Below are positions 1 through 64,000 of a stretch of DNA of 64,000 nucleotides, one piece after another. The DNA is from a virus. The DNA lies in IMG/VR virus record IMGVR_UViG_3300009320_000007, positions 1-64,000 of that record. One strand, 5' to 3'. Positions within the stretch are counted from its first letter, which is position 1; each line of letters opens with the position of its first letter. The notes under the pieces were generated by a model. That model was given only the letters and a program-made list of their open reading frames with translations. It was not told the DNA's origin and searched no databases. Made by a program: the position numbers and the translations under genes.

Positions 1-531
1 CCGCTGGGACTGGGGGCACTTGATGCCCGCCTCCGCCCACTGCTGTAAAGAAGCGTGATGCCCGCACGCCTTTGTGGGTATCCCACTGAACACCGGGATT
101 TTCAACTCCCGAGCCCGGGCCAGCAAACGCCGAGAGCGTTCCCAGAAAGGCCAAGGCTCGTCGCACGCCTCCCACCCGTGCGGCCATAGGAGGATGAGGT
201 CGTAGCTGCGCAACTCTTCTTCCGGCAACTCGGGGTCTTCGCACAACGACCACTCCCAATGGAGGTCGTCCAGAATGCCCATGTGCAAAGCGGTCATGTA
301 GGCCAAAGTTGCCCGCACGTATCCTACATGGAGGACGAAAAAAAGGGCCTTCATGCGGCGGGGGACCGAAGTAGGGCGGGCGCTCCCCCGCATCACTCCG
401 TGCGGCTGCGGTTGGGTAATGTAATCGGGTCCGTTGATGACGGGGCGGGGGCGGCGCACAACCCGGGGCTGCCCTGAAGGGGGCAAAACTACCACTGGTC
501 CCCGCCGCCTGCGCGGCCGCCGTCGTTGCAT
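1..531 (-). CDS. ATP-grasp-like protein, N-terminal part (partial)
   Basis: Incomplete: the frame runs off the left edge, leaving 177 codons. The start chosen is the ATG at 531, 11 bases after the upstream stop and behind a GGGGGTG ribosome site; ATGs at 393 and 354 are alternatives with poorer sites. The first 59 residues are an Arg/Pro-rich tail, then an alpha/beta segment begins (MKALFFVLHVGY, later YDLILLWPHGW). The stretch IPVFSGIPTKACGHHASLQQ followed by WAEAGIKCP resembles the pre-ATP-grasp region in which a Lys is followed by AGIPxP. Last visible gene of the glycan operon, so a ligase role is plausible. A glycosyltransferase fold cannot be excluded because the catalytic half lies outside the window. 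Confidence 0.5.
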   Translation of the reverse strand, partial: MQRRRPRRRRGPVVVLPPSGQPRVVRRPRPVINGPDYITQPQPHGVMRGSARPTSVPRRMKALFFVLHVGYVRATLAYMTALHMGILDDLHWEWSLCEDPELPEEELRSYDLILLWPHGWEACDEPWPFWERSRRLLARARELKIPVFSGIPTKACGHHASLQQWAEAGIKCPQSQR

Positions 532-541
532 GGCACCCCCG

Positions 542-1858
542 TCAGCCCACTAATGGGCGACCGATGGACCAATAGGTGAATCCCGCCGCCCTCATTTCCT
601 CCAGGCGGAACAAGTTGCGGCCGTCGAAGATCACCGGGGTGTTCATGGCCTCCTGAACTGCACCTAAGTCCGCCCCCTGGAACATCCCCCACTCGGTCAT
701 AATGGCCAGCGCATCCGCCCCCGCCACCGCAGCGTACAGGTCACCCGCAAAGGTGACCCCCGTAGGAAAAAGCTCCTGTGCTTTGGGCATCGCCGCCGGG
801 TCGTACGCAACAACTTCAGCCCCCTGCGCCAACAACTGGACCAACAGCTCCCGTGCGGGGGCTTCCCTCATGTCGTCGGTGTTCGGTTTGAAAGCCAGCC
901 CCCACACGGCCACCCGCTTCCCTGCAAGCCCACCCCGGTCCTTGAAGTAGCTGATAAGTGAGCGCCCTACCAATTGACGTTGCTGGGTGTTTACTTCATC
1001 GACACTGTGCGCTATGCGTAGAGGAATATCGAGCTCGTTGGCCATGCGCAGCAAGGCACGCACGTCCTTGGGAAAACAGGAACCACCGTACCCGGCGCCG
1101 GCGAACAGGAAACGGTCCCCGATGCGGGCGTCCGCCCCCATCCCTCGGCGGACGGCGTCGACATCGCCGCCTACCGCAGCGCACAAGTCGGCCATCTCAT
1201 TCATGAAGGAGATTCGCGTAGCCAACATAGCGTTGGCTCCGTACTTGGTAATCTCGGCACTCACTGCGTCCATGAACAAGATACGGCCGGTGCGCCGGTA
1301 AAAGGGGGCGTAGAGCGTCCTCATTACTGCCTGGGTAACGGGGCAACTCGAGCCGATGACGACGCGGTCCGGATTCAAGAAGTCCGCAACCGCCGTGCCC
1401 TCCTTGAGAAACTCGGGATTGGAGACCACCTCGATGGCCTCCCCGGCAGCCGCGCGGATAATCGCCGTAACTCGGGCGTTGGTGCCGACCGGCACGGTGC
1501 TCTTCAAGACCACTATTTGGCCCTTGGACACAACCTCCCCGACCTGCTGCGCTACCGCGAGGACGTTGGAAAGGTCCGCCGAGCCGTCGACATCGGAGGG
1601 GGTACCCACAGCAATGAACAGCACCTCGGACACCTTAACCGCGTCGTGCAAGTCGGTTGTAAATCGAAGGTTCCCTGTGGCCAACGCCCTACCCAAGCGC
1701 TGCTCCAAGCCAGGCTCGTAAATGTGAGGTACTCCCCGCGTCAAATTTTCCACCACGGCGGCGTTGCTGTCGACGCCGACAACGCTGTGGCCCTTTTCTG
1801 CAAAGCCAACCGCAGCGACCAAGCCTACGTACCCGGTTCCTACCAGTGCTATCTGCAT
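542..1858 (-). CDS. ugd: UDP-glucose/nucleotide-sugar 6-dehydrogenase
   Basis: 438 residues, full family length. Oxidises a UDP-hexose twice with NAD+ to the uronic acid used in polysaccharides. The N-terminal Rossmann motif GTGYVGL lies at residues 6-12 and the catalytic Cys is in GGSCFPKDV near residue 258; the C-terminal UDP-binding region (VWGLAFKPNTDDMREAP) is intact. The ATG at 1858 is preferred over a TTG 15 bases upstream because GGAGG sits 5 bases before it. It lies in the long minus-strand operon directly after a 79-residue unknown gene. With the AsnB-like amidotransferase upstream it suggests an amidated or otherwise decorated uronic acid. Substrate (UDP-Glc, UDP-GlcNAc or GDP-Man type) cannot be decided from sequence. 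Confidence 0.93.
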   Translation of the reverse strand: MQIALVGTGYVGLVAAVGFAEKGHSVVGVDSNAAVVENLTRGVPHIYEPGLEQRLGRALATGNLRFTTDLHDAVKVSEVLFIAVGTPSDVDGSADLSNVLAVAQQVGEVVSKGQIVVLKSTVPVGTNARVTAIIRAAAGEAIEVVSNPEFLKEGTAVADFLNPDRVVIGSSCPVTQAVMRTLYAPFYRRTGRILFMDAVSAEITKYGANAMLATRISFMNEMADLCAAVGGDVDAVRRGMGADARIGDRFLFAGAGYGGSCFPKDVRALLRMANELDIPLRIAHSVDEVNTQQRQLVGRSLISYFKDRGGLAGKRVAVWGLAFKPNTDDMREAPARELLVQLLAQGAEVVAYDPAAMPKAQELFPTGVTFAGDLYAAVAGADALAIMTEWGMFQGADLGAVQEAMNTPVIFDGRNLFRLEEMRAAGFTYWSIGRPLVG

Positions 1859-1873
1859 CACTACCTCCGTCAA

Positions 1874-2113
1874 TTACTGAACTAACCGCAGCCCCGCCAC
1901 ACGCGCGTGTAGTGAACTCAACGCCCCCACTTCAGGGGTCTCCGCCCAGCGCACATAGGCTTTCACTCGCGTTGCCAGGAAGCGCAGCAACGCCCATTGC
2001 TCAGTTGCCGACAACGTTGCCGGAGGGACGTCGTGCGAGTAAGGGAAGTTCACCAGGGTCTGGTTCACAAATGCGGCTACCGGTGACGACCCAAGTATCT
2101 GGAAAACCCCCAT
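1874..2113 (-). CDS. hypothetical protein in glycan operon
   Basis: 79 residues, not recognised. Its ATG at 2113 overlaps the upstream stop (ATGA), indicating translational coupling. The sequence is mildly hydrophobic with no signal peptide, and Cys is absent. It lies between the GSCFA-like gene and ugd and is expressed with them. Confidence 0.6.
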   Translation of the reverse strand: MGVFQILGSSPVAAFVNQTLVNFPYSHDVPPATLSATEQWALLRFLATRVKAYVRWAETPEVGALSSLHARVAGLRLVQ

Positions 2114-2844
2114 CACTCAGCTCCATCCTTAATTATTTGCGCAGCCTCTGCCCGCAACCATTCCCCTACTACTGGTACGAAGTCGTCGCTGTAGTGCGTA
2201 GGGCTCACCAACGCCTGCGCCAAGTCAGCAGGGAGTAGTAGCGACGGGTCCACTACCCGCACCCCCTCTACACGGCAAGACCGCAGCAACGCAAGGAGGA
2301 CGTCCCTCCTTCGGCTCCTCCCGGGATTGCCGAAGGGGGCAAAGTCAGCGTTGAAGTGCGACACCACCAGCAAGGGGCACCCCAATAACCGACGCAGAAC
2401 CGAAAGGTCCCGATTAATGTCGTTGACGTCCAAGAACCTCCGGTGTATCCCCCCAACCAACGGGGGCGCCCCCCCGTTGCCCCCTACTAAATGATCGCCG
2501 TCCCAGCTCATTTGGTACTTGTCCAGCACCTGCTCCTTGACACACCACCGGTGCAGCACGTACCGTCCCAGTTCGGCCTGCCGGAAGGTGCTGATTTCCA
2601 CTACCGCCACAGCCAATTTGGGAACGGGGACGGGCTCCTGGGGATGCTGCAAGATGAGATCCCGCAACTCGCAGGGAATCCTAACCTCGCCGACGACGTA
2701 GCCGACGAGTTGGGCTGCCTCACCCGAAGTGTGGGTCAGACCGTACAGGTCAGCGAAGCTATGCAATTTAGTTGGGCGGGGGAAACCCTCCCCTCCCCAA
2801 GCTAAGGGGGTGGCCACCCGGCAACTGCCAATGACCCCAATCAT
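2113..2844 (-). CDS. GSCFA/SGNH-like putative acyl-esterase or transferase
   Basis: 243 residues starting MIGVIGSCRVATPL: a GSC motif right at the N-terminus, as in GSCFA and related SGNH-hydrolase-like families of polysaccharide loci, where the Ser is the nucleophile. A possible partner His/Asp pair is in SPTHYSDDF near residue 218. A central VVSHFNADFAPFG segment is consistent with the alpha/beta fold. The start overlaps the upstream stop by ATGA and the end overlaps the next gene. In context it may add or remove an acyl group on the glycan. The family assignment is inferred from short motifs only. Confidence 0.5.
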   Translation of the reverse strand: MIGVIGSCRVATPLAWGGEGFPRPTKLHSFADLYGLTHTSGEAAQLVGYVVGEVRIPCELRDLILQHPQEPVPVPKLAVAVVEISTFRQAELGRYVLHRWCVKEQVLDKYQMSWDGDHLVGGNGGAPPLVGGIHRRFLDVNDINRDLSVLRRLLGCPLLVVSHFNADFAPFGNPGRSRRRDVLLALLRSCRVEGVRVVDPSLLLPADLAQALVSPTHYSDDFVPVVGEWLRAEAAQIIKDGAE

Positions 2845-3851
2845 GGTTTGTCCCCACTAAGTTGCACCGACAAGGGGGAAAGCAAAGTACCTTCCGGATA
2901 CAACGCAGCAACCGAGTCAGGGACAGCAACATGATTGGTCGTTGTCATCGCCACATTGGCCAAGCCGACATCCCGGAACAACCTCTCCCATTCGTGCGCC
3001 CGCAACCGATTCTGTGGGTAACCTACGCAATTGTCCCCCACTGCTCGGCGATAGTCTTCTTCCGACCAGGTCAAGAAATCCAGCGGCCCTTCGCCTAAAC
3101 CGTGCCCGTCGATACCGATAGTTGCCAAGAGCAGCGCTCCCGGACGAAGTAAGTCGTACATACGTTGCACGCAAGCAGCTGGATTAGGGACGTGCTCCAA
3201 CGTCACTACGGAATACACCAAGTCAAAACACGACTCCCCCGGAAAGTCCTCTACTCGAGTAGCGTAACGAACGCACCCCAAAGCAGGCGATAGGTCGGGA
3301 ACATCAACAAAACGAGTAAGTAGGGAAACCAACGCTTGCAAATTCGTCTGGGGGCCCTCGTCTAACGTGGCCCCACTGAAAACGGCCCCCCGCATACCGC
3401 ACGCAAGCAATTGCCCGTGATGGTCCGGGCCGAACCCCATCTCGAACACGTCTCGAGGGTCGTGGCCCCGCAACTTTCGGTACCACCTGAATTGCTGAGC
3501 TACCCCCGCCATATTGTGGAGCGGGCTCCCGCTGGTGTCCGCCCCTCGCAGTACCGTTCGGGCAACAAGGCCCTCCACTGCTGCAATATCAGCGTACCAC
3601 CCCCGAGCCTGGGCAACTCGCCGTACCAGGAAACGCCCCACACAGGGAGTGCACTCAAGAGGGGTACCCTTATCTGTTAGAACCACCGGAATTACTCGGT
3701 AAGTGCCTAACAATTCCTGCAAACTACGGGGGACCGCCGCCCACTCCTCTACACTGGTGAGGAAGAGGGTACCGCCATAGGTCCGCTCGAACCACTGAGT
3801 GAACTGGTCCAACCCACAAGCCCCTGTTACACACTCTATAGGCGTATCCAT
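2841..3851 (-). CDS. SAM-dependent class I methyltransferase
   Basis: 336 residues. SAM-binding motif I appears as FEMGFGPDHHG near residue 137 and the post-motif region as FDLVYSVVTLEHVPNP, then LLRPGALLLATIGIDGHG. The C-terminal half matches the other methyltransferase of this operon (5422-6411): both have GFG..x..G.xLAC, LEHV and a DGHG/SGHG-LxFLT block, so they are paralogues. The N-terminal 120 residues, with three Cys, are divergent and may bind the acceptor. Probably methylates a sugar or an amino acid side group of the operon product; the acceptor is unknown. Confidence 0.8.
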   Translation of the reverse strand: MDTPIECVTGACGLDQFTQWFERTYGGTLFLTSVEEWAAVPRSLQELLGTYRVIPVVLTDKGTPLECTPCVGRFLVRRVAQARGWYADIAAVEGLVARTVLRGADTSGSPLHNMAGVAQQFRWYRKLRGHDPRDVFEMGFGPDHHGQLLACGMRGAVFSGATLDEGPQTNLQALVSLLTRFVDVPDLSPALGCVRYATRVEDFPGESCFDLVYSVVTLEHVPNPAACVQRMYDLLRPGALLLATIGIDGHGLGEGPLDFLTWSEEDYRRAVGDNCVGYPQNRLRAHEWERLFRDVGLANVAMTTTNHVAVPDSVAALYPEGTLLSPLSVQLSGDKP

Positions 3852-3865
3852 CAGCCAAAAATCTC

Positions 3866-4381
3866 CTAATCGACCAACGTGTGCAGATAGGCAGCTCCTG
3901 ACTCTCCGTACCTGGCCGAGTAGGGCCCGCCTGCCTGCTCCCAGGCAATAACCTCAGCAGGGTCTGCAATCAAGTCAGCAACCGACTTCAGCCCTCGCGA
4001 AGCAAAGCCAAACAGGGGGTCGAAAAACACGTAGCCCCCCTTCAGTAAAAACTCCACAACTGTGTGCTGCACTCCTGCCGCATTTGCAATGTGGACGTAG
4101 CGGGAAAAATACCCGATAGTTGCCCCCAGGTAACGCAGAGCCAAACAGTACCCGGCACATGCGGCGACGTCCTCCCCCCGGAACAGCTTAGCCAGGTCGA
4201 AATGCTGATGCCAGTCGTCCTCCGGAATGCCAAGCTTAATGTTGTGCCGCACGTACCCCATGATAAAGGCAAGGAAGGCGTATTGCGCTGAAGGCACCCA
4301 CAAGTTATGCACTAGATTGTACACCGCCCCCCAAGGCTGACCTACCAGGTCGACCCCATAGTTGAACATACACCGGTCCAT
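3866..4381 (-). CDS. transglutaminase-like cysteine peptidase/amidase
   Basis: 171 residues from the ATG at 4381; the frame is open further upstream but overlaps the radical-SAM gene. The classical transglutaminase order is visible: a Cys (two candidates in ACAGYCLALRYLG near residue 75), a His in HTVVEFLLKGG near 106, and an Asp in YVFFDPLFG near 119. In bacteria this fold cleaves or forms amide bonds, and occurs as a leader peptidase in peptide natural-product loci. No signal peptide, so cytoplasmic. It lies between a radical-SAM/SPASM enzyme and a methyltransferase. No good ribosome site was seen, so the exact start is unsure. Confidence 0.65.
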   Translation of the reverse strand: MDRCMFNYGVDLVGQPWGAVYNLVHNLWVPSAQYAFLAFIMGYVRHNIKLGIPEDDWHQHFDLAKLFRGEDVAACAGYCLALRYLGATIGYFSRYVHIANAAGVQHTVVEFLLKGGYVFFDPLFGFASRGLKSVADLIADPAEVIAWEQAGGPYSARYGESGAAYLHTLVD

Positions 4382-4419
4382 GTGCGTGCGTGCGCAAGCC
4401 AAATTGCGCCGAGCGAGCC

Positions 4420-5412
4420 TTACCCGAGGTTCTCCCACAACTTGTAGTACTCCGCATTGATAAAGTGGTGCGTCCATTGCCACTCCCCCCTGGCAGCGTA
4501 GCACCGGTCACACTTGGCGCTCCTAGTATCGAAACGGTACCGTCCCTGCTTGACGATTTCCTCCCAGCTGCTCTCAGTCACGTTACCAATCGAGGCGTCG
4601 TACCTGTTGCAGCAGGGAAAAACATCCCCAGTGGGGCGCACGTACATGTACTTCGGGAAGGAACACCCAGGCACAGCCCACACAGGGGAGGCGCCATACT
4701 CACCCCCAATCCCGTGGACTGCCCCGAAGGAGATGCCGTGGCCTTCGCAGTAAGCCTGGGTTTCTTCCAAGCATTGCTGGTACTCCTCGCGTAACCCGTA
4801 CAGGCTCTCTCCGACCATCTCCTCAGTGCAGACATGCAACGTGTTGAGGAAAATCCACCGAATCCCCGGCAGCAACCGCAACAAGGGGATCACGTCCCCC
4901 ATATTGCGGGCCGTAGCCATGTAGGAAAGCCCAACGTAGTTCCACCTACTCAGTGTGCTAATAGCCTCTCGGACGTTCTCCAAGACTACGTCGAACTTAG
5001 CCCCGGTACGCAGCCGCTCAAAGTTGTCCTTGAGCCCGTCCATTGAAAAGGACAACGAGTAGGTGTTGCGATTCAACAACGGCCACAGTTCCTGAGCTGG
5101 GAAGCGCCACATCCCGTTGGTGTTCAACTTCAAGGCAAACTTCCCATTCATATTGAGGTAGTCCAGCATCTTCAAGAAGTCGGGGTGGGTAGTGTGCTCC
5201 CCCTCCGAATTGATCTCGATGGTCCGATAAGGCGGGAGCTGGTCAATCAGCGCCTGCCACACGGCAAAGGGCATCCACTCGAGCTTTTTTTTCTCCTTGG
5301 TGTGCTGAGACCCGCACATGCGGCAAGTGAGGTTGCACCCGGTAGTTAGCACAACATTAACGGCCTCTTGCGCCAATTGCTCGGTGCGCAACATGTGCGG
5401 GTACTCGGCCAT
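4420..5412 (-). CDS. radical SAM protein with SPASM-like C-terminus
   Basis: 330 residues. The [4Fe-4S] cluster motif CX3CX2C is seen as GCNLTCRMCGSQ near residues 26-35, followed by the beta-strand blocks EINSEGEHTTHPDF (usual GGEPLL position) and KLNTNGMW. The C-terminal Cys cluster (VPGCSFPK, FPCCNRYD, CDRCYAARG) fits a SPASM/twitch domain carrying auxiliary clusters. Such enzymes modify peptides or carbohydrates by radical chemistry. GAGG lies before the ATG. The gene sits between a methyltransferase and the transglutaminase-like gene, which together suggest a modified peptide or aminosugar product. The specific reaction is unknown. Confidence 0.85.
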   Translation of the reverse strand: MAEYPHMLRTEQLAQEAVNVVLTTGCNLTCRMCGSQHTKEKKKLEWMPFAVWQALIDQLPPYRTIEINSEGEHTTHPDFLKMLDYLNMNGKFALKLNTNGMWRFPAQELWPLLNRNTYSLSFSMDGLKDNFERLRTGAKFDVVLENVREAISTLSRWNYVGLSYMATARNMGDVIPLLRLLPGIRWIFLNTLHVCTEEMVGESLYGLREEYQQCLEETQAYCEGHGISFGAVHGIGGEYGASPVWAVPGCSFPKYMYVRPTGDVFPCCNRYDASIGNVTESSWEEIVKQGRYRFDTRSAKCDRCYAARGEWQWTHHFINAEYYKLWENLG

Positions 5413-5421
5413 TTCGCCCCT

Positions 5422-6411
5422 CTACACAGAACCGTAGGTGATCAGCTCGGTTACGTCGGCGTCCTCCCCCGTTACCTGGGAGTTCTCCGGGAGCTCGGTA
5501 CGGTTCCGCACCTCGAACTCGACCTGCATTCCGGCCTGCTTCACTTGTGCCACGTACCAAGGCGCCCGCTCCCGGCGGCAGGGGAGGTACCCATGATGGT
5601 CCAAGTAGCCAACTTGCGCAGCCTCCCACTCTTCCTGCGTCATGGTCAAGAAGTGAAGCGGGTGCGGATCTCCGGAAATGCCATGACCGGACAAATCGGT
5701 GTAAGCAATGAACTGCCCACCCTTCTTGAGCAACCTCCGCACTTCACCCAGGAAGCCTTGCATGTTTTCCACGTGCTCCAGGACTACGTGCGCAAAGATG
5801 AGATCGTACTTCTTCCGCCGCAAGGGGAACTTCCCCCCTTCGCCCAAACGGTAGTCCCGAGCAACTCGCCGCTCGGCCTTCTCTATGAAAGAGGCAAGGT
5901 TGAGCTTGGCCAGTACCTCCCGCTCCACCTCACGGAGCTCAGGATCGACCTCCCTCACCGCGGTGACGCCGGCGTACTCCGCCCCCCACATGTTGCAAGC
6001 GAGCATTGACCCTACCGGGCTATCGCCGAAACCAAGCTCGAGAACGGTTTTGGGCAGTTTCCCCATCTTCGCCTCGTAAAGGTCCATATAGAAATTGAGG
6101 ATGCCTAAGCTGTGAATCATGTTCGGCTGCGCATCGAAAAGGGCCGCCGTGATGTCTCGAAAGCCCCGGTTGACCTTACGACTGTGCACAGTGAGCAGGT
6201 TCCGAGCGGCGGACCACAACGAATCGAAATTGTCAAGTGCTTCGGGGTCGGTGCTGGGCAGCAAGAAGGCTACCCCGTAGCGTTCCCCCAACAGGGTGGC
6301 CAGGGGCCCAGGCTCCTCAGTGACTGCGATGCAGGTGGTGCCTGCTCGCTTTTGCGTCATCTCAGCGAGAACCTCGGGGAGGTACTCAGGCATGTTGACT
6401 TTGATAACCAT
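5422..6411 (-). CDS. SAM-dependent class I methyltransferase (paralogue)
   Basis: 329 residues from the ATG at 6411, which has AAGGAG 6 bases upstream; an upstream TTG extension is less likely. Motif I is VLELGFGDSPVGS near residue 123, motif II/III FAHVVLEHVEN and LLKKGGQFIAYTDLSGHG. The C-terminal region parallels the 2841-3851 enzyme (HFLTMTQEEW against DFLTWSEEDY), so the two arose by duplication and then split around the radical-SAM and transglutaminase genes. Its 5' end overlaps the 3' end of the upstream glycosyltransferase by 55 bases. Confidence 0.8.
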   Translation of the reverse strand: MVIKVNMPEYLPEVLAEMTQKRAGTTCIAVTEEPGPLATLLGERYGVAFLLPSTDPEALDNFDSLWSAARNLLTVHSRKVNRGFRDITAALFDAQPNMIHSLGILNFYMDLYEAKMGKLPKTVLELGFGDSPVGSMLACNMWGAEYAGVTAVREVDPELREVEREVLAKLNLASFIEKAERRVARDYRLGEGGKFPLRRKKYDLIFAHVVLEHVENMQGFLGEVRRLLKKGGQFIAYTDLSGHGISGDPHPLHFLTMTQEEWEAAQVGYLDHHGYLPCRRERAPWYVAQVKQAGMQVEFEVRNRTELPENSQVTGEDADVTELITYGSV

Positions 6412-7481
6412 GTCTTTCTCCTTTTCGATTGGCACACGCTGCGAAGACAAGCGAGGAGAGCTTCTGCTGCCCCCATCGGGTCCACCTTACGATAGCGCAG
6501 CTGCTGCTTCTCAGCGAGTGCATGGGTGATTGCTGCTGCAAACGTCTCAATTGACAAATCCGGGCAACACAACGGGGGAGGGTGCTTATCTATGTTCCCC
6601 ACATTGGTTGAGACTACTACGTTGCACCCCAACTTGGCCGCCTCGGCGTACAAATTGGGGGAAGGGTCGTACATGGAAGGGATGACTACTACTCGCGAGT
6701 TGCCCAAAAGCGTCAACATGGTAGCGTGGTCGACCAACCCGAAGTCAATGACGTTGGGCAAGGGCAGGTTCAGCCGGTCACCGCATACGGCGATGCGCAC
6801 TTGAGGAAACCGCCGAGCGACCGCCTCCAGCAGCCCCCGGTTTTTCATCCTCCGCCCCCAATCCGAGGCGGAGAAGCACAAACCGAACTGACGCTCCCGG
6901 TAGGGGCGGGCCCATTCACTGTTGATGGGAGGCACAGCAATATCCGGAGTGTAAATAACCGAGTCCCGGTGGATCTTGGCTACCAACTTCGCCGGGAAAT
7001 ATTTACGGTAGTAGGCCAAATCGATGGTGCTGTGAACAAGTACGTGGTCGGCACTCCCAAACGCTACGAAGTCGTTGTTGCCCTCAGGCGGGGGCTCCTG
7101 GACTTGGTGGTAGGGCTTGCCTGAGCGCGAGATGAAGTCTACTCCCGACGTCAGGTACACTTTGGGTACGTCGGTGCGTTTCCGCAGCACCCAAGGCGCA
7201 TCGTAGTTCTTCCCTACCATCACATCGAAATCACCCGCAAGAAGGGCTGGGTCATCCCGTTGGCACCACCCTGTAGCCCGAATTCCCCCGATCCGGTCGG
7301 GGTCGCTCCAGTTGCCGGTGATGTCGTAAGGAAGGCCCAGATGCCGGCATTTGCCGCAGTGGTCAATAGCTACCCCCAGCACCCCGCACCCCAATTGCCG
7401 CAAACGCTTCACTGTCTCGTACGCCTCAGTAGAGGCGCCCCCGTAACCAGGCGGTTGGTTCCACACATAGCAAATCCGCAT
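6357..7481 (-). CDS. GT4-like glycosyltransferase
   Basis: 374 residues, starting MRICYVWNQPPGYGGASTEA, the N-terminal beta-strand and Gly loop of GT-B glycosyltransferases. The C-terminal half contains GLVDHATMLTLLGNSRVVVIPSMYDP then NLYAEAAKLGCNVV, the EX7E-type donor-binding segment in which the first acidic residue is replaced by Pro/Ser. The ATG overlaps the stop of the AsnB-like gene (ATGA). It should transfer a nucleotide-activated sugar in the cytoplasm; donor and acceptor are not predictable. Confidence 0.8.
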   Translation of the reverse strand: MRICYVWNQPPGYGGASTEAYETVKRLRQLGCGVLGVAIDHCGKCRHLGLPYDITGNWSDPDRIGGIRATGWCQRDDPALLAGDFDVMVGKNYDAPWVLRKRTDVPKVYLTSGVDFISRSGKPYHQVQEPPPEGNNDFVAFGSADHVLVHSTIDLAYYRKYFPAKLVAKIHRDSVIYTPDIAVPPINSEWARPYRERQFGLCFSASDWGRRMKNRGLLEAVARRFPQVRIAVCGDRLNLPLPNVIDFGLVDHATMLTLLGNSRVVVIPSMYDPSPNLYAEAAKLGCNVVVSTNVGNIDKHPPPLCCPDLSIETFAAAITHALAEKQQLRYRKVDPMGAAEALLACLRSVCQSKRRKTWLSKSTCLSTSPRFSLR

Positions 7482-9208
7482 CAGTCGATAAACTCCCGAA
7501 ACCATAACTCCAGCGAAACCAACTTGTACAGCTGACGGTCGAATTCCCCCCGTCTCAATTTAGTGTGCACGTTAGGGTCGTGCGGGAGGCGCCTGCGCAA
7601 GCCTCGAACCAACTCGTCCGCCCACTCCGTAAGTGGCCCCTGAAGCCAACGAGTGGCCGGCACCACCAACCCTTTTTTGTCCGCCCGCTCCGTGACTGAG
7701 GAGGGGACCCCGATTCGCCGACCAACCTCGCGCAGAATCCACTTAGTCTGCCCCTCAACCAACTTCAAGTGCGGGACAGAGAAACAGAACTGCATGACGT
7801 TGGGGTCCAAGTAGGGGCAGAACGCCTCCAGCCCAAATGCGGTGGCGTCGCTCGCGCCCATGTGCATCTGCGCGGGGTAGGTAAGGTTAAACTCTACGTT
7901 GCCGAGTGAATTGGGGAGCTGCGGGAACTCATTGAAGTACCTAGTCACCTGCTCTCGCTGCTCCCGTCCACTAGTAGGGGAACGATCCGTAACTCGGAGG
8001 TGCTGCTCCAGCGGCGACGCTTCAGCCAACTCTGGAGTTGCCCATAAGTACTCAGCCAACGGCCGGTAGGCATGGCAAGAAGTGGCACCAAGGAACTGCT
8101 CCGTCAAGTCCCCCTCACCCGCATGCTGCGCCCCGTACATGATAAGCAAATGCCGAATGTACCCACTGAGGAGCTCATCCGGCCCATGGCCAAAAACGCA
8201 GGAAGAGAAGCCCAACTCCTGCGTCTTCTTTGCCATCATGAAATTGGAGATAGGGGAGAAAGTGGCAACGATGCCCTCAAGGTTCCGAATGATTTCCGGG
8301 AAGTACTTCCTGAAATCATCTGCCGTGGGGCGGACGTAGTGAACTCCGGCCCCAATGGAGGCAGCCACCGCAAGGGCGTACTCAAGCTCGTCGAAGGCAT
8401 CCCCGTACCCTTCGTAGGTGTTGACAATGACCTGTTCTGGGCGCATCAGCGCAGCCAAGACCGCCGAGTCCAGTCCCCCTGAAACGGTGAAGCCCTGGTT
8501 GTCCCGGCGGCAAGTCTCCGCCGACTGGCGCAGCAACTGCTCAAAAGCAACCACACTTTGCGTGGGGGAGCCCTGCACAAGGGGGACACGCGGGTGCCAG
8601 TACCGGATAGCCGCCGGCGTCGTTGACCCCCAAGCGAAGTGAACAATGTGCTGCGCGGGGACCTGGTGGATACCTTCAAACATCGTTGCAGCAGCAACGG
8701 GGAATTCGAAAGTCCATAAATCCTGGGTAATATGGGGAACGGCGGGCACCAAAGTCAACAAGGAGCTAATCTTGTTGGCAAAGAGCACACCTCCCTTCTT
8801 GTCGACATGGTAATAGAGAACACTGCCCCACGCTGGGTCAACTGCCAACCACAGCCCTTCGAAGGTTTGCACTACCAGGGCGAACAACCCACGCAACGCA
8901 GACACCGTCAGGTACACCCCCATTCCTTCAACCAACGCCCGCACTACTTCTGCGTCGCCGGCCCCCTTCTTGTGAGGAACGTGGGTGGCAATAAGGGCTT
9001 CCCGATTTTGTAAATAGCCGGAGAAGAAAACAGTAGCGTCGCCCAGGGACAAGGGCCCGCTGGAAACAGTGGGGGGGAGCGTAGCGGCCAAGGCCATCTC
9101 CGTACCCTCCTCATAAAGGAGCGGGGCCCCTCTTCCATACCGGTGACGACAAACCGACACCATCGCCCGAGGGTCACCCTCCCGACGATATACTCCGGCG
9201 TAAATCAC
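7481..9208 (-). CDS. asparagine synthetase-like amidotransferase without glutaminase Cys
   Basis: 575 residues from a GTG at 9208 that follows GGAGG by 4 bases. The N-terminal domain has the class II glutamine-amidotransferase layout (MIYAGVYRREGD, then FFSGYLQNREAL), but the required Cys after the initiator Met is missing. The C-terminal synthetase domain is intact: PP-loop VSGGLDSAV near 237, FGHGPDELLSGY, and ADKKGLVVP. It should therefore adenylate a carboxylate and use ammonia, another amine, or an internal nucleophile. Relatives amidate uronic acids in O-antigens (WbpS type) or close lasso peptides. Next to ugd, amidation of a sugar acid is the simpler reading. Confidence 0.85.
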   Translation of the reverse strand: MIYAGVYRREGDPRAMVSVCRHRYGRGAPLLYEEGTEMALAATLPPTVSSGPLSLGDATVFFSGYLQNREALIATHVPHKKGAGDAEVVRALVEGMGVYLTVSALRGLFALVVQTFEGLWLAVDPAWGSVLYYHVDKKGGVLFANKISSLLTLVPAVPHITQDLWTFEFPVAAATMFEGIHQVPAQHIVHFAWGSTTPAAIRYWHPRVPLVQGSPTQSVVAFEQLLRQSAETCRRDNQGFTVSGGLDSAVLAALMRPEQVIVNTYEGYGDAFDELEYALAVAASIGAGVHYVRPTADDFRKYFPEIIRNLEGIVATFSPISNFMMAKKTQELGFSSCVFGHGPDELLSGYIRHLLIMYGAQHAGEGDLTEQFLGATSCHAYRPLAEYLWATPELAEASPLEQHLRVTDRSPTSGREQREQVTRYFNEFPQLPNSLGNVEFNLTYPAQMHMGASDATAFGLEAFCPYLDPNVMQFCFSVPHLKLVEGQTKWILREVGRRIGVPSSVTERADKKGLVVPATRWLQGPLTEWADELVRGLRRRLPHDPNVHTKLRRGEFDRQLYKLVSLELWFREFID

Positions 9209-10439
9209 AAATCCTCCCAATGCGCTCAACGAGGCCGTGGAACCGGCTGGCCCAACTCCAGGACCGCTGCATTACTTCGCGGTTTTTCCGTCCCCACTTC
9301 CGGTGCAGGGCAGCGCACGCCTTGAATGTCTCCAAGGCCTCGACAATGCCCGCCACTGAATCCTCCAAAATGAGCACGCCCCCCTGGGAGCAGGCGTGGA
9401 TCTCCGGGACTAAACCTACGGGAGTTGAAATGTAAGGCAGCCCCGAAGCCGCCCCCTCCATGATCGGGTTGGGGGTTCCTTCGCTGGTGGAAACACAGAC
9501 AATGGCTGAAAGTCCTCGGTACCACTCAGGCATGGCTACGTAGGGAATCCTCTTTCGCGCGATGTCGGCGACGACTAGCTCCACCCCTGAAACTTGCGCT
9601 GCCGCCTCCTCTAATTTCTGTAAGTTCTTTACTCCTCGCGCCACTTTGGAGTTCCCTGCCCAACCAACCCGAAGAACGGGAGACTTCAGCCGATTAACTG
9701 AAGGGGTAAACATTCGTGCATCTACCCCATCAGACATGTACTCAATAGGCCGCCCCAACACCTCGCGCAATTCCTCCACCAGCAGCTGACTTGCCCCCGT
9801 GATGATGTCCGCCCGCTCAACTGCTGTGTCGAACTCAGTTCGGTGCCGCTTCCACAGATAATGGCTGTACACGCAAAGGACCAAAACGGCCTCTTTTGGG
9901 AGCAGGGGAAGGACGTTGCTTGCTGCCCGCCAACGGATTAACGTAACTACCTCGTACCCCCGCAAATCCGGAATTGCCGCCGACGGCACTATTTCCACAT
10001 GCCATGAAGGGGGAAAGTTAGCCGCCATATGACGAGCAATATTGTGGAAGACCTCTTCCGGCCTATGATAAACCAGTAGGGCCCTCCCCGTAGTACCCAA
10101 GCTCAGGGGGAGTGCCGAGAGTTCGCTCAGAGTAACTTCGACATCCGCAGCTGCCCGAGGTCTACCAGAACTTGTGTCCAAGGGCTTTTTCTGGGCCACT
10201 GCTGCTCCACCTGCAACGAACGGGGAGGGGGGGCTGCGCTTAACAACCCCCCCATGCCGTACCGGTGTCTTCGCTTCACAAGGGGAGGGGCCCCCCCGAT
10301 GATTGGGCGAAACCAATGGGCGGCCCCCAGGCCCCCTCACAAGTACAGGGCCTTTCTTAGAGGGGCGACGTTTCCCCCTCTTTTTTGCCCGCTCCCCTAC
10401 GAGTGTCCTAGTAATTTTCACGTTGTCGGACCGGGCCAT
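9174..10439 (-). CDS. glycosyltransferase with long basic N-terminal tail
   Basis: 421 residues. The C-terminal 290 residues look like a GT-B enzyme: LVYHRPEEVFHNIARHM, DIITGASQLLVEEL, VLRVGWAGNSKVARGVKN, and the donor site SEGTPNPIMEGAASGLPYIS (EX7E type with E...E). The first ~125 residues are unusual: Lys/Arg/Pro/Gly-rich and without predicted fold. A shorter Arg/Pro-rich tail is also present on the protein at the other end of the operon. First gene of the operon, ATG behind GGGGGAG; its end overlaps the AsnB-like start. The tail may bind nucleic acid, a membrane or a partner, or be disordered. Confidence 0.8.
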   Translation of the reverse strand: MARSDNVKITRTLVGERAKKRGKRRPSKKGPVLVRGPGGRPLVSPNHRGGPSPCEAKTPVRHGGVVKRSPPSPFVAGGAAVAQKKPLDTSSGRPRAAADVEVTLSELSALPLSLGTTGRALLVYHRPEEVFHNIARHMAANFPPSWHVEIVPSAAIPDLRGYEVVTLIRWRAASNVLPLLPKEAVLVLCVYSHYLWKRHRTEFDTAVERADIITGASQLLVEELREVLGRPIEYMSDGVDARMFTPSVNRLKSPVLRVGWAGNSKVARGVKNLQKLEEAAAQVSGVELVVADIARKRIPYVAMPEWYRGLSAIVCVSTSEGTPNPIMEGAASGLPYISTPVGLVPEIHACSQGGVLILEDSVAGIVEALETFKACAALHRKWGRKNREVMQRSWSWASRFHGLVERIGRICDLRRSISSGG

Positions 10440-10577
10440 GACTCCCCCAATTCATTTAAGTTTTACACTATTACTCCCCCGTGCGCAACTCAAAACTTTC
10501 GCCCCATCTGCTATAAGAGAAATGGGAGGAGGGAATTGCCCTCACTCCCAAAATAGGCTATTTTTATGGAGGGTTAA
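10440..10577. promoter_or_regulatory. divergent promoter region
   Basis: Separates the minus-strand glycan operon from a plus-strand block. Plus promoter: extended -10 TGCTATAAGAG (TATAAG at 10512-10517) with no clear -35; a TCAAAACT block begins 22 bases upstream, where related promoters have TCAATTCC. A stem GGGAG/CTCCC with inner AGGG/CCCT follows in the leader (10524-10549). Minus promoter: a weak TTGAGT with 17 bp to TAGTGT is possible. Confidence 0.55.
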
Positions 10578-11135
10578 ATGCGCAGCAACTACTGGTTCTT
10601 AGTGGAGGTAAGCGGGGTACCACAACGATACGTCCACGAGCAAGTCCGACTTCTGGCAGGCAAAGTCCAAGGCATAGAAGGGGAAAACTGGGACAAAGAA
10701 AGGCAGAAGAGCTCCTTTGAAACAACCTGCCTAGAACTCCTCGGCGACCCAAACGAGCTTGCTCAGGGCATCGCTACTGCCATTGTCGAGGAATTCTCCT
10801 ACCTGCGGGTTTCGGTGACGACCTACCAAAGAGAAGAACGCCGGATCTCCGTGACAACCAAGGAGGGAGCACCCCCGAACTGCCCGCCGGGGGCATTCTA
10901 CATGCGTCAGGTGGAGGGGGAGGACGGACCCTACATGGTTTACGGCGAGGTCTTCGAACTTCGGGGGTTGACTGGCGCCCCCGAATTACCGGACCCGGAG
11001 TTCCGGGTGGTGCAAACGTGGTCCCGGAACTGCCCAGCGGTAGGAATATGGGGTGTAGAGCACCCCGTAAATATGACTCGGGTAACCCGTACGCAGTTCC
11101 TCCGGGGGCTCCAAGAAGTTAGAAGGAAATCATGA
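10578..11135 (+). CDS. hypothetical protein
   Basis: 185 residues, not recognised. First gene of the plus block; ATG at 10578 behind GGAGGG. Mixed alpha/beta composition, acidic in the middle, basic at the C-terminus (LQEVRRKS). No membrane segment or metal motif. Expressed from the TATAAG promoter 60 bases upstream. Confidence 0.75.
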   Translation: MRSNYWFLVEVSGVPQRYVHEQVRLLAGKVQGIEGENWDKERQKSSFETTCLELLGDPNELAQGIATAIVEEFSYLRVSVTTYQREERRISVTTKEGAPPNCPPGAFYMRQVEGEDGPYMVYGEVFELRGLTGAPELPDPEFRVVQTWSRNCPAVGIWGVEHPVNMTRVTRTQFLRGLQEVRRKS

Positions 11136-11275
11136 GATTCAGAGCCAATCACCAACCTCACCGCAGACAACGCCAAGCCTGGGCAAGGTGCTCGTGTGGA
11201 GGAGTTGCTGCTTGCTTACTGGAGGGTGCCTATGGCAAGCCGGAACATGGAGCTGTCTCAAAAGCAACTGCGTGA
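11132..11275 (+). CDS. small Cys-containing hypothetical protein
   Basis: 47 residues with a CxC pair (ARCSCGGVAAC) and a His/Arg-rich start. The ATG overlaps the preceding stop (ATGA) and follows AAGGA by 5 bases; its end overlaps the next gene by 44 bases in another frame. The overlap makes it uncertain, but the start signals are good. Confidence 0.35.
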   Translation: MRFRANHQPHRRQRQAWARCSCGGVAACLLEGAYGKPEHGAVSKATA

Positions 11276-12254
11276 GCTGAACCGAGCCAAGGCTGGGGAC
11301 TTCTCGGCTTACGACAAAGTCATCATCGCTTTTAGCGGTGGGAAGGACTCCCAAGCCAGCACGATGAAGTTGCTGGACCTCGGGTGCCCGCCAGAGCAAA
11401 TGTACCTGTGGCACCACGACGTGGAGGGCGGGGCCACCCCCTTCTTTGATTGGCCCTGCACGTCCGACTACTGCTGCGCCGCCGCTGAGCAGCTGGAAAT
11501 CGACCTCTACTTCTCGTGGAAGGAAGGGGGCTTTCGCAGGGAGCTACTACGAGACAATGAGCCCACTGCCCCCACCTCTTTGGAGTTGGTTGGGGGCGGC
11601 ATCGCCCGCACAGGCGGGAAGGGCCCCAAGGGCACCAGGCGACGGTTCCCGGCCATCGCTGCCGACCTGACCCGGCGCTGGTGCTCAGCCTACCTCAAAA
11701 TCGACGTGGGCGACAAAATCTTCGCCAACGACCCAACCTTCGCACGGGGGTTCTTCCTGTTCGTCACCGGAGAGAGGCGAGAGGAATCCCCTGGTCGGGC
11801 CAAGTACTTGGAAGCGGAAAACGATCGGGCCTCCACCAGGAAGCGAATCATCACTCACTGGCGGCCGGTCATCGACTTTCCTGAGAAGCAAGTGTGGGAC
11901 ACCATCAAGAACTATGGGGTCAACCCCCATCCGGCGTACCACCTGGGCTTCGGCCGGCTGTCTTGCGCTGCCTGCATCTTCGGCAACCCAGACCAGTGGG
12001 CCACCGTACGGGAACTCTTCCCGGAACAGTTTGCTGAAATTGCCGAGTACGAAGTGGCATTGCGGCATACACTGCGCGACGGGACGACCCTTCCCGAACT
12101 CGCTGATAGGGGAACCAGCTACCTCAGGTGGCTCCCCCACTCGGCAGCCTGGGCCATAGAAGCCGGGCGCAGTCACCAGTACAATCACCCCATCACTACG
12201 GACCCATGGGAATGCCCAACGGGCGCCTTCAAGAAGGGCGGAGGACCAACATAA
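11232..12254 (+). CDS. PAPS reductase/DndC-like PP-loop protein
   Basis: 340 residues from the ATG at 11232 (GGAGGG upstream); a GTG at 11196 is a weaker option. The ATP-pyrophosphatase loop IIAFSGGKDSQAS lies near residues 31-41. RWCSAYLK and a downstream CAACIF pair match the Cys layout of phage and DndC-like members of the phosphoadenosine phosphosulfate reductase family, which activate sulfur or cleave ATP to AMP and PPi. Conserved HWRPVIDFPEKQVWD and HPAYHLGFGRLSC blocks confirm the family. In phages these genes are common and of uncertain role (sulfur chemistry, nucleotide or tRNA/DNA thiolation); no dnd partners are present here. Confidence 0.85.
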   Translation: MASRNMELSQKQLRELNRAKAGDFSAYDKVIIAFSGGKDSQASTMKLLDLGCPPEQMYLWHHDVEGGATPFFDWPCTSDYCCAAAEQLEIDLYFSWKEGGFRRELLRDNEPTAPTSLELVGGGIARTGGKGPKGTRRRFPAIAADLTRRWCSAYLKIDVGDKIFANDPTFARGFFLFVTGERREESPGRAKYLEAENDRASTRKRIITHWRPVIDFPEKQVWDTIKNYGVNPHPAYHLGFGRLSCAACIFGNPDQWATVRELFPEQFAEIAEYEVALRHTLRDGTTLPELADRGTSYLRWLPHSAAWAIEAGRSHQYNHPITTDPWECPTGAFKKGGGPT

Positions 12255-12577
12255 TGCCGAAAATCATCACCGAAACAGAGCTTGCCGCGCTGGTAGCGGA
12301 CCTCATCTGCGACCCCGCCAGCCGAGGGGAGGGGATGGACCGCGACCGGTACACTCGGTTCCTCCGGGACATTGCGCAGACCGTAGCCAATCACTGCGGC
12401 GGAGAAGTAACGTGCATCCGGCCGGGGGACGCTCACCCGGACCGAGTCACGGACGCTCGCCTGATTGGCATAGACAAAGGGAATCTGGATTACCACTGGC
12501 AACTCCACATCGCCCCCAACGAGTGCCTGCCTTCCCCCGGTGACGGGGTGTGGGGCAAGGCTCGACGACTCATTTGA
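12254..12577 (+). CDS. hypothetical protein, probably frameshifted at its end
   Basis: 107 residues, start overlapping the upstream stop (TAATG). Unknown family; contains a D-rich helix and IDKGNLDYHWQLHIAP. Just before the stop, removing one base from the GGGG run at 12552-12555 would continue the protein for about 30 natural-looking residues (VWARLDDSFEATDGVRYDEE...) to a stop at 12654-12656. So either the recorded end is real and the extra frame is chance, or the gene reaches 12656. Confidence 0.65.
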   Translation: MPKIITETELAALVADLICDPASRGEGMDRDRYTRFLRDIAQTVANHCGGEVTCIRPGDAHPDRVTDARLIGIDKGNLDYHWQLHIAPNECLPSPGDGVWGKARRLI

Positions 12578-12684
12578 AGCTACAGACGGCGTTCGCTACG
12601 ACGAGGAACACCCCCCCCTGGACAAGTTTGCTGAAGCCGAAAGTGTCCGCCGCTGATGGAATCTAGAACGGAGGTATTCCAGAC

Positions 12685-13071
12685 ATGAAGAAGCTAGTTG
12701 ACGCATGCAAAGCCCTCGTTCAGGCGTACAAGAACGGGGAAAAGTCGGGGGGTTCTGTCGATTGGCAGGATCTCGACGACGCACACGTACTGGCCGTGGC
12801 AGCCTTGGGGGAAACGCCCCGGGTCCACGTGGCCGTCATCACCTATCTGGGGGACTCCCCCACCGTTTTCATCACTGCTACCGAAGATGGTATGACCAAC
12901 CGTCTGCACGAGTATGCAATGGAGGACTGGGAAGACGTCATGGGGAGCCCCCGAGAGGAAGCCCCAAAAGACAAAGATGCGGCTATCTCCGCCTACTTCG
13001 AGCAGCAGGGGGAAGACGAACGGGAGTGGCTGGAGGAGTCCATCAAGTACCTGGAGGACCTCAATGATTGA
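12685..13071 (+). CDS. hypothetical acidic protein
   Basis: 128 residues, ATG behind GGAGG. Starts with a Lys-containing amphipathic helix, has a beta-rich centre (HVAVITYLGDSPTVFITATED) and a strongly acidic C-terminus. Family unknown. It overlaps the next gene by 8 bases. Confidence 0.75.
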   Translation: MKKLVDACKALVQAYKNGEKSGGSVDWQDLDDAHVLAVAALGETPRVHVAVITYLGDSPTVFITATEDGMTNRLHEYAMEDWEDVMGSPREEAPKDKDAAISAYFEQQGEDEREWLEESIKYLEDLND

Positions 13072-13570
13072 CGAAGACAAAAGCGAGGCACAGAAGATCG
13101 CCGAAGAGCAAAGCCTCATTCCCCGCTGCCCTTTCTGCGGGAGCACGGAAGTCTACCATAACACCAACGTCCCTCGTTCGGTGGGGATTGCTCTTGTAGC
13201 TACAGACGGACACGGCGACGTCCACACCATAACCGAGTGGACGGGAGTGGACGGAACCTTCTACGAGGAGGAGGAAGCAGATCCTAAGGGGAAATACTAC
13301 TGCGAAACCTGCGGGGCAAAGGGCAATTCCTTAGTCACTCGGCGGAAACGCCAGTGGCTCAAACAGCGGGGAGGCGCTCCCCCACTTCCCTCCCTGGTCG
13401 ACACCCAAGGACTGAGGGACACCATCAGCGACCCAGACGAGCCTATTGACAAACGGGCACGAATAGCCCGAGAATTATCTATGGCCTACATGGCGTTCGC
13501 TAAGGTGCTGGTGCTCACTGACGACCCTCGGTGGGACGAACTCGATGAAGCGGCCAAGAAGAGGGGCTAG
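13064..13570 (+). CDS. zinc-ribbon hypothetical protein
   Basis: 168 residues. Two CxxC pairs (CPFCGS near residue 24 and CETCGA near 80) form a zinc-ribbon pair around an acidic insert. The C-terminal half is helical. This resembles restriction-alleviation-type zinc-ribbon proteins only in layout; no function is assigned. Confidence 0.75.
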   Translation: MIDEDKSEAQKIAEEQSLIPRCPFCGSTEVYHNTNVPRSVGIALVATDGHGDVHTITEWTGVDGTFYEEEEADPKGKYYCETCGAKGNSLVTRRKRQWLKQRGGAPPLPSLVDTQGLRDTISDPDEPIDKRARIARELSMAYMAFAKVLVLTDDPRWDELDEAAKKRG

Positions 13571-13584
13571 CGAAGGGGGAAAGA

Positions 13585-13887
13585 ATGAAAGTCTGGGGGT
13601 TGTGGTACGGGGGGAGCAGCTATGCAACCCCTGAGAGGAGCGACCTTGAAGAGTTTCCCAGCATCACCGGCGCCCGGGAGATCTTCGAGTGTCGCGGAGA
13701 CGGGTGGGACCCCGTCACGCGGAGTCGGTGCCCTTGCGTCGACGCCGGCGCAAGTGCTTATGAGTATGGGCACGGCGCTGAAATGCAGCTATTCTTCGAC
13801 AAGCCTCATTTGGATGACCCCTACTGGTACCCAGACCGCATCATTCGTTTCGGGCCTCGGGGAGGGGTACAGGTAATCCCATGCTGA
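13585..13887 (+). CDS. hypothetical protein
   Basis: 100 residues, rich in aromatic residues (WGLWYGGSSY at the start), with one CPC motif. ATG preceded by GGGGGA. Ends overlapping the next start by 7 bases. Not recognised. Confidence 0.65.
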   Translation: MKVWGLWYGGSSYATPERSDLEEFPSITGAREIFECRGDGWDPVTRSRCPCVDAGASAYEYGHGAEMQLFFDKPHLDDPYWYPDRIIRFGPRGGVQVIPC

Positions 13888-14138
13888 AGAAAGATTTCCT
13901 GTGGTTGCTACACCACACCAAGAAGCCTGTACGGGTGTTCGTCACCAGCACAGTCAAGGGAGCCCACTCGGTGTGCCTGCGGGGAACGAAATTCCCCGAC
14001 CAGCTACCGGGAGGGCCCCGCCTCACCAAAGCTGGAACCAAGTGCCAACTCGAGTTGGTGGTTGGTTCCCGAACCAAGGCATACAGAATAAGAGACAAGT
14101 ACGCCGGATGGATGGCGACGGCCTGCAAGGAGGAGTAA
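13881..14138 (+). CDS. small basic hypothetical protein
   Basis: 85 residues, net basic, mostly beta-strand pattern (RVFVTSTVKGAHSVCLRG). Coupled to both neighbours by overlaps; its TAA shares a base with the next ATG. No family recognised. Confidence 0.65.
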   Translation: MLKKDFLWLLHHTKKPVRVFVTSTVKGAHSVCLRGTKFPDQLPGGPRLTKAGTKCQLELVVGSRTKAYRIRDKYAGWMATACKEE

Positions 14139-14470
14139 TGGCAAAACCAACACCGGAGCTGGACAAGCTCCTGGCGAACAAGGTGAAAAGAGACCTCGCT
14201 CAGGAGTTCTATGATTGGATAACGGAGGGGAAAGGGTGGGTTTTCTGCAAGTACGTCGAGGACGCTCCTGACCCGGAATACGCAGATGACCCCGACTGCG
14301 TCGACGAAGACGGGCTGTGGGTTGGGCCCACCATACCAACGTTCGTCCCCATTCGCCTCAAGCCGGAAGAATTCATTGCTGATTTCCTCGGCATCGACTA
14401 CGCCGGCTACTTGGCAGAAAGGGAGGCCATCTTCCAAGAAGTGCGGGAAGAGGCAAAGAAACGGGAGTAG
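14138..14470 (+). CDS. hypothetical acidic protein
   Basis: 110 residues; GGAG precedes the ATG. A helical start, a central acidic stretch with a short Cys pair, and a C-terminal helix rich in Glu/Lys. No known family. Confidence 0.7.
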   Translation: MAKPTPELDKLLANKVKRDLAQEFYDWITEGKGWVFCKYVEDAPDPEYADDPDCVDEDGLWVGPTIPTFVPIRLKPEEFIADFLGIDYAGYLAEREAIFQEVREEAKKRE

Positions 14471-14473
14471 CCC

Positions 14474-14713
14474 ATGTGCTCGAAGTGCCCCCTGTGGGAC
14501 TACGAACTGACCTGCGGGCACACAGTGGTGCGCGAAGACCCCCCGTACTCCGGGTTGACCGTGCACTGCAAAGTGTGCGGGGAGTACCGGGACTTCGTCA
14601 CCGTCGCCTTCGGAAACCCAATGGCCTTCGTGCTCAAAAAAACACTGGGCATCGAGGTCGAGCCCCTGTGGTGGTACCGCAGGGGCGACGAACCAACTGA
14701 GGAGGACCAATGA
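14474..14713 (+). CDS. small zinc-finger-like protein
   Basis: 79 residues with CSKC, a C...GH pair and CKVCG, suggesting one or two structural zinc sites. Ends in ATGA overlap with the next gene. Function unknown. Confidence 0.7.
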   Translation: MCSKCPLWDYELTCGHTVVREDPPYSGLTVHCKVCGEYRDFVTVAFGNPMAFVLKKTLGIEVEPLWWYRRGDEPTEEDQ

Positions 14714-15072
14714 ATACTGAATTCACCATCGCCATGCCATGGTACGACAGCACCGGCAAGCTCCGTTGCTCCCTCGTAGTGGGCGGAGAGGAGTACGATT
14801 TCTTTGTGAGCAACCAGGACGACTGCGAGGGGGAGATCCCCCACGTTGTGGAGTTCCACCCCCAGGACCAGTTCTGCACCTTGCACGGGCCCGTCACCCG
14901 GGACGTGCAGACCGCACTGCGTAGAGTGGTCTCTCCTCCCCACAAGGAGCACGGGGGTTTTTGGGGGCACTACCCCGACCACCCTGTTGGCGACTGGCAA
15001 GATGAGGTCGCGGCCGGCAACACCCGCCTGGGATACTGGGAGTGGGTAGGAGTCCAGCTGGAGCTCGCATGA
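14710..15072 (+). CDS. hypothetical protein
   Basis: 120 residues, soluble, Trp- and acidic-rich. Both ends overlap neighbours by 4 bases. No family recognised. Confidence 0.7.
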   Translation: MNTEFTIAMPWYDSTGKLRCSLVVGGEEYDFFVSNQDDCEGEIPHVVEFHPQDQFCTLHGPVTRDVQTALRRVVSPPHKEHGGFWGHYPDHPVGDWQDEVAAGNTRLGYWEWVGVQLELA

Positions 15073-15320
15073 GCAGCGCACTTGCGGAGTATCACAAGTT
15101 CCTCAAGGGCCCCATAGCAGCAAAAATCGTCCCCGGGACGAAGCTGTTTCTTCGTTACTATCACACCCAAGGTCGATTGCTGCACATCCGAGCGATAGTA
15201 GACATGGAGTACGTCGTCTTTCGCTATTGGGCAAGAGCCCGCTGGAACTACGAGGTCCGGGATATGACCCTGTTCTTCGTGAGCCAGGAAAACATTGAAT
15301 TCAGAGGTAAAAGCCAGTAA
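15069..15320 (+). CDS. small basic hypothetical protein
   Basis: 83 residues, start ATGA-coupled. Alternating beta pattern rich in Tyr/Arg/Phe (LFLRYYHTQGRLLHIRAIVD). Possibly a small SH3- or OB-like fold, but this is a guess. Confidence 0.65.
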   Translation: MSSALAEYHKFLKGPIAAKIVPGTKLFLRYYHTQGRLLHIRAIVDMEYVVFRYWARARWNYEVRDMTLFFVSQENIEFRGKSQ

Positions 15321-15349
15321 ACGACCACTCCGCAAGCGAAGGAGGCCGC

Positions 15350-16321
15350 ATGGCGAAAATCTGCTACACCCCCAAACGATTCCGGGAGTCCTCCCGGGCG
15401 AAGATCGAGTGGGCCAACAGCATCATCGAGGAGTACTTAGCCAAGGGTTTTTCACTTACTCTCCGCCAACTTTTCTACCAGTTTGTGAGCCGCGACCTCA
15501 TCCCCAACTCCCAACGGGAGTACTCCAACCTGGGGAACCTCATCTCGGACGCCCGCTTGGCCGGCTTGGTTGACTGGGACGCCATTGAAGACCGTCGCCG
15601 AGGACTGCGGGGTGCGGGCACCCCGCAGCGCCCCCACTGGAACAGCCCAACGGAGATCATCGACGCCTGCGTCTACGGCTACCGTCGGGACAAGTGGGCC
15701 ACCCAACCCCAACGCATCGAAGTCTGGGTTGAAAAAGAAAGTCTTATTGAAATCGTCCAGCACGCCTGCGACCCCCTCGACGTGCCCTACTATGCCTGCC
15801 TGGGATACAACTCCCAGACCGGGATGTGGGTGGGCGCCCAACGCCTCATCAGGCACCTGCGCCGAGGGCAGACACCTACCATTATCCACCTGGGCGACCA
15901 CGACCCTTCCGGGATCGACATGACCCGGGATACGGTGGACCGGCTGACTCTGTTCCTCACCCACCACGGGCACAACCCCCCGCGGGTGTTCAGGGCCGGC
16001 TTGAACATGGACCAAGTGGAAGAATACAACCCACCGCCCAACCCAGCCAAAGTGACCGACTCCCGCTTTGCTGAATATGTCGCTCTGTACGGGGAAGAAT
16101 GCTGGGAGCTGGACGCTCTTCCCCCCGACGTCCTTTCAGGCATCATCCAAGAGGAAATCTTGAGGCGGATGGACCAAGCAAACTTCGACAAAGTACGAGC
16201 CCGGGAAGAACGAGAGAAACGGGACCTCGTTGGGATTCAGCGCAACTGGGAAGAAGTCTCCGAACTAGTCCGTGAACTGGACATGGAGGATGCAGATGAC
16301 GAAGAAGACGACGAGTACTAG
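15350..16321 (+). CDS. TOPRIM protein, Topo VI-A/Spo11-like
   Basis: 323 residues. The N-terminal part (LTLRQLFYQFVSRDLIPNSQ) resembles the winged-helix region of Topo VI A-like proteins. A TOPRIM core follows: Glu in VWVEKESLIEIV near residue 127 and the DxD-type motif HLGDHDPSGIDM at 180-191. The catalytic Tyr of true Topo VI-A/Spo11 cannot be placed with confidence; FYQ near residue 43 is a candidate. No B subunit is seen. Such stand-alone proteins occur in phages and mobile elements and may nick, bind or ligate DNA or RNA. The C-terminus is a charged helix ending in an acidic run. Good ribosome site (GGAGG). Confidence 0.75.
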   Translation: MAKICYTPKRFRESSRAKIEWANSIIEEYLAKGFSLTLRQLFYQFVSRDLIPNSQREYSNLGNLISDARLAGLVDWDAIEDRRRGLRGAGTPQRPHWNSPTEIIDACVYGYRRDKWATQPQRIEVWVEKESLIEIVQHACDPLDVPYYACLGYNSQTGMWVGAQRLIRHLRRGQTPTIIHLGDHDPSGIDMTRDTVDRLTLFLTHHGHNPPRVFRAGLNMDQVEEYNPPPNPAKVTDSRFAEYVALYGEECWELDALPPDVLSGIIQEEILRRMDQANFDKVRAREEREKRDLVGIQRNWEEVSELVRELDMEDADDEEDDEY

Positions 16322-16511
16322 AGGCCTCACCATCACCGCCAAAATCGGTGAACTGACGGTGCGCCTGTTCCCCAACGACAAGTTGGGACTACTCAACGAA
16401 CAGAGCACCCTACGGGACATCGGCGAACTGAGGGCCCGGCTCGAAGAGGAATGGGGCCCCCTGGAACTCACCAGCCAAGTCAAGCAGGTAGAGGAAGAGC
16501 ATGCTCACTGA
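16296..16511 (+). CDS. small hypothetical protein
   Basis: 71 residues, ATG at 16296 behind GGAGG and overlapping the end of the TOPRIM gene by 26 bases. Beta-rich N-terminus, helical charged C-terminus (LRARLEEEWGPLELTSQVKQ). Unknown. Confidence 0.6.
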   Translation: MTKKTTSTRGLTITAKIGELTVRLFPNDKLGLLNEQSTLRDIGELRARLEEEWGPLELTSQVKQVEEEHAH

Positions 16512-16962
16512 CCTCATCCACCGCCTGGAGGAGCTGGAGCAATCCCAACTCGGGGACACCGCCTTTGTTGAAAAAGTGGGTCCGGAGCAAAAGGCGAAAT
16601 ACCGACAACTCGAAGAGAGGCTTAGGGCCTTCTTTGAGAATGGTGACTGGTTCAACACCATCTCCGTCCCCGGCGTGGGGGTGGTCGGCGTATTCGCCCC
16701 CCATCATGGAGGCGAGGCCAATGCCAGAGCTATGCTGGAAGGGGCCAAACTGACAAGGGAAACCTCGGCGCGGCTGAAAGAGGTCCGTTCAATACTGACA
16801 GCTGTCAAGGACGACGCCTGCGACCTCATTGCCGAAATCAACGAGGCGGCCCCTGAGGGGGATGGGATGCTCCTGGAGGTTCGGGATGCCTGTGAGGCCA
16901 TCATGCACAAATTGGAGAGTATCCTAATGCCCAACGACGGAGGAGTCGGAGGAAAACCATGA
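16501..16962 (+). CDS. helical hypothetical protein
   Basis: 153 residues, predominantly helical with likely coiled coils at both ends around a Gly/Val-rich hairpin (VPGVGVVGVFAP). Overlaps its upstream neighbour by 11 bases and the next by ATGA. Confidence 0.7.
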   Translation: MLTDLIHRLEELEQSQLGDTAFVEKVGPEQKAKYRQLEERLRAFFENGDWFNTISVPGVGVVGVFAPHHGGEANARAMLEGAKLTRETSARLKEVRSILTAVKDDACDLIAEINEAAPEGDGMLLEVRDACEAIMHKLESILMPNDGGVGGKP

Positions 16963-17765
16963 AAAAAACACTGAACAGCATCATCAGCTGCATTCTTGAG
17001 CGGGAAAACCGACGCGGGCAGGCGGCAAAGGCCCGACTGCCGCAGCGTCCCCCCCGACACTCGTACATGGTGACGTACCCTAGTGTGTCGGGCCTGCCCA
17101 TAAGCGAAGATGTGGGGGGACAAGAGATAGAAACGGTAGAGGTACGGGCTGAATTCCAGCTGCGTCTTGCTGATCGTTACATAGGAAAGGCCATGGCAGT
17201 CGCAGAGGCAGCAAGGCTGGCGAGAGAAACGCCCGAGTCCCGGCACGGGTTCCGCAAGGGACAGAGGGTGATGGTTGCCCATCAAGGACCGGGGACGGTG
17301 GTAGGCGGCATCGTGGGGTGTATCTACGTTGTCCTGGATAGTGGTCTAAGGGGCTGTGGGGCGCTCGGGGAGTGGATGTGTCCCCCCGCCGACCTCACGC
17401 CCTTGGAAGAAGAACAGCCCGAAAAGCCGACGCCGGAGTTCAAGGTGGGTGATCGGGTCTGTCATCTCTTAGGCGAAAGGCCGTACACAGGCGTGATCAT
17501 GCAGATTTCCGACCTACTTTCCATTCGTCGTGACGATAATGTCCCCGGTTCCGGAGAAAACGATCTTTGGACTATCCGTCCATACAGAGTTACCCCCTAC
17601 GACCCCAAGAACCGACAGCATGCCGAGGCAAGGTGGCCAGGCGCCGAGGTAGGCAATTGCGGTCATTTCACCAAATGCAAACGTTGTGGTGGTGCGGCAA
17701 ACAATCGGCACAAGTGGCCCACGCTGGACGGGCGCTACTACTGCCCGGAGTGTTGGGACAAGTGA
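16959..17765 (+). CDS. hypothetical protein with SH3-like repeats and C-terminal zinc ribbon
   Basis: 268 residues. Two segments of KOW/SH3 style (FRKGQRVMVAHQGPGTVVGG near 100 and FKVGDRVCHLLGERPYTGVI near 163) suggest a duplicated barrel. The C-terminus has CKRCGG and CPECW, a zinc ribbon. The first 35 residues are basic. A nucleic-acid-binding role is plausible but not shown. Confidence 0.7.
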   Translation: MKKTLNSIISCILERENRRGQAAKARLPQRPPRHSYMVTYPSVSGLPISEDVGGQEIETVEVRAEFQLRLADRYIGKAMAVAEAARLARETPESRHGFRKGQRVMVAHQGPGTVVGGIVGCIYVVLDSGLRGCGALGEWMCPPADLTPLEEEQPEKPTPEFKVGDRVCHLLGERPYTGVIMQISDLLSIRRDDNVPGSGENDLWTIRPYRVTPYDPKNRQHAEARWPGAEVGNCGHFTKCKRCGGAANNRHKWPTLDGRYYCPECWDK

Positions 17766-17781
17766 GAAGAAGGGGCGAGTG

Positions 17782-18048
17782 ATGAAAACCACAGCGAAGC
17801 ACCGGACAACAGCAAAAAAGACACTCCCTAGTGGACTTGCGGTAGGTCTGCTCAACCTAACAGCGGATGGCCTGTTCGACATCCTCGACGATTTAGATGA
17901 CGCACTGACGTTGTTGAAAGAACATCGTGACGAGTTTGTCGCTCTGTGCTTAGTGCTTCCGGTACAAGATCCCCGTAGGCATGCTTTGAGGGAGTTGTTG
18001 CGGACTCTCAACGCCTTTCTGAAGGAGAAGGAAGATGACACGAAATAG
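17782..18048 (+). CDS. small helical hypothetical protein
   Basis: 88 residues: a basic N-terminal tail, then acidic and hydrophobic helices (LFDILDDLDDALTLL). No membrane segment. Overlaps the next gene by 14 bases. Confidence 0.65.
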   Translation: MKTTAKHRTTAKKTLPSGLAVGLLNLTADGLFDILDDLDDALTLLKEHRDEFVALCLVLPVQDPRRHALRELLRTLNAFLKEKEDDTK

Positions 18049-18217
18049 ATACTTTTTGCATTTGGCGGAAATAGGTACCTTTGCAGACTGGGCGCACTTA
18101 AAAGGGTGGATTCGGGAGGAGAGCTACGGGGATTATGAAGTATTGCGTCTGCGAAAGGGGAGTAGAAGGAAGACCGCAATAATAACAAACACAAAAACGG
18201 AGAGGGAACATGAGTAA
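18035..18217 (+). CDS. small hypothetical protein
   Basis: 60 residues, Arg/Tyr-rich, ending in a Lys/Arg-rich tail. GGAG precedes the ATG inside the upstream gene; the end overlaps the next start by 8 bases. Unknown. Confidence 0.55.
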   Translation: MTRNRYFLHLAEIGTFADWAHLKGWIREESYGDYEVLRLRKGSRRKTAIITNTKTEREHE

Positions 18218-18620
18218 CCAAACCATTGGAGCCAAAGACTTCGCTGAATTCTTGGGGCCCTGGACTCCTCAAGGTGTAGAGGCCAGTCCGGCCGTAGCCG
18301 AAGTCCTAAAGGAGGACATCGACCTCAGCAACGCCGCTGAGGACGCCACCGTTCTGCTCCTCAACGAACTGGTGCAAGACAAACGGGAAACAGGCATAAT
18401 CGCCGGCCGGTGCTACCAAGCCACCCTGTCCAAGCCGTTGGACGACGGGGGGTTCAGGTACTGGCTATTGCTCGTCATCACCAACGCCGACCCGGAGGTC
18501 CCCAAAAGCCGGATGCTCATTTTGACCCCTCAAGAGGTCAAGGGCAACGCCGTCGTGTGGGACCTCATCGGTGAAGCTGCGCAGAAGACCGTTCAGTCCA
18601 TGATCGAACTGGGGACCTGA
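18210..18620 (+). CDS. hypothetical protein
   Basis: 136 residues; GGAGAGGGAA precedes the ATG. Acidic helical N-terminal half, beta-rich C-terminal half (YWLLLVITNADPEVP). TGATG coupling to the following zinc protein. Family unknown. Confidence 0.7.
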   Translation: MSNQTIGAKDFAEFLGPWTPQGVEASPAVAEVLKEDIDLSNAAEDATVLLLNELVQDKRETGIIAGRCYQATLSKPLDDGGFRYWLLLVITNADPEVPKSRMLILTPQEVKGNAVVWDLIGEAAQKTVQSMIELGT

Positions 18621-19069
18621 TGCGCCTCATTAGCGCCGCCAGCTTCGCCAAGGAGACGGTAGCAGGAGGAACAATCCAGTGCCCGCTCTGCCGCACCTAC
18701 CTGCGGAAAGAGGATGAGTACGGCGCCCGTCTAAGTGCACGGTCAACATCTGAGCCAGGAAAGGTGAACATCCGCATCTCCTGGCACTGCCGACACTGCC
18801 ACACCGACTGCGACGTGGGCCTCATGCCTGATGCGGACTGGTGGGAGGACTACTTCGAAGAAGGTCACCCGTACCAGCTGTGGGACCCCAACGCCAAGAA
18901 CGCTCGATGCCGGGACGCCGTGACTCTCAGGGCCCACCTGGCCATCACCAAGATCCTGAAAAGGGGGGAGAACAGGCCCCTCTTCCAAGAGCTGGTGGAG
19001 GCGGACAAACTGATCCTTGAGGACCTGGAAGACATCGTCGCCCGCCTTGAGCGGCTGGCGCCCACGTAG
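18620..19069 (+). CDS. zinc-binding hypothetical protein
   Basis: 149 residues with CPLC near residue 21 and CRHCHTDC near 57, likely a zinc ribbon; C-terminal two thirds helical and acidic. Near the end of the plus block. No function assigned. Confidence 0.7.
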   Translation: MRLISAASFAKETVAGGTIQCPLCRTYLRKEDEYGARLSARSTSEPGKVNIRISWHCRHCHTDCDVGLMPDADWWEDYFEEGHPYQLWDPNAKNARCRDAVTLRAHLAITKILKRGENRPLFQELVEADKLILEDLEDIVARLERLAPT

Positions 19070-19106
19070 GAGTAGCAACGAAATTCAACGCATCTACCTC
19101 TGGCCT

Positions 19107-19283
19107 ATGGCCTCCGGTAGGCGCTTGACTCCACCTCCCAGTCCAGTAGTCTGGGGGTACCGCACTATCCCGTTCTACCAGGTATGGGGAGAGGGGGTCG
19201 AGCGGGGGGCAAGGTACGCAAGTCCCGTCACCCCCCGCTGGAAGGGGTATGCTCCAGAGAAGAGGTCAAAAAAGCGGAACTGA
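19107..19283 (+). CDS. small basic hypothetical ORF
   Basis: 58 residues, very basic at the C-terminus (PEKRSKKRN) and Pro-rich at the N-terminus. No convincing ribosome site. It fills the space between the last clear gene and the terminator, so it is kept at low confidence. Confidence 0.35.
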   Translation: MASGRRLTPPPSPVVWGYRTIPFYQVWGEGVERGARYASPVTPRWKGYAPEKRSKKRN

Positions 19284-19296
19284 AGACACCCAACTA

Positions 19297-19334
19297 GGGG
19301 AGGGGGTCCTTACTTAAGTAAGGCACCCCTCCCC
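19297..19334. terminator. bidirectional terminator hairpin
   Basis: Stem of GGGGAGGGG with CCCCTCCCC plus inner CCTTAC/GTAAGG around a TTAA loop, between convergent gene blocks. It could stop transcription from both sides; no long U-tract is present. Confidence 0.8.
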
Positions 19335-19345
19335 GACGTTGGCGG

Positions 19346-19891
19346 TCATTTCCACGCCATCGCCCCAATCCCCAATCCCAGAACAGCGCCCCCTACTGTC
19401 CCCACGATACCCCAGAACAAGGGGGACTGGTACCAGGAGGGCTTGGAGGGTTCCACCAGGCCGGTGACTTCTTTTAGCCTCCTCCCATAGGACTGGGAGA
19501 CATCCTGCACCAAGGTATTGGTCTGGGCCACCAGGTTCTTCATCTGGTCGTCACAGGAAGTACGCAACCGGGACAGTTGGGTGTCGCACCACGTCCGGAC
19601 GCCTTTGACTTCCAGCTCGTAGCTGCCCAGCAGGTGCTTCTCCCGGGCCGCTGCCGCCTCTTTGGAGGCAGCCAACGACAGCACACATGACTTGTACTTG
19701 AAGCTGGCAGTAGCGAGTCGTTCGCTAGTAACACACCAGCACTGGCTGCTCTTCAGCCACTTGGAGGGTTCGAGGACCTTGTCCTCAGGGGGAGCTGTCT
19801 CCGCTGGTTGGGCCCTCCCAATACTCGGGAGGAGTAGTCCAATTGTCAAAGTCAGCACCAACAGCCTCAGGGTTCTCGAGTAGGTGGTCAT
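19346..19891 (-). CDS. spanin-like protein with signal peptide and C-terminal anchor
   Basis: 181 residues from the ATG at 19891 (GGAG upstream). Residues 1-27 form a signal peptide ending ...GRAQ; the middle is helical with four Cys (QCWC, KSC, TWC, TSCDD), and residues 155-180 form a Gly-rich membrane segment (FWGIVGTVGGAVLGLGIG). It overlaps the preceding spanin-like gene by 107 bases in another frame, reminiscent of Rz/Rz1 arrangements, but it lacks a lipobox and is much longer than Rz1. Likely the partner of 19785-20270 in disrupting the outer envelope. Confidence 0.55.
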   Translation of the reverse strand: MTTYSRTLRLLVLTLTIGLLLPSIGRAQPAETAPPEDKVLEPSKWLKSSQCWCVTSERLATASFKYKSCVLSLAASKEAAAAREKHLLGSYELEVKGVRTWCDTQLSRLRTSCDDQMKNLVAQTNTLVQDVSQSYGRRLKEVTGLVEPSKPSWYQSPLFWGIVGTVGGAVLGLGIGAMAWK

Positions 19892-20270
19892 AGTATCTCC
19901 GCAGTTGAGTGTGTTCCTCCGCCAACTTCTCCCGGACGGCCGCTGTAAGCTCCTCCAAGTCCTGCTGCCGTTTCTTCTCCGCCTCAACCAGCCGCTCATC
20001 CAGCTCCGCCCAGGCGGCTGCCGCCTGCTCAGTCACCGTCCTTTGGTAATTGACGATGTTGGTGGTCATGGTCGCCAACTGTGTCGAGGTCGCTTGCAGG
20101 AGCCTGGTCGACTCGGCCTGCTGGCTCTGCATGGACTCCACCAGCTGATGGACCTGGGCGTCGTGCGAACACCCTCGAATGGTCCACGACAACCAGAAAG
20201 CGATGAGGAGCAGGAGGGCCATGGCCGCCACCAGTACCCACTTCCAATACTTCTCAAGGAGCTTCAGCAT
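19785..20270 (-). CDS. i-spanin-like (Rz-type) lysis protein
   Basis: 161 residues: one N-terminal transmembrane helix (WVLVAAMALLLLIAFWLSW, residues 11-29) then a long periplasmic coiled coil rich in Gln/Glu/Ala. This is the topology of inner-membrane spanins, which join inner and outer membranes at lysis. Starts within the end of the holin-like gene and overlaps the downstream gene. The family is called by topology and position, not by a specific motif. Confidence 0.6.
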   Translation of the reverse strand: MLKLLEKYWKWVLVAAMALLLLIAFWLSWTIRGCSHDAQVHQLVESMQSQQAESTRLLQATSTQLATMTTNIVNYQRTVTEQAAAAWAELDERLVEAEKKRQQDLEELTAAVREKLAEEHTQLRRYYDHLLENPEAVGADFDNWTTPPEYWEGPTSGDSSP

Positions 20271-20502
20271 TCGACTTCTCCTTCTGGTCCCTCCCCGCCA
20301 ACAACTTCAGGAGGGGAACTCCCTTCTTGCCAAAGTTGTAAATGAGCATCCACAGCACCAGGTTGTACTGCTGCTCCCCCACCGTTTGGCTGTTGTACCA
20401 CATGTACAAAGTAAGGAAAAAGAGCGCCCAGAATGCCCATCTTCCCAGGCTGGCCTTCCCATTCTCTGACAACAACCCGCTGAGCCACTTTAAAATGTCC
20501 AT
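20254..20502 (-). CDS. putative holin
   Basis: 82 residues with two hydrophobic helices (WAFWALFFLTLYMWY and YNLVLWMLIYNFGKKGV) and a charged C-terminus (RDQKEKSNAEA), typical of small class II holins. Directly upstream of the spanin-like pair, overlapping it by 17 bases. No endolysin was recognised nearby. Confidence 0.6.
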   Translation of the reverse strand: MDILKWLSGLLSENGKASLGRWAFWALFFLTLYMWYNSQTVGEQQYNLVLWMLIYNFGKKGVPLLKLLAGRDQKEKSNAEAP

Positions 20503-20561
20503 GTCACCCTCCAGGCACCCATTGTAGCACCCCGTACCGGTCCCGGCAAGCCCACTTGTAG

Positions 20562-20648
20562 TGGGAAGGGGAGGATTCGAACCCCCGTGTTTACCCGTTC
20601 GGGACCTGGTCTACAGCCAGGCGCCATCAACCACTCGGCCACCTTCCC
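20562..20648 (-). tRNA. tRNA-Tyr (GTA)
   Basis: Complete cloverleaf of 87 bases: acceptor GGGAAGG/CCTTCCC, anticodon stem CCTGG with loop CTGTAGA, long variable arm as expected for bacterial Tyr, T-loop GGTTCGAATCC. CCA is not encoded. Confidence 0.93.
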
Positions 20649-20652
20649 ATGG

Positions 20653-20736
20653 TACGGGAGGGGGGACTCGAACCCCCACGAGCTTGCGCCCACTAGATCC
20701 TGAATCTAGCGCATCTGCCAGTTACGCCACTCCCGC
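20653..20736 (-). tRNA. tRNA-Leu (CAG)
   Basis: 84 bases, class II with long variable arm; anticodon stem CTAGA around TTCAGGA; acceptor GCGGGAG/CTCCCGT closed by a G-T pair; T-loop GGTTCGAGTCC. Reads CUG. Confidence 0.93.
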
Positions 20737-20740
20737 ATGG

Positions 20741-20824
20741 TACCGAGGGGGAGACTCGAACTCCCACGAGCTTTCGCCCACAGCGCCCTCAACGCTGCGC
20801 ATCTGCCAATTACGCCACCTCGGT
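20741..20824 (-). tRNA. tRNA-Leu (GAG)
   Basis: 84 bases, class II; anticodon loop TTGAGGG on stem CAGCG/CGCTG; acceptor ACCGAGG/CCTCGGT. D-arm and variable arm closely match the CAG gene, indicating duplication. Reads CUC/CUU. Confidence 0.93.
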
Positions 20825-20841
20825 ATCCTCTCAAAGAACAG

Positions 20842-20925
20842 TGCTCGGGGTGGGGGTCGAACCCACGTGGGCTTGCGCCCCAGGGATTTTAAGTCCCCTG
20901 CCTGAGCCAGCTCGGCAACCCGAGC
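20842..20925 (-). tRNA. tRNA-Leu (TAA)
   Basis: 84 bases, class II; anticodon loop CTTAAAA; acceptor GCTCGGG/CCCGAGC; T-arm GGGTTCGACCC. Reads UUA, a codon expected to be rare in this GC-rich genome. No intron. Confidence 0.92.
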
Positions 20926-20929
20926 GCAG

Positions 20930-21013
20930 TACCGGGGGCGGGAATCGAACCCGCACGACCTTGCGGCCACCGACTTTTGAGGCCGGCGCATCTGCCAGTT
21001 ACGCCACCCCGGC
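20930..21013 (-). tRNA. tRNA-Leu (CAA)
   Basis: 84 bases, class II; anticodon loop CTCAAAA on stem CCGGC/GTCGG; acceptor GCCGGGG/CCCCGGT closed by G-T. D-arm identical in most positions to the CAG and GAG genes. Reads UUG. Confidence 0.92.
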
Positions 21014-21085
21014 AAAGCAACGATTGGAGCGGGGACCCTCCCCCTGTCTCCCAACTCGTTGAGAACGCACGTATCAAAGAAACAA

Positions 21086-21139
21086 CCCAACCGCTGCGGG
21101 GATCTTCGGTCCCCGCTCTACCAGCTGAGCTACCTGAGC
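21086..21139 (-). pseudogene. tRNA remnant (5' half, Phe-like)
   Basis: A canonical 5' half is present: acceptor strand GCTCAGG, D-arm TAGCTCAGCTGGTAGAGC and an anticodon hairpin with loop CCGAAGA (GAA position, but C instead of T at 33). No matching CCTGAGC acceptor strand and no GTTCRA T-loop follow. Probably a decayed tRNA-Phe gene; an unusual structured RNA is possible. Confidence 0.5.
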
Positions 21140-21166
21140 AACAGCTGCAAATGATTTCCTGAAAAG

Positions 21167-21249
21167 TCGGGGCGACAGGATTCGAACCTGCGTATGCCTC
21201 TCGGCCCGGGCCCCAAACCCGGTGGGTAACCAGCCTACCCTACACCCCG
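21167..21249 (-). tRNA. tRNA-Pro (TGG) with long variable arm
   Basis: 83 bases: acceptor CGGGGTG/CGCCCCG, D-stem GGGT/ACCC, anticodon loop TTTGGGG on CCGGG/CCCGG, T-arm GCAGG-TTCGAAT-CCTGT. The variable region is 14 bases (a GCC/GGC mini-stem), whereas Pro tRNAs normally have about 5. Should read CCA and CCG. Confidence 0.85.
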
Positions 21250-21250
21250 G

Positions 21251-21324
21251 TCGCCGCAACTGGAATTGAACCAGCGGCCTCTTCCTTATCAGGGAAGTGC
21301 TCTAACCTGCTGAGCTATGCGGCG
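21251..21324 (-). tRNA. tRNA-Ile (GAT)
   Basis: 74-base standard cloverleaf: acceptor CGCCGCA/TGCGGCG, anticodon loop CTGATAA, T-loop GGTTCAATTCC. Separated from tRNA-Pro by one base, so the tRNAs are probably processed from one transcript. Confidence 0.94.
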
Positions 21325-21547
21325 TCTACTTGTGCGGCAATTTCCGGGAAATCGTTACGGAATCAGGTTGTCACAGAGCGCACCACTCCCGAAGCCAGAT
21401 AGGCTACTCGAAAGAGAATAAAACAAGTACAAGCTCTGTGGCATTTTGGCCTCCCAGCCAAGAAACGCAGGCTCATGCCGACGTTTGCCCCCGGCGTCAG
21501 CCAGTGGGGCGGTACAAAGGAAGCTTACCCAACCACAAGGAAGTCTG
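21325..21547. other. noncoding leader of the tRNA cluster
   Basis: No clear gene. A minus-strand TTGACA (21546-21551) lies at the upstream edge with only a weak -10. A 29-residue ORF (21355-21444, minus; MPQSLYLFYS...) has a GGGAGG site at good spacing but no other support. Confidence 0.35.
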
Positions 21548-22054
21548 TCAAGGACTTTCTCGGGGGGTTTCCTTCAGCTGCTTCAAGTCGGTCTCCATGA
21601 CGGCTTGACGAATGTCAAATTCATGGAGCTTTTTCGTAATGTCCCGTTGGTCCTGGGCCATACTATCGACATCTTTCCTGATTTCATCGAGGGCTCTGGC
21701 GGACTTCCGCTCGCTACCCTCGATCGTCCTACGAATGGCCTGCACCTCTTTCTTTGCGCTCGCACCCACAGCCGTAATCGACCTGGTAGCGCTTTCCTCC
21801 ATTTGCTTCACAGAGTCAGCCGTGGCCTTCTCCAAAACCTCAACTCGGGTTATCACGGGGGCAACGGCCTCCTCGCTTTCCTTTTCTGCTGTCTTCCCTA
21901 CGTAAATGACGGCAGCGGTCCCAACCACCAACAAGGAGATCACTATCTGGAGAATCGTGTGCATCCACGAAATCCCAGGTCCTCGGGGCCTGCTTTTGAG
22001 TAAAAGGTAGATGTCCTCCACCGTGACTTCTTTTGGGGCTTCCTCTCCTGGCAT
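21548..22054 (-). CDS. single-pass membrane coiled-coil protein
   Basis: 168 residues, ATG at 22054 sharing bases with the upstream TAA, GGAGG present. Cytoplasmic N-terminus, a transmembrane helix near residues 33-53 (ILQIVISLLVVGTAAVIYVG), then a long Ala/Glu/Lys coiled coil. Looks like an envelope-spanning or membrane-tethered factor; possibly lysis- or superinfection-related given its place, but unproven. Confidence 0.65.
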   Translation of the reverse strand: MPGEEAPKEVTVEDIYLLLKSRPRGPGISWMHTILQIVISLLVVGTAAVIYVGKTAEKESEEAVAPVITRVEVLEKATADSVKQMEESATRSITAVGASAKKEVQAIRRTIEGSERKSARALDEIRKDVDSMAQDQRDITKKLHEFDIRQAVMETDLKQLKETPRESP

Positions 22055-22362
22055 TAGCGTCCTCCCAGTAGGTAAGAAAGGATTACCGATAAATCCCAAA
22101 GTACCAAGGCAATGTACGCCCCCAAAACAACCTTAACCCATTTGCCGCGGGCATGCAACAAAACATAGGCCAAGACCGCCACAACGACCTTCACTGCGCC
22201 AAATACCCCCACCCCTACTGACAACAGCCAAGCGCATAACGGGTTAGCCTCGGGCGCACCGAACACTACGAATGCGACTACCGTGAGCACGGCGTCGAGG
22301 AGTATCAGGACGGGTAGTAGCTTCCTTCTGGAATTCTGCACGTATCCCTCGCCAAAAACCAA
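22054..22362 (-). CDS. multi-pass membrane protein (DUF5658-like)
   Basis: 102 residues from a TTG at 22362 with GGAGGAG about 9 bases upstream; the frame is open to 22437, so a longer form is possible. Three hydrophobic segments; LLDAVLTVVAFVVFGAPEAN-P has the D...T...G.xEANP pattern of DUF5658 proteins. Function unknown. Confidence 0.6.
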   Translation of the reverse strand: MVFGEGYVQNSRRKLLPVLILLDAVLTVVAFVVFGAPEANPLCAWLLSVGVGVFGAVKVVVAVLAYVLLHARGKWVKVVLGAYIALVLWDLSVILSYLLGGR

Positions 22363-22420
22363 GCATGGTTGCTCCTCCGTAGGGAGTATACGATAATCGA
22401 AGGGGAAATGGGAGGGGGAA

Positions 22421-23545
22421 CTACTCGCCGTCTTCAATACTCAACCAGCGCTTGACCTCTGCCAGGTGCTTCTCCCACCCCTTCTCGTCGCCCTTGAGCG
22501 TAAGGAACACCTTGAACATCTTCTGGAGGGTGTTGTGGAGGGCCGTAAGGGCGCCAAGCCGCTCGCTGATGATCTCCTCGAACTCCTCGAACGTGTACCT
22601 GGGGACCCTCACTCCGGACAGTATGTTCTTGTCGCAATCGAAGGTGAACTTCCACCGCCGGGGGAATTTATCCACCTCAGCCAGCATAGTCATCTTAGCC
22701 GCCACCGGCACTCGCTGCTCCTTAAGGGCGGTCATTCCTGTCGGGCAAGAGAACGGATCGTCGCACTGAATGGTAATCAACGATTGGTCGTACAAGCTGC
22801 CGAACACCGCCTTGTCTTCAAAGTATACCTCGATACCCACCCCCTCCACCTTGACGAACTCCTGGTCACGCAAGCAGTAGGCCGTCCACAGCAGGAACTG
22901 CGACCACCAGGGCCGGGAGGCCTCCACCTTGCTCGGGAAATCCCCGTCCGGGTCACCTCCTCCCGCCTCGATGAGCTCGTCGGCTTTCCCCTCCCCCAAA
23001 CAATGCTGCGCTACCACGTAGGGGAACGTCTGCACCGGCGAAACCCCCACGATGGGGGCGACCGCTTCAAGAAGTTCGTCCTGGGTCCCCCTCGCCGTGG
23101 AAAAGATGTAGAGGCGGTTGTACAACGTGTCCCACGCCACCTCCACTAACTTGATGACCGGGTAAGAGCCCCGGGCCATCTCGTCAATGACGTCCTCGTA
23201 GATGTCTCGCTTGGCCAATTTGGTCAACGGCCTTTCGTTCTCCCGGGCGGCGGCGGCAATGCGCTTTTGAGCCACCAACTTCGCCTGGGTCCTGCTCACT
23301 TTGACCTCGTCAATCCGGTACAGGAAGACAAGGAACTCCCCCGCCTCCAAGACCAGGTTGTCAGTCCCATGGATGTCGTTGTAGTCCACCCACCCAGCCG
23401 AGCGGAGGTTCCCCGGCCCAGGGCGGACCAGCTCTGCAAACTTGCCTTCCTCCAATAGCTCCCGTACAGTGGTAAGGTTCACTGTTCGGTTGTCCTTCTC
23501 CAAGTGGTACGCAACGGCTGTCATTGCGCCAGTTCTCAGTCCCAT
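22421..23545 (-). CDS. RdgC-like recombination-associated protein
   Basis: 374 residues. The N-terminal GWVDYNDIHGTDNLVLEAGE and central LTKLAKRDIYEDVIDEMARG then YIFSTARGTQDELLEAVAPI follow the domain order of RdgC, a ring-forming DNA-binding protein that restrains RecA-type recombination. The C-terminal part is divergent (WKFTFDCDKNILSGVRVPRY). Phages carry RdgC homologues, presumably to guard replicating DNA. GGAGG lies before the ATG. Confidence 0.65.
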   Translation of the reverse strand: MGLRTGAMTAVAYHLEKDNRTVNLTTVRELLEEGKFAELVRPGPGNLRSAGWVDYNDIHGTDNLVLEAGEFLVFLYRIDEVKVSRTQAKLVAQKRIAAAARENERPLTKLAKRDIYEDVIDEMARGSYPVIKLVEVAWDTLYNRLYIFSTARGTQDELLEAVAPIVGVSPVQTFPYVVAQHCLGEGKADELIEAGGGDPDGDFPSKVEASRPWWSQFLLWTAYCLRDQEFVKVEGVGIEVYFEDKAVFGSLYDQSLITIQCDDPFSCPTGMTALKEQRVPVAAKMTMLAEVDKFPRRWKFTFDCDKNILSGVRVPRYTFEEFEEIISERLGALTALHNTLQKMFKVFLTLKGDEKGWEKHLAEVKRWLSIEDGE

Positions 23546-23607
23546 ATCTTCCTCCTCGAATTAGGGTTGTTGCCCACTCAAGGGCAGGGTTGGTATGTAG
23601 TGCTTGC

Positions 23608-23847
23608 TCATTTAAACTCCCTCACTTCGATCAAGTTCCCCTGCCGGTCTACGGTGGCCAAGACTGTACGACTCTCATCACCAGCACCCCAGTCTATGCC
23701 GACCATGACGTCGTTGGTGCGGGCCTTATCGATGTAGCTGCGAACCAGAGCACCCATGGACATATCTCGGCGAGCGGCCTCTTCCTGCAACCAGTGGTAT
23801 TGCCTACGTGTAAGGAGGATGGGCAACTGAGCATCTTTCTTGGTCAA
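23608..23847 (-). CDS. ribbon-helix-helix (CopG-like) regulator
   Basis: 79 residues from a TTG at 23847 (AGGGG upstream); a TTG at 23871 is less likely because transcription should start about there. The N-terminal half fits RHH DNA-binding proteins: beta strand LPILLTRRQYHWL, helices LQEEAARRD and MGALVRSYIDKAR. The C-terminus adds MVGIDWGAGDESRTV and VLATVDRQGNLIEVREF, a short acidic beta domain that may oligomerise or sense a ligand. A strong promoter overlapped by palindromes lies just upstream, so autorepression is likely. Confidence 0.65.
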   Translation of the reverse strand: MTKKDAQLPILLTRRQYHWLQEEAARRDMSMGALVRSYIDKARTNDVMVGIDWGAGDESRTVLATVDRQGNLIEVREFK

Positions 23848-23871
23848 CGGGGGCCCCTGAATGTAAAACAA

Positions 23872-23910
23872 CCTATATAGGAGTTATACATCTATTCAGG
23901 GGGATGTCAA
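23872..23910 (-). promoter_or_regulatory. sigma70-type promoter with palindromic operator
   Basis: Minus-strand TTGACA (23905-23910), 16 bp spacer, TATAAC (23883-23888). A perfect palindrome CCTATATAGG (23872-23881) covers the predicted start point, and an outer inverted pair CCTGAA/TTCAGG flanks it. Likely operator for the RHH protein. Confidence 0.75.
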
Positions 23911-24156
23911 GCACCTTTTTGCAACTGGGGGTACTTTTTGTAGACAGCGATGCGAACGCGAATCTTTTCTTCGGGGGTGCCGTACTGCGCCACTCGAGAA
24001 AGCGCGTTCCTGCCATGACGGAGATCATGAATAGGATACCCCTTCTCGGCGGGGAAGACGAAGTTGTCTGCTTTGACCTGCCGTCGGCCCCCTGGCCGTC
24101 AACACCTTGGCAGTCTTCTCCAAGCGCAGGCGCCTGATGAACTCCCTCTCTTTCAT
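23907..24156 (-). pseudogene. DUF6582-like protein, frameshifted in a C5 run
   Basis: The ATG at 24156 opens MKEREFIRRLRLEKTAKVL, but this frame stops early; the matching C-terminal part lies in another frame (VKADNFVFPAEKGYPIHDLR and QYGTPEEKIRVRIAVYKKYP). This has the small DUF6582 pattern (FPxExKxPIHDxxHxRNAL...GTPEEK...VxxKYP). Removing one base from the run at 24088-24092 joins them into an 82-residue protein. Either a base-call error, a decayed gene, or frameshifting. Confidence 0.7.
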
Positions 24157-24157
24157 T

Positions 24158-24334
24158 CTATTCCTCCGGCGGCATGGGAATCTCCCCACTGATGAGGCCG
24201 CGGATTACAGCAGCGTAGAGGAGGTGATTCACGGGCCCTCGGCGCCACTCCACCCGGAAGTCCAGCACAACGGTTTCCACGTTGTTCCGGAAAGTGTCCA
24301 GCTTGGTGCCTCTTTCGGTGGTGTAGGTAGCCAT
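24158..24334 (-). CDS. small hypothetical protein
   Basis: 58 residues (MATYTTERGTKLDTFRNNVE...), ATG at 24334 behind GAGGGAG, stop one base before the next ATG. Soluble, mixed helix/strand. First gene of this minus-strand group, with a TTTACA-17-CATACT promoter upstream. Confidence 0.65.
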   Translation of the reverse strand: MATYTTERGTKLDTFRNNVETVVLDFRVEWRRGPVNHLLYAAVIRGLISGEIPMPPEE

Positions 24335-24355
24335 CGCTCCCTCGCTTCACCCCAG

Positions 24356-24417
24356 AGTATGCCCTAACTTCAGGCAGTTGTAAAGAAACTCAATTCCCCC
24401 CCCAGTCGAGCTATAAG
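24356..24417. promoter_or_regulatory. overlapping divergent promoters
   Basis: Minus: TTTACA (24379-24384), 17 bp, CATACT (24356-24361). Plus: TATAAG at 24412-24417 preceded by TCAATTCC 22 bases upstream, the same spacing as at 40281/40303. The plus leader carries GGACCAACA before GGAGG. Confidence 0.65.
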
Positions 24418-24455
24418 AGCCACGAAGAGGACCAACAACTTTTACGGAGGAGCAA

Positions 24456-24899
24456 ATGGAGGACCCTACCAATCCCCCCTGCCAACGTTGCAGGGAGCCG
24501 GCGGCCTTCCCGGACGCCAAAAAGTGCACCCGATGCTGGGAGCTGGAAACCCGTATCGAGCACAGTCCCCAAATCGCTGCCAACATCCTGAACCAGGTGG
24601 GCGGCTACATCGTTGTGGGGCTGCTGCCGTGGACTGACCAAGTACCGGTGGAGCCAGGCAACTGGTGGTTCCACGGGTGGACCCACTACAACATGGCTGG
24701 CAGCCACGACCCCTACCTGCGCTTCGTGGAAGTGCATTGGGCGGGCAGCGGGCAGCACCGCCATCTCATCTTCGTCAGCGAGGGCGAATTCCTCTACTCG
24801 CACCAAGTCGCTGGGCTGTGGCTCGAAGCGGCCGTGCCGGATGAACCTGACCTTGCCGACGTCATTGCGGGGCTCGCCCCCACCAACAAGGAGGAGTAG
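24456..24899 (+). CDS. zinc-finger hypothetical protein
   Basis: 147 residues with N-terminal CQRC...CTRC (residues 9-30), a treble-clef-like zinc site, followed by a Trp-rich beta domain (WWFHGWTHYNMAG). First gene of the recD block. Unknown family. Confidence 0.7.
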   Translation: MEDPTNPPCQRCREPAAFPDAKKCTRCWELETRIEHSPQIAANILNQVGGYIVVGLLPWTDQVPVEPGNWWFHGWTHYNMAGSHDPYLRFVEVHWAGSGQHRHLIFVSEGEFLYSHQVAGLWLEAAVPDEPDLADVIAGLAPTNKEE

Positions 24900-24900
24900 A

Positions 24901-25290
24901 ATGAAAGCAGCAACACGAGGAAACGTAGCAGCGCTGGTGTTCGGGAGGGGGAAAGTTGTCTCCTTCACCGCCGGCGGCAAGAAGCGGTACGAAATCCAGC
25001 CCGGGTATGTTATCGTCAACGGCGAAATCCGCATGGCGGACGGGACCGAAGCCTTTGCCCTGCTGGAATTCGACGAGCTTTCCAGTGGAGAGCACAGCGG
25101 TACAGGAATCTTCATCCCGGACAAGGACGTCATCGTCTTCCTGGACGAGGAGGGCTCCCTGGACAAACTGGGGAAGACAACGGCGGAAGTGTTCCCGTAC
25201 CGGTACCGGTACCACGTGCAGCTGAGCTGCTCCGACCACCACGTCGGGGACGACGGTTGGTCGTTAGCCGGGTGGAAGTTAAGGAGGTAG
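24901..25290 (+). CDS. hypothetical protein
   Basis: 129 residues; ATG directly after the upstream stop with GGAGGAG before it. Beta-rich, including IQPGYVIVNGEIRMADG and IFIPDKDVIVFLDEEG. No motif recognised. Confidence 0.7.
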   Translation: MKAATRGNVAALVFGRGKVVSFTAGGKKRYEIQPGYVIVNGEIRMADGTEAFALLEFDELSSGEHSGTGIFIPDKDVIVFLDEEGSLDKLGKTTAEVFPYRYRYHVQLSCSDHHVGDDGWSLAGWKLRR

Positions 25291-25291
25291 C

Positions 25292-25687
25292 ATGTTCGAG
25301 GTGAAGAGAGCAACCAAAGAGGAACTGGAAGCATTCCTCAAAGGGACGTTCGGTGACGTCCAATGGACCAGGTACGACAACTTCTGGTGCGCCGTGTCCC
25401 CAAAGGACTGGCCGCCAAACCTGCGCGCCGCCATAGAGACTGAGTTCGACCCCGCCAAGGAGCTGTGCAAGGGGGAAGACTGCCCCGCCTGCACATACCT
25501 GAGGGAGCACGGCTTCTTTGTTATGGCGGTACGGGTAGGTGTTTTCCTCGTCTTCGCTCCGTACCAGGACGACCTGTTCATCGGGAAGCTCGCCGGCCCC
25601 GGCGCCGGGAGGGTACATGAAGAGCTGCGACAGATGACTGCGGAGGACGTCATGACCAACGCCCCGCCTAAGGCGGAGATGCACTGA
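25292..25687 (+). CDS. hypothetical protein
   Basis: 131 residues, with a C...C..C cluster (LCKGEDCPACTY) that could bind zinc. Helical N-terminus. Its stop shares a base with the helicase start (TGATG), so it is coupled to it. Confidence 0.7.
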   Translation: MFEVKRATKEELEAFLKGTFGDVQWTRYDNFWCAVSPKDWPPNLRAAIETEFDPAKELCKGEDCPACTYLREHGFFVMAVRVGVFLVFAPYQDDLFIGKLAGPGAGRVHEELRQMTAEDVMTNAPPKAEMH

Positions 25688-27966
25688 TGAAAGAACCTGA
25701 GGAGTACACTGGGACCTTCGTCCGGGAAATCTTCCGCCGAGGGGATTTCTGCATAGGCATTGTCAAGCTCTCTCAAGCAGAGGAAGACGGGCCCAACAGC
25801 ATGAAGATCATTGGCGAATTCGATCTCGTCCAGGAGGGGGAGCAAATTTCCTTCTCCGGGGAATGGGAGAAGGACCGCCGAGGGGACGGTGACATCTTTC
25901 GGGTCCACCTCCTTGCTCCCGCTCTCCCGCACGACCAGCAGGGGATGATAGAGTTCCTGCAACGGTTCACGGACCAGATCGGCCCTACCCTTGCGGAGCG
26001 CATCGTTGAGGCCTTCGGGTCCGACACCATTGACGTCTTGAATACCGCCCCCCTCCGCCTGCTGGAAGTTGAGGGGGTGGGGGAAGGGCGTGTCACCGCC
26101 ATTGTCGACGCCTGGCGGGAGCACCAGTACCTCCACGAGTTGCTGACGTTTCTCTGCCGCATCGGGGTGCCGCCCCGGTTCCTGCGGCGCATCCACGACC
26201 GCTGGGGAGAGAAGGCGCAGGAGATCATCAAAGACAACCCGTACAGCCTCATTGAGCTCGATGGGATCAGTTTCCGCACGGCTGACAAAGCCGGCCTGCG
26301 AGCAGGCATCGACCGGGAGAGCGTCGAACGCATGGCAGCGGCCTGCTGGCACACCCTGAAGACCATCGAAAGGAACGGGCACACCTGCTTCCCCCTGACT
26401 GAGTTCGAGGACGAAGTCTACTCCACCCTCCAAGACGAAGAGGGGCTGGAAGACCTCCCCCTGCGGGGGCTGGAGAGGCTCGTCGAGCAGGGGAAGGTCT
26501 CCCTGGTCGAGGACGAAGAGGAGGGGGAGGCCTTCGTGTACCTCGCCAGGACCTTGGAGAGGGAGCAGTACATCGGGAAACGGTTACGGGCACTCTCCCG
26601 AGACCGAGGGCACCCCCTCCACTTCAACAAAGCCGCTTGGCAAGAAGGGGTGGGTTCCCTTGAACTCTCCAAGGGGCAAGAGCAAGCCTTGCACCTGGCT
26701 TTGAACCACCATGCCCTAATCGTAACCGGCGGGCCAGGAACCGGGAAGACTACCCTGCTGAAGGCCCTCCTGATGGCGTTCGAGAGTGCAGATGTGGAGG
26801 TCTTCCTGTGCTCCCCCACCGGCCGGGCGGCCAAGCGCATGGAGGAGGTCACCGGCCAGCCGGCCATGACCATCCACCGGGCCCTCCACTTCTGCCCCAG
26901 CAACCGCAGCAAGAAGGGGGAGAAGACAGAGAAGGAGGACAACCAACTGCAGGGAGGGTGGGGGCTGAACCGGGATAACCCGCTGCCCCCCGGCGTGGTC
27001 ATCGTGGATGAAGCGTCCATGTTGGACAACCACTTGACCTTCCGCATTATGGACGCCCTACCGGAAGACGGGAGCCTCATCTTGATCGGGGACGTCGACC
27101 AACTCCCCAGCGTGGGCAACGGCAACGTGCTCCGGGACATCCTCCTCAGTGGGGTCCTACCCACCATGCGACTAACGGAAGTCTTCCGCCAGGCACAATC
27201 CAGCATGATCATTAGGAACGCCCACCGCATCAACCAGGGAAGAATCCCCCGGAGCAAAGCGGACGAGGGGCGGCTCGACGACTTCCGCTGGGTCAAGTTT
27301 GACGACCCGGACGAGGCCAGAGAGGCCATAGTGAGCCGGATGATCAAGGAGCACCTGTCCGGAGTGTACAAAGGGGGGGTTCAAGTACTGGCCCCTACCT
27401 ACGCCGGCCCGCTCGGGGTGGACCTCCTGAACGAGGAGATCCAGAAGCGGCTCAACCCCCACAACCCGGTCTTGCTGGAACAGCACGGCCACAAGATCAA
27501 GCTTCGGGACAAGGTCATCCACACCCGGAACAACTATGACTTGTCCATCTTCAACGGGGACATCGGCGTGGTTGTGCCGGAACCCTCCGACCTCGCCCCC
27601 CTGCAATGGGACATCGACCTGGCCGCCCGCATCAAGGTGCAGCTGCAGTCGAAGAAGGCCCTGGTGTGGGTGGAGTACCCGGACCGCCCCTTCCCGGTCC
27701 CCTACTTCGAGGGGGCTACCGACCAGCTCCGGCTGGCCTACTGCATTACCGTCCACAAGGCCCAAGGGTCGGAGTACGGCTGCGCAGTCATAGCCCTCCA
27801 CTCCTCCCACAGCATCATGCGGGTGCGGAACTTGCTGTACACCGCCGTCACTCGAGGGGCCGAGAGGGTCATCCTGGTAGGGGAGGAGTCCTCCGTCAGG
27901 TGGGCTGTCAACAACGCCCGAGTATCTCGGCGCTTCACCCTGCTGGACAAGTGGATCACTGCGTAA
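25687..27966 (+). CDS. recD2: RecD2-like ATP-dependent DNA helicase
   Basis: 759 residues, full RecD2 length. N-terminal OB-like domain, then helix-hairpin-helix repeats (LLEVEGVGEGRVTAIVDAW; PYSLIELDGISFRTADKAG). Helicase core: Walker A TGGPGTGKTT near 347-356, motif II VIVDEASML near 437, IGDVDQLPSVGNG (motif III), LTEVFRQAQSS (motif IV), ITVHKAQGSEY (motif V) and LLYTAVTRGAERV (motif VI), with an SH3-like insert between. A superfamily 1B 5'-3' DNA helicase, probably for phage replication or recombination. No RecB/RecC partner is present. Confidence 0.93.
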   Translation: MKEPEEYTGTFVREIFRRGDFCIGIVKLSQAEEDGPNSMKIIGEFDLVQEGEQISFSGEWEKDRRGDGDIFRVHLLAPALPHDQQGMIEFLQRFTDQIGPTLAERIVEAFGSDTIDVLNTAPLRLLEVEGVGEGRVTAIVDAWREHQYLHELLTFLCRIGVPPRFLRRIHDRWGEKAQEIIKDNPYSLIELDGISFRTADKAGLRAGIDRESVERMAAACWHTLKTIERNGHTCFPLTEFEDEVYSTLQDEEGLEDLPLRGLERLVEQGKVSLVEDEEEGEAFVYLARTLEREQYIGKRLRALSRDRGHPLHFNKAAWQEGVGSLELSKGQEQALHLALNHHALIVTGGPGTGKTTLLKALLMAFESADVEVFLCSPTGRAAKRMEEVTGQPAMTIHRALHFCPSNRSKKGEKTEKEDNQLQGGWGLNRDNPLPPGVVIVDEASMLDNHLTFRIMDALPEDGSLILIGDVDQLPSVGNGNVLRDILLSGVLPTMRLTEVFRQAQSSMIIRNAHRINQGRIPRSKADEGRLDDFRWVKFDDPDEAREAIVSRMIKEHLSGVYKGGVQVLAPTYAGPLGVDLLNEEIQKRLNPHNPVLLEQHGHKIKLRDKVIHTRNNYDLSIFNGDIGVVVPEPSDLAPLQWDIDLAARIKVQLQSKKALVWVEYPDRPFPVPYFEGATDQLRLAYCITVHKAQGSEYGCAVIALHSSHSIMRVRNLLYTAVTRGAERVILVGEESSVRWAVNNARVSRRFTLLDKWITA

Positions 27967-27983
27967 TCTCTGCCTTTTCCTGT

Positions 27984-28030
27984 CATAAGAACAGTGACAG
28001 GGTGTACCTGTCCACCAAGCCGGGGGACAC
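27984..28030 (+). promoter_or_regulatory. CATAAG extended -10 with leader hairpin
   Basis: TGTCATAAGAA (CATAAG at 27984-27989), a weaker member of the TATAAG promoter set, followed by the hairpin GACAGG-tgta-CCTGTC. It would drive the short gene at 28053. Confidence 0.45.
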
Positions 28031-28052
28031 TCGGCGAAGGAGGGAATATAGA

Positions 28053-28220
28053 ATGGGTTGTGCAGAGAGTTACACAAGGAGCTCGGGGGAGTTGTGCTGC
28101 TCCATCAAGGAGCAAGACGTGGGTGGCTTCCCCGCCCCGCCCGATGAGGATTGCTTGTGCACTGGAAACTGCCGGTTCTTCCTCCTCGAGGAGGACCCGG
28201 AAGACTCGGAAGAGGAGTAG
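28053..28220 (+). CDS. small Cys-rich acidic protein
   Basis: 55 residues with six Cys (MGCAES, LCCS, CLCTGNC) and a strongly acidic C-terminus. GGAGGG lies before the ATG. The CLC..NC cluster suggests a metal site. Function unknown. Confidence 0.6.
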   Translation: MGCAESYTRSSGELCCSIKEQDVGGFPAPPDEDCLCTGNCRFFLLEEDPEDSEEE

Positions 28221-28228
28221 TTGGTCCA

Positions 28229-28267
28229 CCCCCGCCCGTAGTTGGCCCGGCCAGCTGCGAGCGGGGG
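28229..28267. terminator. terminator hairpin between convergent blocks
   Basis: CCCCCGC/GCGGGGG outer stem with an inner GGCC..GGCC region, between convergent genes. Confidence 0.6.
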
Positions 28268-28289
28268 TAGTCCGCTGTCGACCTTCCCT

Positions 28290-28604
28290 TTAGCGTCGAC
28301 GCTTGGGCGAACCACTACGCCTATGGCGAGTCTTGGCTTGTGCCTGCGCTCTCCTGAGGGCAAACCTGTGGAAGAGGAGGGCGGTAAGAGGGCCAGCGCT
28401 TTTCTCCATCCCCTCCAGGGCCGCTACGGCCCCCGCAGCCCCGGCGTTCTTGCTGATGGTCTCTACAGGATCTGACTTTGTCTTCTTGGCCGGGAGCTTC
28501 TTGATGCTTTGCCCTTTAGCCTTCATTTCGTCGGCCCACTTCCGCGCAAGTCGAGGTTTCCTGGCGAACAGGAACCTTTGCTGGGCACGGCTCTCAAATG
28601 GCAT
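28290..28604 (-). CDS. small basic phage protein
   Basis: 104 residues starting MPFESRAQQRFLFARKPRLA, a pattern often seen in small phage proteins (MPFxSxAQxRxxFAxxP...A..WA). Contains GMEKSAGPL, related to a motif at the N-terminus of three other proteins here, and ends in an Arg-rich tail. Possibly virion- or DNA-associated. Confidence 0.6.
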   Translation of the reverse strand: MPFESRAQQRFLFARKPRLARKWADEMKAKGQSIKKLPAKKTKSDPVETISKNAGAAGAVAALEGMEKSAGPLTALLFHRFALRRAQAQAKTRHRRSGSPKRRR

Positions 28605-28606
28605 AG

Positions 28607-28927
28607 CTACCTCGCTATTCTCCCTATTCCCTTGGCTGCCAACCCTCCCAGCTCACCACCGCCATAGCCCAGCATACCCCCCAACACAGTGGCCAACGGG
28701 GAGAGTTTACGGGCTACTCGCGTACGCCGGAAGATGCTTCCAGTGCGCTTGGCTACCAGCCGAGGATTCAGCAACGCCGCCAGGGCTGCGCCGGTACTTA
28801 CATTTACTGCTGTGGCATGCTTGGCTCCGTGCCCCCGCTTGTACCCAACTACAGCGGGGATGATGAATGACAGGCCGGCTTCCTTGGCCAAGGCGTCTGC
28901 AACTCCAAGGGCGAAGTGCTCGTCCAT
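28607..28927 (-). CDS. putative virion-associated membrane-active protein
   Basis: 106 residues from the ATG at 28927 (GGAGG). N-terminal FALGVADALAKEAG signal-like motif, then Ala/Gly/Val-rich hydrophobic stretches (FIIPAVVGYKRG; VLGGMLGYGGGELGGLAAKG) separated by a basic linker. Shares this architecture with the proteins at 42363-43438 and 43514. Confidence 0.55.
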   Translation of the reverse strand: MDEHFALGVADALAKEAGLSFIIPAVVGYKRGHGAKHATAVNVSTGAALAALLNPRLVAKRTGSIFRRTRVARKLSPLATVLGGMLGYGGGELGGLAAKGIGRIAR

Positions 28928-28953
28928 CCTACCTCCAGAGGGGAAGTGTACCA

Positions 28954-29070
28954 TTATCTTCGCGGACGGTCCAGAAAAGGCTGCTTCTTAAAAAAGGAAC
29001 GGATCAGGAGGCACACCAACTGTATGGCCGCTTTGACCTCACGAACAAGGGATATGCGCCGTTTATGCAC
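28954..29070 (-). CDS. possible small basic amphipathic protein
   Basis: 38 residues from a GTG: a basic N-terminus, a short hydrophobic helix (VKAAIQLVCLLIRSFF) and a basic end. Overlaps the upstream gene by 8 bases. Weak ribosome site; kept because it fills an otherwise empty gap. Confidence 0.3.
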   Translation of the reverse strand: MHKRRISLVREVKAAIQLVCLLIRSFFKKQPFLDRPRR

Positions 29071-29302
29071 CTGCCCTGTCCTCAACCCAAGCACTGAAGG
29101 AGTCTTCAGGAATGTCTAAGTAACTATTGAGGGGGGCGGGAGCTACCGCCCGATGCCACAACTCCGTGATGTTGACCTCAAGTAGATCGACCCGGCGCCT
29201 TGTGCTGCTCAGCTGCTCCTCCAAGAGCTCTTTGTGCTGCCTCAACTGAGCAACTTGCTCCCTCAAGGCCCGAACTACTTCTAAGGGATCTCCCCCACAC
29301 AT
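29063..29302 (-). CDS. coiled-coil hypothetical protein
   Basis: 79 residues from the ATG at 29302 (GGAGG). Mostly one coiled coil (LREQVAQLRQHKELLEEQLS) with an N-terminal MCGGD. Driven by its own TTGACA promoter. Confidence 0.65.
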   Translation of the reverse strand: MCGGDPLEVVRALREQVAQLRQHKELLEEQLSSTRRRVDLLEVNITELWHRAVAPAPLNSYLDIPEDSFSAWVEDRAGA

Positions 29303-29322
29303 GACGCTGCCCTCCTGGTTAC

Positions 29323-29350
29323 AGGATAGCAACCTGTATAGGTTTGTCAA
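29323..29350 (-). promoter_or_regulatory. TTGACA promoter with inverted repeat in spacer
   Basis: TTGACA (29345-29350), 16 bp spacer, TATCCT (29323-29328). The spacer is the inverted repeat AACCT-atac-AGGTT, a likely operator. Confidence 0.65.
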
Positions 29351-29418
29351 GATTACTCGACTTTTCTGCTGAGGGAGCTCTCCTCCTCAGGGATGTACTT
29401 GGCCCAAGAGGCCCAGCA

Positions 29419-31179
29419 CTACAACTCTTTGGGGTACTCGTACTCCCACTCCCCCCGCATAATGTTCCACGTACGGGAGATGTACTTGTGCGGCCGAGTC
29501 AACAACCACATCTCCGGAGTGGGGTCCTCCCCCGGCTTCAGGGGGTGGGCGCCGGACAAAGAGATCCGCACGCCCTCATTGGTAAAGTGCTTTGCTTTAG
29601 CCACGTTGTACACCCACTCATCCGTAGTGTGGTGGGCAGTCCTCCCACTGCGCAGCTTCCGCCAGGCTTTCACCAGGAAGCCGGGGTTGGGCTCCACCGA
29701 GACATACCGCTTCACGATCACTCGACGGTCCTCCGGAGCGAACTGGGCCTGCCCCTCCAAACGGCGTACCCGGGCTTGGGCCTGACGGATGATCTCGGGG
29801 TTGAAGTGCCCCTCCATGGCCTGAAACATGTTGGCGTTCTTGAGGTCCAACCCTTCAGCCCCTGCGCCTGAAAGCACCAATACTCGAGTCTTGCCTGCTT
29901 TGAAGTCCTTGACCGCTTGTTGGCGCCCTTCTTTGCTGATTTCGTGCTCCCCAACCTCCCGGCCGGCGCCGATAAAAATGGAGTGGGGTATCCCCCGCTG
30001 CGTCAACGCATAGTGGACTGCCTCCACACCCCCCTTGATGAAGTTGGAATAGATGACCGTCTTGTTGCGGGGGTCTGCCGCCAAATGTTCCTCGGCATCA
30101 CTTGCTACTCGCTCGAGCTTGGTGGAGGTCTCCAGCATCTTGTCGTTCAGCCCAAAACGATTCTGCGTGGACTGCGCTGCCTGGCGGGCCTTGGTTACCC
30201 GAGCGAAGACGTGGTGCCGTTCCTTCCTCTTTGGGACAATGCCGGCAATGATTCGCCGAACAATGGACGACGGAACTCCCCGGAGTTCCTCCTGGTAAAA
30301 ATCCCACTGCTGGGAGGACATCTCCACCGGAATATACTCCGTAGTCACAGGGGGCAGGGACTTCCCCAGGTCCTCAGTGGAGACGAAGTCTATCCACTGC
30401 TCTCCCAACTTCATAAGGGTCTCGGGTTCAGTGACCGCCTTTTGCCCCCGCTCCCGGCCAAACAGCCCCTCAAACGTCCCCACCTGGGTAGTCACCTGTC
30501 GAGACAACCGCCCCTTGGCCGAAATCTCCCCGTCCGACACCGCCGACAATAGCGGCATCATGTCGTTGGGGGTGTTGGAAACTATCGAGCCAGTCAACAG
30601 GAGGCAATGGGGCACCCCCCTCCGCAGCTCCATGAAGGAGCGAAAGTTCTGGGAGTTTGGGTCCTTCATCCTCTGAGCTTCGTCCGCTATCACCAAGCCC
30701 GGGGACAGGGCACTCAGTGCCGCCGCATGACGGCGGACCATGGCCCACCCCAACACGATGTAGTCAGGGAGGTTGTTCTGCACTTGGAGTTTCTTCAGGA
30801 AGGCAACGTCCTTCCCGGTCTGGATAACGAAGCCGTCTCGGTTGGTGAACTTCTCAATGCCCTGCTCATCAAACTGGGTCTTCAGCCCATCGGGGGTGAT
30901 CACTACGATCGGCCCCCCACCTTGCTTCAGCACGTCCTCAGCAAGAGCTACCGACACAAAGGACTTCCCCGTGCCCACGCCATGGGCAAGGATGAGGCGG
31001 CCCCCATTCCGCCGGGCTTTCTCCAGCGCCCGCTTCTGGTGAGGGTAGGGAGTGAACCCCACCCGCAACCCTGGCCGCGAGGGGCGCCCCTCCGCCCACT
31101 TCGGGTGGGCCTGGCGAGCCTCGGCTAACTTCCCCAAGCCAGGGTGGTCGAGTATGCTGTTGAGTACTGAAGAAGCCAC
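29419..31179 (-). CDS. SF2/SNF2-family DNA helicase
   Basis: 586 residues from a GTG at 31179 (GGGAGGT 7 bases upstream); an ATG at 31224 without a good site is the alternative. Motifs: YPHQKRALEKA (Q-like), Walker A AHGVGTGKSFVSVAL near 66, motif II VIADEAQRMKDP, motif III LLLTGSIVSNTP, then the C-terminal RecA lobe with VIYSNFIKGGVEAV, RVLVLSGAGAEGLDLKNA and IIRQAQARVRRLE. Phages use such enzymes in replication, transcription remodelling, or as injected virion proteins; its neighbours suggest the last is possible. Confidence 0.88.
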   Translation of the reverse strand: MASSVLNSILDHPGLGKLAEARQAHPKWAEGRPSRPGLRVGFTPYPHQKRALEKARRNGGRLILAHGVGTGKSFVSVALAEDVLKQGGGPIVVITPDGLKTQFDEQGIEKFTNRDGFVIQTGKDVAFLKKLQVQNNLPDYIVLGWAMVRRHAAALSALSPGLVIADEAQRMKDPNSQNFRSFMELRRGVPHCLLLTGSIVSNTPNDMMPLLSAVSDGEISAKGRLSRQVTTQVGTFEGLFGRERGQKAVTEPETLMKLGEQWIDFVSTEDLGKSLPPVTTEYIPVEMSSQQWDFYQEELRGVPSSIVRRIIAGIVPKRKERHHVFARVTKARQAAQSTQNRFGLNDKMLETSTKLERVASDAEEHLAADPRNKTVIYSNFIKGGVEAVHYALTQRGIPHSIFIGAGREVGEHEISKEGRQQAVKDFKAGKTRVLVLSGAGAEGLDLKNANMFQAMEGHFNPEIIRQAQARVRRLEGQAQFAPEDRRVIVKRYVSVEPNPGFLVKAWRKLRSGRTAHHTTDEWVYNVAKAKHFTNEGVRISLSGAHPLKPGEDPTPEMWLLTRPHKYISRTWNIMRGEWEYEYPKEL

Positions 31180-31231
31180 TGAGCGCACCTCCCGGGGCCA
31201 TTCTACAGCCCCTACCTGGCACATGCAAGGA

Positions 31232-31693
31232 TCAGGGAACCCAATCAGTACGGGCGTCGACGTCGAAGTCGGGGTACGCCCAGGAAACAGCGAGGTCGGC
31301 AGCGAAGGTGACCTTCTCCATCCCCGTATGCGTAGCGGAAGCTATCTCAACCAACCGAGCGTAGGGGAAGAACAAGCCTTCTTTGTAGTCAGGAGTACTT
31401 ATGGCGGGGATCTTACCGTGCATCTCCACCCCGTCCCCGAACGGCACCCGCAGGTGCAATAACAAGCGCCCCTCGGAGAACTCGTAGTCCAGGCGGTCGT
31501 ACGTGGCCGGCTCTATCCCCATCGCCGCTTTAATGACCGGGCCAGGGTCAATGTCCTCCTGGAAGTGGCTGAGCGCCAGCTTCCTCCGGAGCTGCAACGG
31601 CAGCAGCTCATCCCCCACCAGCTTGATGACGGCCTCGTAACTCCTGATAAGCCGCACCAGCACCCGGACGTGGTCGGTAGTAACGACAAACAT
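31232..31693 (-). CDS. hypothetical protein
   Basis: 153 residues, start coupled by ATGA. Helical N-terminus (VRLIRSYEAVIKLVGDELLP), beta-rich C-terminus. Unknown. Confidence 0.7.
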   Translation of the reverse strand: MFVVTTDHVRVLVRLIRSYEAVIKLVGDELLPLQLRRKLALSHFQEDIDPGPVIKAAMGIEPATYDRLDYEFSEGRLLLHLRVPFGDGVEMHGKIPAISTPDYKEGLFFPYARLVEIASATHTGMEKVTFAADLAVSWAYPDFDVDARTDWVP

Positions 31694-31977
31694 CAGCCGC
31701 CCTTCCGCCGGCGCTCGATCTCCTCTCCCACTTCCCGAGCGGCGGTCAGCGCCGCTTCCTGCCGCTCCCTCGCCGACGTACAAGCCAACCCCTCAGCCTG
31801 TGCCGCCATGAACAGGAATCCCATCGGCTGGTAATCGCCGGCAGCAACGCACTTCCCCGTCCTGATGTCCTGCACGTACACTGCCTTGCCCGAATCGTAC
31901 TTCGTAAAACCGGGGGCGATGGGCACCCACTTGTGCTCTGGAATCATTCCGGGGTCAGCTACAATTGATAAATCCAT
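31693..31977 (-). CDS. hypothetical protein
   Basis: 94 residues, Ala/Glu-rich helical C-terminus and a beta N-terminal half (YVQDIRTGKCVAAGD). Coupled at its 3' end by ATGA; its 5' end overlaps the next gene upstream. Confidence 0.65.
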   Translation of the reverse strand: MDLSIVADPGMIPEHKWVPIAPGFTKYDSGKAVYVQDIRTGKCVAAGDYQPMGFLFMAAQAEGLACTSARERQEAALTAAREVGEEIERRRKGG

Positions 31978-32147
31978 CCCACTCTCCTATTTTTTACGGT
32001 TGAGGCAGCGACAAACAACAACACCACCAAGAGCCCTACTGAGAGCAACAACCAACCCGAAACCGCCCAAGCCCAAACCTCTTCCCAGGCCTCGCTACAC
32101 GAGGGGGGGAGCTCCATCCCAAGCATTTTGCTGAGCTGCGTAATCAT
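31959..32147 (-). CDS. small single-pass membrane protein
   Basis: 62 residues with one strong transmembrane helix (WLLLSVGLLVVLLFVAAST) and a short basic tail. Several ATGs (32147, 32126, 32117) could start it. Overlaps both neighbours. Confidence 0.55.
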   Translation of the reverse strand: MITQLSKMLGMELPPSCSEAWEEVWAWAVSGWLLLSVGLLVVLLFVAASTVKNRRVGWIYQL

Positions 32148-32553
32148 CGGCGAGCTTCTTCGCCTCCTTTTGTGACTGCACTTCCAGGATTCCCCGTACC
32201 GGGTGCTGAATGACGTACACGGGCGCCTCCTCGCGCTCCTCTCCCGCGAACGGAAGGGGCATAATGTGAAAGCCGGAGAGGATTGTCCCGGCGTGCTTTC
32301 GGTACCACGTGTACGGAATTACGTAACCCTTGATGCACAAGTTGGTATAGAAGTCTCCTTTCCCCTCCACAACCAATTGATTGTGGAACAGCGCAATGCC
32401 GATTCTCAACTTGTCGACTGGGATGTGGACGCCCAGCGCCTTCCCACGAGCCTCTACCCACCGCCTCACTTCCCACACGATATCGTCAGCGGTGGGGCTC
32501 CTCTTGGCCAGGGCGTTCCTCACTACCTCAGCAAGCCCCTCTGACCACCTCAT
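32095..32553 (-). CDS. hypothetical protein
   Basis: 152 residues, ATGA-coupled to the methyltransferase upstream. Mixed fold with a HNQLVVEGKG segment; no recognisable motif. May act with the methyltransferase, but only position supports this. Confidence 0.7.
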   Translation of the reverse strand: MRWSEGLAEVVRNALAKRSPTADDIVWEVRRWVEARGKALGVHIPVDKLRIGIALFHNQLVVEGKGDFYTNLCIKGYVIPYTWYRKHAGTILSGFHIMPLPFAGEEREEAPVYVIQHPVRGILEVQSQKEAKKLADDYAAQQNAWDGAPPLV

Positions 32554-34346
32554 GTTCTGGCTTCTCTTTGAAATAGCAAGATCGCCTCTTCCTGAATGAT
32601 CCTATCCTGCCACGGCACCTGCGAATTGCTATTGTTCGTCTTCAGCTTGTGTCTTATTGCGCCCGTCGTCCGCAAACCAACAGATGCGAACACCTCGCAG
32701 ATAATCTCATCGGTAGGAATCACCCTATCACCGAGCCTCTTGTTTCCAACGACGAAAGCTACTTGCCCACCATCGTCCAGCCACTCAGACATCCGCTCTC
32801 CAACGGACAGCATGTCCTGGAAAAACTGCATCATCGCTCGCCGGCGGGCTTCCATCTTGGGGGCGACTTCTTCAGCGCCAAAGAACTCATGGAATGTGGG
32901 AGAGACCTTTCGCACGCCAGGCCTATCCCCCACGGCGAGTGGTTCTACATACTCGGATCCAATCGTCTTGTCCCGAGTCTCGTAGGGGTCGTGCTTGAGT
33001 TCAGCCACAAGGGCCCGATAGGAGAGCAAGTGCGTTCGGAGGTAGCTCAATGCCTCTACGCCATATGGTGGGGACGTGATGACGTGAGTAAGAGAGCGGG
33101 CACCAAGATCGACGTCAAGGACCGAAGCCTCATGCACGGTGACAGCATTTGGGGGGCCAACAAGATCGCCGTGCGAATGAACCGATGCGTCAATGCTATT
33201 CGCCATTCTGTTGATGTGCTTGGCCACAATTTCACCTACGTTTACGTCCGTTCTGGGAGTGGCTCTGTATTCCGCTCGAACGACATCGACGTCAACATTG
33301 CCGATGCTCCTCATCCTCGCCGAGAGTGCAACGAGGAGAGCATCCCTTGCAAACCCGGACTCCTTCAAGGCGAGTTCAACAGCGATCGAGACACCAAGCA
33401 AGGCTTCTTGAGTGAACCAACGCTCCACATTGGAGAAGGCAGGCACGGGATTGCCGGGGCGTGCGAGTATCGCCGAGTGGTCCAGAGAATGAACATCCCT
33501 GCCGCCAAGGAACGAATTCCAGCCCCTCCAATAGTCCCGCACGAACTGCTTGGCGCCCTGACGCAGCAACTGAGGGTCAAGTGGAAACGCAGCCTTGGTC
33601 CAAGACAGGAGGGCGGAAAGCGGACAGACCTCGATTCCCACGAAAGGAATTCCGAGCAGGCGGCATTCGACGGCCGTAGTCCCGCTACCGAGAAACGGAT
33701 CGCACACGACGTCCGATTTGCCTGCTCCGAAGTAGTTCAGCAAGGTGCGAACGACATGTGGGGGGAAACGCCCTACGTAGCGATGCCATCCATGCGAGCC
33801 GTAGTTCGAATTCCAGGACACAGCGGTGGGTTTTGGCTTCTCAAGTTGGAATTGAGCAGTGAACTCTCGTTCTCCAATCTTCTCGACGAGGGAAAGCCTC
33901 CGTACTGCGGTTCTCCGAGGGAACGGGCGGAGCCCCTCAACCTGCATGCTGAGTAGAGTTTGGTGGAACTCCAACTGGTCCGGCGGTCCATTTCGCATCC
34001 AAGGCATGGGAACGGCTTGAGCAGTTCCCCATGGGAATTGCAGTGGTAACAGCGATTCAGCTTTGAGGGCAGCCGCCCTCTGGAGGGCAGTGGGCCCCGT
34101 ACGTTCGGTGAGCCGAGGAATGGAGGGATCACGCAGCCCTTCGGCAAGGTCTCTCTCGGAGGATCCTGGCAGAGGGAAAAGCATGCCTCCGGAGAAAGAA
34201 TTACTGGGTGCTTTGGCCTGCCGGACATCCTGCAACTTCTTGTCGGGAGGCGAATGTGAAGTCAGCTCGCGCATCGGAGTTCTGACTGAGCGTACTCCCT
34301 TCTGCGCCTCTTCTAATTCCTTCAGCGTGATCTTCTTGACGTCCAA
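32550..34346 (-). CDS. DNA N4-cytosine/N6-adenine methyltransferase (TSPPY type)
   Basis: 598 residues from a TTG at 34346 (GGAG 5 bases upstream); an ATG at 34415 without a clear site would add 23 residues. SAM motif I VCDPFLGSGTTAVE lies near 215 and catalytic motif IV ITSPPYGVEALSY near 424, so motif I precedes IV with about 200 residues between, an alpha- or gamma-like order. TSPPY usually marks N4-cytosine enzymes. No restriction endonuclease is adjacent, so it more likely protects phage DNA. Codon choice is visibly more AT-rich than its neighbours, hinting at recent transfer. Confidence 0.88.
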   Translation of the reverse strand: MDVKKITLKELEEAQKGVRSVRTPMRELTSHSPPDKKLQDVRQAKAPSNSFSGGMLFPLPGSSERDLAEGLRDPSIPRLTERTGPTALQRAAALKAESLLPLQFPWGTAQAVPMPWMRNGPPDQLEFHQTLLSMQVEGLRPFPRRTAVRRLSLVEKIGEREFTAQFQLEKPKPTAVSWNSNYGSHGWHRYVGRFPPHVVRTLLNYFGAGKSDVVCDPFLGSGTTAVECRLLGIPFVGIEVCPLSALLSWTKAAFPLDPQLLRQGAKQFVRDYWRGWNSFLGGRDVHSLDHSAILARPGNPVPAFSNVERWFTQEALLGVSIAVELALKESGFARDALLVALSARMRSIGNVDVDVVRAEYRATPRTDVNVGEIVAKHINRMANSIDASVHSHGDLVGPPNAVTVHEASVLDVDLGARSLTHVITSPPYGVEALSYLRTHLLSYRALVAELKHDPYETRDKTIGSEYVEPLAVGDRPGVRKVSPTFHEFFGAEEVAPKMEARRRAMMQFFQDMLSVGERMSEWLDDGGQVAFVVGNKRLGDRVIPTDEIICEVFASVGLRTTGAIRHKLKTNNSNSQVPWQDRIIQEEAILLFQREART

Positions 34347-34442
34347 ATCTACTCCTTCGTATCGTGCCCGTTCTCTTCGGGATTTGTTCGACCGGCTGCA
34401 TCGCCCGAGCGTCATGCACGCCCGAGAGCCGATCCCCCGGAG

Positions 34443-34631
34443 TCAGCACCCCTTAACTTTGCCAGACTGTCCTCCCGGCATCAAGGATTGTTTCCGAGTT
34501 TTCTTTGTCCCATCCCTTTGGCGAGCGGCATCTTGGCCCAGTGAGGCCAACGGAAATGTCTCCACCCCCGGGAGGGTACCCCGGTCCCCGATGGCAGCGT
34601 CCCCTACGGGGGGTTTGGCCTTCTTACCCAT
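34443..34631 (-). CDS. small basic hypothetical protein
   Basis: 62 residues, Lys/Gly/Pro-rich. The ATG lies 3 bases after a GGGAGG inside the end of the upstream regulator gene. No family recognised; composition fits a disordered peptide. Confidence 0.4.
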   Translation of the reverse strand: MGKKAKPPVGDAAIGDRGTLPGVETFPLASLGQDAARQRDGTKKTRKQSLMPGGQSGKVKGC

Positions 34632-35007
34632 TGGCCTCCCCCATCGTCAGCAGTACCTGCAACATCTGGGGCTTGTTGAGTTCCTTCACCGACTCATAGG
34701 CCCTACGCCGCTTCTTAGGGGGCATTTGCTTGACGCCTTGCACGGCCAGGTCCCACACCGCCGCAGCACTCGTCAGCAAGTCAATCGCAGGGACATCCAG
34801 CGCTTCAGCGTGGCGAACCAAGGTGAGCAGTCGAATATCCTGATTGTCGTGCCGCTCCATCTTGGACACTGCGACCGGGTGCACCCCCATCCGCTCCGCC
34901 ACCTCCACCTGGGTCATCCCTTGCTGCTCCCGGAGCAGCCGCATGGTGTAGTACACAGCGGTGCACAACGACAAGCCCAGTTTTTCTATTACCTCGTCAG
35001 CTTTCAT
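34624..35007 (-). CDS. XRE-family HTH transcription regulator
   Basis: 127 residues. Cro/CI-type helix-turn-helix at residues 23-60: REQQGMTQVEVAERMGVHPV followed by AVSKMERHD. C-terminal helical part (AVWDLAVQGVKQMPPKKRRR) may dimerise. In a block of unknown genes beside DNA methyltransferases; candidate regulator of the phage promoters. Confidence 0.85.
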   Translation of the reverse strand: MKADEVIEKLGLSLCTAVYYTMRLLREQQGMTQVEVAERMGVHPVAVSKMERHDNQDIRLLTLVRHAEALDVPAIDLLTSAAAVWDLAVQGVKQMPPKKRRRAYESVKELNKPQMLQVLLTMGEANG

Positions 35008-35176
35008 CAAGGAGGTCCTCCGTTATCGTCTCCGCCTCTACCTTGTCCCCCGGCCCCAACGTGATGCTGATCGTCACCTTCTTCTTAGGTACGGGGAAGA
35101 CCCCGTCGAAGCCAGGAGCAACCCTGAAAGGGACGGTCCCTCCCAAATCCACGTGGTCGTCACTCCGGTAGCACAT
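34997..35176 (-). CDS. small hypothetical protein
   Basis: 59 residues, beta-rich then an acidic tail. Start overlaps the upstream stop by ATGA; end overlaps the regulator start by 11 bases, so the three genes are coupled. Confidence 0.6.
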   Translation of the reverse strand: MCYRSDDHVDLGGTVPFRVAPGFDGVFPVPKKKVTISITLGPGDKVEAETITEDLLDES

Positions 35177-36255
35177 CACGCCCCTTCGTTTTTTTGCCCC
35201 AACAGGGGGGCAACGACCCGCACAAGCATACCCTTGTCCACAACGAGCACGGGCACATCCTCCAACTCCCCGTCTTCCCGAATGAGCGCTACTCCCCGCA
35301 GCAGCACGACGTCCTCCTCCTCTGCAACTTCCTCCACGGAGACGATGGTCTTTGCCAAAGGCGGGGGTTCCTCCCCCGACGGGGACGCCGTTTTGCAGCG
35401 CTCCCCCACGCCCTCTGTTGTGGAGGGTTCAGGCTCCATCCCCGGCAAATAGGGCTCTTCATCCTCTTCTCCCAACTCGGAGCGGGAGTGTTTCCCCGCT
35501 ATATCCCTCAAAGTTTTGGACACGTCATCGTGAGTGCCCTTGCACCGCCACACCAACTCTCCTTCCAGGGTGAGGGAACCGATCATGTCGCCCGGGTCTG
35601 TGGACTCCGGGTCGGACATGATGACCGCAGTGTATATTCTCTCCCCCGTGCCTATATCCTCAGCCAACTCCAGTCGTGTGACGGTGGTGGTGACCGGGGA
35701 CACTTGCCCTGCCTCCCCCACTACGCCCACCTCCCCCTCGAATTCTTCGCAGTCCAACAAGCGATTGTACCTGTAGCCTACCTGGCGGATCAACGCCACC
35801 GTGATGTGCTCTAGCAATTCAAGGACAGGGAAGGCGTACACCACCTTCTTCAAGGAGGTTTCCTCAAACAACGGGTCCCGCTTGGGGGGGCGCTGCCCCA
35901 CGGAGCGGCAGCGGTCGAGTGCATCAGTTACCACCTCCTCCAGGGCCTCCAACCCCCGCTCCTCGGCGCCCTCGGCGTCGGACTCGCTGCGAATAGCAGT
36001 GTTACGCGAAAAGCTCAGGATGGCTGCGCCTTGCAAAGCATCCACCACTCGGCAAAGGATGAGATCCTGCACTCGAGAAGCCTCCTCCTTCGTAAACGTC
36101 CTCCCCTTCACCTTCTCGGCGATGCCCGCCACCCCTTTCAGCTCGTCCGCTACCGCCAACAACAGGGGCGAAACTGCCCCCTGCCGACGAATAAGCTCAT
36201 CCTCGAAGGCCACTTTTCCCGCCAACGCTGACAACAACTCAGCTTTCTTCTTCAT
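35176..36255 (-). CDS. hypothetical protein
   Basis: 359 residues from the ATG at 36255 (GGAGG upstream). N-terminal 120 residues helical; middle region beta-rich (VSPVTTTVTRLELAEDIGTG); a Glu/Pro-rich linker near 280; C-terminal VLLRGVALIREDGELEDVPV. No family recognised. Confidence 0.7.
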   Translation of the reverse strand: MKKKAELLSALAGKVAFEDELIRRQGAVSPLLLAVADELKGVAGIAEKVKGRTFTKEEASRVQDLILCRVVDALQGAAILSFSRNTAIRSESDAEGAEERGLEALEEVVTDALDRCRSVGQRPPKRDPLFEETSLKKVVYAFPVLELLEHITVALIRQVGYRYNRLLDCEEFEGEVGVVGEAGQVSPVTTTVTRLELAEDIGTGERIYTAVIMSDPESTDPGDMIGSLTLEGELVWRCKGTHDDVSKTLRDIAGKHSRSELGEEDEEPYLPGMEPEPSTTEGVGERCKTASPSGEEPPPLAKTIVSVEEVAEEEDVVLLRGVALIREDGELEDVPVLVVDKGMLVRVVAPLLGQKNEGA

Positions 36256-36273
36256 CACCTGTTCCTCCATTAG

Positions 36274-36768
36274 TTACTCAGTCCATGTCACCGGCCGGTA
36301 CATTGGCGGCCCCTCACTCCAGGGGGTGAACAGCACCCCCGAGTTCGGGACCTGGGCCGTGTGCTTCGCTCCGTCAAACTTCACCCTTGGGTCGAGGGGG
36401 AACACCGTATCCGACATCGGTACCGCACAACGCCACCACTCCGTCTCGTGCCTGGAGTAGCATAGCACGAACACGAGAGTGTTGGGCCACCGGCTCTCCT
36501 CGTACGCCCTTCGCACCCACAGCCCGTTCGTTCCCCGGCTGTAGGGGAAGTTGAGGAAGATACGAGTCCCCAGCTCGTGCCAGGGCAACGCCAACGCATC
36601 CTCTCCCAACGGGGACCCCGGCCCCAACCACCGCTCGCACTTGTGGTTCCCAGCATGGGCGGCGGCGTCCAGGTCGAACCTGAACACATGGTCGAAATAG
36701 TCGTACAGCTCCTGAGGAGTACCATAGTCCTCCTTGCCGCCGCCCGAAGGCTCTAAAGGGAAACCCAT
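36274..36768 (-). CDS. dam: phage N6-adenine DNA methyltransferase (Dam, PF05869-like)
   Basis: 164 residues, normal length for the phage Dam family. YGTPQELYDYFDHVFRFDLD followed by AAAHAGNHKCERW is the family N-terminal signature; DALALPWHE and FLNFPYSRGTNGLWVRRAYEES follow. The catalytic NPPY motif is NFPY here, so activity or target could be altered. Methylates adenine in phage DNA, probably against host restriction. Confidence 0.85.
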   Translation of the reverse strand: MGFPLEPSGGGKEDYGTPQELYDYFDHVFRFDLDAAAHAGNHKCERWLGPGSPLGEDALALPWHELGTRIFLNFPYSRGTNGLWVRRAYEESRWPNTLVFVLCYSRHETEWWRCAVPMSDTVFPLDPRVKFDGAKHTAQVPNSGVLFTPWSEGPPMYRPVTWTE

Positions 36769-36769
36769 A

Positions 36770-36928
36770 CTAGAACTCTTCGTTGTCGTTGAGGGTATCC
36801 AACATGACGTCGATGCGGCCGGCGATCTCCTCCAGTGAGTCCCGGGTTTGCCTTTGGCTCACCGACGTGTCTCCGAACACCTCCTCAATGGCGGCTTTGG
36901 CCGCTTCCACTTTGTCTGCGTGTTCCAT
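36770..36928 (-). CDS. small acidic hypothetical protein
   Basis: 52 residues (MEHADKVEAAKAAIEEVFGD...), ATG at 36928 behind GGAGGGAG, stop just before the dam start. SVSQRQTRDSLEEIAGRID could be a short HTH. Likely coexpressed with dam. Confidence 0.65.
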   Translation of the reverse strand: MEHADKVEAAKAAIEEVFGDTSVSQRQTRDSLEEIAGRIDVMLDTLNDNEEF

Positions 36929-36976
36929 TGCCAAACTCCCTCCTAAGTAATAAGCACCCCCCGAACTACTTCTCTG

Positions 36977-37714
36977 CTAAAGGGCATCTTCCGCCTCTCC
37001 TACTTCATCTTCGTCAAGGAAAAACCCCCTCCTGGTAGCTTCCTCCTCCTGCGCCTCGGAGATGTCGAACCCCTCCAACACTCCGTCGTTCACCCACGCC
37101 CATCCATTTGACTTGAGCTCCCAGGAGGAACTCTCGAGAACCCACATAGCGTATTGGTCCTTCTCAGTGCCCAGGCACCCCTGGAACTCCCCCTTTGGGT
37201 CCATCCACCCATGCTGGGAATCGGGGACCTTCAAGTGGTCCCAAGACAGGTCCGAGAAGAACTCCGCCTCCATGCGTTGCAAGACCACGTGGTCCGAGCA
37301 CTTGGGCATGTACCCGCCGACATCGTTCACCCAGGCTTTCTCAGACTCTAGGAACCATGACGTGATCGGAATCCCTCGAGCTGCTGCGTAGGTCACTAGG
37401 GCAAACACCTTCATGTTAACGTTCTTCTTCCCCCTTTTGATGCCTCGCATTACCCGATTCACTGTGGCAAGTCCATCCCCGCCGAGGGCTCTCTTCATAC
37501 CCCGCAACAGCTCATCCAATTGCCGCACCAGGCCCTCCACCCCCAGGGGGTCCCTTTGGGACATCTTCGCCACTTCCTCAGCCAACTCAGCCAGCCGCCC
37601 CACCAAAGCGTCCCGCTCCTTGCGCCAATCCTTGGGGGGAATGCGCTGCTTCAACCCCTTCACAACGATGCGCAGCTTCCGGTTCTCCCGGCGCAGGTCT
37701 TCAAGCTCTCCCAT
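36977..37714 (-). CDS. hypothetical coiled-coil protein
   Basis: 245 residues. Residues 1-75 are a coiled coil (LEDLRRENRKLRIVVKGLKQ), followed by a basic patch (MRGIKRGKKNVN) and a Trp-rich domain. Unknown. Confidence 0.7.
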   Translation of the reverse strand: MGELEDLRRENRKLRIVVKGLKQRIPPKDWRKERDALVGRLAELAEEVAKMSQRDPLGVEGLVRQLDELLRGMKRALGGDGLATVNRVMRGIKRGKKNVNMKVFALVTYAAARGIPITSWFLESEKAWVNDVGGYMPKCSDHVVLQRMEAEFFSDLSWDHLKVPDSQHGWMDPKGEFQGCLGTEKDQYAMWVLESSSWELKSNGWAWVNDGVLEGFDISEAQEEEATRRGFFLDEDEVGEAEDAL

Positions 37715-37879
37715 CTACTCAAACTCCTGGTCGTAGTGCTCATCGGCGGCCTGAATGACCGCCTCGGCCGCAGTGCTCCCCTTGCTGATCACGCCGCCAG
37801 TGACGTGGCAGTACACCTCTCCAACGTTCTGCATCACTCCAGCCCCAGGACAGCCCAGAATCTTCTGCTCACTCCCCAT
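37715..37879 (-). CDS. small hypothetical protein
   Basis: 54 residues (MGSEQKILGCPGAGVMQNVG...), ATG at 37879 behind GGGGAG and inside the upstream gene's end; the stop directly precedes the next ATG. Acidic C-terminus. Confidence 0.6.
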   Translation of the reverse strand: MGSEQKILGCPGAGVMQNVGEVYCHVTGGVISKGSTAAEAVIQAADEHYDQEFE

Positions 37880-38276
37880 CGTTCTCCCCGCTCAGCACCG
37901 AGCACTCGTGGAAGTTCATTTCGTCGATGACCGTGACGTCCCCCTCCTGGTGGGACTTCTTTATGGCGCCCCCGAGCCCCATAGGTAGTGTGCCCATCGG
38001 CAGCACTCTCGAGTGGTCGGGGGACTCACGCATCTTGCGGAATTCCTCCCGCATCACCCCCAGTTGGTCCTTGGTGTACGCCCGCCCATCATGGGTGAAT
38101 ATCCTGTTCCCGCCGAAAGAATGCACCCGCACCTTCAGGGGGTCCAAGAGGCGGTACATGGTCCCCTCCGGCGTCTCCACCTCCAAGGAGAGGGCGTTCC
38201 CGTAGAACAGCAACTCCAGCTCCATGAGGGCGTCGAGCTCTACCTTGGTGTGGAGCTTCGTGTACTTGTCAGCCAT
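37869..38276 (-). CDS. hypothetical protein
   Basis: 135 residues, mixed fold, His-containing C-terminus. Start coupled to the upstream stop by one base. Unknown. Confidence 0.7.
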   Translation of the reverse strand: MADKYTKLHTKVELDALMELELLFYGNALSLEVETPEGTMYRLLDPLKVRVHSFGGNRIFTHDGRAYTKDQLGVMREEFRKMRESPDHSRVLPMGTLPMGLGGAIKKSHQEGDVTVIDEMNFHECSVLSGENDGE

Positions 38277-38797
38277 CAGTTGTCCAGCTTTTCCGGCTTG
38301 GCCTGCTTGGCCTGCTCCAAGACGGCCATGAGGAAAGTACGTATCCCGTGCCCCACATGGCTAGGTGGAAGCAGGGAGCACACCTTCGTGATGAAGGAAG
38401 TCTGCTTGCTCAACCGGGGGAGCGCTACCTTGAGCTCCAGTGTTACCTGACGAGAATCGCTCACCGCCTCTTTCCGGGCCGTCTCCGCCGCTGCCAACTC
38501 GTTGATGAGGGCCTCCATCCCCTCCGGGACATCCTGCACCGCCAAGTCGACGTACTTGTAGAGGCAAACGGCCATCGCCATCCCCTGATAGAACCCGATG
38601 GCCCGCTCACTGGCGCCCCGCGCCCCACCCCCAACAAGAGCCTCTCCCAGGTAGTCCTTGATTTTCCCTACCACCCCCGGGGGTATCCGGTAGTCCTTGA
38701 CGAACTGCCAGTTCAACGTGCGCAGCTTGTCAATACCACTCTCCTCGTCGACGATGGCCAGTACCCGCTCTACGAACTCCATCAGCTCAAATGACAT
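38276..38797 (-). CDS. helical hypothetical protein
   Basis: 173 residues, nearly all helix, with a Gly-rich turn near residue 57 (GGGARGASERAIGFYQG). Chained to neighbours through shared stop/start bases. Confidence 0.7.
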   Translation of the reverse strand: MSFELMEFVERVLAIVDEESGIDKLRTLNWQFVKDYRIPPGVVGKIKDYLGEALVGGGARGASERAIGFYQGMAMAVCLYKYVDLAVQDVPEGMEALINELAAAETARKEAVSDSRQVTLELKVALPRLSKQTSFITKVCSLLPPSHVGHGIRTFLMAVLEQAKQAKPEKLDN

Positions 38798-39153
38798 TAC
38801 GATTCCCCCTTAGGGCAATTGCCCTCCGGTAGCAGATCCGCACAGAGTCGGGCTAGTCGGACACCCTCTTCTGTCGGTTCGAATCTGGCCAGCACTGGAT
38901 GCCCACCCCCTAAGAAGTGGGGGTCCAACTTTCCATTGTCCTTGTAGACGCCTCGGGTGAGGAGGAGCTTTCGGCCATCGAAGGTGGTACATCCTTCGTA
39001 GTCCACCACCAGAATCGAATGGCCGTTCCGGTCCTCTTGGGCTACTATCGTGTACTTGAAAGGATTGGGGTTCGGCGGCTCGGGGGGAGGGCAACTGCAC
39101 TGGGTTTGGCAGGTACAGCTACTCCCTCCGCTGAATAACGTTATCGCTCCCAT
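38797..39153 (-). CDS. Cys-rich hypothetical protein
   Basis: 118 residues from the ATG at 39153 (GGAGG). The N-terminus has a hydrophobic run followed by SSCTCQTQCSCPPPEPPNPN, a four-Cys cluster and Pro-rich linker, which could be a lipoprotein-like or metal site. The rest is a small soluble beta domain. Confidence 0.65.
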   Translation of the reverse strand: MGAITLFSGGSSCTCQTQCSCPPPEPPNPNPFKYTIVAQEDRNGHSILVVDYEGCTTFDGRKLLLTRGVYKDNGKLDPHFLGGGHPVLARFEPTEEGVRLARLCADLLPEGNCPKGES

Positions 39154-39239
39154 CAGGACCCTCCCATTTGTTGGTGAGCTAATGATACCCACCCGATAAG
39201 GTCTGATCCCGGGAACTCCACGTAGAATTCGTTCGTCAT
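39153..39239 (-). CDS. 28-residue ORF coupled at both ends
   Basis: MTNEFYVEFPGSDLIGWVSL plus eight residues. Its ATG overlaps the upstream stop (ATGA) and its own TGA overlaps the next ATG, the same coupling used by clear genes here, which is the main support. Confidence 0.45.
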   Translation of the reverse strand: MTNEFYVEFPGSDLIGWVSLAHQQMGGS

Positions 39240-39895
39240 TCCTCCTCCGACCCCTTGGTGGGCATGTCCAACAACGCCTCCAAGGACCTGGTCCCATGCA
39301 AGGAAATATGGGAGTCGTAGTCCTCCATAGTCTGCAACAAGTGCCTCAAGCAGTCCCGCACTTTGTCCTGAGTGTTGCAATTCGGGCACGGCGCCCCCAA
39401 CCGTCTCGCTTCCTCCCGAGTGAGTGGGCAGCCCTGGATGAATTCGTCACTTTCCGCCAACGCCCGCAGCTGGGCCTTCCGGCCAGCTCGGTCCACCACT
39501 GCCTCCGGCAACTTTTGCTGCAGGCGCTCCGCCAAATCCGTAGGGGTCTGGAAATACTCCCCCGGCAATGGGGGAGGCAGCACCACCCCGACGCCCTCAA
39601 GGATGTCCCCCGCCTCGAGCGTCATCCCCCGCTCCCAAACGGCCTTCAGGGCGTCCCATCGCTTGCGGCACTCCTTGCAGCCAGGGGGTTTGTCCGTGTA
39701 GCGCACCCTGTGCGGCTCAGCCGGAAGGCCGTACCTACCGAATAGGGCGCCCTCCTTGCAATCCAAACGAACGAACCTCGCCAACGGGGGAGCCGAGTTA
39801 TTCAGGCGCTCCTTGAGACTCATCCCATAGTAGGAGGTCACCAGGTGCCAAGTGGCGTCCCTGCGGGGGTGCCATTGCAAAGTCAGGAACTTCAT
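39236..39895 (-). CDS. hypothetical protein with two CxxC pairs
   Basis: 219 residues from the ATG at 39895 (GGGAGGGGG upstream). CKECRKRW near residue 75 and CPNCNTQ near 177 could form a zinc site; the region between is helical. No nuclease motif seen. Confidence 0.65.
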   Translation of the reverse strand: MKFLTLQWHPRRDATWHLVTSYYGMSLKERLNNSAPPLARFVRLDCKEGALFGRYGLPAEPHRVRYTDKPPGCKECRKRWDALKAVWERGMTLEAGDILEGVGVVLPPPLPGEYFQTPTDLAERLQQKLPEAVVDRAGRKAQLRALAESDEFIQGCPLTREEARRLGAPCPNCNTQDKVRDCLRHLLQTMEDYDSHISLHGTRSLEALLDMPTKGSEEE

Positions 39896-40122
39896 AGCAC
39901 CCCCTCCCGTTCCAGCAGCCACCTGGTCACGCTGAGGTCCACTACCTCCCCTTCGGTGTAGCCCTCGTCCCCGTGCTCCAACTGAGAATGAGGTATCCAC
40001 ACCTCCGTGTCAACCTGGGTGATGCCGTCGGCTACCTCGATGTCAACCAGGACGGCGGCGTCGCTGGGCGCCACCACTACTCCCCGAACTGCTACATACT
40101 TGTCTTCGTCAAACCCGCTCAT
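39892..40122 (-). CDS. small beta-rich hypothetical protein
   Basis: 76 residues, acidic, of the form VAVRGVVVAPSDAAVLVDIE and VWIPHSQL, which looks like a small OB fold. Coupled to the 24-residue ORF before it by ATGA. Confidence 0.65.
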   Translation of the reverse strand: MSGFDEDKYVAVRGVVVAPSDAAVLVDIEVADGITQVDTEVWIPHSQLEHGDEGYTEGEVVDLSVTRWLLEREGVL

Positions 40123-40193
40123 GTCTCATTCCCTCGGCAGCACAGGCACCCTGAACTCCAGAGTGCCGAAACCACTTCTGCTTCTGCCAGCAT
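40119..40193 (-). CDS. 24-residue leader-like ORF
   Basis: MLAEAEVVSALWSSGCLCCR plus four residues. GGAGG precedes the ATG, its TGA overlaps the next ATG, and it lies directly downstream of the minus promoter, so it is probably translated and may couple translation of the operon. Confidence 0.5.
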   Translation of the reverse strand: MLAEAEVVSALWSSGCLCCRGNET

Positions 40194-40230
40194 CAAGTAA
40201 CCCTCCGGTGCTGCACTAACCCTACAGGCT

Positions 40231-40259
40231 ACTCTACGTCGAAGGGGGAACCCTGTCAA
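40231..40259 (-). promoter_or_regulatory. TTGACA-type promoter, minus strand
   Basis: TTGACA (40254-40259), 17 bp, TAGAGT (40231-40236). GTTAAACAAA lies upstream in the UP-element position and CCTGTAGGGTTAG downstream; the same order occurs at 56517-56560. Confidence 0.7.
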
Positions 40260-40280
40260 GCTTTTTTTGTTTAACATCAT

Positions 40281-40308
40281 TCAATTCCTCGCCCGTATGT
40301 GCTATAAG
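40281..40308 (+). promoter_or_regulatory. TATAAG-type promoter, plus strand
   Basis: TCAATTCC (40281-40288) and extended -10 TGCTATAAGG (TATAAG 40303-40308). The leader continues with GGACCAACA then GGAGG, as at 24412 and 56593. Confidence 0.65.
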
Positions 40309-40336
40309 GACCATGGACCAACATACGGAGGGAAGA

Positions 40337-40672
40337 ATGACAAAGACACCGAGGGTAATCCTGGGGGACTCAACCCCGAAACCATGCAAATACCACCTCT
40401 CATTCGAAGGGGGGGTATTCTGTTGTACCTTCGCCCCGAGACATAAGGGGGAAGCCCCACAAGCGCTGGCGTCCTGGAACCGTAAGGGGGGAGGGTCCTA
40501 CACACTACGACCCTACGGGGTAAGTATCACCCAGACAGCCCCTGGCGCCGTCCTGGACTGGGAAAAAGTACCGGGGGTGTCGCTCTGGCTCACCGAAGCA
40601 ACGCCCAAGATCGGGGGGGCCTGCAAAACGGGCTTCCCGCAAAAAAGAAAGGGGGAGACAAGTGAAGAATAA
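40337..40672 (+). CDS. hypothetical protein (tandem paralogue 1)
   Basis: 111 residues. Shares YHL...FxxxFAPRHxG, LRPYGVxxT and WEKVPGxSLWxT with the next gene, so the two are tandem duplicates. Two adjacent Cys in the middle are absent from the copy. Function unknown. Confidence 0.7.
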   Translation: MTKTPRVILGDSTPKPCKYHLSFEGGVFCCTFAPRHKGEAPQALASWNRKGGGSYTLRPYGVSITQTAPGAVLDWEKVPGVSLWLTEATPKIGGACKTGFPQKRKGETSEE

Positions 40673-40991
40673 CTTCCAAGAGTGGCCCCGGGAAAATGGG
40701 AGCCCAAAAGGCGTTGGCTACCACCTGGAGGATGCCGGGTGGACCTTCTATGCCTCCTTCGCCCCCAGACATGAGGGGTCGGCCAAGGAGACAGAGGGGA
40801 ACCTCAATGGAACTGAAGGGAGGACCTTCGAGTTGCGTCCCTACGGGGTCAACTTCACCGGCCCAAGTGACGAATTCGGCGCCATTGCGGAAACGGACTG
40901 GGAGAAAGTCCCCGGTTTTTCGCTGTGGTTCACCCGGGACTTGGCAGTAGCCAAAGGTATAGCGACCTTGGCAGGGAAGGGCGATGCCTGA
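40662..40991 (+). CDS. hypothetical protein (tandem paralogue 2)
   Basis: 109 residues from a GTG behind GGGGGAG. Duplicate of the preceding gene with extra residues between the two shared blocks. No known family. Confidence 0.7.
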   Translation: MKNNFQEWPRENGSPKGVGYHLEDAGWTFYASFAPRHEGSAKETEGNLNGTEGRTFELRPYGVNFTGPSDEFGAIAETDWEKVPGFSLWFTRDLAVAKGIATLAGKGDA

Positions 40992-41322
40992 AAAGATTGA
41001 ATTCCACCCCGGATTCGGGGATGAACTGTGGGAGAACCTCCCCAAGGTAGTTCAGGGGGCCTTCATGGCCTCCGGACTGAGCCGCAAAGACTTCATCCGG
41101 GGCTGGGCGCAGTCGCTGTCCTGGCCCCGCAGGGAGCGGGAGCACGCCATTATGGCCGTCACCTCCGCCGGCCAACTCTGGGTCGCTGCCATGAGCTCCG
41201 GCCTGTGGAAGGGCGCAGCGCTGGTCAAGGACGTCCCCGTCAAGCTCTCACCGGGCAGTAGCTTGGAGAGCGGGGTTCGGGCGTTCCTGGAGGCCGCCCA
41301 CGCCACCATGAAAGGCACTTAG
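40984..41322 (+). CDS. hypothetical protein
   Basis: 112 residues; overlaps the upstream gene by 8 bases. Helical; a run KVVQGAFMASGLSRKDFIRG then WAQSLSWPRRERE. Unknown. Confidence 0.7.
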   Translation: MPEKIEFHPGFGDELWENLPKVVQGAFMASGLSRKDFIRGWAQSLSWPRREREHAIMAVTSAGQLWVAAMSSGLWKGAALVKDVPVKLSPGSSLESGVRAFLEAAHATMKGT

Positions 41323-41344
41323 CAAGGGGGGATAGGAGAAACCA

Positions 41345-41704
41345 ATGCAAAAAATACTAGTAGTAGGCAGACCCATGACAGGAAAGACCTCGTTCGCCCG
41401 GGGTCTCAAGGGGACAATTGAGAGTACCAGCCATGCCTCTGGTAGAGAATTGCGGGTCGCTACCTACGACCCAGACGTCTACCCCAACCGGGGGGACATC
41501 GAGGCCTGGCTCAAGATGGTGGAGGGGCAAGGATTCGACGCTGCCATCGTCACCGCCCAGCTCTCCGCCAGGGAACCTCCTACGATGCACCACGAAGGGG
41601 AGCACTACGAGTGCCATGCGTGGCCGCTCATCGACCAGTTCAGCTCAGTGTACCGAGTGGAGCGGGTGCGCCTGAAGAAGGCCGCCGTGGACGACCGCCT
41701 GTAG
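41345..41704 (+). CDS. small P-loop NTPase-like protein
   Basis: 119 residues starting MQKILVVGRPMTGKTSFARG, a good Walker A. An Asp in RVATYDPDVYPN and VTAQLSAREPPT follow, but no clear Walker B, so ATP hydrolysis is unproven. Could be a small kinase or ATP-binding remnant. GGAG upstream of the ATG. Confidence 0.65.
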   Translation: MQKILVVGRPMTGKTSFARGLKGTIESTSHASGRELRVATYDPDVYPNRGDIEAWLKMVEGQGFDAAIVTAQLSAREPPTMHHEGEHYECHAWPLIDQFSSVYRVERVRLKKAAVDDRL

Positions 41705-41731
41705 TCCGCGCACATCCCCGCAATTTCCAGC

Positions 41732-41776
41732 TATAAGAGTAGTGAGGAGGAACGCCGAAGGAAACATAGCGTTCCT
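41732..41776 (+). promoter_or_regulatory. TATAAG promoter plus leader hairpin
   Basis: Extended -10-like CAGCTATAAGAG (TATAAG 41732-41737), followed by the 8-bp hairpin AGGAACGC/GCGTTCCT (41748-41776), ahead of GGAGG at 41798. Confidence 0.6.
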
Positions 41777-41812
41777 AGCGACTCCCCTACGGGGGAAAGG
41801 AGGTAAAGCGAA

Positions 41813-42121
41813 ATGCTTACCCTGGTCATGCTGACCTTGCAGCTGAATTTGCCAGTCCAGCTGCCTGTGTCAGTGCATGTCCCCGCCACCATCTCCCAAG
41901 CCTGCATTGTGGTTGTGGAGCCACTCGCCGGCCCGGAAGACGAGAGCATTCCCCGGGAGCATCCCAGGGATCTCGGTGACGGAAGCGAGGGGACTGGCAT
42001 CATTCCCAATGCGCAGGCTTGCGGCGCCTGTCTGCAACTGGGTATGGCTAGCCGGGACCCCACAACCCCGCGGCCGGTCCAGGCCGGTGTCCCTATGGCA
42101 CGGGGCAAGGCAAACATGTAA
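41813..42121 (+). CDS. hypothetical protein
   Basis: 102 residues; GGAGG and an own promoter support it. Hydrophobic N-terminus (MLTLVMLTLQLNLPVQLP), Glu/Pro-rich centre and a CGAC motif. May be exported or membrane-attached; not recognised. Confidence 0.6.
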   Translation: MLTLVMLTLQLNLPVQLPVSVHVPATISQACIVVVEPLAGPEDESIPREHPRDLGDGSEGTGIIPNAQACGACLQLGMASRDPTTPRPVQAGVPMARGKANM

Positions 42122-42133
42122 GAGCACACAAGA

Positions 42134-42340
42134 CGAAGGGGGGGGTCCGGCGTTAGTCGGAGGCCCCCCTTCGCGCTCCTCCTTTTTAGCTGCGAGGACA
42201 CACCAACCCGGGGAGGGAACTGGTCTCCCCGGGTTGGTACAAGGAAGAAACAAGAACGGCACACCCACTGAAGGGGGTGTAGGGGGCTGAGTGGACCTGT
42301 GCGAGAGAGGCCCCAACCCCCGCTCCACTTAGAAGTGGAG
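42134..42340. terminator. three successive strong hairpins
   Basis: Hairpin 1, 42134-42173, CGAAGGGGGG/CCCCCCTTCG followed by CCTTTTT. Hairpin 2, 42202-42238, ACCAACCCGGGGAG perfectly repeated inverted (14 bp). Hairpin 3, 42323-42340, CTCCACTT-ag-AAGTGGAG then GACTTTTA. No gene lies in 42122-42362; the array separates convergent blocks and could be tandem terminators or a stable RNA. Confidence 0.7.
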
Positions 42341-42362
42341 GACTTTTATCAACGTGCTCCCC

Positions 42363-43118
42363 CTAACTGAGAGCCGCTCCGCCCACCAGGCCGGCGCCGG
42401 CGCCGACAGCGGCAGGAACGAAGTACGGGTGCTGTGTTACTTTACGAGCTCTGCCCATGAACCCGGCCAGCATCCCCCGCTGCATGGGGGAGTAAACCGG
42501 GCCTCGAGTATAAGAGCGCACCGGCGCACCGGCGCCGGCCCGAGTAGTGGTCACCGCTGTCGGCGCTCCTGGGAGCGCTGCGGTGGGCCTGGTGGCGGCT
42601 AAGTGCTGCTGGTAAGCGGGAGCCCGGCCCCGGTACAGCCCCACCTGCCGGCCGGTAGCGAAACCTTCGCTCTGGCGGAAAGCCGTCCGCTGCTGCTTTG
42701 CCGCTCGTTGAGTCAGCTGCCCAGTACGGGCGCTGGCCACCGGCCTGAGCCGCTGCGCCCCGGCGGCTGCCGCCGCCTGCTCCACCCGGACGGCCTTCTG
42801 GGTACCTACGGCACGGGCCGTGGTGCCCTTGATGCGCCGAGCGCCGGCGCCTCCGGCCTTACCGGTCCCCTTGAGGGCAGCAACGCCGGATTTGTTGAAC
42901 TTGGCCATGCCCCCCTTGCCGATCTTACTGATCATCTGAGCTTCCAGGGCAGCGAGGCGCTTGGCCTCCATGCCCGCCAAGGTGCCGGCCTGGCCCAAGG
43001 AGCGAAGCTTCAGGATGGCCCGGCCGAGGGATTGGAGGCCCCCCGCTTCCTTCTCCAGGCCCTCCCCCATTGCCGCCAACATTCCCTGCCGAAATTCCTG
43101 CAACAGGCTGCTGCTCAT
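42363..43118 (-). CDS. Ala/Gly/Arg-rich putative virion protein
   Basis: 251 residues of low complexity, very basic, with an N-terminal FRQGMLAAMGEGLEKEAG motif shared with other proteins here and a C-terminal hydrophobic Gly/Ala segment (YFVPAAVGAGAGLVGGAA). Composition suits a DNA-packing, injected or membrane-penetrating virion component. ATGA coupling with the upstream gene. Confidence 0.55.
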   Translation of the reverse strand: MSSSLLQEFRQGMLAAMGEGLEKEAGGLQSLGRAILKLRSLGQAGTLAGMEAKRLAALEAQMISKIGKGGMAKFNKSGVAALKGTGKAGGAGARRIKGTTARAVGTQKAVRVEQAAAAAGAQRLRPVASARTGQLTQRAAKQQRTAFRQSEGFATGRQVGLYRGRAPAYQQHLAATRPTAALPGAPTAVTTTRAGAGAPVRSYTRGPVYSPMQRGMLAGFMGRARKVTQHPYFVPAAVGAGAGLVGGAALS

Positions 43119-43438
43119 CGCGCCTCCCCAGTCAGCATCTTCTTACCTTTCACCCCCAACCAAGCGAGGGCTGCTCCTGCTGCCGCCCCGCCGCCGAGCA
43201 TTCGCCTGTGGCCTACGGCCTTCAAGGTCTTGGGGTTCTTGAGGAGGTCCCCCAGCCTTCTGGTCCAACGGGACTGCCTGCGGTACCGGCGGTTCATAAG
43301 TAAGGCCTTGCCCGCCCCGTAGACGGCGCCGGCGGCGCCGCCTCGGGCCATCCACTTGGCCTCGTCGCTGACGCCTCTTTTTTCCAGGGCCTTCTCCCGC
43401 AGGTACCCCCGAAGGGTGTCGGTATTTACCGTCTTCAT
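43115..43438 (-). CDS. small basic membrane-active protein, possibly leaderless
   Basis: 107 residues from the ATG at 43438. Basic, with Gly/Ala-rich hydrophobic stretches (ARGGAAGAVYGAGKALLM; MLGGGAAAGAALAWLGVKG). No ribosome site; the predicted transcription start coincides with the ATG. Neighbours share its architecture. Confidence 0.6.
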   Translation of the reverse strand: MKTVNTDTLRGYLREKALEKRGVSDEAKWMARGGAAGAVYGAGKALLMNRRYRRQSRWTRRLGDLLKNPKTLKAVGHRRMLGGGAAAGAALAWLGVKGKKMLTGEAR

Positions 43439-43444
43439 GTCGTC

Positions 43445-43472
43445 AGTATACACTATGAAACGGGGTTGTCCA
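43445..43472 (-). promoter_or_regulatory. promoter for leaderless transcript
   Basis: TGGACA (43467-43472), 16 bp, TATACT (43445-43450); only six bases separate the -10 from the ATG at 43438. Confidence 0.6.
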
Positions 43473-43513
43473 GTACTTCAAAACAAGGCAGGGCGGGTGT
43501 TCAGCCTCAGCGG

Positions 43514-44128
43514 CTACCCAGCGCTTACCGCCACCTCTATACGCCCCGGCAACTTCTCCCACCAGGACACCCACCCTTTCTTTCCTTTCCATAACTTACT
43601 TGCAACGCAAATACGCCTCTCCCCCCGCATCCCTATGTCAGATGAGCAGTAGACGCCGGGGATGTCTGCAAGCTGCTGCACAATGCCGCTGTGATTTCTT
43701 TGCCCGCCGGGAAGACGGAACACTACTGCCGCCGGCCGCAAGGCGTTCTTCCCGGCCTCCGTAGACCTGATCTCCACGGGGAGGGCGTTGATGCTCTCCA
43801 GCCACTCGTCCTTAAGGTCCTTGTCCACGGAGAGACCCCGCCACAGCTTCTTAGGGGCGTTCGTACGCCCACGCAGAAGCCCGGGAGGGTCCTTTTTATA
43901 GACAGTCCTATAAGCAAGAGTGGGAGAGTTTACCTTTCCTTCCAAGAGCATCCGCAAGCCCAATCCCCGGCCTATCCGGCCGATCAAGCCACGGGGGCGC
44001 CTCTCCCGGTCCCCCCGCCAGTACCCTTTCACCTGCGATTGTTCTCGCTGATGAGGGCGGACGTAACCGGCAGTTTTCTCAAAGGCGGCAAAAAAACCTC
44101 GTTGGAATGGGCCAAACTGGTTTCTCAT
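43514..44128 (-). CDS. putative virion-associated basic protein
   Basis: 204 residues from the ATG at 44128 (GGAGG). N-terminal FGPFQRGFFAAFEKTAG motif, basic middle (RERRPRGLIGRIGRGLG) and a mixed C-terminal domain. The motif links it to the proteins at 28607 and 42363. Confidence 0.6.
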   Translation of the reverse strand: MRNQFGPFQRGFFAAFEKTAGYVRPHQREQSQVKGYWRGDRERRPRGLIGRIGRGLGLRMLLEGKVNSPTLAYRTVYKKDPPGLLRGRTNAPKKLWRGLSVDKDLKDEWLESINALPVEIRSTEAGKNALRPAAVVFRLPGGQRNHSGIVQQLADIPGVYCSSDIGMRGERRICVASKLWKGKKGWVSWWEKLPGRIEVAVSAG

Positions 44129-44216
44129 GGCTTCCTCCACCTGGAAGCAGGATACCACTACTGCGGAAAATGTCCAGCAGCGGGCAACGCACTAAGAGAC
44201 AGCCACCCACCGAGCA

Positions 44217-44984
44217 CTAGACTCCCCGTTGTCTCGCTGAAGGTCGATGCGTCTGCCAAGCAGAGATTCGCTTCTCCACCCTCCTGTCTCTCACTCGGGC
44301 TCCTGAGCATCCTACAATCGCTGCTACTTTGGCATCCGACATGGTTCCCAACAGATGATCATATTTGGCCCAATCAAAGCGAGAAAAGTGCCACTTGCGG
44401 TAGGGGGCAATCCCAAGACGGCTCCGCCGGGCCGTTACGGTTCGGGTCGCGCAGCCTACCTTTTGCGCTACTCTGGCATCCGACGTTGTGCCCAGGAGGC
44501 AGTCGTAGGTGGCCCAGTCATAGCGCTCGGGGCGCGTACAAGGGGGTATGCCCTTCTGCTTGCGGTGGCTGTAAACCGTCGACGCAGAACAACCTAGAAT
44601 TTGGGCAATTACTGTGTCAACCTCTTTGCCCAGGAGGTGCTGCACTCTATACCACTCATACTGAGGCTTTCGCCCAATTTCCCGCATTGAAAGCGGCGCC
44701 ATCGGGATGCCGAGTAGCGCACGTTCTTGCCTGATTCGTTCTCGACTGCACCCGAATCTCTTCGCAAGCTGGTTGTCCGGAACCTTCCCCAGGAGAGGCG
44801 TGATCTTTGCCCAGTCGAGTTTGGGTTTTCCCCCTCTGTAGGGTGCCCGCCCTCCAGTGTAACTGGGGGATATTCCCCGCTTCTGCCGCTGGTATGTTAC
44901 TACGCTTTGAGGTACTCCAAGGCGCTCAGCGATGAATCGATCAGTGTACTCGCCGAGCGGGATCTGGTCCCAAGTTACGTTCAA
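44217..44984 (-). CDS. protein of five tandem HTH repeats
   Basis: 255 residues from a TTG at 44984, 6 bases after GGAGG. Five repeats of about 45 residues, each of the form (F/Y/L)-D-W-x5-LLG-x3-D-x2-(V/L)A-x3-GC(S/A)-x3-V-x3-R-x3-GI-x-P; the first is degenerate. The pattern (for example DNQLAKRFGCSRERIRQERA then LLGIP) is a homeodomain-like helix-turn-helix. Such an array should read a long DNA site, one HTH per segment. Codon choice is more AT-rich than neighbours. No enzyme domain is attached. Possible regulator, partition or DNA-organising protein. Confidence 0.75.
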   Translation of the reverse strand: MNVTWDQIPLGEYTDRFIAERLGVPQSVVTYQRQKRGISPSYTGGRAPYRGGKPKLDWAKITPLLGKVPDNQLAKRFGCSRERIRQERALLGIPMAPLSMREIGRKPQYEWYRVQHLLGKEVDTVIAQILGCSASTVYSHRKQKGIPPCTRPERYDWATYDCLLGTTSDARVAQKVGCATRTVTARRSRLGIAPYRKWHFSRFDWAKYDHLLGTMSDAKVAAIVGCSGARVRDRRVEKRISAWQTHRPSARQRGV

Positions 44985-45029
44985 GGTGCACCTCCAGTGC
45001 CTCTCGGAGGCGGAATGTCGGTTCGGACT

Positions 45030-45413
45030 CTATCCACCATCTTCGTTCTCCCCGAGGGCCTCCCGTACCGTCTCGAAGGTCAGTTCGCAGCACCGCTCTT
45101 CCCCGCACTTGGGGCAGATGTTGTCAACTCCAGGGAAGTAATTCCCGGCGTCGTCCCATTCTTCGGGGATGTTGCCTAACTCCCCCCATGGGAAGTACGC
45201 CAGGCACCGCCAGCATTGAACGGCGAAGTCCTTGACGTACTCGAAAAAGTAGGAGGGCTGCCCCTTACTGCCGATCTCGTAAAAGGGGACTTGTTGGATT
45301 ACCCTGGCGCCCTCCTCCTCCGTAGCCCTCCCAGGCACGTAGTAGGGCTCCCCCGCATGGGGGTTTTTCCGGAGCGTGCCCTTGTCTATCCTAATGTAGA
45401 AGTTACCCTTCAC
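45030..45413 (-). CDS. hypothetical zinc-binding protein
   Basis: 127 residues from a GTG at 45413 (GGAGG). VQCWRCLAYFPWG and ICPKCGEERCCEL give a likely zinc site in the C-terminal half. Start overlaps the upstream gene by 11 bases. Confidence 0.65.
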   Translation of the reverse strand: MKGNFYIRIDKGTLRKNPHAGEPYYVPGRATEEEGARVIQQVPFYEIGSKGQPSYFFEYVKDFAVQCWRCLAYFPWGELGNIPEEWDDAGNYFPGVDNICPKCGEERCCELTFETVREALGENEDGG

Positions 45414-46284
45414 TCTCTCCCTCCTCTTCCTCAAACTCCCGATTCTGTCCATCCCCCCCTCCGTCAGTAGCATCCGACTTCTGTGGTAGCCCAAACAGGT
45501 AGCGGAGCTTGGCCTCCAAGTTCTCCTTGAGCTCCACATGTTCGGCAAGTACTTTCTGCAACCGCTCATCGTTGAGGGCCTCCCGCGCCTTGTCGAGCCT
45601 CTCTTCCACCTCCAGGCAGCGGGCTTTCCAGCCCGTCGCCCCTCCGTCGTACACCGACTGGGTGCGGACCTCCCAGGGTTTCGCCGTACGGTCCAGCATG
45701 GCCTCGCAAGCCCGGAGCCGCAGCTGGTCGGCGTAGAACTGCGCCAGCTGTCCCACCCAGCCGTTGAAATAGTGGACTCGCTTCGCCGTAGGGGAGGAGT
45801 ACTTGAGGGTGAGGTTGCTCCAGGCGTTGGCCGAGAGTTCCCCCTGCACCCGGTCCAGGAAGCTGGACACGGTACACCTGTACGTGCAGTCGTGTTTGTG
45901 CCAGTGAGTGACGTCGCAGAAGATCTCGAACACCCGACCGGTGGGGAGGTAGCCCACCATCAAGCCGTAGAGAAACTCCGCCAGGTAGTCACGGGGCAGA
46001 CTGATTCCCCCCGAGCTCTCCTTGAGGGCCTGATTCATCGCCATGATGTGCTCCGACGGGGTAACCATCTTCTGGCCAATCTCGTCCGCCGCCTCTTCGG
46101 CCGGCGTCCCGCCTTGGAGCGCCTTCAGGAGGGAATGCAGGTCTTCCATAGGCAACTGAATTGCCCCGGGAGCCTCCTGCCCCTCCGGAAACTCGAGGGC
46201 GACATCCCTGAGGATGACCACGCTCCCCCGCTTTTCTATGCCGCCGATGTGAGTCACAACGATGTTCGGTTTGCTCGTCTTCAT
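45403..46284 (-). CDS. hypothetical protein
   Basis: 293 residues from the ATG at 46284 (GGAGG). N-terminal beta domain (VVTHIGGIEKRGSVVILRDV), a His-rich HWHKHDCTYRC segment, and a C-terminal coiled coil ending in an acidic run. The frame is open upstream to the TAG that ends the previous gene, and a 28-bp near-perfect direct repeat links the two regions. Confidence 0.65.
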   Translation of the reverse strand: MKTSKPNIVVTHIGGIEKRGSVVILRDVALEFPEGQEAPGAIQLPMEDLHSLLKALQGGTPAEEAADEIGQKMVTPSEHIMAMNQALKESSGGISLPRDYLAEFLYGLMVGYLPTGRVFEIFCDVTHWHKHDCTYRCTVSSFLDRVQGELSANAWSNLTLKYSSPTAKRVHYFNGWVGQLAQFYADQLRLRACEAMLDRTAKPWEVRTQSVYDGGATGWKARCLEVEERLDKAREALNDERLQKVLAEHVELKENLEAKLRYLFGLPQKSDATDGGGDGQNREFEEEEGESEG

Positions 46285-46354
46285 TTGCTCCTCCTTTTCT
46301 TTAGCCAGGCGTACCACCGCCTGGGCAACCATCTTTTGGCCAATCTCGTCCGCC
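46063..46354. repeat. 28-bp direct repeat pair
   Basis: Copies at 46063-46090 and 46327-46354 match at 27 of 28 positions, encoding ADEIGQKMV twice in the same frame, once inside the gene and once before its start. Confidence 0.75.
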
Positions 46355-46359
46355 AGTTC

Positions 46360-46830
46360 CTAAGTGTCACTTACGTCGTTTGACTTCTCTCGCATCTCTT
46401 CCTCCTGCGCCTGCGTGGTATCCGGTACGTGGATCTCAGTAAACGGCACCATCGGACCTGGGGGGTCTATCAGCCGAGTAATCTCAAACGTCTCCCCCAG
46501 CTGATCCAGAACGTGTTGCTGGTACATCTCCTCTGGTGAGGGTAGGTCGTTCCCAATCGTAATGAGGCGGTCCATTGGGTACTCCCGGGCAGTCTCCCGG
46601 TGGAACAAAGAAGACAAGCAGGCGACTACCTTGAGGCGGTTTTCGTCCTCCTCCTCCGGCGGTTCATCGGGGAGGGCCGCTAGCATGAGTGCAGCGAAGT
46701 CATGCTGCGTCACTTTCATCACTGGGAGTTTCTTCCCCTCCTCCCTTATGTACTTCGCAGCCGCCTGGAGATCCTCAATGCTCTTCGCCCCCCATACCCC
46801 GAACACTACTTCCTGTTTCCCTTCTACCAT
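46360..46830 (-). CDS. hypothetical protein
   Basis: 156 residues from the ATG at 46830 (GGAGAAGGG). Helical, with a Glu-rich middle (PDEPPEEEDENR). Ends in a single TAG after which the same frame continues into the next gene. Confidence 0.65.
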   Translation of the reverse strand: MVEGKQEVVFGVWGAKSIEDLQAAAKYIREEGKKLPVMKVTQHDFAALMLAALPDEPPEEEDENRLKVVACLSSLFHRETAREYPMDRLITIGNDLPSPEEMYQQHVLDQLGETFEITRLIDPPGPMVPFTEIHVPDTTQAQEEEMREKSNDVSDT

Positions 46831-46843
46831 CTTCCCTTCTCCT

Positions 46844-47314
46844 TTACTCTTCTTTGCTAGACAGTTCGAGTTTCTTGATTCCCGCCAGGTTCCCGCCGAA
46901 CAGAACAGCCCAAAATTTCGTCGGCTTGCGGGGCCAGCCCATGAAGGAGTCGACATACTCCAGGAACCACCCAGTTCCCTCAAGTGACCCAGCCATTCCT
47001 TTCTTCCCGTCGATGCTGATAACCGACGCAATCGCCAAGTGACCAGAAGAGGTGACTACTACCACACGGTCCCCCACCTTCAGGTCGTCTTGCTCCAAAA
47101 TGGCCCACAAGTGGCGCTCCCGCCACATTGAGTGGAGGGTCGTTGCGTCCTCCCCGGTCACTTTCCCGTCCTTGATGAGCTCGGGGGGCACCTTGAGGAT
47201 GGGGGAGTACTTGTTCTCCCAACAGAAGAGCTCAACTTTGGACTTCCCGCCTTCCGTTGTCGTAACGTGCACTGTTCTTCCTTGGGTAGGTTGCCCTACT
47301 TTACTCTTCTGCAT
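46844..47314 (-). CDS. hypothetical protein
   Basis: 156 residues from the ATG at 47314 (GGGGG). Beta-rich (GRTVHVTTTEGGKSKVELFC; KVGDRVVVVTSSGHLAIASV). Overlaps the upstream gene by 14 bases. Unknown. Confidence 0.65.
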   Translation of the reverse strand: MQKSKVGQPTQGRTVHVTTTEGGKSKVELFCWENKYSPILKVPPELIKDGKVTGEDATTLHSMWRERHLWAILEQDDLKVGDRVVVVTSSGHLAIASVISIDGKKGMAGSLEGTGWFLEYVDSFMGWPRKPTKFWAVLFGGNLAGIKKLELSSKEE

Positions 47315-47705
47315 CGTCTTCCCCCTTGGGCGCATCTGCCTCAAAGCCGGAATGGGAGATAGTGAACTCCAGTTGAGTATTGTCTGAAAGCTTGACGTCG
47401 AAGAGAGCTTCGGCGCAAGGCTCGTGGTCTCTGTCGTCCTCCGGCGTGGGAGGCTCAAAGCCCTCTGGGAACTCGAATCCCTCCTCGACCAGCTCCAAGT
47501 ACTGCCGATAGGGGCCGATGGACATCCTCGGCTCCATAAAGGGGGTGATTGTCCCCTTGCGGCCGTCCAGGAGCTCAATCTCCTGCCCAAACGGCATTCT
47601 TGCCCAAATGTCCTGGAGGATCTCCAACGCCGACTTCCCCGCCTTCGCTTTCTCCCTCACGTACGCCTCAAGGACCTTTTCGAATGGTGGCTCTTTATTC
47701 CTCAT
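47301..47705 (-). CDS. hypothetical acidic protein
   Basis: 134 residues from the ATG at 47705 (GGGGGAG). Helical N-terminus; acidic, Pro-rich C-terminal half. Overlaps both neighbours. Confidence 0.65.
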   Translation of the reverse strand: MRNKEPPFEKVLEAYVREKAKAGKSALEILQDIWARMPFGQEIELLDGRKGTITPFMEPRMSIGPYRQYLELVEEGFEFPEGFEPPTPEDDRDHEPCAEALFDVKLSDNTQLEFTISHSGFEADAPKGEDDAEE

Positions 47706-47970
47706 CGCGCTCCCCCTTGCACGTGTCCAAGTGGCGGCGGAAGTTGTTCCACGCCGCCAACTTGAAGTACTGCTCCCCCCTGCGAGACCTGCTGGAGTTC
47801 TTCGTGGTCCGCACATATTGATCGGGGAACCGGCGCCCGCACTTCTTGCATTCGAATACGCCCCTGCCGTGGGCAGGGCAGTAACAAATATACCGAGGGA
47901 ATTCTTCTCGGTGCCACCTGGCGACACCCACTTCCTGTGCCCACTCTTTTCTAAATTGTCTTTCCTGCAT
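47695..47970 (-). CDS. zinc-finger hypothetical protein
   Basis: 91 residues, basic. C-x-C...H near residue 29 and FECKKCGRRFPD, then HLDTCK near the end; CKKC...H...C resembles a C2HC finger. May bind nucleic acid. Confidence 0.65.
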   Translation of the reverse strand: MQERQFRKEWAQEVGVARWHREEFPRYICYCPAHGRGVFECKKCGRRFPDQYVRTTKNSSRSRRGEQYFKLAAWNNFRRHLDTCKGERDEE

Positions 47971-48426
47971 TCAGTTTTCCTCATTAATCTTGATTAGTGC
48001 ACTGCAGCCTTCCTCGCGGTCCTCCATTAGCAAGAACAAGTTTTTGTCGATCCCCCAGCCCGTACCGGGTAGCCTCCTTTCCAACGTCGCCTTGACCCAA
48101 TTCAAGAGCTTCTCCTTATTGGCCAGGTTGGCCCCGAACAACGCTAAGTTCCATTGCAAGACCCACGCCTCCTTAAAACACAGGAGGTCACCCATCCAGT
48201 TGATGGTGGTGAGAATGCGGAATTCCTCCTGCCACCGCAGCAGAAATTCAGCAACCTTGAACACGTTTGTGCCCCGCATCATCCGCTCCGAACCAACAAT
48301 GGGGGTTCCTCCCTGCGGGCAGCTAGCCAAGGCATACCGAATCTCCAAATCCACTATGTCCGAGTTCTTGAGGGGGTTACTCCGCAAACGGTAGAACCAA
48401 CGTGTCTGCCCGATCTGTGTCTCCAT
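47971..48426 (-). CDS. hypothetical protein
   Basis: 151 residues, Trp/Leu-rich helical (FLLRWQEEFRILTTINWMGD). Stop directly followed by the next ATG (TGAATG). Unknown. Confidence 0.7.
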   Translation of the reverse strand: METQIGQTRWFYRLRSNPLKNSDIVDLEIRYALASCPQGGTPIVGSERMMRGTNVFKVAEFLLRWQEEFRILTTINWMGDLLCFKEAWVLQWNLALFGANLANKEKLLNWVKATLERRLPGTGWGIDKNLFLLMEDREEGCSALIKINEEN

Positions 48427-48429
48427 TGC

Positions 48430-49041
48430 TCAGTCCTCCTCTCCTAGAATCTCCCGTTTGTGGTTCATCACCACCCGAGCGACATACTCCACCATGTATG
48501 GCTCACGAGGCGGCGCCGGCGGCGAATACGCTGAACGGTCGGGATAGTGGGGGTACATCTCAAGCAACGCCCGCCCGTCCGGCGGCCCCAGCAAGGAAGG
48601 CCTCTCCGACTGGGAGATGATGAATGCAGCATTGAGCATCCCTATCTTCATCCTCCCCGAGAAGTCTTGCAACAAGCGGTCTATCAGTTCGCTCTCCTTG
48701 GCCGCCAAAGCCTCCTCCTTCCGCTTCTTCTTCCACGCCTCCGGCGGCCACAAGGCAGGGTCGGGGGAGGGCTCGGCGAACCGCTGCATCACAGCGTCAT
48801 ACGGTTCGTCCGCCGGCAGGACAGTCTCCAACACGCCGTCCCGAATGACTACCCAAAACTCTTCCCTGTCCTGGCCAGTTCCGCTGTAGATGCCGTCCAG
48901 GAGATACCCCCTCCCTGCTCCCTCGAACACCCGTACGGGGAGTTTCTCCCCCTCCTTGAAGCTCTCACAGCAGTCCCCCCTGCCGGTATTGAACTGGACC
49001 TTCGCCCCTTCCTCAGTGATTACCGTAGTGAACATCCCCAT
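48430..49041 (-). CDS. hypothetical protein
   Basis: 203 residues. Beta N-terminal domain with a CC pair, a Lys/Glu helix (KKKRKEEALAAKESELIDRL) and a Pro-rich C-terminus. Unknown. Confidence 0.7.
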   Translation of the reverse strand: MGMFTTVITEEGAKVQFNTGRGDCCESFKEGEKLPVRVFEGAGRGYLLDGIYSGTGQDREEFWVVIRDGVLETVLPADEPYDAVMQRFAEPSPDPALWPPEAWKKKRKEEALAAKESELIDRLLQDFSGRMKIGMLNAAFIISQSERPSLLGPPDGRALLEMYPHYPDRSAYSPPAPPREPYMVEYVARVVMNHKREILGEED

Positions 49042-49044
49042 TCG

Positions 49045-49389
49045 CTAGTCCTCCTCTTCCGGCGGGGCAGCTTCCAATGGCTGCACCTCGTTGTCAGTCT
49101 CCTCCCAACCCGCCCAAGGCACCAATATACACATATCCCCGCTGGGAGAATCCACCACGGCGCTGTTGGCCATGTGCTGTTGAAGGGAGAAACGGGACAC
49201 CAGCATCTGGTAGTCGTCTGTGCAGCTGCGGACAGCCCCTTCCTTCAGCAACGTACAGTGCCGGCAGGAGAAACGCCACAGCCCCTTGCAGTACTCCAAC
49301 TGGTACTCCCGGTTCTCGTGGGTATCTACGACGTGGTAGCTCCCCTCTCCCGACACTCTCATCTTCTGCACAATCTCCAACAGGGTCAC
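49045..49389 (-). CDS. hypothetical protein
   Basis: 114 residues from a GTG behind GGAGG. CRHC plus upstream Cys and His may bind zinc. Acidic end. Unknown. Confidence 0.65.
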   Translation of the reverse strand: MTLLEIVQKMRVSGEGSYHVVDTHENREYQLEYCKGLWRFSCRHCTLLKEGAVRSCTDDYQMLVSRFSLQQHMANSAVVDSPSGDMCILVPWAGWEETDNEVQPLEAAPPEEED

Positions 49390-49390
49390 G

Positions 49391-50878
49391 CTATTCCTCC
49401 TCGATGAAGTAACTGTCCCTATGTTCCACTTCCCGCCAGTTCTGGGTAGCGTCCTCCGAACCCATATCCACCGGTACCAGGTTGTCTTTTTCGCTACTTT
49501 CCCCTACTCCCGTGCGGCCGTAGAGGAGGGTGTCGACCTCACCGACGATACGCATATGCTCCCCATTGAGGTGGCGGTAGGTCTTGCCCACCTCAAACTT
49601 GAAACCGCCGGCCTTGTGCTCGTCCTTGTGCTCGTCTTTGATGACAACCACGGTAGTTGGGCCCAACGCCAACGGGGAGCTCTCCCCCCTCTCATCAAGC
49701 GTCCAGGGGTGCTCCTGCACCTCGTCCGCCAACTTCTGGGGGATGCGGCCCTCTTCGGCCCTGAGCTTGCGCTCCTCCCCCTTGTGAACGACAAACGAGC
49801 CGGCTGCGTTGCGTAAGAGCACAAGCCCCGACTGCAACAGGTAAATGACCCGGTCTACCGTCCACTCCTCGAGCTCGTCCACACAGACGTGGTCATAGGA
49901 CTCCCCCCGTATCTGCCCAAGCTCCCAGCTCACGAGGTCCTTCCGCAACGCCTCCAGGCGAGCCTTGCGGGCAACGGGCGGGGCGGAACGCAACCACTCC
50001 TTGACAATGCCCATGATACCGGAACGGGTGTGCAAGGCGGCACACAACTGCGCCAGTAAGGGGGAACCCTTGCAGCCCGCCCCCCGGCCGAGCTTGTGGA
50101 GTTCGTCCCAGGGGCGCTTCTCTGCTCCCTGAGAGACGCCCTCCCTAGCGGCCACAAAGAAGCGCTCCAGTTCCTCGTACACCGACTTGGGCACAGTGTA
50201 CCTAATTTCTCCCGTGCACGGGTTCTCCGTCTTCCCTACCCCTGGCCAGGGAGGTATCCCCATAGCCTTGTACAGGCTCTCCCGGACTAGGTCGCCGGGG
50301 ATGGCTAAATTGACCCCCTCGGTTCGGCCACAATGAGAGGCGGGAGCCTCCTCCACCGTCATCACCACGTTCCCGTCCTTGTCCCTGTGATCCCCCAACG
50401 CCAGTCCCCTGTGCCCCACCACCCGGGCGTCCTTGAAGACGGCCCGATTGCCGTCCTCGGTGTCGATGTGGAGGTCCGCCCCATGCCAAGTCATCTCCCT
50501 CACCTTGCCGAAGAAAGTGCCCTCCGTTGGAATTGGAACCTCCGGAGCGGGTATTCTCAACCCTTCCTCCGACCCCTCCTCAATCCCCCCAGGGGCCAGA
50601 GGAACTAGGTAGGTTCGCAACGCCTTGCCATAGTGGGTGAACCCCTCCCTCGCCTTCTCGAGGTCTTCTACTACCTGCGCCTCGAAGTCGTTGAGTTCGT
50701 CCGAGTGCTTGTGCCACCACGACCCACCCTGGACGAACATCCCCCAGGTGGTGACGATGAGCCCAAGCCCATCCGCCGATAGGCCCAACGGGTAATGGAC
50801 GTCCTTACCGGGGTTATTCTGATCCAGCACTCTACGGGCGACCGCCGCCCGGACTTCTTGTTCTGCTGTCAACTGCAT
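49391..50878 (-). CDS. large hypothetical protein
   Basis: 495 residues; GGAGG before the ATG. Several blocks: helical start, a beta domain near 115-165 (KVREMTWHGADLHIDTEDGN), a helical middle, and a C-terminal stretch with the short repeat KDEHKDEHK followed by FEVGKTYRHLNGEHM. No enzymatic motif recognised. Being the largest gene of this block, it may be a scaffold or a multi-domain inhibitor; that is a guess. Confidence 0.65.
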   Translation of the reverse strand: MQLTAEQEVRAAVARRVLDQNNPGKDVHYPLGLSADGLGLIVTTWGMFVQGGSWWHKHSDELNDFEAQVVEDLEKAREGFTHYGKALRTYLVPLAPGGIEEGSEEGLRIPAPEVPIPTEGTFFGKVREMTWHGADLHIDTEDGNRAVFKDARVVGHRGLALGDHRDKDGNVVMTVEEAPASHCGRTEGVNLAIPGDLVRESLYKAMGIPPWPGVGKTENPCTGEIRYTVPKSVYEELERFFVAAREGVSQGAEKRPWDELHKLGRGAGCKGSPLLAQLCAALHTRSGIMGIVKEWLRSAPPVARKARLEALRKDLVSWELGQIRGESYDHVCVDELEEWTVDRVIYLLQSGLVLLRNAAGSFVVHKGEERKLRAEEGRIPQKLADEVQEHPWTLDERGESSPLALGPTTVVVIKDEHKDEHKAGGFKFEVGKTYRHLNGEHMRIVGEVDTLLYGRTGVGESSEKDNLVPVDMGSEDATQNWREVEHRDSYFIEEE

Positions 50879-50973
50879 CTTTTCCTCCTTTATGCTGCCT
50901 CAATTTCCCAAGTAGGCTCTGCTCCGCCGAGGGCCGGTGCCCGCCCCTTCGCTCCTCACCGGGACACCTAAAG

Positions 50974-51087
50974 TCACCCCCCCGCCAAGAAGACGTGCCC
51001 CTTGTGGTGCAACAAATACCTCAAACATGCACAAAACCGGCACATCGGGCAGCTGCCCTCGCAGCCGCAAAGCTCGTCGTTGCTCAT
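50974..51087 (-). CDS. tiny Cys-rich protein
   Basis: 37 residues with seven Cys packed as LCGCEGSCPMCRFCACL and three His after it. The ATG overlaps the upstream stop (ATGA). Likely binds one or two zinc ions. Confidence 0.55.
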   Translation of the reverse strand: MSNDELCGCEGSCPMCRFCACLRYLLHHKGHVFLAGG

Positions 51088-51635
51088 GTTATCTCCACGT
51101 AGTCGTCCGTCACAGTCACACAAACGTCGATAGTTGCCAAGTCGTCGGGGTCGAACCGCTCATTGCGCACGTCTATTGTAAAAATAGCAAGGCCGTTTCC
51201 CCCTCCCTGCTCCGCGATTCTCGCATCCACGTACGCCTTGAACTCCCCCCAGGTCAGGGAGCGGTAGTTAGAGTAGTCCTTCTCCGACGGCCGAATGGGG
51301 TAGTTCCCGGCCACGCTGACCCCCCTCAGGTAGCCGATGCACCCGTCGTTTTTGCACTGCCACGAGGAAGCGTCGAACGGGAACATGAGATGGTTGCAGT
51401 ACTTGCAAGGGGGGATGGGGGGATCTGTCTTCCGCTGCCTCCCCGAGGCCCTCCTCACACAGTCGGGACAGACATCAGTCGTAGCGTTGAAAAGCCATCC
51501 CGCAAGCAGCGCCTGATTGCGCAAAGTCCCGGGGAGGCCGCAGGGCTCCTCGGCGCAGTAAACGGAGTTGCATCCTATGATGTCGCACAGCACCATCTCG
51601 AACCGCTCTCCTCCCCGTTCTCTTTGAACAGCCAT
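51084..51635 (-). CDS. Cys-rich zinc-binding hypothetical protein
   Basis: 183 residues, ATG behind GGGAGGGGG. Ten or so Cys in CxxC-like groups (CDIIGC, CAEEPC, CPDC, CKYC, CKNDGC) over the first 100 residues, then a soluble C-terminal domain. Probably two treble-clef or ribbon zinc sites. Confidence 0.65.
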   Translation of the reverse strand: MAVQRERGGERFEMVLCDIIGCNSVYCAEEPCGLPGTLRNQALLAGWLFNATTDVCPDCVRRASGRQRKTDPPIPPCKYCNHLMFPFDASSWQCKNDGCIGYLRGVSVAGNYPIRPSEKDYSNYRSLTWGEFKAYVDARIAEQGGGNGLAIFTIDVRNERFDPDDLATIDVCVTVTDDYVEIT

Positions 51636-51638
51636 TGG

Positions 51639-51968
51639 TTACCCCCTCCCTATCCCAATGAACGGGTCCAGGACGTACTTCCCCCCCGGGCAGTGCTCAT
51701 TGAGCAACCGAGCAAGAACGTCAATGATGGGGGGTGGGAACGCCGCCGGGTGGGACGCCATCAGCTCGCCTCCGCCGCCGGGGGCAGGGTAACCGTCACC
51801 ACCACCCCATGCTCCGCTTCGTACGCCGTGCTGCGTCCCCTCGTCCTCGTCCGGGCGCTCAGTGTGCAGGTAGAAATTCACCCTGCCCGGAAGATTGGGG
51901 TGCCAATCAGAGGTTATCTTCACTCCCCCCAAGCGGCAAGCAAGAGAGAGGAACTCCTCCTTGGTCAT
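51639..51968 (-). pseudogene. truncated DNA methyltransferase-like ORF
   Basis: 109 residues from the ATG at 51968 (GAGGGGGA). The C-terminus reads HPAAFPPPIIDVLARLLNEH then YVLDPFIGIGRG and stops: this is the approach to and the SAM-binding motif I of SPPY-type DNA methyltransferases, without the rest. Shifting frames downstream does not restore a methyltransferase. Either a degraded gene kept in the transcription unit or a SAM-/DNA-binding fragment with its own role. Confidence 0.55.
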
Positions 51969-52327
51969 TCTCCCCCTCTTAGACCGAGTTCGGTCGGTCC
52001 TTCCTTTTTCTGTGGCCACGTTTGGGCATCACTTCTCCGTATATTCTCAATCCGGGAGCCCACCGGCAGCTCCGCATCCTTTCCTGCACACTCCTCCATC
52101 TCCCCGTCCTTGTCGAAGACTATGTCGAGCCGGAAATACAGTGCTGGTACCACCAACTCGGCGAAGTGCTGAAGGGCCTGACCGCACCGGGGGCAGTTGC
52201 ATAGCAAAGTAAGAGCCACCTCCTCATGCGCACAGGCGGGGCACATACCCCGCATGGTCCCACCCACATGGTTAATAGTGAAACGGATAGTATGCTCTCC
52301 CCCAACCTCCCCTTCTAGCCAAATCAT
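51965..52327 (-). CDS. zinc-ribbon hypothetical protein
   Basis: 120 residues with CPAC near 29 and CNCPRCG near 43, a zinc ribbon, then a beta domain. ATGA coupling at both ends. Confidence 0.65.
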   Translation of the reverse strand: MIWLEGEVGGEHTIRFTINHVGGTMRGMCPACAHEEVALTLLCNCPRCGQALQHFAELVVPALYFRLDIVFDKDGEMEECAGKDAELPVGSRIENIRRSDAQTWPQKKEGPTELGLRGGE

Positions 52328-52839
52328 GGACCCTCCGGTATCGCAATGTCATCCGGTATTGCCTCAGTTGCATTTGTTGCCTCTGTGGGCTCAAGGGCCT
52401 CTGTGGCCACCATTGCCTCTGCGGCGCCCCCTTCCTCAGCCTCATACAAGGCCGCCATCTCCCGAGCAGGGCCTTCGAATTCCAACCGCACCTCCTCCCC
52501 GCCCAGCTCCTCCCACTCCGCAATTACCGCTTGCAACGGGGCCACCAAGTCTGGGTCCAGGACCGTAATGTGTCCGAACGGGTTAATGACCGCCGACATC
52601 TCCTTCCGAGGAATGCGCATCATCTGGCTACTCCCCAGAGACATCTGGTAAAGGCGGTTTTTCACCCTCGCCCCGAACGTCCACTTCCTCCGGGCGTAGA
52701 GGACTGGGCAGTCCATATCGCCGGCGTTGCAGTAATACCCGTGCAGCATCACCCAACCAGGGTAGCTCGGGAGGAAGTTGTCCTTGAGGAACTGCACCAA
52801 GTGGTCCGAACAGTCTAGGGTTGCCTGCTGTGCTTTCAT
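52324..52839 (-). CDS. hypothetical protein
   Basis: 171 residues. Soluble N-terminal domain (SYPGWVMLHGYYCNAGDMDC) and an acidic Ala/Thr/Glu-rich tail with imperfect EATE repeats. Unknown. Confidence 0.65.
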   Translation of the reverse strand: MKAQQATLDCSDHLVQFLKDNFLPSYPGWVMLHGYYCNAGDMDCPVLYARRKWTFGARVKNRLYQMSLGSSQMMRIPRKEMSAVINPFGHITVLDPDLVAPLQAVIAEWEELGGEEVRLEFEGPAREMAALYEAEEGGAAEAMVATEALEPTEATNATEAIPDDIAIPEGP

Positions 52840-53075
52840 CCCTTCGTCTCCTCGGTGCTGTCCCGCGAGAAGGGGGAGGGGGTCCCCATTGTGTCGCCGT
52901 TATCCATCTCCCTACGCAACGGGCAGTCGTTTGGGGGGGAATAATGGTACACCCATCTCTTGGTCAGCAGTATCTTCCTTCTTGGGACTTGCGGATGGCG
53001 GCATTCGCACACCTTCGAGGGAGGACCAGCCCGATCAATGTGGGCACACTCGCTACAGTGACGGGGGATTCTCAT
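52836..53075 (-). CDS. small Cys/His protein
   Basis: 79 residues from the ATG at 53075 (ATGA with the upstream gene). CSEC..H and CECRHP, plus a basic PRRKILLTKRW stretch. Possibly a zinc-stabilised nucleic-acid-binding domain. Confidence 0.6.
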   Translation of the reverse strand: MRIPRHCSECAHIDRAGPPSKVCECRHPQVPRRKILLTKRWVYHYSPPNDCPLRREMDNGDTMGTPSPFSRDSTEETKG

Positions 53076-53536
53076 GACCACTCCTCGGTGAGGTGGTACA
53101 CCGTCGTCACCTCGGTTCGCTTCTCCTGCCGCACTACCCCTTTCCGGACCAAGGCGTTGACAGTGCGCCAGCCCACCCGGATGCCACTGATACGCTCCTC
53201 TTTGGCTGCGTACAGGTAGGCCCCAAAGAAGTCCGTTATGAATTCCCCACCATTGCGGAGGATTTCCACCACCTTCCGCTGAACCCGGGTGAGCTTGGCG
53301 TAGCTGATATCTATTCCGGCAGCTTCCAACTCTTTCAGACACCTCTCGCATCCCGGGAAGGTCCTGTTCGGAACCTCCCTGGCTCGGGACTTGGTGTAGT
53401 CGGTGACGATAATCACCTTCCTGCACGCAGTCGTATAGTCCTTCCGTATAGTGAACAAGTCCTGCTCCGTAACCACGAATGACACGACGTGGCACCACCT
53501 TCGGCCCGGGGCCTTTTGCACCTGAACCCCCCTCAT
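53072..53536 (-). CDS. winged-helix-like hypothetical protein
   Basis: 154 residues. CERCLKEL in the middle; the C-terminal 90 residues (LTRVQRKVVEILRNGGEFIT ... GWRTVNALVRKGVVRQEK) have the helix-turn-helix plus wing pattern of wHTH DNA-binding domains. Candidate regulator. Confidence 0.65.
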   Translation of the reverse strand: MRGVQVQKAPGRRWCHVVSFVVTEQDLFTIRKDYTTACRKVIIVTDYTKSRAREVPNRTFPGCERCLKELEAAGIDISYAKLTRVQRKVVEILRNGGEFITDFFGAYLYAAKEERISGIRVGWRTVNALVRKGVVRQEKRTEVTTVYHLTEEWS

Positions 53537-53766
53537 CGTTTCTCTCCTAAGGCTTCAAACACCTCCTTCCGAGCTTGGCGTGCGCACTTAGCCACCCCCA
53601 CTGGACTGAGGGAATATGTCATAGTAATGAGGGTAATCGTGCTCTCCGCTATCTCTGCCTCCGTCCGCCAGTAGCACACGTCACAGAGGGCCTCATGCTT
53701 CCCCTTCTCCCGCCCGTGGGCGTGTAGATTGATTGCCGCACTGTGGCACCTGGTGCAATTATTCAT
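53533..53766 (-). CDS. small zinc-ribbon protein
   Basis: 77 residues: CTRCHSAAINLHAHG and LCDVCYW provide two CxxC pairs; helical, basic C-terminus. Coupled by ATGA. Confidence 0.65.
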   Translation of the reverse strand: MNNCTRCHSAAINLHAHGREKGKHEALCDVCYWRTEAEIAESTITLITMTYSLSPVGVAKCARQARKEVFEALGEKR

Positions 53767-54667
53767 TTTCCCTCCCCAGTCGTATCTTCAGCCCGAACCC
53801 CAAACAGCAAAGGTAGAGGTTCTTCTTCTCCGCGTCGTAGTAGGCCCCCACCCACAGGTCGTACCAGCGGTAAAAAGGGGTGACTCGAGGGGCCTTCTCC
53901 GGCGCTTCTGCGCCCAGGTAGTAGGGCTTGCCCACCCGGGGGATGTACTGCTTGGTGTAGGTCACCCCATTGTAGCCGAAGTCACAGGTCGACCCATCCG
54001 GCCGGGGGATCTGCACCCGAAACCGGCCATGGCGCCTCAGGGCATCGCTAAGCTTATCGCACACCCAGTCCACGTCGGCGTTGGCCTCAATGCTCACGTA
54101 CCCTTCCCACCTAGACTGGACGCCGGAGCGGCGCTCATCGGACGGGCCACAGGTGAGATCCACTACGCAGTTCCTCAAGTCGTACTGCACCCGCTCGAAC
54201 AGGCCGTCCTCCACCTCGTAGACGTCAAGGAGGTAAAAGAAAATCTTCCGGCGAATAGGTCCCCCCTCCCCCGCCTTGATCTCGTGCTGGTTACGTACAC
54301 CCCCTGCACAGGGCTCAGGGATCAACAAGTCCGTCTTCTCCGTCTTCTCCCACACCTTCATCTCCCCCACCTTGGATACGGGAGACGCAGCAAACTTGAC
54401 GACAACTTGGGGGCGGTCTGTCGCCACTACCCCCTCGACACCTACCCCCAACATGCGAGTCCAGATGTCCAACCACTCCAGCCATTGCGGGATCTGGTCA
54501 TCGCCCTCCAACTCAAGTTGCCCAAACCAGCTATTGCTGGAGTTGACACAAGCCTCCCGTATTGGCCAAGGAGAACCCTCCACATACTTCAGAACTTCGA
54601 GTTCCCGCCCAACCGGGACAAACCCAAGGAGAGTAAAGGTGAACGGGCGCGAGTGGCAGCAGCTCAC
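53759..54667 (-). CDS. hypothetical protein
   Basis: 302 residues from a GTG at 54667 that overlaps the upstream stop (GTGA) and follows GAGGGGG. Mixed alpha/beta, many aromatic residues, no motif recognised; the C-terminus is hydrophobic (NLYLCCLGFGLKIRLG). Confidence 0.65.
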   Translation of the reverse strand: MSCCHSRPFTFTLLGFVPVGRELEVLKYVEGSPWPIREACVNSSNSWFGQLELEGDDQIPQWLEWLDIWTRMLGVGVEGVVATDRPQVVVKFAASPVSKVGEMKVWEKTEKTDLLIPEPCAGGVRNQHEIKAGEGGPIRRKIFFYLLDVYEVEDGLFERVQYDLRNCVVDLTCGPSDERRSGVQSRWEGYVSIEANADVDWVCDKLSDALRRHGRFRVQIPRPDGSTCDFGYNGVTYTKQYIPRVGKPYYLGAEAPEKAPRVTPFYRWYDLWVGAYYDAEKKNLYLCCLGFGLKIRLGRENE

Positions 54668-54918
54668 GATTTCCCCCTCGGCCACACTTTGAGCCTCCCC
54701 CGGTGCAACAACGGCGCCTTCAGGTCGTCCCCGCCCCACACTGTTACCTCCCCATGCCCAAGGTACAGGAGGAACGCCAAGAGCGCCCCCATTTTCGCAC
54801 ACCACCGCCACCTGAAGGGGCCAACGGCGTAAGCGGTCCGCCACCTGATGGGGGAAGGCTCTACAACTACCAGGTAGTACCTGGCCTTCTGCCCCTGTTT
54901 GTTCGTCTGCCAACTCAT
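54664..54918 (-). CDS. small basic hypothetical protein
   Basis: 84 residues, basic, with one hydrophobic stretch (MGALLAFLLYLGHGEVTVW) that could be a membrane segment. ATGA coupling at both ends. Confidence 0.6.
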   Translation of the reverse strand: MSWQTNKQGQKARYYLVVVEPSPIRWRTAYAVGPFRWRWCAKMGALLAFLLYLGHGEVTVWGGDDLKAPLLHRGRLKVWPRGKS

Positions 54919-55634
54919 CGTCTGTACCTCCTCCCTTTCTGCCGGTCCATTATCTTCTCATGGCAAGGCGGGCAGCGGTTGCTCTCCCACCCCTCCGGCG
55001 GCTTGAACAGCTCTCCGCAACTCTTGCACCGGGGGAGGGGCTCCACAATGACGTTCAAGTACTCCTGCCTGAACATGTCGGGACCGCAACGCATGGACTC
55101 AAATAGTTCCTGCGTTGTAACGCCCTCCATGGGCTCTGGTGACGGCCCCTCAAACGTGGGCCATATCGTTTGGTCTTGCTTCAACCAGTCCCGCCCCCAA
55201 GCCTGCTCAACAGTGCACACCAGGATCAATTCTCCTTTACGTACGTACGCCTGGGAGACCTCCCCCACTACCTGGTCGCCCCGGCGGATCTCGCTGCCCC
55301 GCAGCCGCGCCGCCAGTTCCTGGTAGTCCACCTCGAACCGGTCACTGGGAAAAGTGGCGGTGAAGTGCCCCCACTGGGAGGCCTGGGTGAGGTGCTCCCT
55401 CACTTTCTCCTCCGCTTTCAACAACGCCCCCTCCTTGCGGAGCTCCTCGTAGTCGTGCCTTGTCATCATCGCCCGGGTTGCGCCGGTGTCCCTGTCAACC
55501 AGGTGGACCACCCCGCTCTCATCCTCGTGGGCCTCCAGGTCCCCCGTCAACTGGAGCTGCTCACCCTCCCGAGACGAGAAGGCGCTACGCAGAACTTCCA
55601 TATCGAGGGGGTCGTCTTTGCTGGGCTTCTTCAT
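54915..55634 (-). CDS. hypothetical protein with C-terminal zinc ribbon
   Basis: 239 residues from the ATG at 55634 (GGGGAGAG). Acidic N-terminal domain, then a beta domain; C-terminal CKSCGELF...CPPCHEK is a zinc ribbon followed by a basic tail. Unknown. Confidence 0.65.
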   Translation of the reverse strand: MKKPSKDDPLDMEVLRSAFSSREGEQLQLTGDLEAHEDESGVVHLVDRDTGATRAMMTRHDYEELRKEGALLKAEEKVREHLTQASQWGHFTATFPSDRFEVDYQELAARLRGSEIRRGDQVVGEVSQAYVRKGELILVCTVEQAWGRDWLKQDQTIWPTFEGPSPEPMEGVTTQELFESMRCGPDMFRQEYLNVIVEPLPRCKSCGELFKPPEGWESNRCPPCHEKIMDRQKGRRYRR

Positions 55635-56167
55635 GCCTCTCTCCCCCACTTCTCCAGGTAGGTGCGCCCCAACAGCTTGAAGCGGCGGTACATCTTCGCC
55701 TGCTCCTCGTCCCCCTCCGCCGTAGCATCGACCAGCTCCCGCAAGAATACCAGCCCCTCACGGAGCTTGTCCATCACGTTGCGGGCCCGTTTCTCAGTAC
55801 CAGCACACTCCTGCTCCAAGGACGCCTCCGGCCGGGGGATGGCGCCGAGAATGGCCTGCACTCGGTAGAAGGCACTCCCCACCTCTACGTCTGCGCCCCA
55901 CTTGCCCGGCTTGCAAGGGAGGGAGAAGACCTGGCCGGTGGCCCTGCTTATCTCCAACAGCTCCCGGGAGATGTCGTCGACGTTGAGCTTGAGGTTGGCC
56001 AACCGCACCCGGGACTTATCTCGGCACTCCATCTCCACCTGCTGGAACACTAGACAACGCCCCCTTGGCTCAATGGAGGCGAACTCGGCCACCCCCGCCT
56101 CCGTCACGTAAAGCTCCAATGGAGGGACAACCAGTCTCTCCGGCTTCGTCGGGAACGTATCCTTCAA
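55631..56167 (-). CDS. hypothetical protein
   Basis: 178 residues from a TTG at 56167 (GGAGG 7 bases upstream); a GTG at 56200 is an alternative. Helical C-terminal half (KLREGLVFLRELVDATAEGD). Unknown. Confidence 0.65.
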   Translation of the reverse strand: MKDTFPTKPERLVVPPLELYVTEAGVAEFASIEPRGRCLVFQQVEMECRDKSRVRLANLKLNVDDISRELLEISRATGQVFSLPCKPGKWGADVEVGSAFYRVQAILGAIPRPEASLEQECAGTEKRARNVMDKLREGLVFLRELVDATAEGDEEQAKMYRRFKLLGRTYLEKWGREA

Positions 56168-56195
56168 CCTTCCGCCTCCACGTAGCAGTGCCGGG

Positions 56196-56225
56196 GGCAC
56201 TCCCCTGCCCAGATGGGGGAGTGCC
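56196..56225. terminator. hairpin between minus-strand genes
   Basis: GGCACTCCCC/GGGGAGTGCC, 10 bp perfect stem just after the 56234-56440 gene; may attenuate transcription into the long operon or shield the mRNA end. No U-tract. Confidence 0.5.
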
Positions 56226-56233
56226 TTCGTAGT

Positions 56234-56440
56234 TCACTTCGCCCCCATATGCTGCCTCCAAAACTCCGGGTGGAAGTCGCAGACATCATCGGCACTTACC
56301 AGGTCGTACCAAATAGGCATCGACTTCCTACCGGGCAATCTGAGCAGACACCGCAACTTCTGCGGGTCCCCCGTACCTCGGTCAACCGAGGATGGGCAGC
56401 TAGCGCACGTGGGTGGGGTTTTTTTCTTTTCTTTCGACAT
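56234..56440 (-). CDS. small zinc-ribbon-like protein
   Basis: 68 residues from the ATG at 56440 (GGAGG). Basic start (MSKEKKKTPP), then CASCPS, C and C...H positions that could bind zinc. First gene of the long minus block, read from the TTGACA promoter upstream. Confidence 0.65.
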   Translation of the reverse strand: MSKEKKKTPPTCASCPSSVDRGTGDPQKLRCLLRLPGRKSMPIWYDLVSADDVCDFHPEFWRQHMGAK

Positions 56441-56516
56441 AGGTGCCTCCTTGTCTTTATCCTTCTCCAAGCAGGAAAGGGCCTCAACAGCCCATTCCGG
56501 CCGCCCTGCACTCCGA

Positions 56517-56598
56517 ATACTAACCCTACAGGTTTTGCCTGTCAAGCACTTTGTTTAACGTTTTTTCTTGCACGATTGGGGACGTTCTCTGTTATAAG
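56517..56598. promoter_or_regulatory. back-to-back promoters
   Basis: Minus: TTGACA (56540-56545), 17 bp, TAGTAT (56517-56522), with GTTAAACAAA in the UP position. Plus: extended -10 TGTTATAAGAA (TATAAG 56593-56598), leader GGACCAACA then GGAGG. Closely parallels 40231-40308. Confidence 0.75.
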
Positions 56599-56628
56599 AA
56601 TAGTGGACCAACAACATGGAGGCTTGTC

Positions 56629-56913
56629 ATGCTTGTAACCTACGTGTCACACAAGACCCAGGTAGGGTGGGGAGACTACGAGCTGGACGAGCTCGACGCC
56701 GTCCGCATCGAAGTAGCCAACCAGGGCGACCCCCTCCTCGGGGCCGTTCTCCTACTTGACAAGGCCGAAGCAATCCAGCTACTGGGGGACCTGGTAGTGA
56801 CGCTGCTGAGGGACGAAGCAGGGACGCTCCCCCCGGCGCAGAACCTGCGGGAACTCGCCCACCACAGCCAGCTGTTCCGGGACCTCCTCGCAATGCTGCG
56901 GGGGCACCGATGA
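56629..56913 (+). CDS. hypothetical protein
   Basis: 94 residues, ATG at 56629 behind GGAGG. Beta N-terminus then a helical region (LLLDKAEAIQLLGDLVVTLL) similar to that of the next gene, suggesting a related small domain. Confidence 0.7.
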   Translation: MLVTYVSHKTQVGWGDYELDELDAVRIEVANQGDPLLGAVLLLDKAEAIQLLGDLVVTLLRDEAGTLPPAQNLRELAHHSQLFRDLLAMLRGHR

Positions 56914-57122
56914 AGCTCATACAGAGCCACCGCCCACTGGACACGCACGCCACGATCTACGCCGCCCCCACTGAAGTAGACGAAGGAAGACTGCCTCCCG
57001 AGATCTGCCTTGTGGTGAGCAACCCCCACTCGCAACTCACGAAGGTCATGATCTATCTGACTCTACCGGAGGCTACCCAACTGCACAGGGAAATAACCGA
57101 CGCTCTGGAGGCGGCGCAATGA
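56910..57122 (+). CDS. hypothetical protein
   Basis: 70 residues, ATGA-coupled. Pattern IYLTLPEATQLHREITDALE resembles the preceding protein (LLLDKAEAIQLLGDLV), so they may be diverged duplicates. Confidence 0.65.
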   Translation: MKLIQSHRPLDTHATIYAAPTEVDEGRLPPEICLVVSNPHSQLTKVMIYLTLPEATQLHREITDALEAAQ

Positions 57123-57505
57123 AGACCAACGACGTCAGCTGCACCAAGCGGAGCATCCGCAAGCACTGGGACACCGGCGCCGGCCACCTGCTGTTCCGGG
57201 TGGACCGGGAGGACCAACACGTCTCCCTGCGGGTGGACTACCACAGCGTCACGGACCCCTACCAGGACTCCCGGCCTCGGGACTACCCCACCATGCCCCT
57301 GCTGGCCATGGACGCCCACTTCGCCCTCTGCCTGAACGGCACCCCGATAGGGTTCATCGGGCAATCGTGCTCCGTGCAGCAGTGGCGGGACGGGAAGAAG
57401 CCAACCTACTACCCACTCTGCAACGAGCACGTCGCCGTGTTGCTCCACCGTCCGCCGGAGCACATACTGAACTTCCTGGCGGGCAAACTGAGAAAGGAGG
57501 AATAG
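57119..57505 (+). CDS. hypothetical protein
   Basis: 128 residues, ATGA-coupled, rich in His and Cys without CxxC. Unknown. Confidence 0.7.
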   Translation: MKTNDVSCTKRSIRKHWDTGAGHLLFRVDREDQHVSLRVDYHSVTDPYQDSRPRDYPTMPLLAMDAHFALCLNGTPIGFIGQSCSVQQWRDGKKPTYYPLCNEHVAVLLHRPPEHILNFLAGKLRKEE

Positions 57506-57508
57506 CCA

Positions 57509-57694
57509 ATGGCTACGATCTACAACTACTTCGTTCAGCGGCGCTTCGGCAGGTACTGGGGCTATCCGGCTCTGGTCAAGCCTTCGGAGTTCATGCACCA
57601 ACTGACGGAGAAGGAACAGGGGCAACTCCGATCCGGCGAAGCCGTAGAGAAGGAAAACAACCGCTTCACCGCCGAGCCAGGGGGAATGTTGTGA
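57509..57694 (+). CDS. small hypothetical protein
   Basis: 61 residues, GGAGG before the ATG; aromatic start (MATIYNYFVQRRFGRYWGY), charged helical end. Its TGA shares a base with the next ATG. Confidence 0.65.
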   Translation: MATIYNYFVQRRFGRYWGYPALVKPSEFMHQLTEKEQGQLRSGEAVEKENNRFTAEPGGML

Positions 57695-58188
57695 TGAGCA
57701 ACGACATCCACCGTAAGACGGCCGCCGAACTCTTCGGGATTCCGGAAGAGGAAGTCACCGAAAAGCAACGCCAGCTGGCAAAGACCCTTAGCTGCTGGAG
57801 GCTCTATGGAGCCCGCAGCAAATTCGGAGTAAAGGCGGGCAGAGAGCCGATGTCCCGCAAAAGCGCCCGCCGCTGCCCACTCTGCGAAGCGGAGGTAACC
57901 CCCGAAGAGGGCAAACCAGCAGCACGGCTCCTTTCCAGCATCCCCCTCAGGGACACCGAAGTACTCGAGAGTCTACCTGACGTCCCCCTTAGCGAAACGG
58001 GGGAAACGCTCAGGATGTCCCTTACCGGGCGTCCACGCGCCTCGGAACCAGCTCTCCAGAACATCCCCATCCGGACGGAGGAGGGCAGGAGGATACGGGA
58101 AGCCTTCGTGCCCGGCACCCCCGACCAGGGGCGGGAGGAGGAAGGCCCAAATGACTCCAAGCCGGGAAAGAAAAAGGGAGGGGGGTAA
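57694..58188 (+). CDS. mosaic of DNA polymerase I motifs in swapped order
   Basis: 164 residues. Residues 3-47 (NDIHRKTAAELFGIPEEEVT then EKQRQLAKTLSCWRLYG) clearly match the fingers/O-helix region of family A polymerases (DIHxxTAxxxFGxxxxEVT...R..AKxxNFGxxYG), with the usual NFG replaced by SCW. Residues 105-135 (SLTGRPRASEPALQNIPIRT then EEGRRIREAFVPG) match the segment that in Pol I lies before it. The catalytic Asp motifs are absent, and a CPLC pair sits between. Not an active polymerase; perhaps a decoy or regulator of a polymerase, or a remnant. Confidence 0.75.
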   Translation: MSNDIHRKTAAELFGIPEEEVTEKQRQLAKTLSCWRLYGARSKFGVKAGREPMSRKSARRCPLCEAEVTPEEGKPAARLLSSIPLRDTEVLESLPDVPLSETGETLRMSLTGRPRASEPALQNIPIRTEEGRRIREAFVPGTPDQGREEEGPNDSKPGKKKGGG

Positions 58189-58191
58189 GAC

Positions 58192-58377
58192 ATGGCGATG
58201 TACAAGATGTACTGGTGCACCAACCAGGACGGACAAATCCGCACCTTGTTGGTGCACGCAGAGTGCAAAGATGCCCCTGAGAGTTTCTTGGTCTACCCTG
58301 ACGAATGGGATGTTGAACTTCGGAGGGAAGTAGAAATAGACCCGGACCCTCAAGTTGAGGGGCTATTCGAGGTTTGA
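58192..58377 (+). CDS. small hypothetical protein
   Basis: 61 residues, acidic C-terminus, two Cys. ATG three bases after the upstream stop with GGAGGGG before it. Unknown. Confidence 0.6.
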   Translation: MAMYKMYWCTNQDGQIRTLLVHAECKDAPESFLVYPDEWDVELRREVEIDPDPQVEGLFEV

Positions 58378-58386
58378 ACTACAAGC

Positions 58387-58415
58387 GCCGGCCGGGGCCT
58401 TGTGCCGGCAGGAGG
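58387..58415 (+). promoter_or_regulatory. repeated leader hairpin, copy 1
   Basis: GCCGGC-cggggccttgt-GCCGGC immediately before AGGAGG of the next gene. Nearly identical copies at 59927 and 60172. Confidence 0.7.
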
Positions 58416-58421
58416 GAGACG

Positions 58422-58816
58422 ATGAAGATTTTGAATCTAACGCAACATCCGGCTTCATCTGAACAGAGACAGGCGGGAGTCATTGACTTACCGCCTGAGT
58501 TGAAGCGGAAGCTGGCAGAGTTCCTGACTTTCGAGGAGCTCCCGAGAAGAAATGAAATCCGCCTTCGGGCGGAAAAGATCGCCGACTTGGCCTATGGATA
58601 TATCATGGGTCAAGGGGGATGGGGCGACGCCATTATAGGTCGGGCCATGATAGGAGGAGCCCCCTATTTAATGGCCCCCTTGAGGACGTGTTACTAAGTC
58701 TCTCAATTCGTCCTCTCTACGCGTTCTCCCGTCGGGAGAGCGTAGAAGAGACACTTCCAGATGGAAGCGTCAAAAAGGTCCAGGTGTTTCGGCACCTGGG
58801 CTTTGTGGATGCGTAA
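58422..58816 (+). CDS. conserved phage/mobile-element protein (MKILNLTQHPA type), frameshifted
   Basis: Begins MKILNLTQHPASSEQRQAGV, a pattern I recognise from a widespread family of unknown function. The first frame stops at 58697 (91 residues), but a second frame continues the family sequence (APLEDVLLSLSIRPLYAFSR ... VQVFRHLGFVDA) to 58816. The junction is the C5 run 58675-58679; a -1 slip on CCC, or one missing C in the read, gives a continuous protein of about 131 residues. GGAGG and the leader hairpin precede the ATG. Confidence 0.75.
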
Positions 58817-58832
58817 AACCGGGATTATCCTA

Positions 58833-58885
58833 CCCGCACCCGGCGATCACGCTCAAAGGGTGCGGGCCACGGGGCAGGGTGCCCC
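58833..58885 (+). promoter_or_regulatory. two leader hairpins before 58903
   Basis: CCCGCACCC/GGGTGCGGG (58833-58866) and GGGGCA-ggg-TGCCCC (58871-58885), directly followed by GAGGAGG. Similar in position to the repeated leader hairpin. Confidence 0.55.
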
Positions 58886-58902
58886 AGAGGAGGAAGACAT
58901 GA

Positions 58903-59301
58903 ATGAGTAGATATCGTAAGTGCGCTATCGACATCGACACCGACATTGACGTCGGCGACGCTGTATACGTCTCGACGTGGGAGGATGTGGGGCCAAGTCC
59001 ACGTCGTCGTTTTGGTGGACGACCGACGCACAAAGGGACGGAGTGCTCCCACACGCCATACTGCACCAACATGAGCCACGAGGCTCGGCTGCATGGCTGG
59101 CTTGGAACCACGTGCGACATCTCCCGATATGCAATCGGGGTTGGTGTTGTCGTGGCCTGTTGGCTGTCGTTTGACGGTGAGGAAATCGCCACCGTGAGGA
59201 TGGCAGCGGAAGGTAGCCGTACCGAGAAGACGCTGCTGGTGAAATTGGGAGCGTATTCACGGCGCCAGTCGGGGGCTCGTGCCAACGGAGGGGACCATTG
59301 A
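58903..59301 (+). CDS. hypothetical protein
   Basis: 132 residues. The ATG at 58903 is preceded four bases earlier by another ATG that opens a three-codon ORF (ATG AAT GAG TAG), better placed to GGAGG, so start selection may be coupled. N-terminus acidic with DIDTDIDVGD; later Cys and a hydrophobic strand (AIGVGVVVACWLSF). Unknown. Confidence 0.6.
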   Translation: MSRYRKCAIDIDTDIDVGDAVYVSTWEDVGPSPRRRFGGRPTHKGTECSHTPYCTNMSHEARLHGWLGTTCDISRYAIGVGVVVACWLSFDGEEIATVRMAAEGSRTEKTLLVKLGAYSRRQSGARANGGDH

Positions 59302-59810
59302 AGTACAAGCTAGAGCTCGCAGACCAAAGCGGCACAGAGGAAACCATCCTCACTGCCGAGAATCTGGGCGAAGCTGTTGTCCTGGCCCGTAAATGGGCCC
59401 GGGCACTCTACGCCCACGTAGAAACAGATGTAGGCGAAACGGTGTGCTTGACAGTCCAGGGGCTTGCTGTAACAGGAGAGCCTACCACCGGCTTTGCCGA
59501 CTATTGGACCGGGCGAATTGACGTTGGGAGTCCGGATGAAGCCTACGTCGCAGCCGATTGGGAGGCCACCTTGGAAGTAGAGGGTGGCCTTGTTGAGAAT
59601 CCGGGTGTGTGGTGTCTCGGTGGGACAAAAATGACCTTTGCGACCCACCATATTCGGGACTCGGCATACCGGCGTAAGGAGACATCTGAGTTGGGGGCGG
59701 ACAACCGGGTGTGGTACTGGCACACCACTGACGGTGTGGATGTGGAATACCCCACGGCCCGAGAGCTGTTCGAGGCGCATGGGGACCTAGTGGAATCTGC
59801 GGACGAATAA
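59298..59810 (+). CDS. hypothetical protein
   Basis: 170 residues from a TTG at 59298 with GGAGGGGA before it. Acidic, beta-rich centre. Unknown. Confidence 0.65.
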   Translation: MKYKLELADQSGTEETILTAENLGEAVVLARKWARALYAHVETDVGETVCLTVQGLAVTGEPTTGFADYWTGRIDVGSPDEAYVAADWEATLEVEGGLVENPGVWCLGGTKMTFATHHIRDSAYRRKETSELGADNRVWYWHTTDGVDVEYPTARELFEAHGDLVESADE

Positions 59811-59857
59811 GCCGGTAAGGTACGGGCCCGACCCCCGAATCAGCAAGCTCTTTCCAT

Positions 59858-59873
59858 CGACGCCATTGCGTCG
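59858..59873 (+). terminator. small hairpin in intergenic region
   Basis: CGACGC-catt-GCGTCG in the 150-base space after 59810; could attenuate. No U-tract. Confidence 0.35.
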
Positions 59874-59926
59874 GTATCTAGTCTAGGTGCTTGCTGGGGC
59901 ACCCAGGCGCTCGGGTAAGAAAGAGT

Positions 59927-59955
59927 GCCAGCCGGGGCCTTGTACCGGCAGGAGG
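59927..59955 (+). promoter_or_regulatory. repeated leader hairpin, copy 2
   Basis: GCCAGCCGGGGCCTTGTACC then GGCAGGAGG; two base changes relative to copy 1, just before the ATG at 59962. Confidence 0.65.
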
Positions 59956-59961
59956 GAAAAC

Positions 59962-60162
59962 ATGATCACAGAGAAAATAGAGCAAATCCGGGCGGATGCC
60001 CAAGAGATTTTCAACCTTCCCGGTGCGGACGGTCGCTTTGCCTTCGATAGCGACCGGTGGACGGCTTCCATCGAAGCCGCCCTGTATCAGGGCGGGTATT
60101 GTCGCGGTAAGGCATTTGAGCGCCTGTTTTGGACGCTCAAGAAAGAGTACCCGAATACCTAA
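59962..60162 (+). CDS. small hypothetical protein
   Basis: 66 residues, helical (MITEKIEQIRADAQEIFNLP). Preceded by leader copy 2 with AGGAGG. Unknown. Confidence 0.65.
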   Translation: MITEKIEQIRADAQEIFNLPGADGRFAFDSDRWTASIEAALYQGGYCRGKAFERLFWTLKKEYPNT

Positions 60163-60171
60163 CCAACCAGA

Positions 60172-60200
60172 GCCGGCCGGGGCCTCGTGCCGGCAAGGAG
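60172..60200 (+). promoter_or_regulatory. repeated leader hairpin, copy 3
   Basis: GCCGGCCGGGGCCTCGTGCC then GGCAAGGAG, directly upstream of the ATG at 60206. Confidence 0.7.
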
Positions 60201-60205
60201 AAAGT

Positions 60206-60685
60206 ATGAGTAACCACACGAAAGGGCCCTGGAAGGCCCGAGATGGTATCGTCCAGGTAGTCGGGGGCGGCCCTGACTACACCTTCTACGCCCCCGGCGA
60301 ATCGGCCGGAGAAATGAGAGCCAACGCTCACTTGATAGCGGTGGCACCCGAGATGTATGAGGCAGCGTCCATGGCCGCCCGATACCTGCGGCAAGCGCCG
60401 CAACCGCCCGACCGGAGGTACGAAGCGGTACTCATGGCGCTCGATAGAGCGCTCAAGAAGGCCGCAGGCAGGACGTTGCCCTCTGCTCCGTTGGGCAAGC
60501 TTCTTTGCTCCAGTGCCGGGGAACCCGGGTGCTTCTCTGAGTGTGAGCACGCTGAGGTCCACACTGAACTCCCGGCCTACCCCTGCCGAGGGGCCTACTC
60601 TTGCCCCAGCGTAGGGAGGGAAGTTCTCTGCATGCCCGTAGCAGAGACGCCTCCTGCGGATACCCCGCTCAGCCAGGAAAAGTAA
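60206..60685 (+). CDS. common phage protein (HTxGPWK family)
   Basis: 159 residues. SNHTKGPWKARDGIVQVVGG and later RANAHLIAVAPEMYEAASMA match a small protein common in phages (HTPGPWK...NARLIAAAPEMLEAL) of unknown function. The C-terminal half adds a Cys-rich tail (six Cys). Leader copy 3 lies in front. Confidence 0.75.
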   Translation: MSNHTKGPWKARDGIVQVVGGGPDYTFYAPGESAGEMRANAHLIAVAPEMYEAASMAARYLRQAPQPPDRRYEAVLMALDRALKKAAGRTLPSAPLGKLLCSSAGEPGCFSECEHAEVHTELPAYPCRGAYSCPSVGREVLCMPVAETPPADTPLSQEK

Positions 60686-60696
60686 CTGGGGGTTAC

Positions 60697-60753
60697 ATGA
60701 CAAACAAGCGCAAGCCGCAACGAAGGAAAAAACAAAGGAGATGTGCCCCCTGA
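60697..60753 (+). CDS. possible 18-residue basic peptide
   Basis: MTNKRKPQRRKKQRRCAP with GGGGG before the ATG; extremely basic. Too short to be sure. Confidence 0.25.
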   Translation: MTNKRKPQRRKKQRRCAP

Positions 60754-60782
60754 ACGGGGGGCAAGGGGAGGAAACTCCCCTT
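60743..60782. terminator. double hairpin between convergent blocks
   Basis: GCCCCC/GGGGGGC followed by AAGGGGAG-gaaa-CTCCCCTT (60763-60782), a tetraloop hairpin ending at the stop of the minus gene. Bidirectional terminator. Confidence 0.7.
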
Positions 60783-61093
60783 TAGGTTCGGGGGCTCTCC
60801 TCCGGCTCTTCGGGGACCATCATCTCTGTCTCCCCAATCTGCGCCAGCATTCGCTGGTCCTCCCTCCCCCGTTTGTACCACTGGTACTCCCCGGGCGGTA
60901 TCACCCCGCCGCACTCGGCGCAGCGGTACTTGGTATCCATCGGCCGCGTCCCCTCCCTCTTCTCGAAGCGGTGAAGGGGGCAGTCGCGCAAGGCGTCAAG
61001 GTTGGCCTTGACTTCATCGTAGATCTTGCGGGCCTCCCCCGGCGGGAGGCCGGAGATGTCCTCCAGGATATCAAGGAGGGACTTCTTGCTCAT
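60782..61093 (-). CDS. zinc-binding hypothetical protein
   Basis: 103 residues: helical N-terminus (SLLDILEDISGLPPGEARKI), then CPLH...CAECGG, a likely zinc ribbon. Coupled to the upstream gene by ATGA. Confidence 0.65.
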   Translation of the reverse strand: MSKKSLLDILEDISGLPPGEARKIYDEVKANLDALRDCPLHRFEKREGTRPMDTKYRCAECGGVIPPGEYQWYKRGREDQRMLAQIGETEMMVPEEPEESPRT

Positions 61094-61542
61094 TCGCCCA
61101 AACGGGAAAGGAGCTCCGCCCGCCTCTCGGGGGGGCTAGTGCCGATTCGCTCCGCCTCGAAGAAGAGTTGCGCCGGATTGTGCACCCGGTGCTCAGGGGC
61201 CTCAACGTAGATCCCCATGACGTAGGGAACGCCTGGGCGCCTTGACAGCTCATCAGTGAACAGGAGTTTCTTGGCCCACTCCACCTCATAAGCCATCTCC
61301 ACACCGTCTTCCTCCCAGGTGAAGAAAAGGTAGGTGCCGCCGTTGTAAGGCGGCGCCACCAAGACATAGTTTAGGGCCCCCTCATCGGCAAGCGTGAGCG
61401 CCTTCACCTCCTCCGCCGGCTTGGCGGTGAAAGTGGGGAAGGACGCCACGTACCCATCCAAGACCAGGGCGGCCAACTCCCGCTCCTCGTTCGAGTGGTG
61501 TTCATGGCTGAGTAGAATCGCCCGTGCTTCTGTTGTGTTCAT
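61090..61542 (-). CDS. hypothetical protein
   Basis: 150 residues, mixed fold (YVLVAPPYNGGTYLFFTWEE). No family recognised. Confidence 0.7.
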   Translation of the reverse strand: MNTTEARAILLSHEHHSNEERELAALVLDGYVASFPTFTAKPAEEVKALTLADEGALNYVLVAPPYNGGTYLFFTWEEDGVEMAYEVEWAKKLLFTDELSRRPGVPYVMGIYVEAPEHRVHNPAQLFFEAERIGTSPPERRAELLSRLGE

Positions 61543-61611
61543 GTCCGTAATGCCTCCATGTTAGATGCGCTCTCGTCGACGGGCGCCTCTCAAGGGGAAA
61601 CGCCTCTCTCT

Positions 61612-61908
61612 TCAGGCTCCCTCCTCGGGAGGCGGTTCCCACGACCTCACACGGGTGAAGGCTTCCCTGGGAAGCTCTCGCCACGTCGCCCCATCCTTAG
61701 CCAAGGTGGCGGAGAAGAAGTTTGTCGGTCCCGCCTCCGCCCGGCGGCCCCCCTCCCAGTCGAAACGCTCGATCACCGACCGGGACTGCCTGACCACCAG
61801 GTCCCACCCCGGCTCGCTGATGTATCTCTTCCGGAAACTACTCAGGATGGCTACTACCGTATCGAAGTGCTCCGCCCGTTCTTTCGGCGTAAGTTCGTGC
61901 TCGCTCAT
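61612..61908 (-). CDS. hypothetical protein
   Basis: 98 residues from the ATG at 61908 (GGAGG). Charged helical N-terminus, basic centre, Pro/Glu end. Unknown. Confidence 0.65.
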   Translation of the reverse strand: MSEHELTPKERAEHFDTVVAILSSFRKRYISEPGWDLVVRQSRSVIERFDWEGGRRAEAGPTNFFSATLAKDGATWRELPREAFTRVRSWEPPPEEGA

Positions 61909-61910
61909 GA

Positions 61911-62900
61911 TTACTCCTCCAGGTTGGGCGGCGCCAGGCAATCCCAATGCAAGATGTCGCCGGGAGGCCGCTTGGGGCTATCCGTGTAAGGAGGACCTAC
62001 CCGGCCTTCGGCCAGCTCGGGAGGGCCGTAATTGAGGTAGTACTCAAGGCGGGTGGCGGCAGCCTGCCGCTCAACCTCCTGCACGTCCACATCCGGGGGG
62101 AGTGGTCGACACCGGCTGCGTTGGACGTCTATGATGGAGTAGTGCCGAAGGACGTCCACCATCACCCGGGCTCGGGCTTCTGTGGCCTCCCAGCACTCCT
62201 TGTAGTCCGGGTACTCCGTCTTCACCGTGCCCAATATCTCCCGCAGACGGACGTAGGCTTGGGAGAGCTCGGCCTCCGCATCCCGCATCCTGTCGAACTC
62301 CCCCTGCAAGACCCGGAGCTCCTTCTCCTTTGAACGCAAAGCGTCGGCCAAGGAGGGCTCAGTGATAACGGCAGGCACTCTCCCCTCGCCGAGGAGGTTG
62401 GCTTCGCTGATCAGCTTCGCACACACAGAGCCCCAAAACTCCATCACCCGCATGGCGGGAAGGAAGACCTTTTTCTGCGTACACCCCCCCGGTAACTCGT
62501 GGATCACCCCCAAGTGAGGGAGTTGCGGCGTCCTGGTCAACTCCTCCAGGTAGAGGAAGTGATTTTTCCATGTGACCTCGTAGACGTCGCACTCCCCGTC
62601 CTGCACGTTGCGGGCGATCTGCGTCACCAAAACGTTGTAGAGGGAGGAGCGGTAGTTGCGGTAGTGAGTGTCGGTGTGCGGCTCGTACCGCCACTGCGGG
62701 TGCTCCTCAAGTTCGCTGAGCGTCGCCTTCGCCTCCTTGAACTGGGGGACGGGGACCACGTAAAGATCCAGCAGTTTCACTGCTTGCGCCGCCGCTCCGC
62801 CCTCTTCCAGGGAACCCAGAAGCAGCTCCCGCAAGTCCCGGGAGGAGGGGGACTTCCCCAACGTCTTCCGTCCGCCTCTGCCTTCTCTCTGTTCCTCCAC
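61911..62900 (-). CDS. hypothetical protein
   Basis: 329 residues from a GTG behind GGAGG. Disordered basic N-terminus, a folded centre (WRYEPHTDTHYRNYRSSLYN), a coiled coil near 190-235 (SKEKELRVLQGEFDRMRDAE) and a Pro-rich end. First gene after a promoter and a strong leader hairpin. Confidence 0.65.
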   Translation of the reverse strand: MEEQREGRGGRKTLGKSPSSRDLRELLLGSLEEGGAAAQAVKLLDLYVVPVPQFKEAKATLSELEEHPQWRYEPHTDTHYRNYRSSLYNVLVTQIARNVQDGECDVYEVTWKNHFLYLEELTRTPQLPHLGVIHELPGGCTQKKVFLPAMRVMEFWGSVCAKLISEANLLGEGRVPAVITEPSLADALRSKEKELRVLQGEFDRMRDAEAELSQAYVRLREILGTVKTEYPDYKECWEATEARARVMVDVLRHYSIIDVQRSRCRPLPPDVDVQEVERQAAATRLEYYLNYGPPELAEGRVGPPYTDSPKRPPGDILHWDCLAPPNLEE

Positions 62901-62968
62901 GACTCCCTCCTATGGTCTACTGCAATGACACACACCCATATACGACGCACCGCCACGTGCCCCGAAAG

Positions 62969-63061
62969 GGGGAGCCCCTGTAGGGAGAGCGGAATCACCC
63001 CCTGCAGGGGCTCCCCACTAGCGCACAACTACTTTCTACCGCACATGCCCCGACGTGTAAA
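62969..63061 (-). promoter_or_regulatory. promoter plus 12-bp leader hairpin
   Basis: Minus TTTACA (63056-63061), 17 bp, TAGAAA (63033-63038). The leader then holds GGGGAGCCCCTG (62969-62980) paired perfectly with CAGGGGCTCCCC (63005-63016). It could be an attenuator or terminator between 63080 and 62900. Confidence 0.6.
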
Positions 63062-63079
63062 GGGAAATGTTAAACAAAG

Positions 63080-63637
63080 TTACTGCAACGACGCCATCAG
63101 TCCCTCGCGGGCCTTCAGCCAGCCTTTGCGGGCCTTGCCCCCGACAGCAAAGTCGCCGCTGCCGGACATCCAGATGACAGCGTCCCGGAGCTCGTGAAGC
63201 AGCGCCTCCCGGCACACACTGTCCTCGAGCCCCCGCTCCCAAGCCCGGACGTTGGCCGAATCCAGGTCCAACCCCCGGGCCTGGGCGAACTTCCGGAGGA
63301 GGGTCACCAAGATGGAGGGGGAGTGCTTCTTCCCCACTTTGATGGTCTTGCCCCCGCTCAAGTAGGCAGCGAAGTCGAAGAGGGCGCCGGCGACGTCCGC
63401 GTCCCTGGTTTCCTTGGTGGTGGGGAAGAGCTTCAGGGCAGCCATAAGGGCCCCCCTGTCAATGAAGATGCGGGTTTTCCTGCTCAAAGTGCGAATGTCC
63501 ACGTACCTGTCGGTGGGGGACTTGGAGGCCTCCAGGTCCCCGCCAATGTGGGACCAGCGCCGCTTCCTGGCCGCCGCCAGGCGGTCCCGGAGCTTGTCCT
63601 GGAGGATGTCCGCTACAGCGCCGAGGTTGTAGCCCAT
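63080..63637 (-). CDS. hypothetical protein
   Basis: 185 residues from the ATG at 63637 (GAGGGT). Basic, helical; RLAAARKRRWSHIGG near 25 and SGGKTIKVGKKHSPSILVTL in the centre suggest nucleic-acid contact. Overlaps its upstream neighbour by 25 bases. Confidence 0.65.
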   Translation of the reverse strand: MGYNLGAVADILQDKLRDRLAAARKRRWSHIGGDLEASKSPTDRYVDIRTLSRKTRIFIDRGALMAALKLFPTTKETRDADVAGALFDFAAYLSGGKTIKVGKKHSPSILVTLLRKFAQARGLDLDSANVRAWERGLEDSVCREALLHELRDAVIWMSGSGDFAVGGKARKGWLKAREGLMASLQ

Positions 63638-63846
63638 TCCACCCTCGCTACCAATGGCGCCCAGATAACCTGGGCGACGAAGTCGATGAAGGCCCACATC
63701 TCCGGGCTCATCCTCCCTGAGGCGTAGTCTACCTCAACCTCCAGGGGATGTCCGGAATGGGCAAGGTTACTGCCGTGCAGGCGGTCGTACTCCCGCACAA
63801 AGTCCTTGTTGCCAAAGCAGTGCTGGACACACTCGGGGAAGGTCAT
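63613..63846 (-). CDS. hypothetical protein
   Basis: 77 residues from the ATG at 63846, which overlaps the stop of the partial gene upstream (ATGA). Starts MTFPECVQHCFGNKDFVREY; helical C-terminus. Unknown. Confidence 0.6.
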   Translation of the reverse strand: MTFPECVQHCFGNKDFVREYDRLHGSNLAHSGHPLEVEVDYASGRMSPEMWAFIDFVAQVIWAPLVARVEWATTSAL

Positions 63847-64000
63847 GCCCGCCCCTTCTTGCGCCGTTTCTTCGGCTGCAACCATGGTGCCGGAGCAACT
63901 ACGGACAACGGGGGGTTCGTTACCAAGGAGGCGCAGAAGACAGAGCCCAGCTCCCCCTCTCCCCGCTCCTCCCTAGTCTCCCCGCCGACAAAAGGGAAGC
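63843..64000 (-). CDS. C-terminal end of a gene (partial)
   Basis: Open frame running in from the right edge, at least 51 residues, ending PWLQPKKRRKKGRA with a TGA that overlaps the next ATG. The tail is strongly basic. Nothing can be said about the rest. Confidence 0.5.
   Translation of the reverse strand, partial: FPFVGGETREERGEGELGSVFCASLVTNPPLSVVAPAPWLQPKKRRKKGRA

Follow-up and report, generated by a model that had tools for sequence, protein, structure and literature searches.

At positions 44217 to 44984 of the window, by which we mean the whole 64,000-nucleotide stretch of virus DNA analysed here, the minus strand encodes a stand-alone array of five predicted helix-turn-helix (HTH) modules. 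We consider this protein, with a probability of about one half, to be a non-catalytic, sequence-specific multi-module DNA reader and probably a regulator of the phage; because it carries no enzyme, it would act by occupancy. The five HTH modules, placed on flexible linkers, would bind DNA successively, each via its own recognition helix, and would jointly read one long composite site, which we estimate at roughly 20-50 bp.

The gene (44217..44984, minus) encodes a protein of 255 aa that is strongly basic (47 K+R versus 21 D+E; pI 10.4). The earlier note described a TTG start behind a GGAGG without giving the strand; the ORF indeed reads from a TTG at 44984 down to 44217, and the Shine-Dalgarno GGAGG (44991..44995, minus) is separated from it by a 6-nt spacer. 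The codons are more AT-rich than those of the neighbours, as had been claimed, although the difference is modest: GC3 is 0.60 versus a mean of 0.71 (SD 0.07) for 57 window genes, only two of which have a lower value. The source record, a virus contig of 89,166 bases, matches another IMG/VR contig (145,296 bases) with 100% identity over the 10.8 kb compared. The array gene is thus counted as one independent locus, and each of the two phage contigs has one array gene.

The five repeats are confirmed at residues 2-38 (module 1, 44871..44981), 55-93 (module 2, 44706..44822), 108-146 (module 3, 44547..44663), 154-192 (module 4, 44409..44525), and 202-240 (module 5, 44265..44381), all on the minus strand. 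Similarity between repeats is 7-14 SD above shuffles in nine of the ten pairs, and the weaker pair of modules 1 and 5 has a z of 3.5 that was reached by 2 of 500 shuffles. The unit period is 46-55 residues. Predicted helices lie at residues 15-22 and 26-35 in module 1; 58-64, 70-77, and 81-91 in module 2; 108-117, 123-130, and 134-143 in module 3; 157-163, 169-176, and 180-190 in module 4; and 205-211, 217-224, and 228-237 in module 5. TAL effector-like repeats, which have 33-35 residues, two helices, and a two-residue hypervariable site, are ruled out by the period of 46 and the HTH units.

That the repeats are HTH units, as first proposed from the letters alone, is supported by Pfam matches and by structure prediction. 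HTH_23, HTH_AsnC-type, HTH_17, and Sigma70_r4 score above the curated Pfam cut-offs, and the PHROGs match is to a family of phage proteins named 'DNA binding protein' (8.7e-12). Neither library yielded an enzymatic domain, in line with the earlier note, and the PHROG matches named 'HNH endonuclease' fall on the HTH modules. The Pfam scan gave other HTH families only, with no Myb/SANT profile, and no NUMOD profile was among the matches. An AlphaFold2 model from 26 aligned sequences has five HTH units, most of them at a pLDDT of about 90 (overall mean 83.8; pTM 0.45), each modelled as two helices plus the recognition helix, with a first helix of just three residues in module 1. The modules are therefore well predicted, while their mutual placement is undefined in the model and the linkers are predicted to be flexible. 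Because of this flexible placement, a PDB fold search with the array model returned nothing at E 0.001; Mos1 and AraC, both bipartite HTH proteins, are among the best weak matches.

The array protein fits a tandem LG-x3-D HTH family whose members have at least two units of about 46 aa, built on a scaffold of W, LLG, D, A, G, V, R, and I. Its five units score 57-72 bits each with the repeat profile, the seed of which contained those same five units, and tblastn gives independent family matches. Hand-made or consensus-like fragments in the alignments served as search patterns only, and natural proteins served as the tblastn queries that confirmed each locus. Unit spacing across the family has a median of 46 residues, with 80% within 44-52. 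The earlier note had suggested comparing repeat number among relatives; pattern scans and the repeat profile, applied to IMG/VR and bacterial genomes, gave a range of 2 to 10 units. Stand-alone arrays have two units at locus L018, four at L014, five at L012, six at L041 and L043, and seven at L021, and unit counts are 9-10 in Paraburkholderia and 6-10 in Verrucomicrobiota and Planctomycetes. The distribution is patchy (phages, plasmids, and, among bacteria of soil and water, some Paraburkholderia, Verrucomicrobiota, and Planctomycetes) and arrays are rare: at E 1e-20, two genomes in a sample of 298 additional Pseudomonadota had an array, and a sample of 194 additional Verrucomicrobiota genomes had none. 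These are lower bounds, as few candidates were scored per genome. Pfam nuclease domains occur in few of 41 array proteins (GIY-YIG in five, HNH in one). One further protein (L052) has an N-terminus that looks GIY-YIG-like by eye and was missed by Pfam, and another (L013) has a Cys-rich N-terminus.

The genomic contexts of the arrays vary and comprise tail genes, terminase, mobF, and isolated chromosomal genes; this diversity implies no single partner or role. In several temperate phages, the array is located just before the terminase genes, a position that is often occupied by regulators. In all five Burkholderia-type prophages (L021, L041, L043, L045, and L046), a gap of 1-11 bp separates the array from an upstream gene for a protein of about 150-160 aa, which belongs to no known family and is probably a winged HTH; several of these prophages have terminase genes downstream of the array. 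The arrays of L041 and L045 differ strongly in their recognition residues while the context is kept. In a single case, a Limisphaerales MAG, a seven-unit array is followed after 15 bp by the gene for an 888-aa Cas12b match (L029:4999-7665; PADLOC 9.9e-60).

In the phage genome, the array gene is preceded by an ORF (45030..45569, minus) that ends 45 bp before the array start, has a Cys-rich C-terminal half, and is a probable operon neighbour. The downstream ORF (43514..44158, minus) lies about 60-90 bp after the array gene, and no relatives of it were found outside the array phage. A sigma-70-like promoter was not found directly before the array gene. A search for a long repeated operator gave nothing convincing in the window or near the array gene, and a single or diverged site would escape this search. 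A terminase adjoining the array gene, as in the relatives, was considered and rejected, since the large subunit was unrecognised in both contigs (PHROG 2). A nuclease encoded in trans as a partner was rejected as well, as neither contig yielded a GIY-YIG or HNH domain.

The array protein could instead serve as a subunit for targeting another enzyme (a nuclease, terminase, or replication protein) to one site, in the manner of TnsD selectors, which target transposases through long multi-HTH tails (PMC10293859). The adjacency of arrays to terminase in several phages, to mobF in plasmids, and to the Cas12b gene in one MAG would fit such a role. We consider it unlikely for the window protein, as no such enzyme adjoins its gene, neither neighbouring ORF has a family match, and PHROG 2 gave no terminase large subunit in the record.

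Ten records of sequenced phages match the array protein. The matches in Vibrio and Pseudoalteromonas phages are GIY-YIG homing endonucleases (eugene 12A10 VPLG_00030, 1.187.O NVP1187O_128, 424E50-1 P0303, and J2-1) that carry the same tandem HTH module as their C-terminal part, with 3-4 detected units; their alignments with the window protein cover 76-98% of it and show 25-37% identity. They start with a nuclease domain and are encoded in or beside terminase large-subunit genes, whereas the window protein has no nuclease. A stand-alone three-unit array ORF occurs in a 485-kb phage. The terminase region of Pseudoalteromonas phage J2-1 (L010:2243-3077 and L006:2-583) contains, besides the GIY-YIG/HTH-array gene, an unannotated LAGLIDADG-like ORF.

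Matches to the window protein were also found in 110 plasmids, 103 of them from Pseudomonas, always with less than 60% identity and in 85 cases spanning at least 80% of its length. A stand-alone five-unit gene (246-247 aa), annotated as 'hypothetical protein', recurs on MOBF conjugative Pseudomonas plasmids between the T4SS genes and mobF, and on further plasmids it was found beside mobF. Like the window protein, these plasmid proteins (WP_181859260.1, WP_261742560.1, and others) comprise five modules and no other domain, and they align over 92-96% of it with about 29-31% identity; yet their recognition residues are unrelated to those of the window protein (0.03-0.10), and they belong to a plasmid transfer region rather than a phage. 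The dN/dS of stand-alone plasmid arrays is 0.19-0.21 in three pairs, one of which has a near-saturated dS, and 0.43 in one nearly identical pair; the values of about 0.2 indicate that these arrays are maintained by purifying selection. Two large plasmids, pQBR103 (NC_009444.1) and a Pseudomonas rhodesiae plasmid (NZ_CP125985.1), have seven profile matches each, in several different HTH-array stretches, and those inspected are annotated as hypothetical.

These relatives bear on whether the array protein derives from a homing endonuclease that lost its nuclease and kept only the recognition half, as a decaying or selfish remnant without function for the phage. Its closest relatives in phages of known host are the GIY-YIG homing endonucleases, in which tandem copies of the same module make up the entire C-terminal part, the codon use of the array gene is somewhat atypical, and no GIY-YIG or HNH nuclease was found elsewhere in the recovered phage sequence (both contigs, possibly incomplete). 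However, the ORF is complete, has a strong ribosome-binding site just ahead of module 1, and keeps most scaffold residues in five of five modules; stand-alone arrays are numerous, and those of plasmids are under purifying selection. An intron-borne array gene was rejected, as the window contains no intron family. Taken together, this makes a remnant improbable.

The distribution of variability within the modules argues for sequence-specific reading. In an alignment of 225 units from 42 proteins (38 columns), the scaffold positions W1, L9, G10, D14, R32, and I37 are 92-99% invariant, and A18 and V28 are 82% conserved. Of all 38 columns, entropy is highest (3.7-3.9 bits) at positions 25, 26, 29, and 30, which are predicted to lie on the outward side of the recognition helix. 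Their mean of 3.79 bits, versus 2.93 at the other variable positions, amounts to an excess of 0.86 bits (0.72-0.99, bootstrap over proteins), and the productive search patterns made no use of these four positions. Such a pattern would be expected if each module made its own base contacts independently of the others, with the proviso that variability alone is no proof of DNA binding.

Units of the same array are only about 9% identical at these four positions, whereas matching units of close relatives have 50-94% of the recognition residues in common. Recognition-residue identity of matching modules is 0.62 for L025/L038, 0.71 for L028/L029, 0.79 for L005/L008, and 0.86 for L041/L043, versus about 0.09 for non-matching modules; more distant plasmid relatives share 37-40%. 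In some relatives, at one phage locus (L041/L045/L022) and in the plasmids L084/L085, the recognition residues are less alike (0.12-0.37) than the other variable positions (0.43-0.62), and this faster change may reflect drifting or diversifying specificity or module shuffling. Covariation is higher inside the recognition helix (mean z 2.2) than for other pairs (1.2), which is only suggestive of a code. TAL effectors and C2H2 zinc-finger arrays likewise combine a conserved scaffold with hypervariable DNA-facing positions and a variable repeat number, but differ from the HTH arrays in fold and repeat length.

The least probable of the alternatives likens the array protein to D5 of phage T5 (AAS77164.1): it would coat DNA in large amounts and with weak specificity, in the service of replication and late transcription. 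T5 D5 is also a stand-alone phage protein of 255 aa, annotated as DNA-binding and required for both processes. Several HTH-like stretches in it align co-linearly with the array profile, and PHROG 323 ('D5-like') matches the window protein at 1.7e-5. On the other side, T5 D5 lacks the LG-x3-D signature, its similarity to the module profile is marginal (5.8 bits, versus 5.5 for the best of 500 shuffles), direct profile comparison gives an HHalign probability of 16-21%, and maximal variation at the recognition helices is not expected of a non-specific binder.

For the preferred reading, a DNA-reading regulator that acts by occupancy, the one-module-at-a-time reading of a long site proposed in the earlier note is supported indirectly, because the recognition helices are hypervariable on a conserved scaffold with residues kept per module in close relatives, and because repeat number varies from 2 to 10 and GIY-YIG homing endonucleases use the same modules for DNA recognition. 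Homing endonuclease recognition arms and the stand-alone arrays of conjugative plasmids would thus draw on a common pool of modules. Arms of the I-TevI/NUMOD type are beads-on-a-string assemblies of small modules, including HTH, that read sites of 20-38 bp (PMC2988022, PMC3943268); unlike the window protein, they mix module types and have a nuclease attached. For phage endonucleases with modular arms, DNA contacts extend over as much as 30 bp (PMC3943268). The most likely role of the array protein would be that of a transcriptional regulator in the phage, its own operon being one possible target. This is modelled on I-TevI, whose DNA-binding domain alone is a transcriptional (auto)repressor (PMC2988022).

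More tentatively, and in our view doubtfully, the arrays may constitute a natural scaffold for modular DNA reading, in which the module-to-sequence code is transferable, repeat number sets site length, and recognition helices diversify between competing elements. Such a scaffold would have been disseminated on conjugative plasmids, phages, and some bacterial chromosomes. The earlier note had rated the gene a novelty candidate. This stands in part: HTH units are known, and so, in principle, are homing endonucleases with multi-HTH arms, whereas the stand-alone family is unnamed in the libraries searched, and what is new is the stand-alone array whose recognition helices are hypervariable. No description of a tandem LG-x3-D HTH array family was found in the open-licence literature, which is weak evidence of absence. 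An earlier screen for TALE-like repeats (PMC5472282) could not detect this family, as it was limited to units of 30-43 residues in no fewer than 11 copies, with 5 mismatches at most. If the modules read DNA independently, they would add a further natural modular scaffold to zinc fingers and TALEs, one that is small, bacterial, and 2 to 10 units long, and would explain many 'hypothetical proteins' of Pseudomonas plasmids and phages. The natural length and recognition-helix variants make the question of a modular HTH code directly testable by experiment.

Elsewhere in the window, two neighbouring uncharacterised proteins have a common N-terminal motif of the F-x2-G-(F/M)...E-K-x-A type (43044-43094 and 44069-44107, minus). 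Three copies of a GC-rich 42-nt element, which contains an inverted repeat and a ribosome-binding site, lie at 58384-58425, 59924-59965, and 60169-60210, apparently just before genes; the element is possibly a shared leader. Seven tandem tRNA genes lie at 20561-21324, four of which are leucine tRNAs with differing anticodons.
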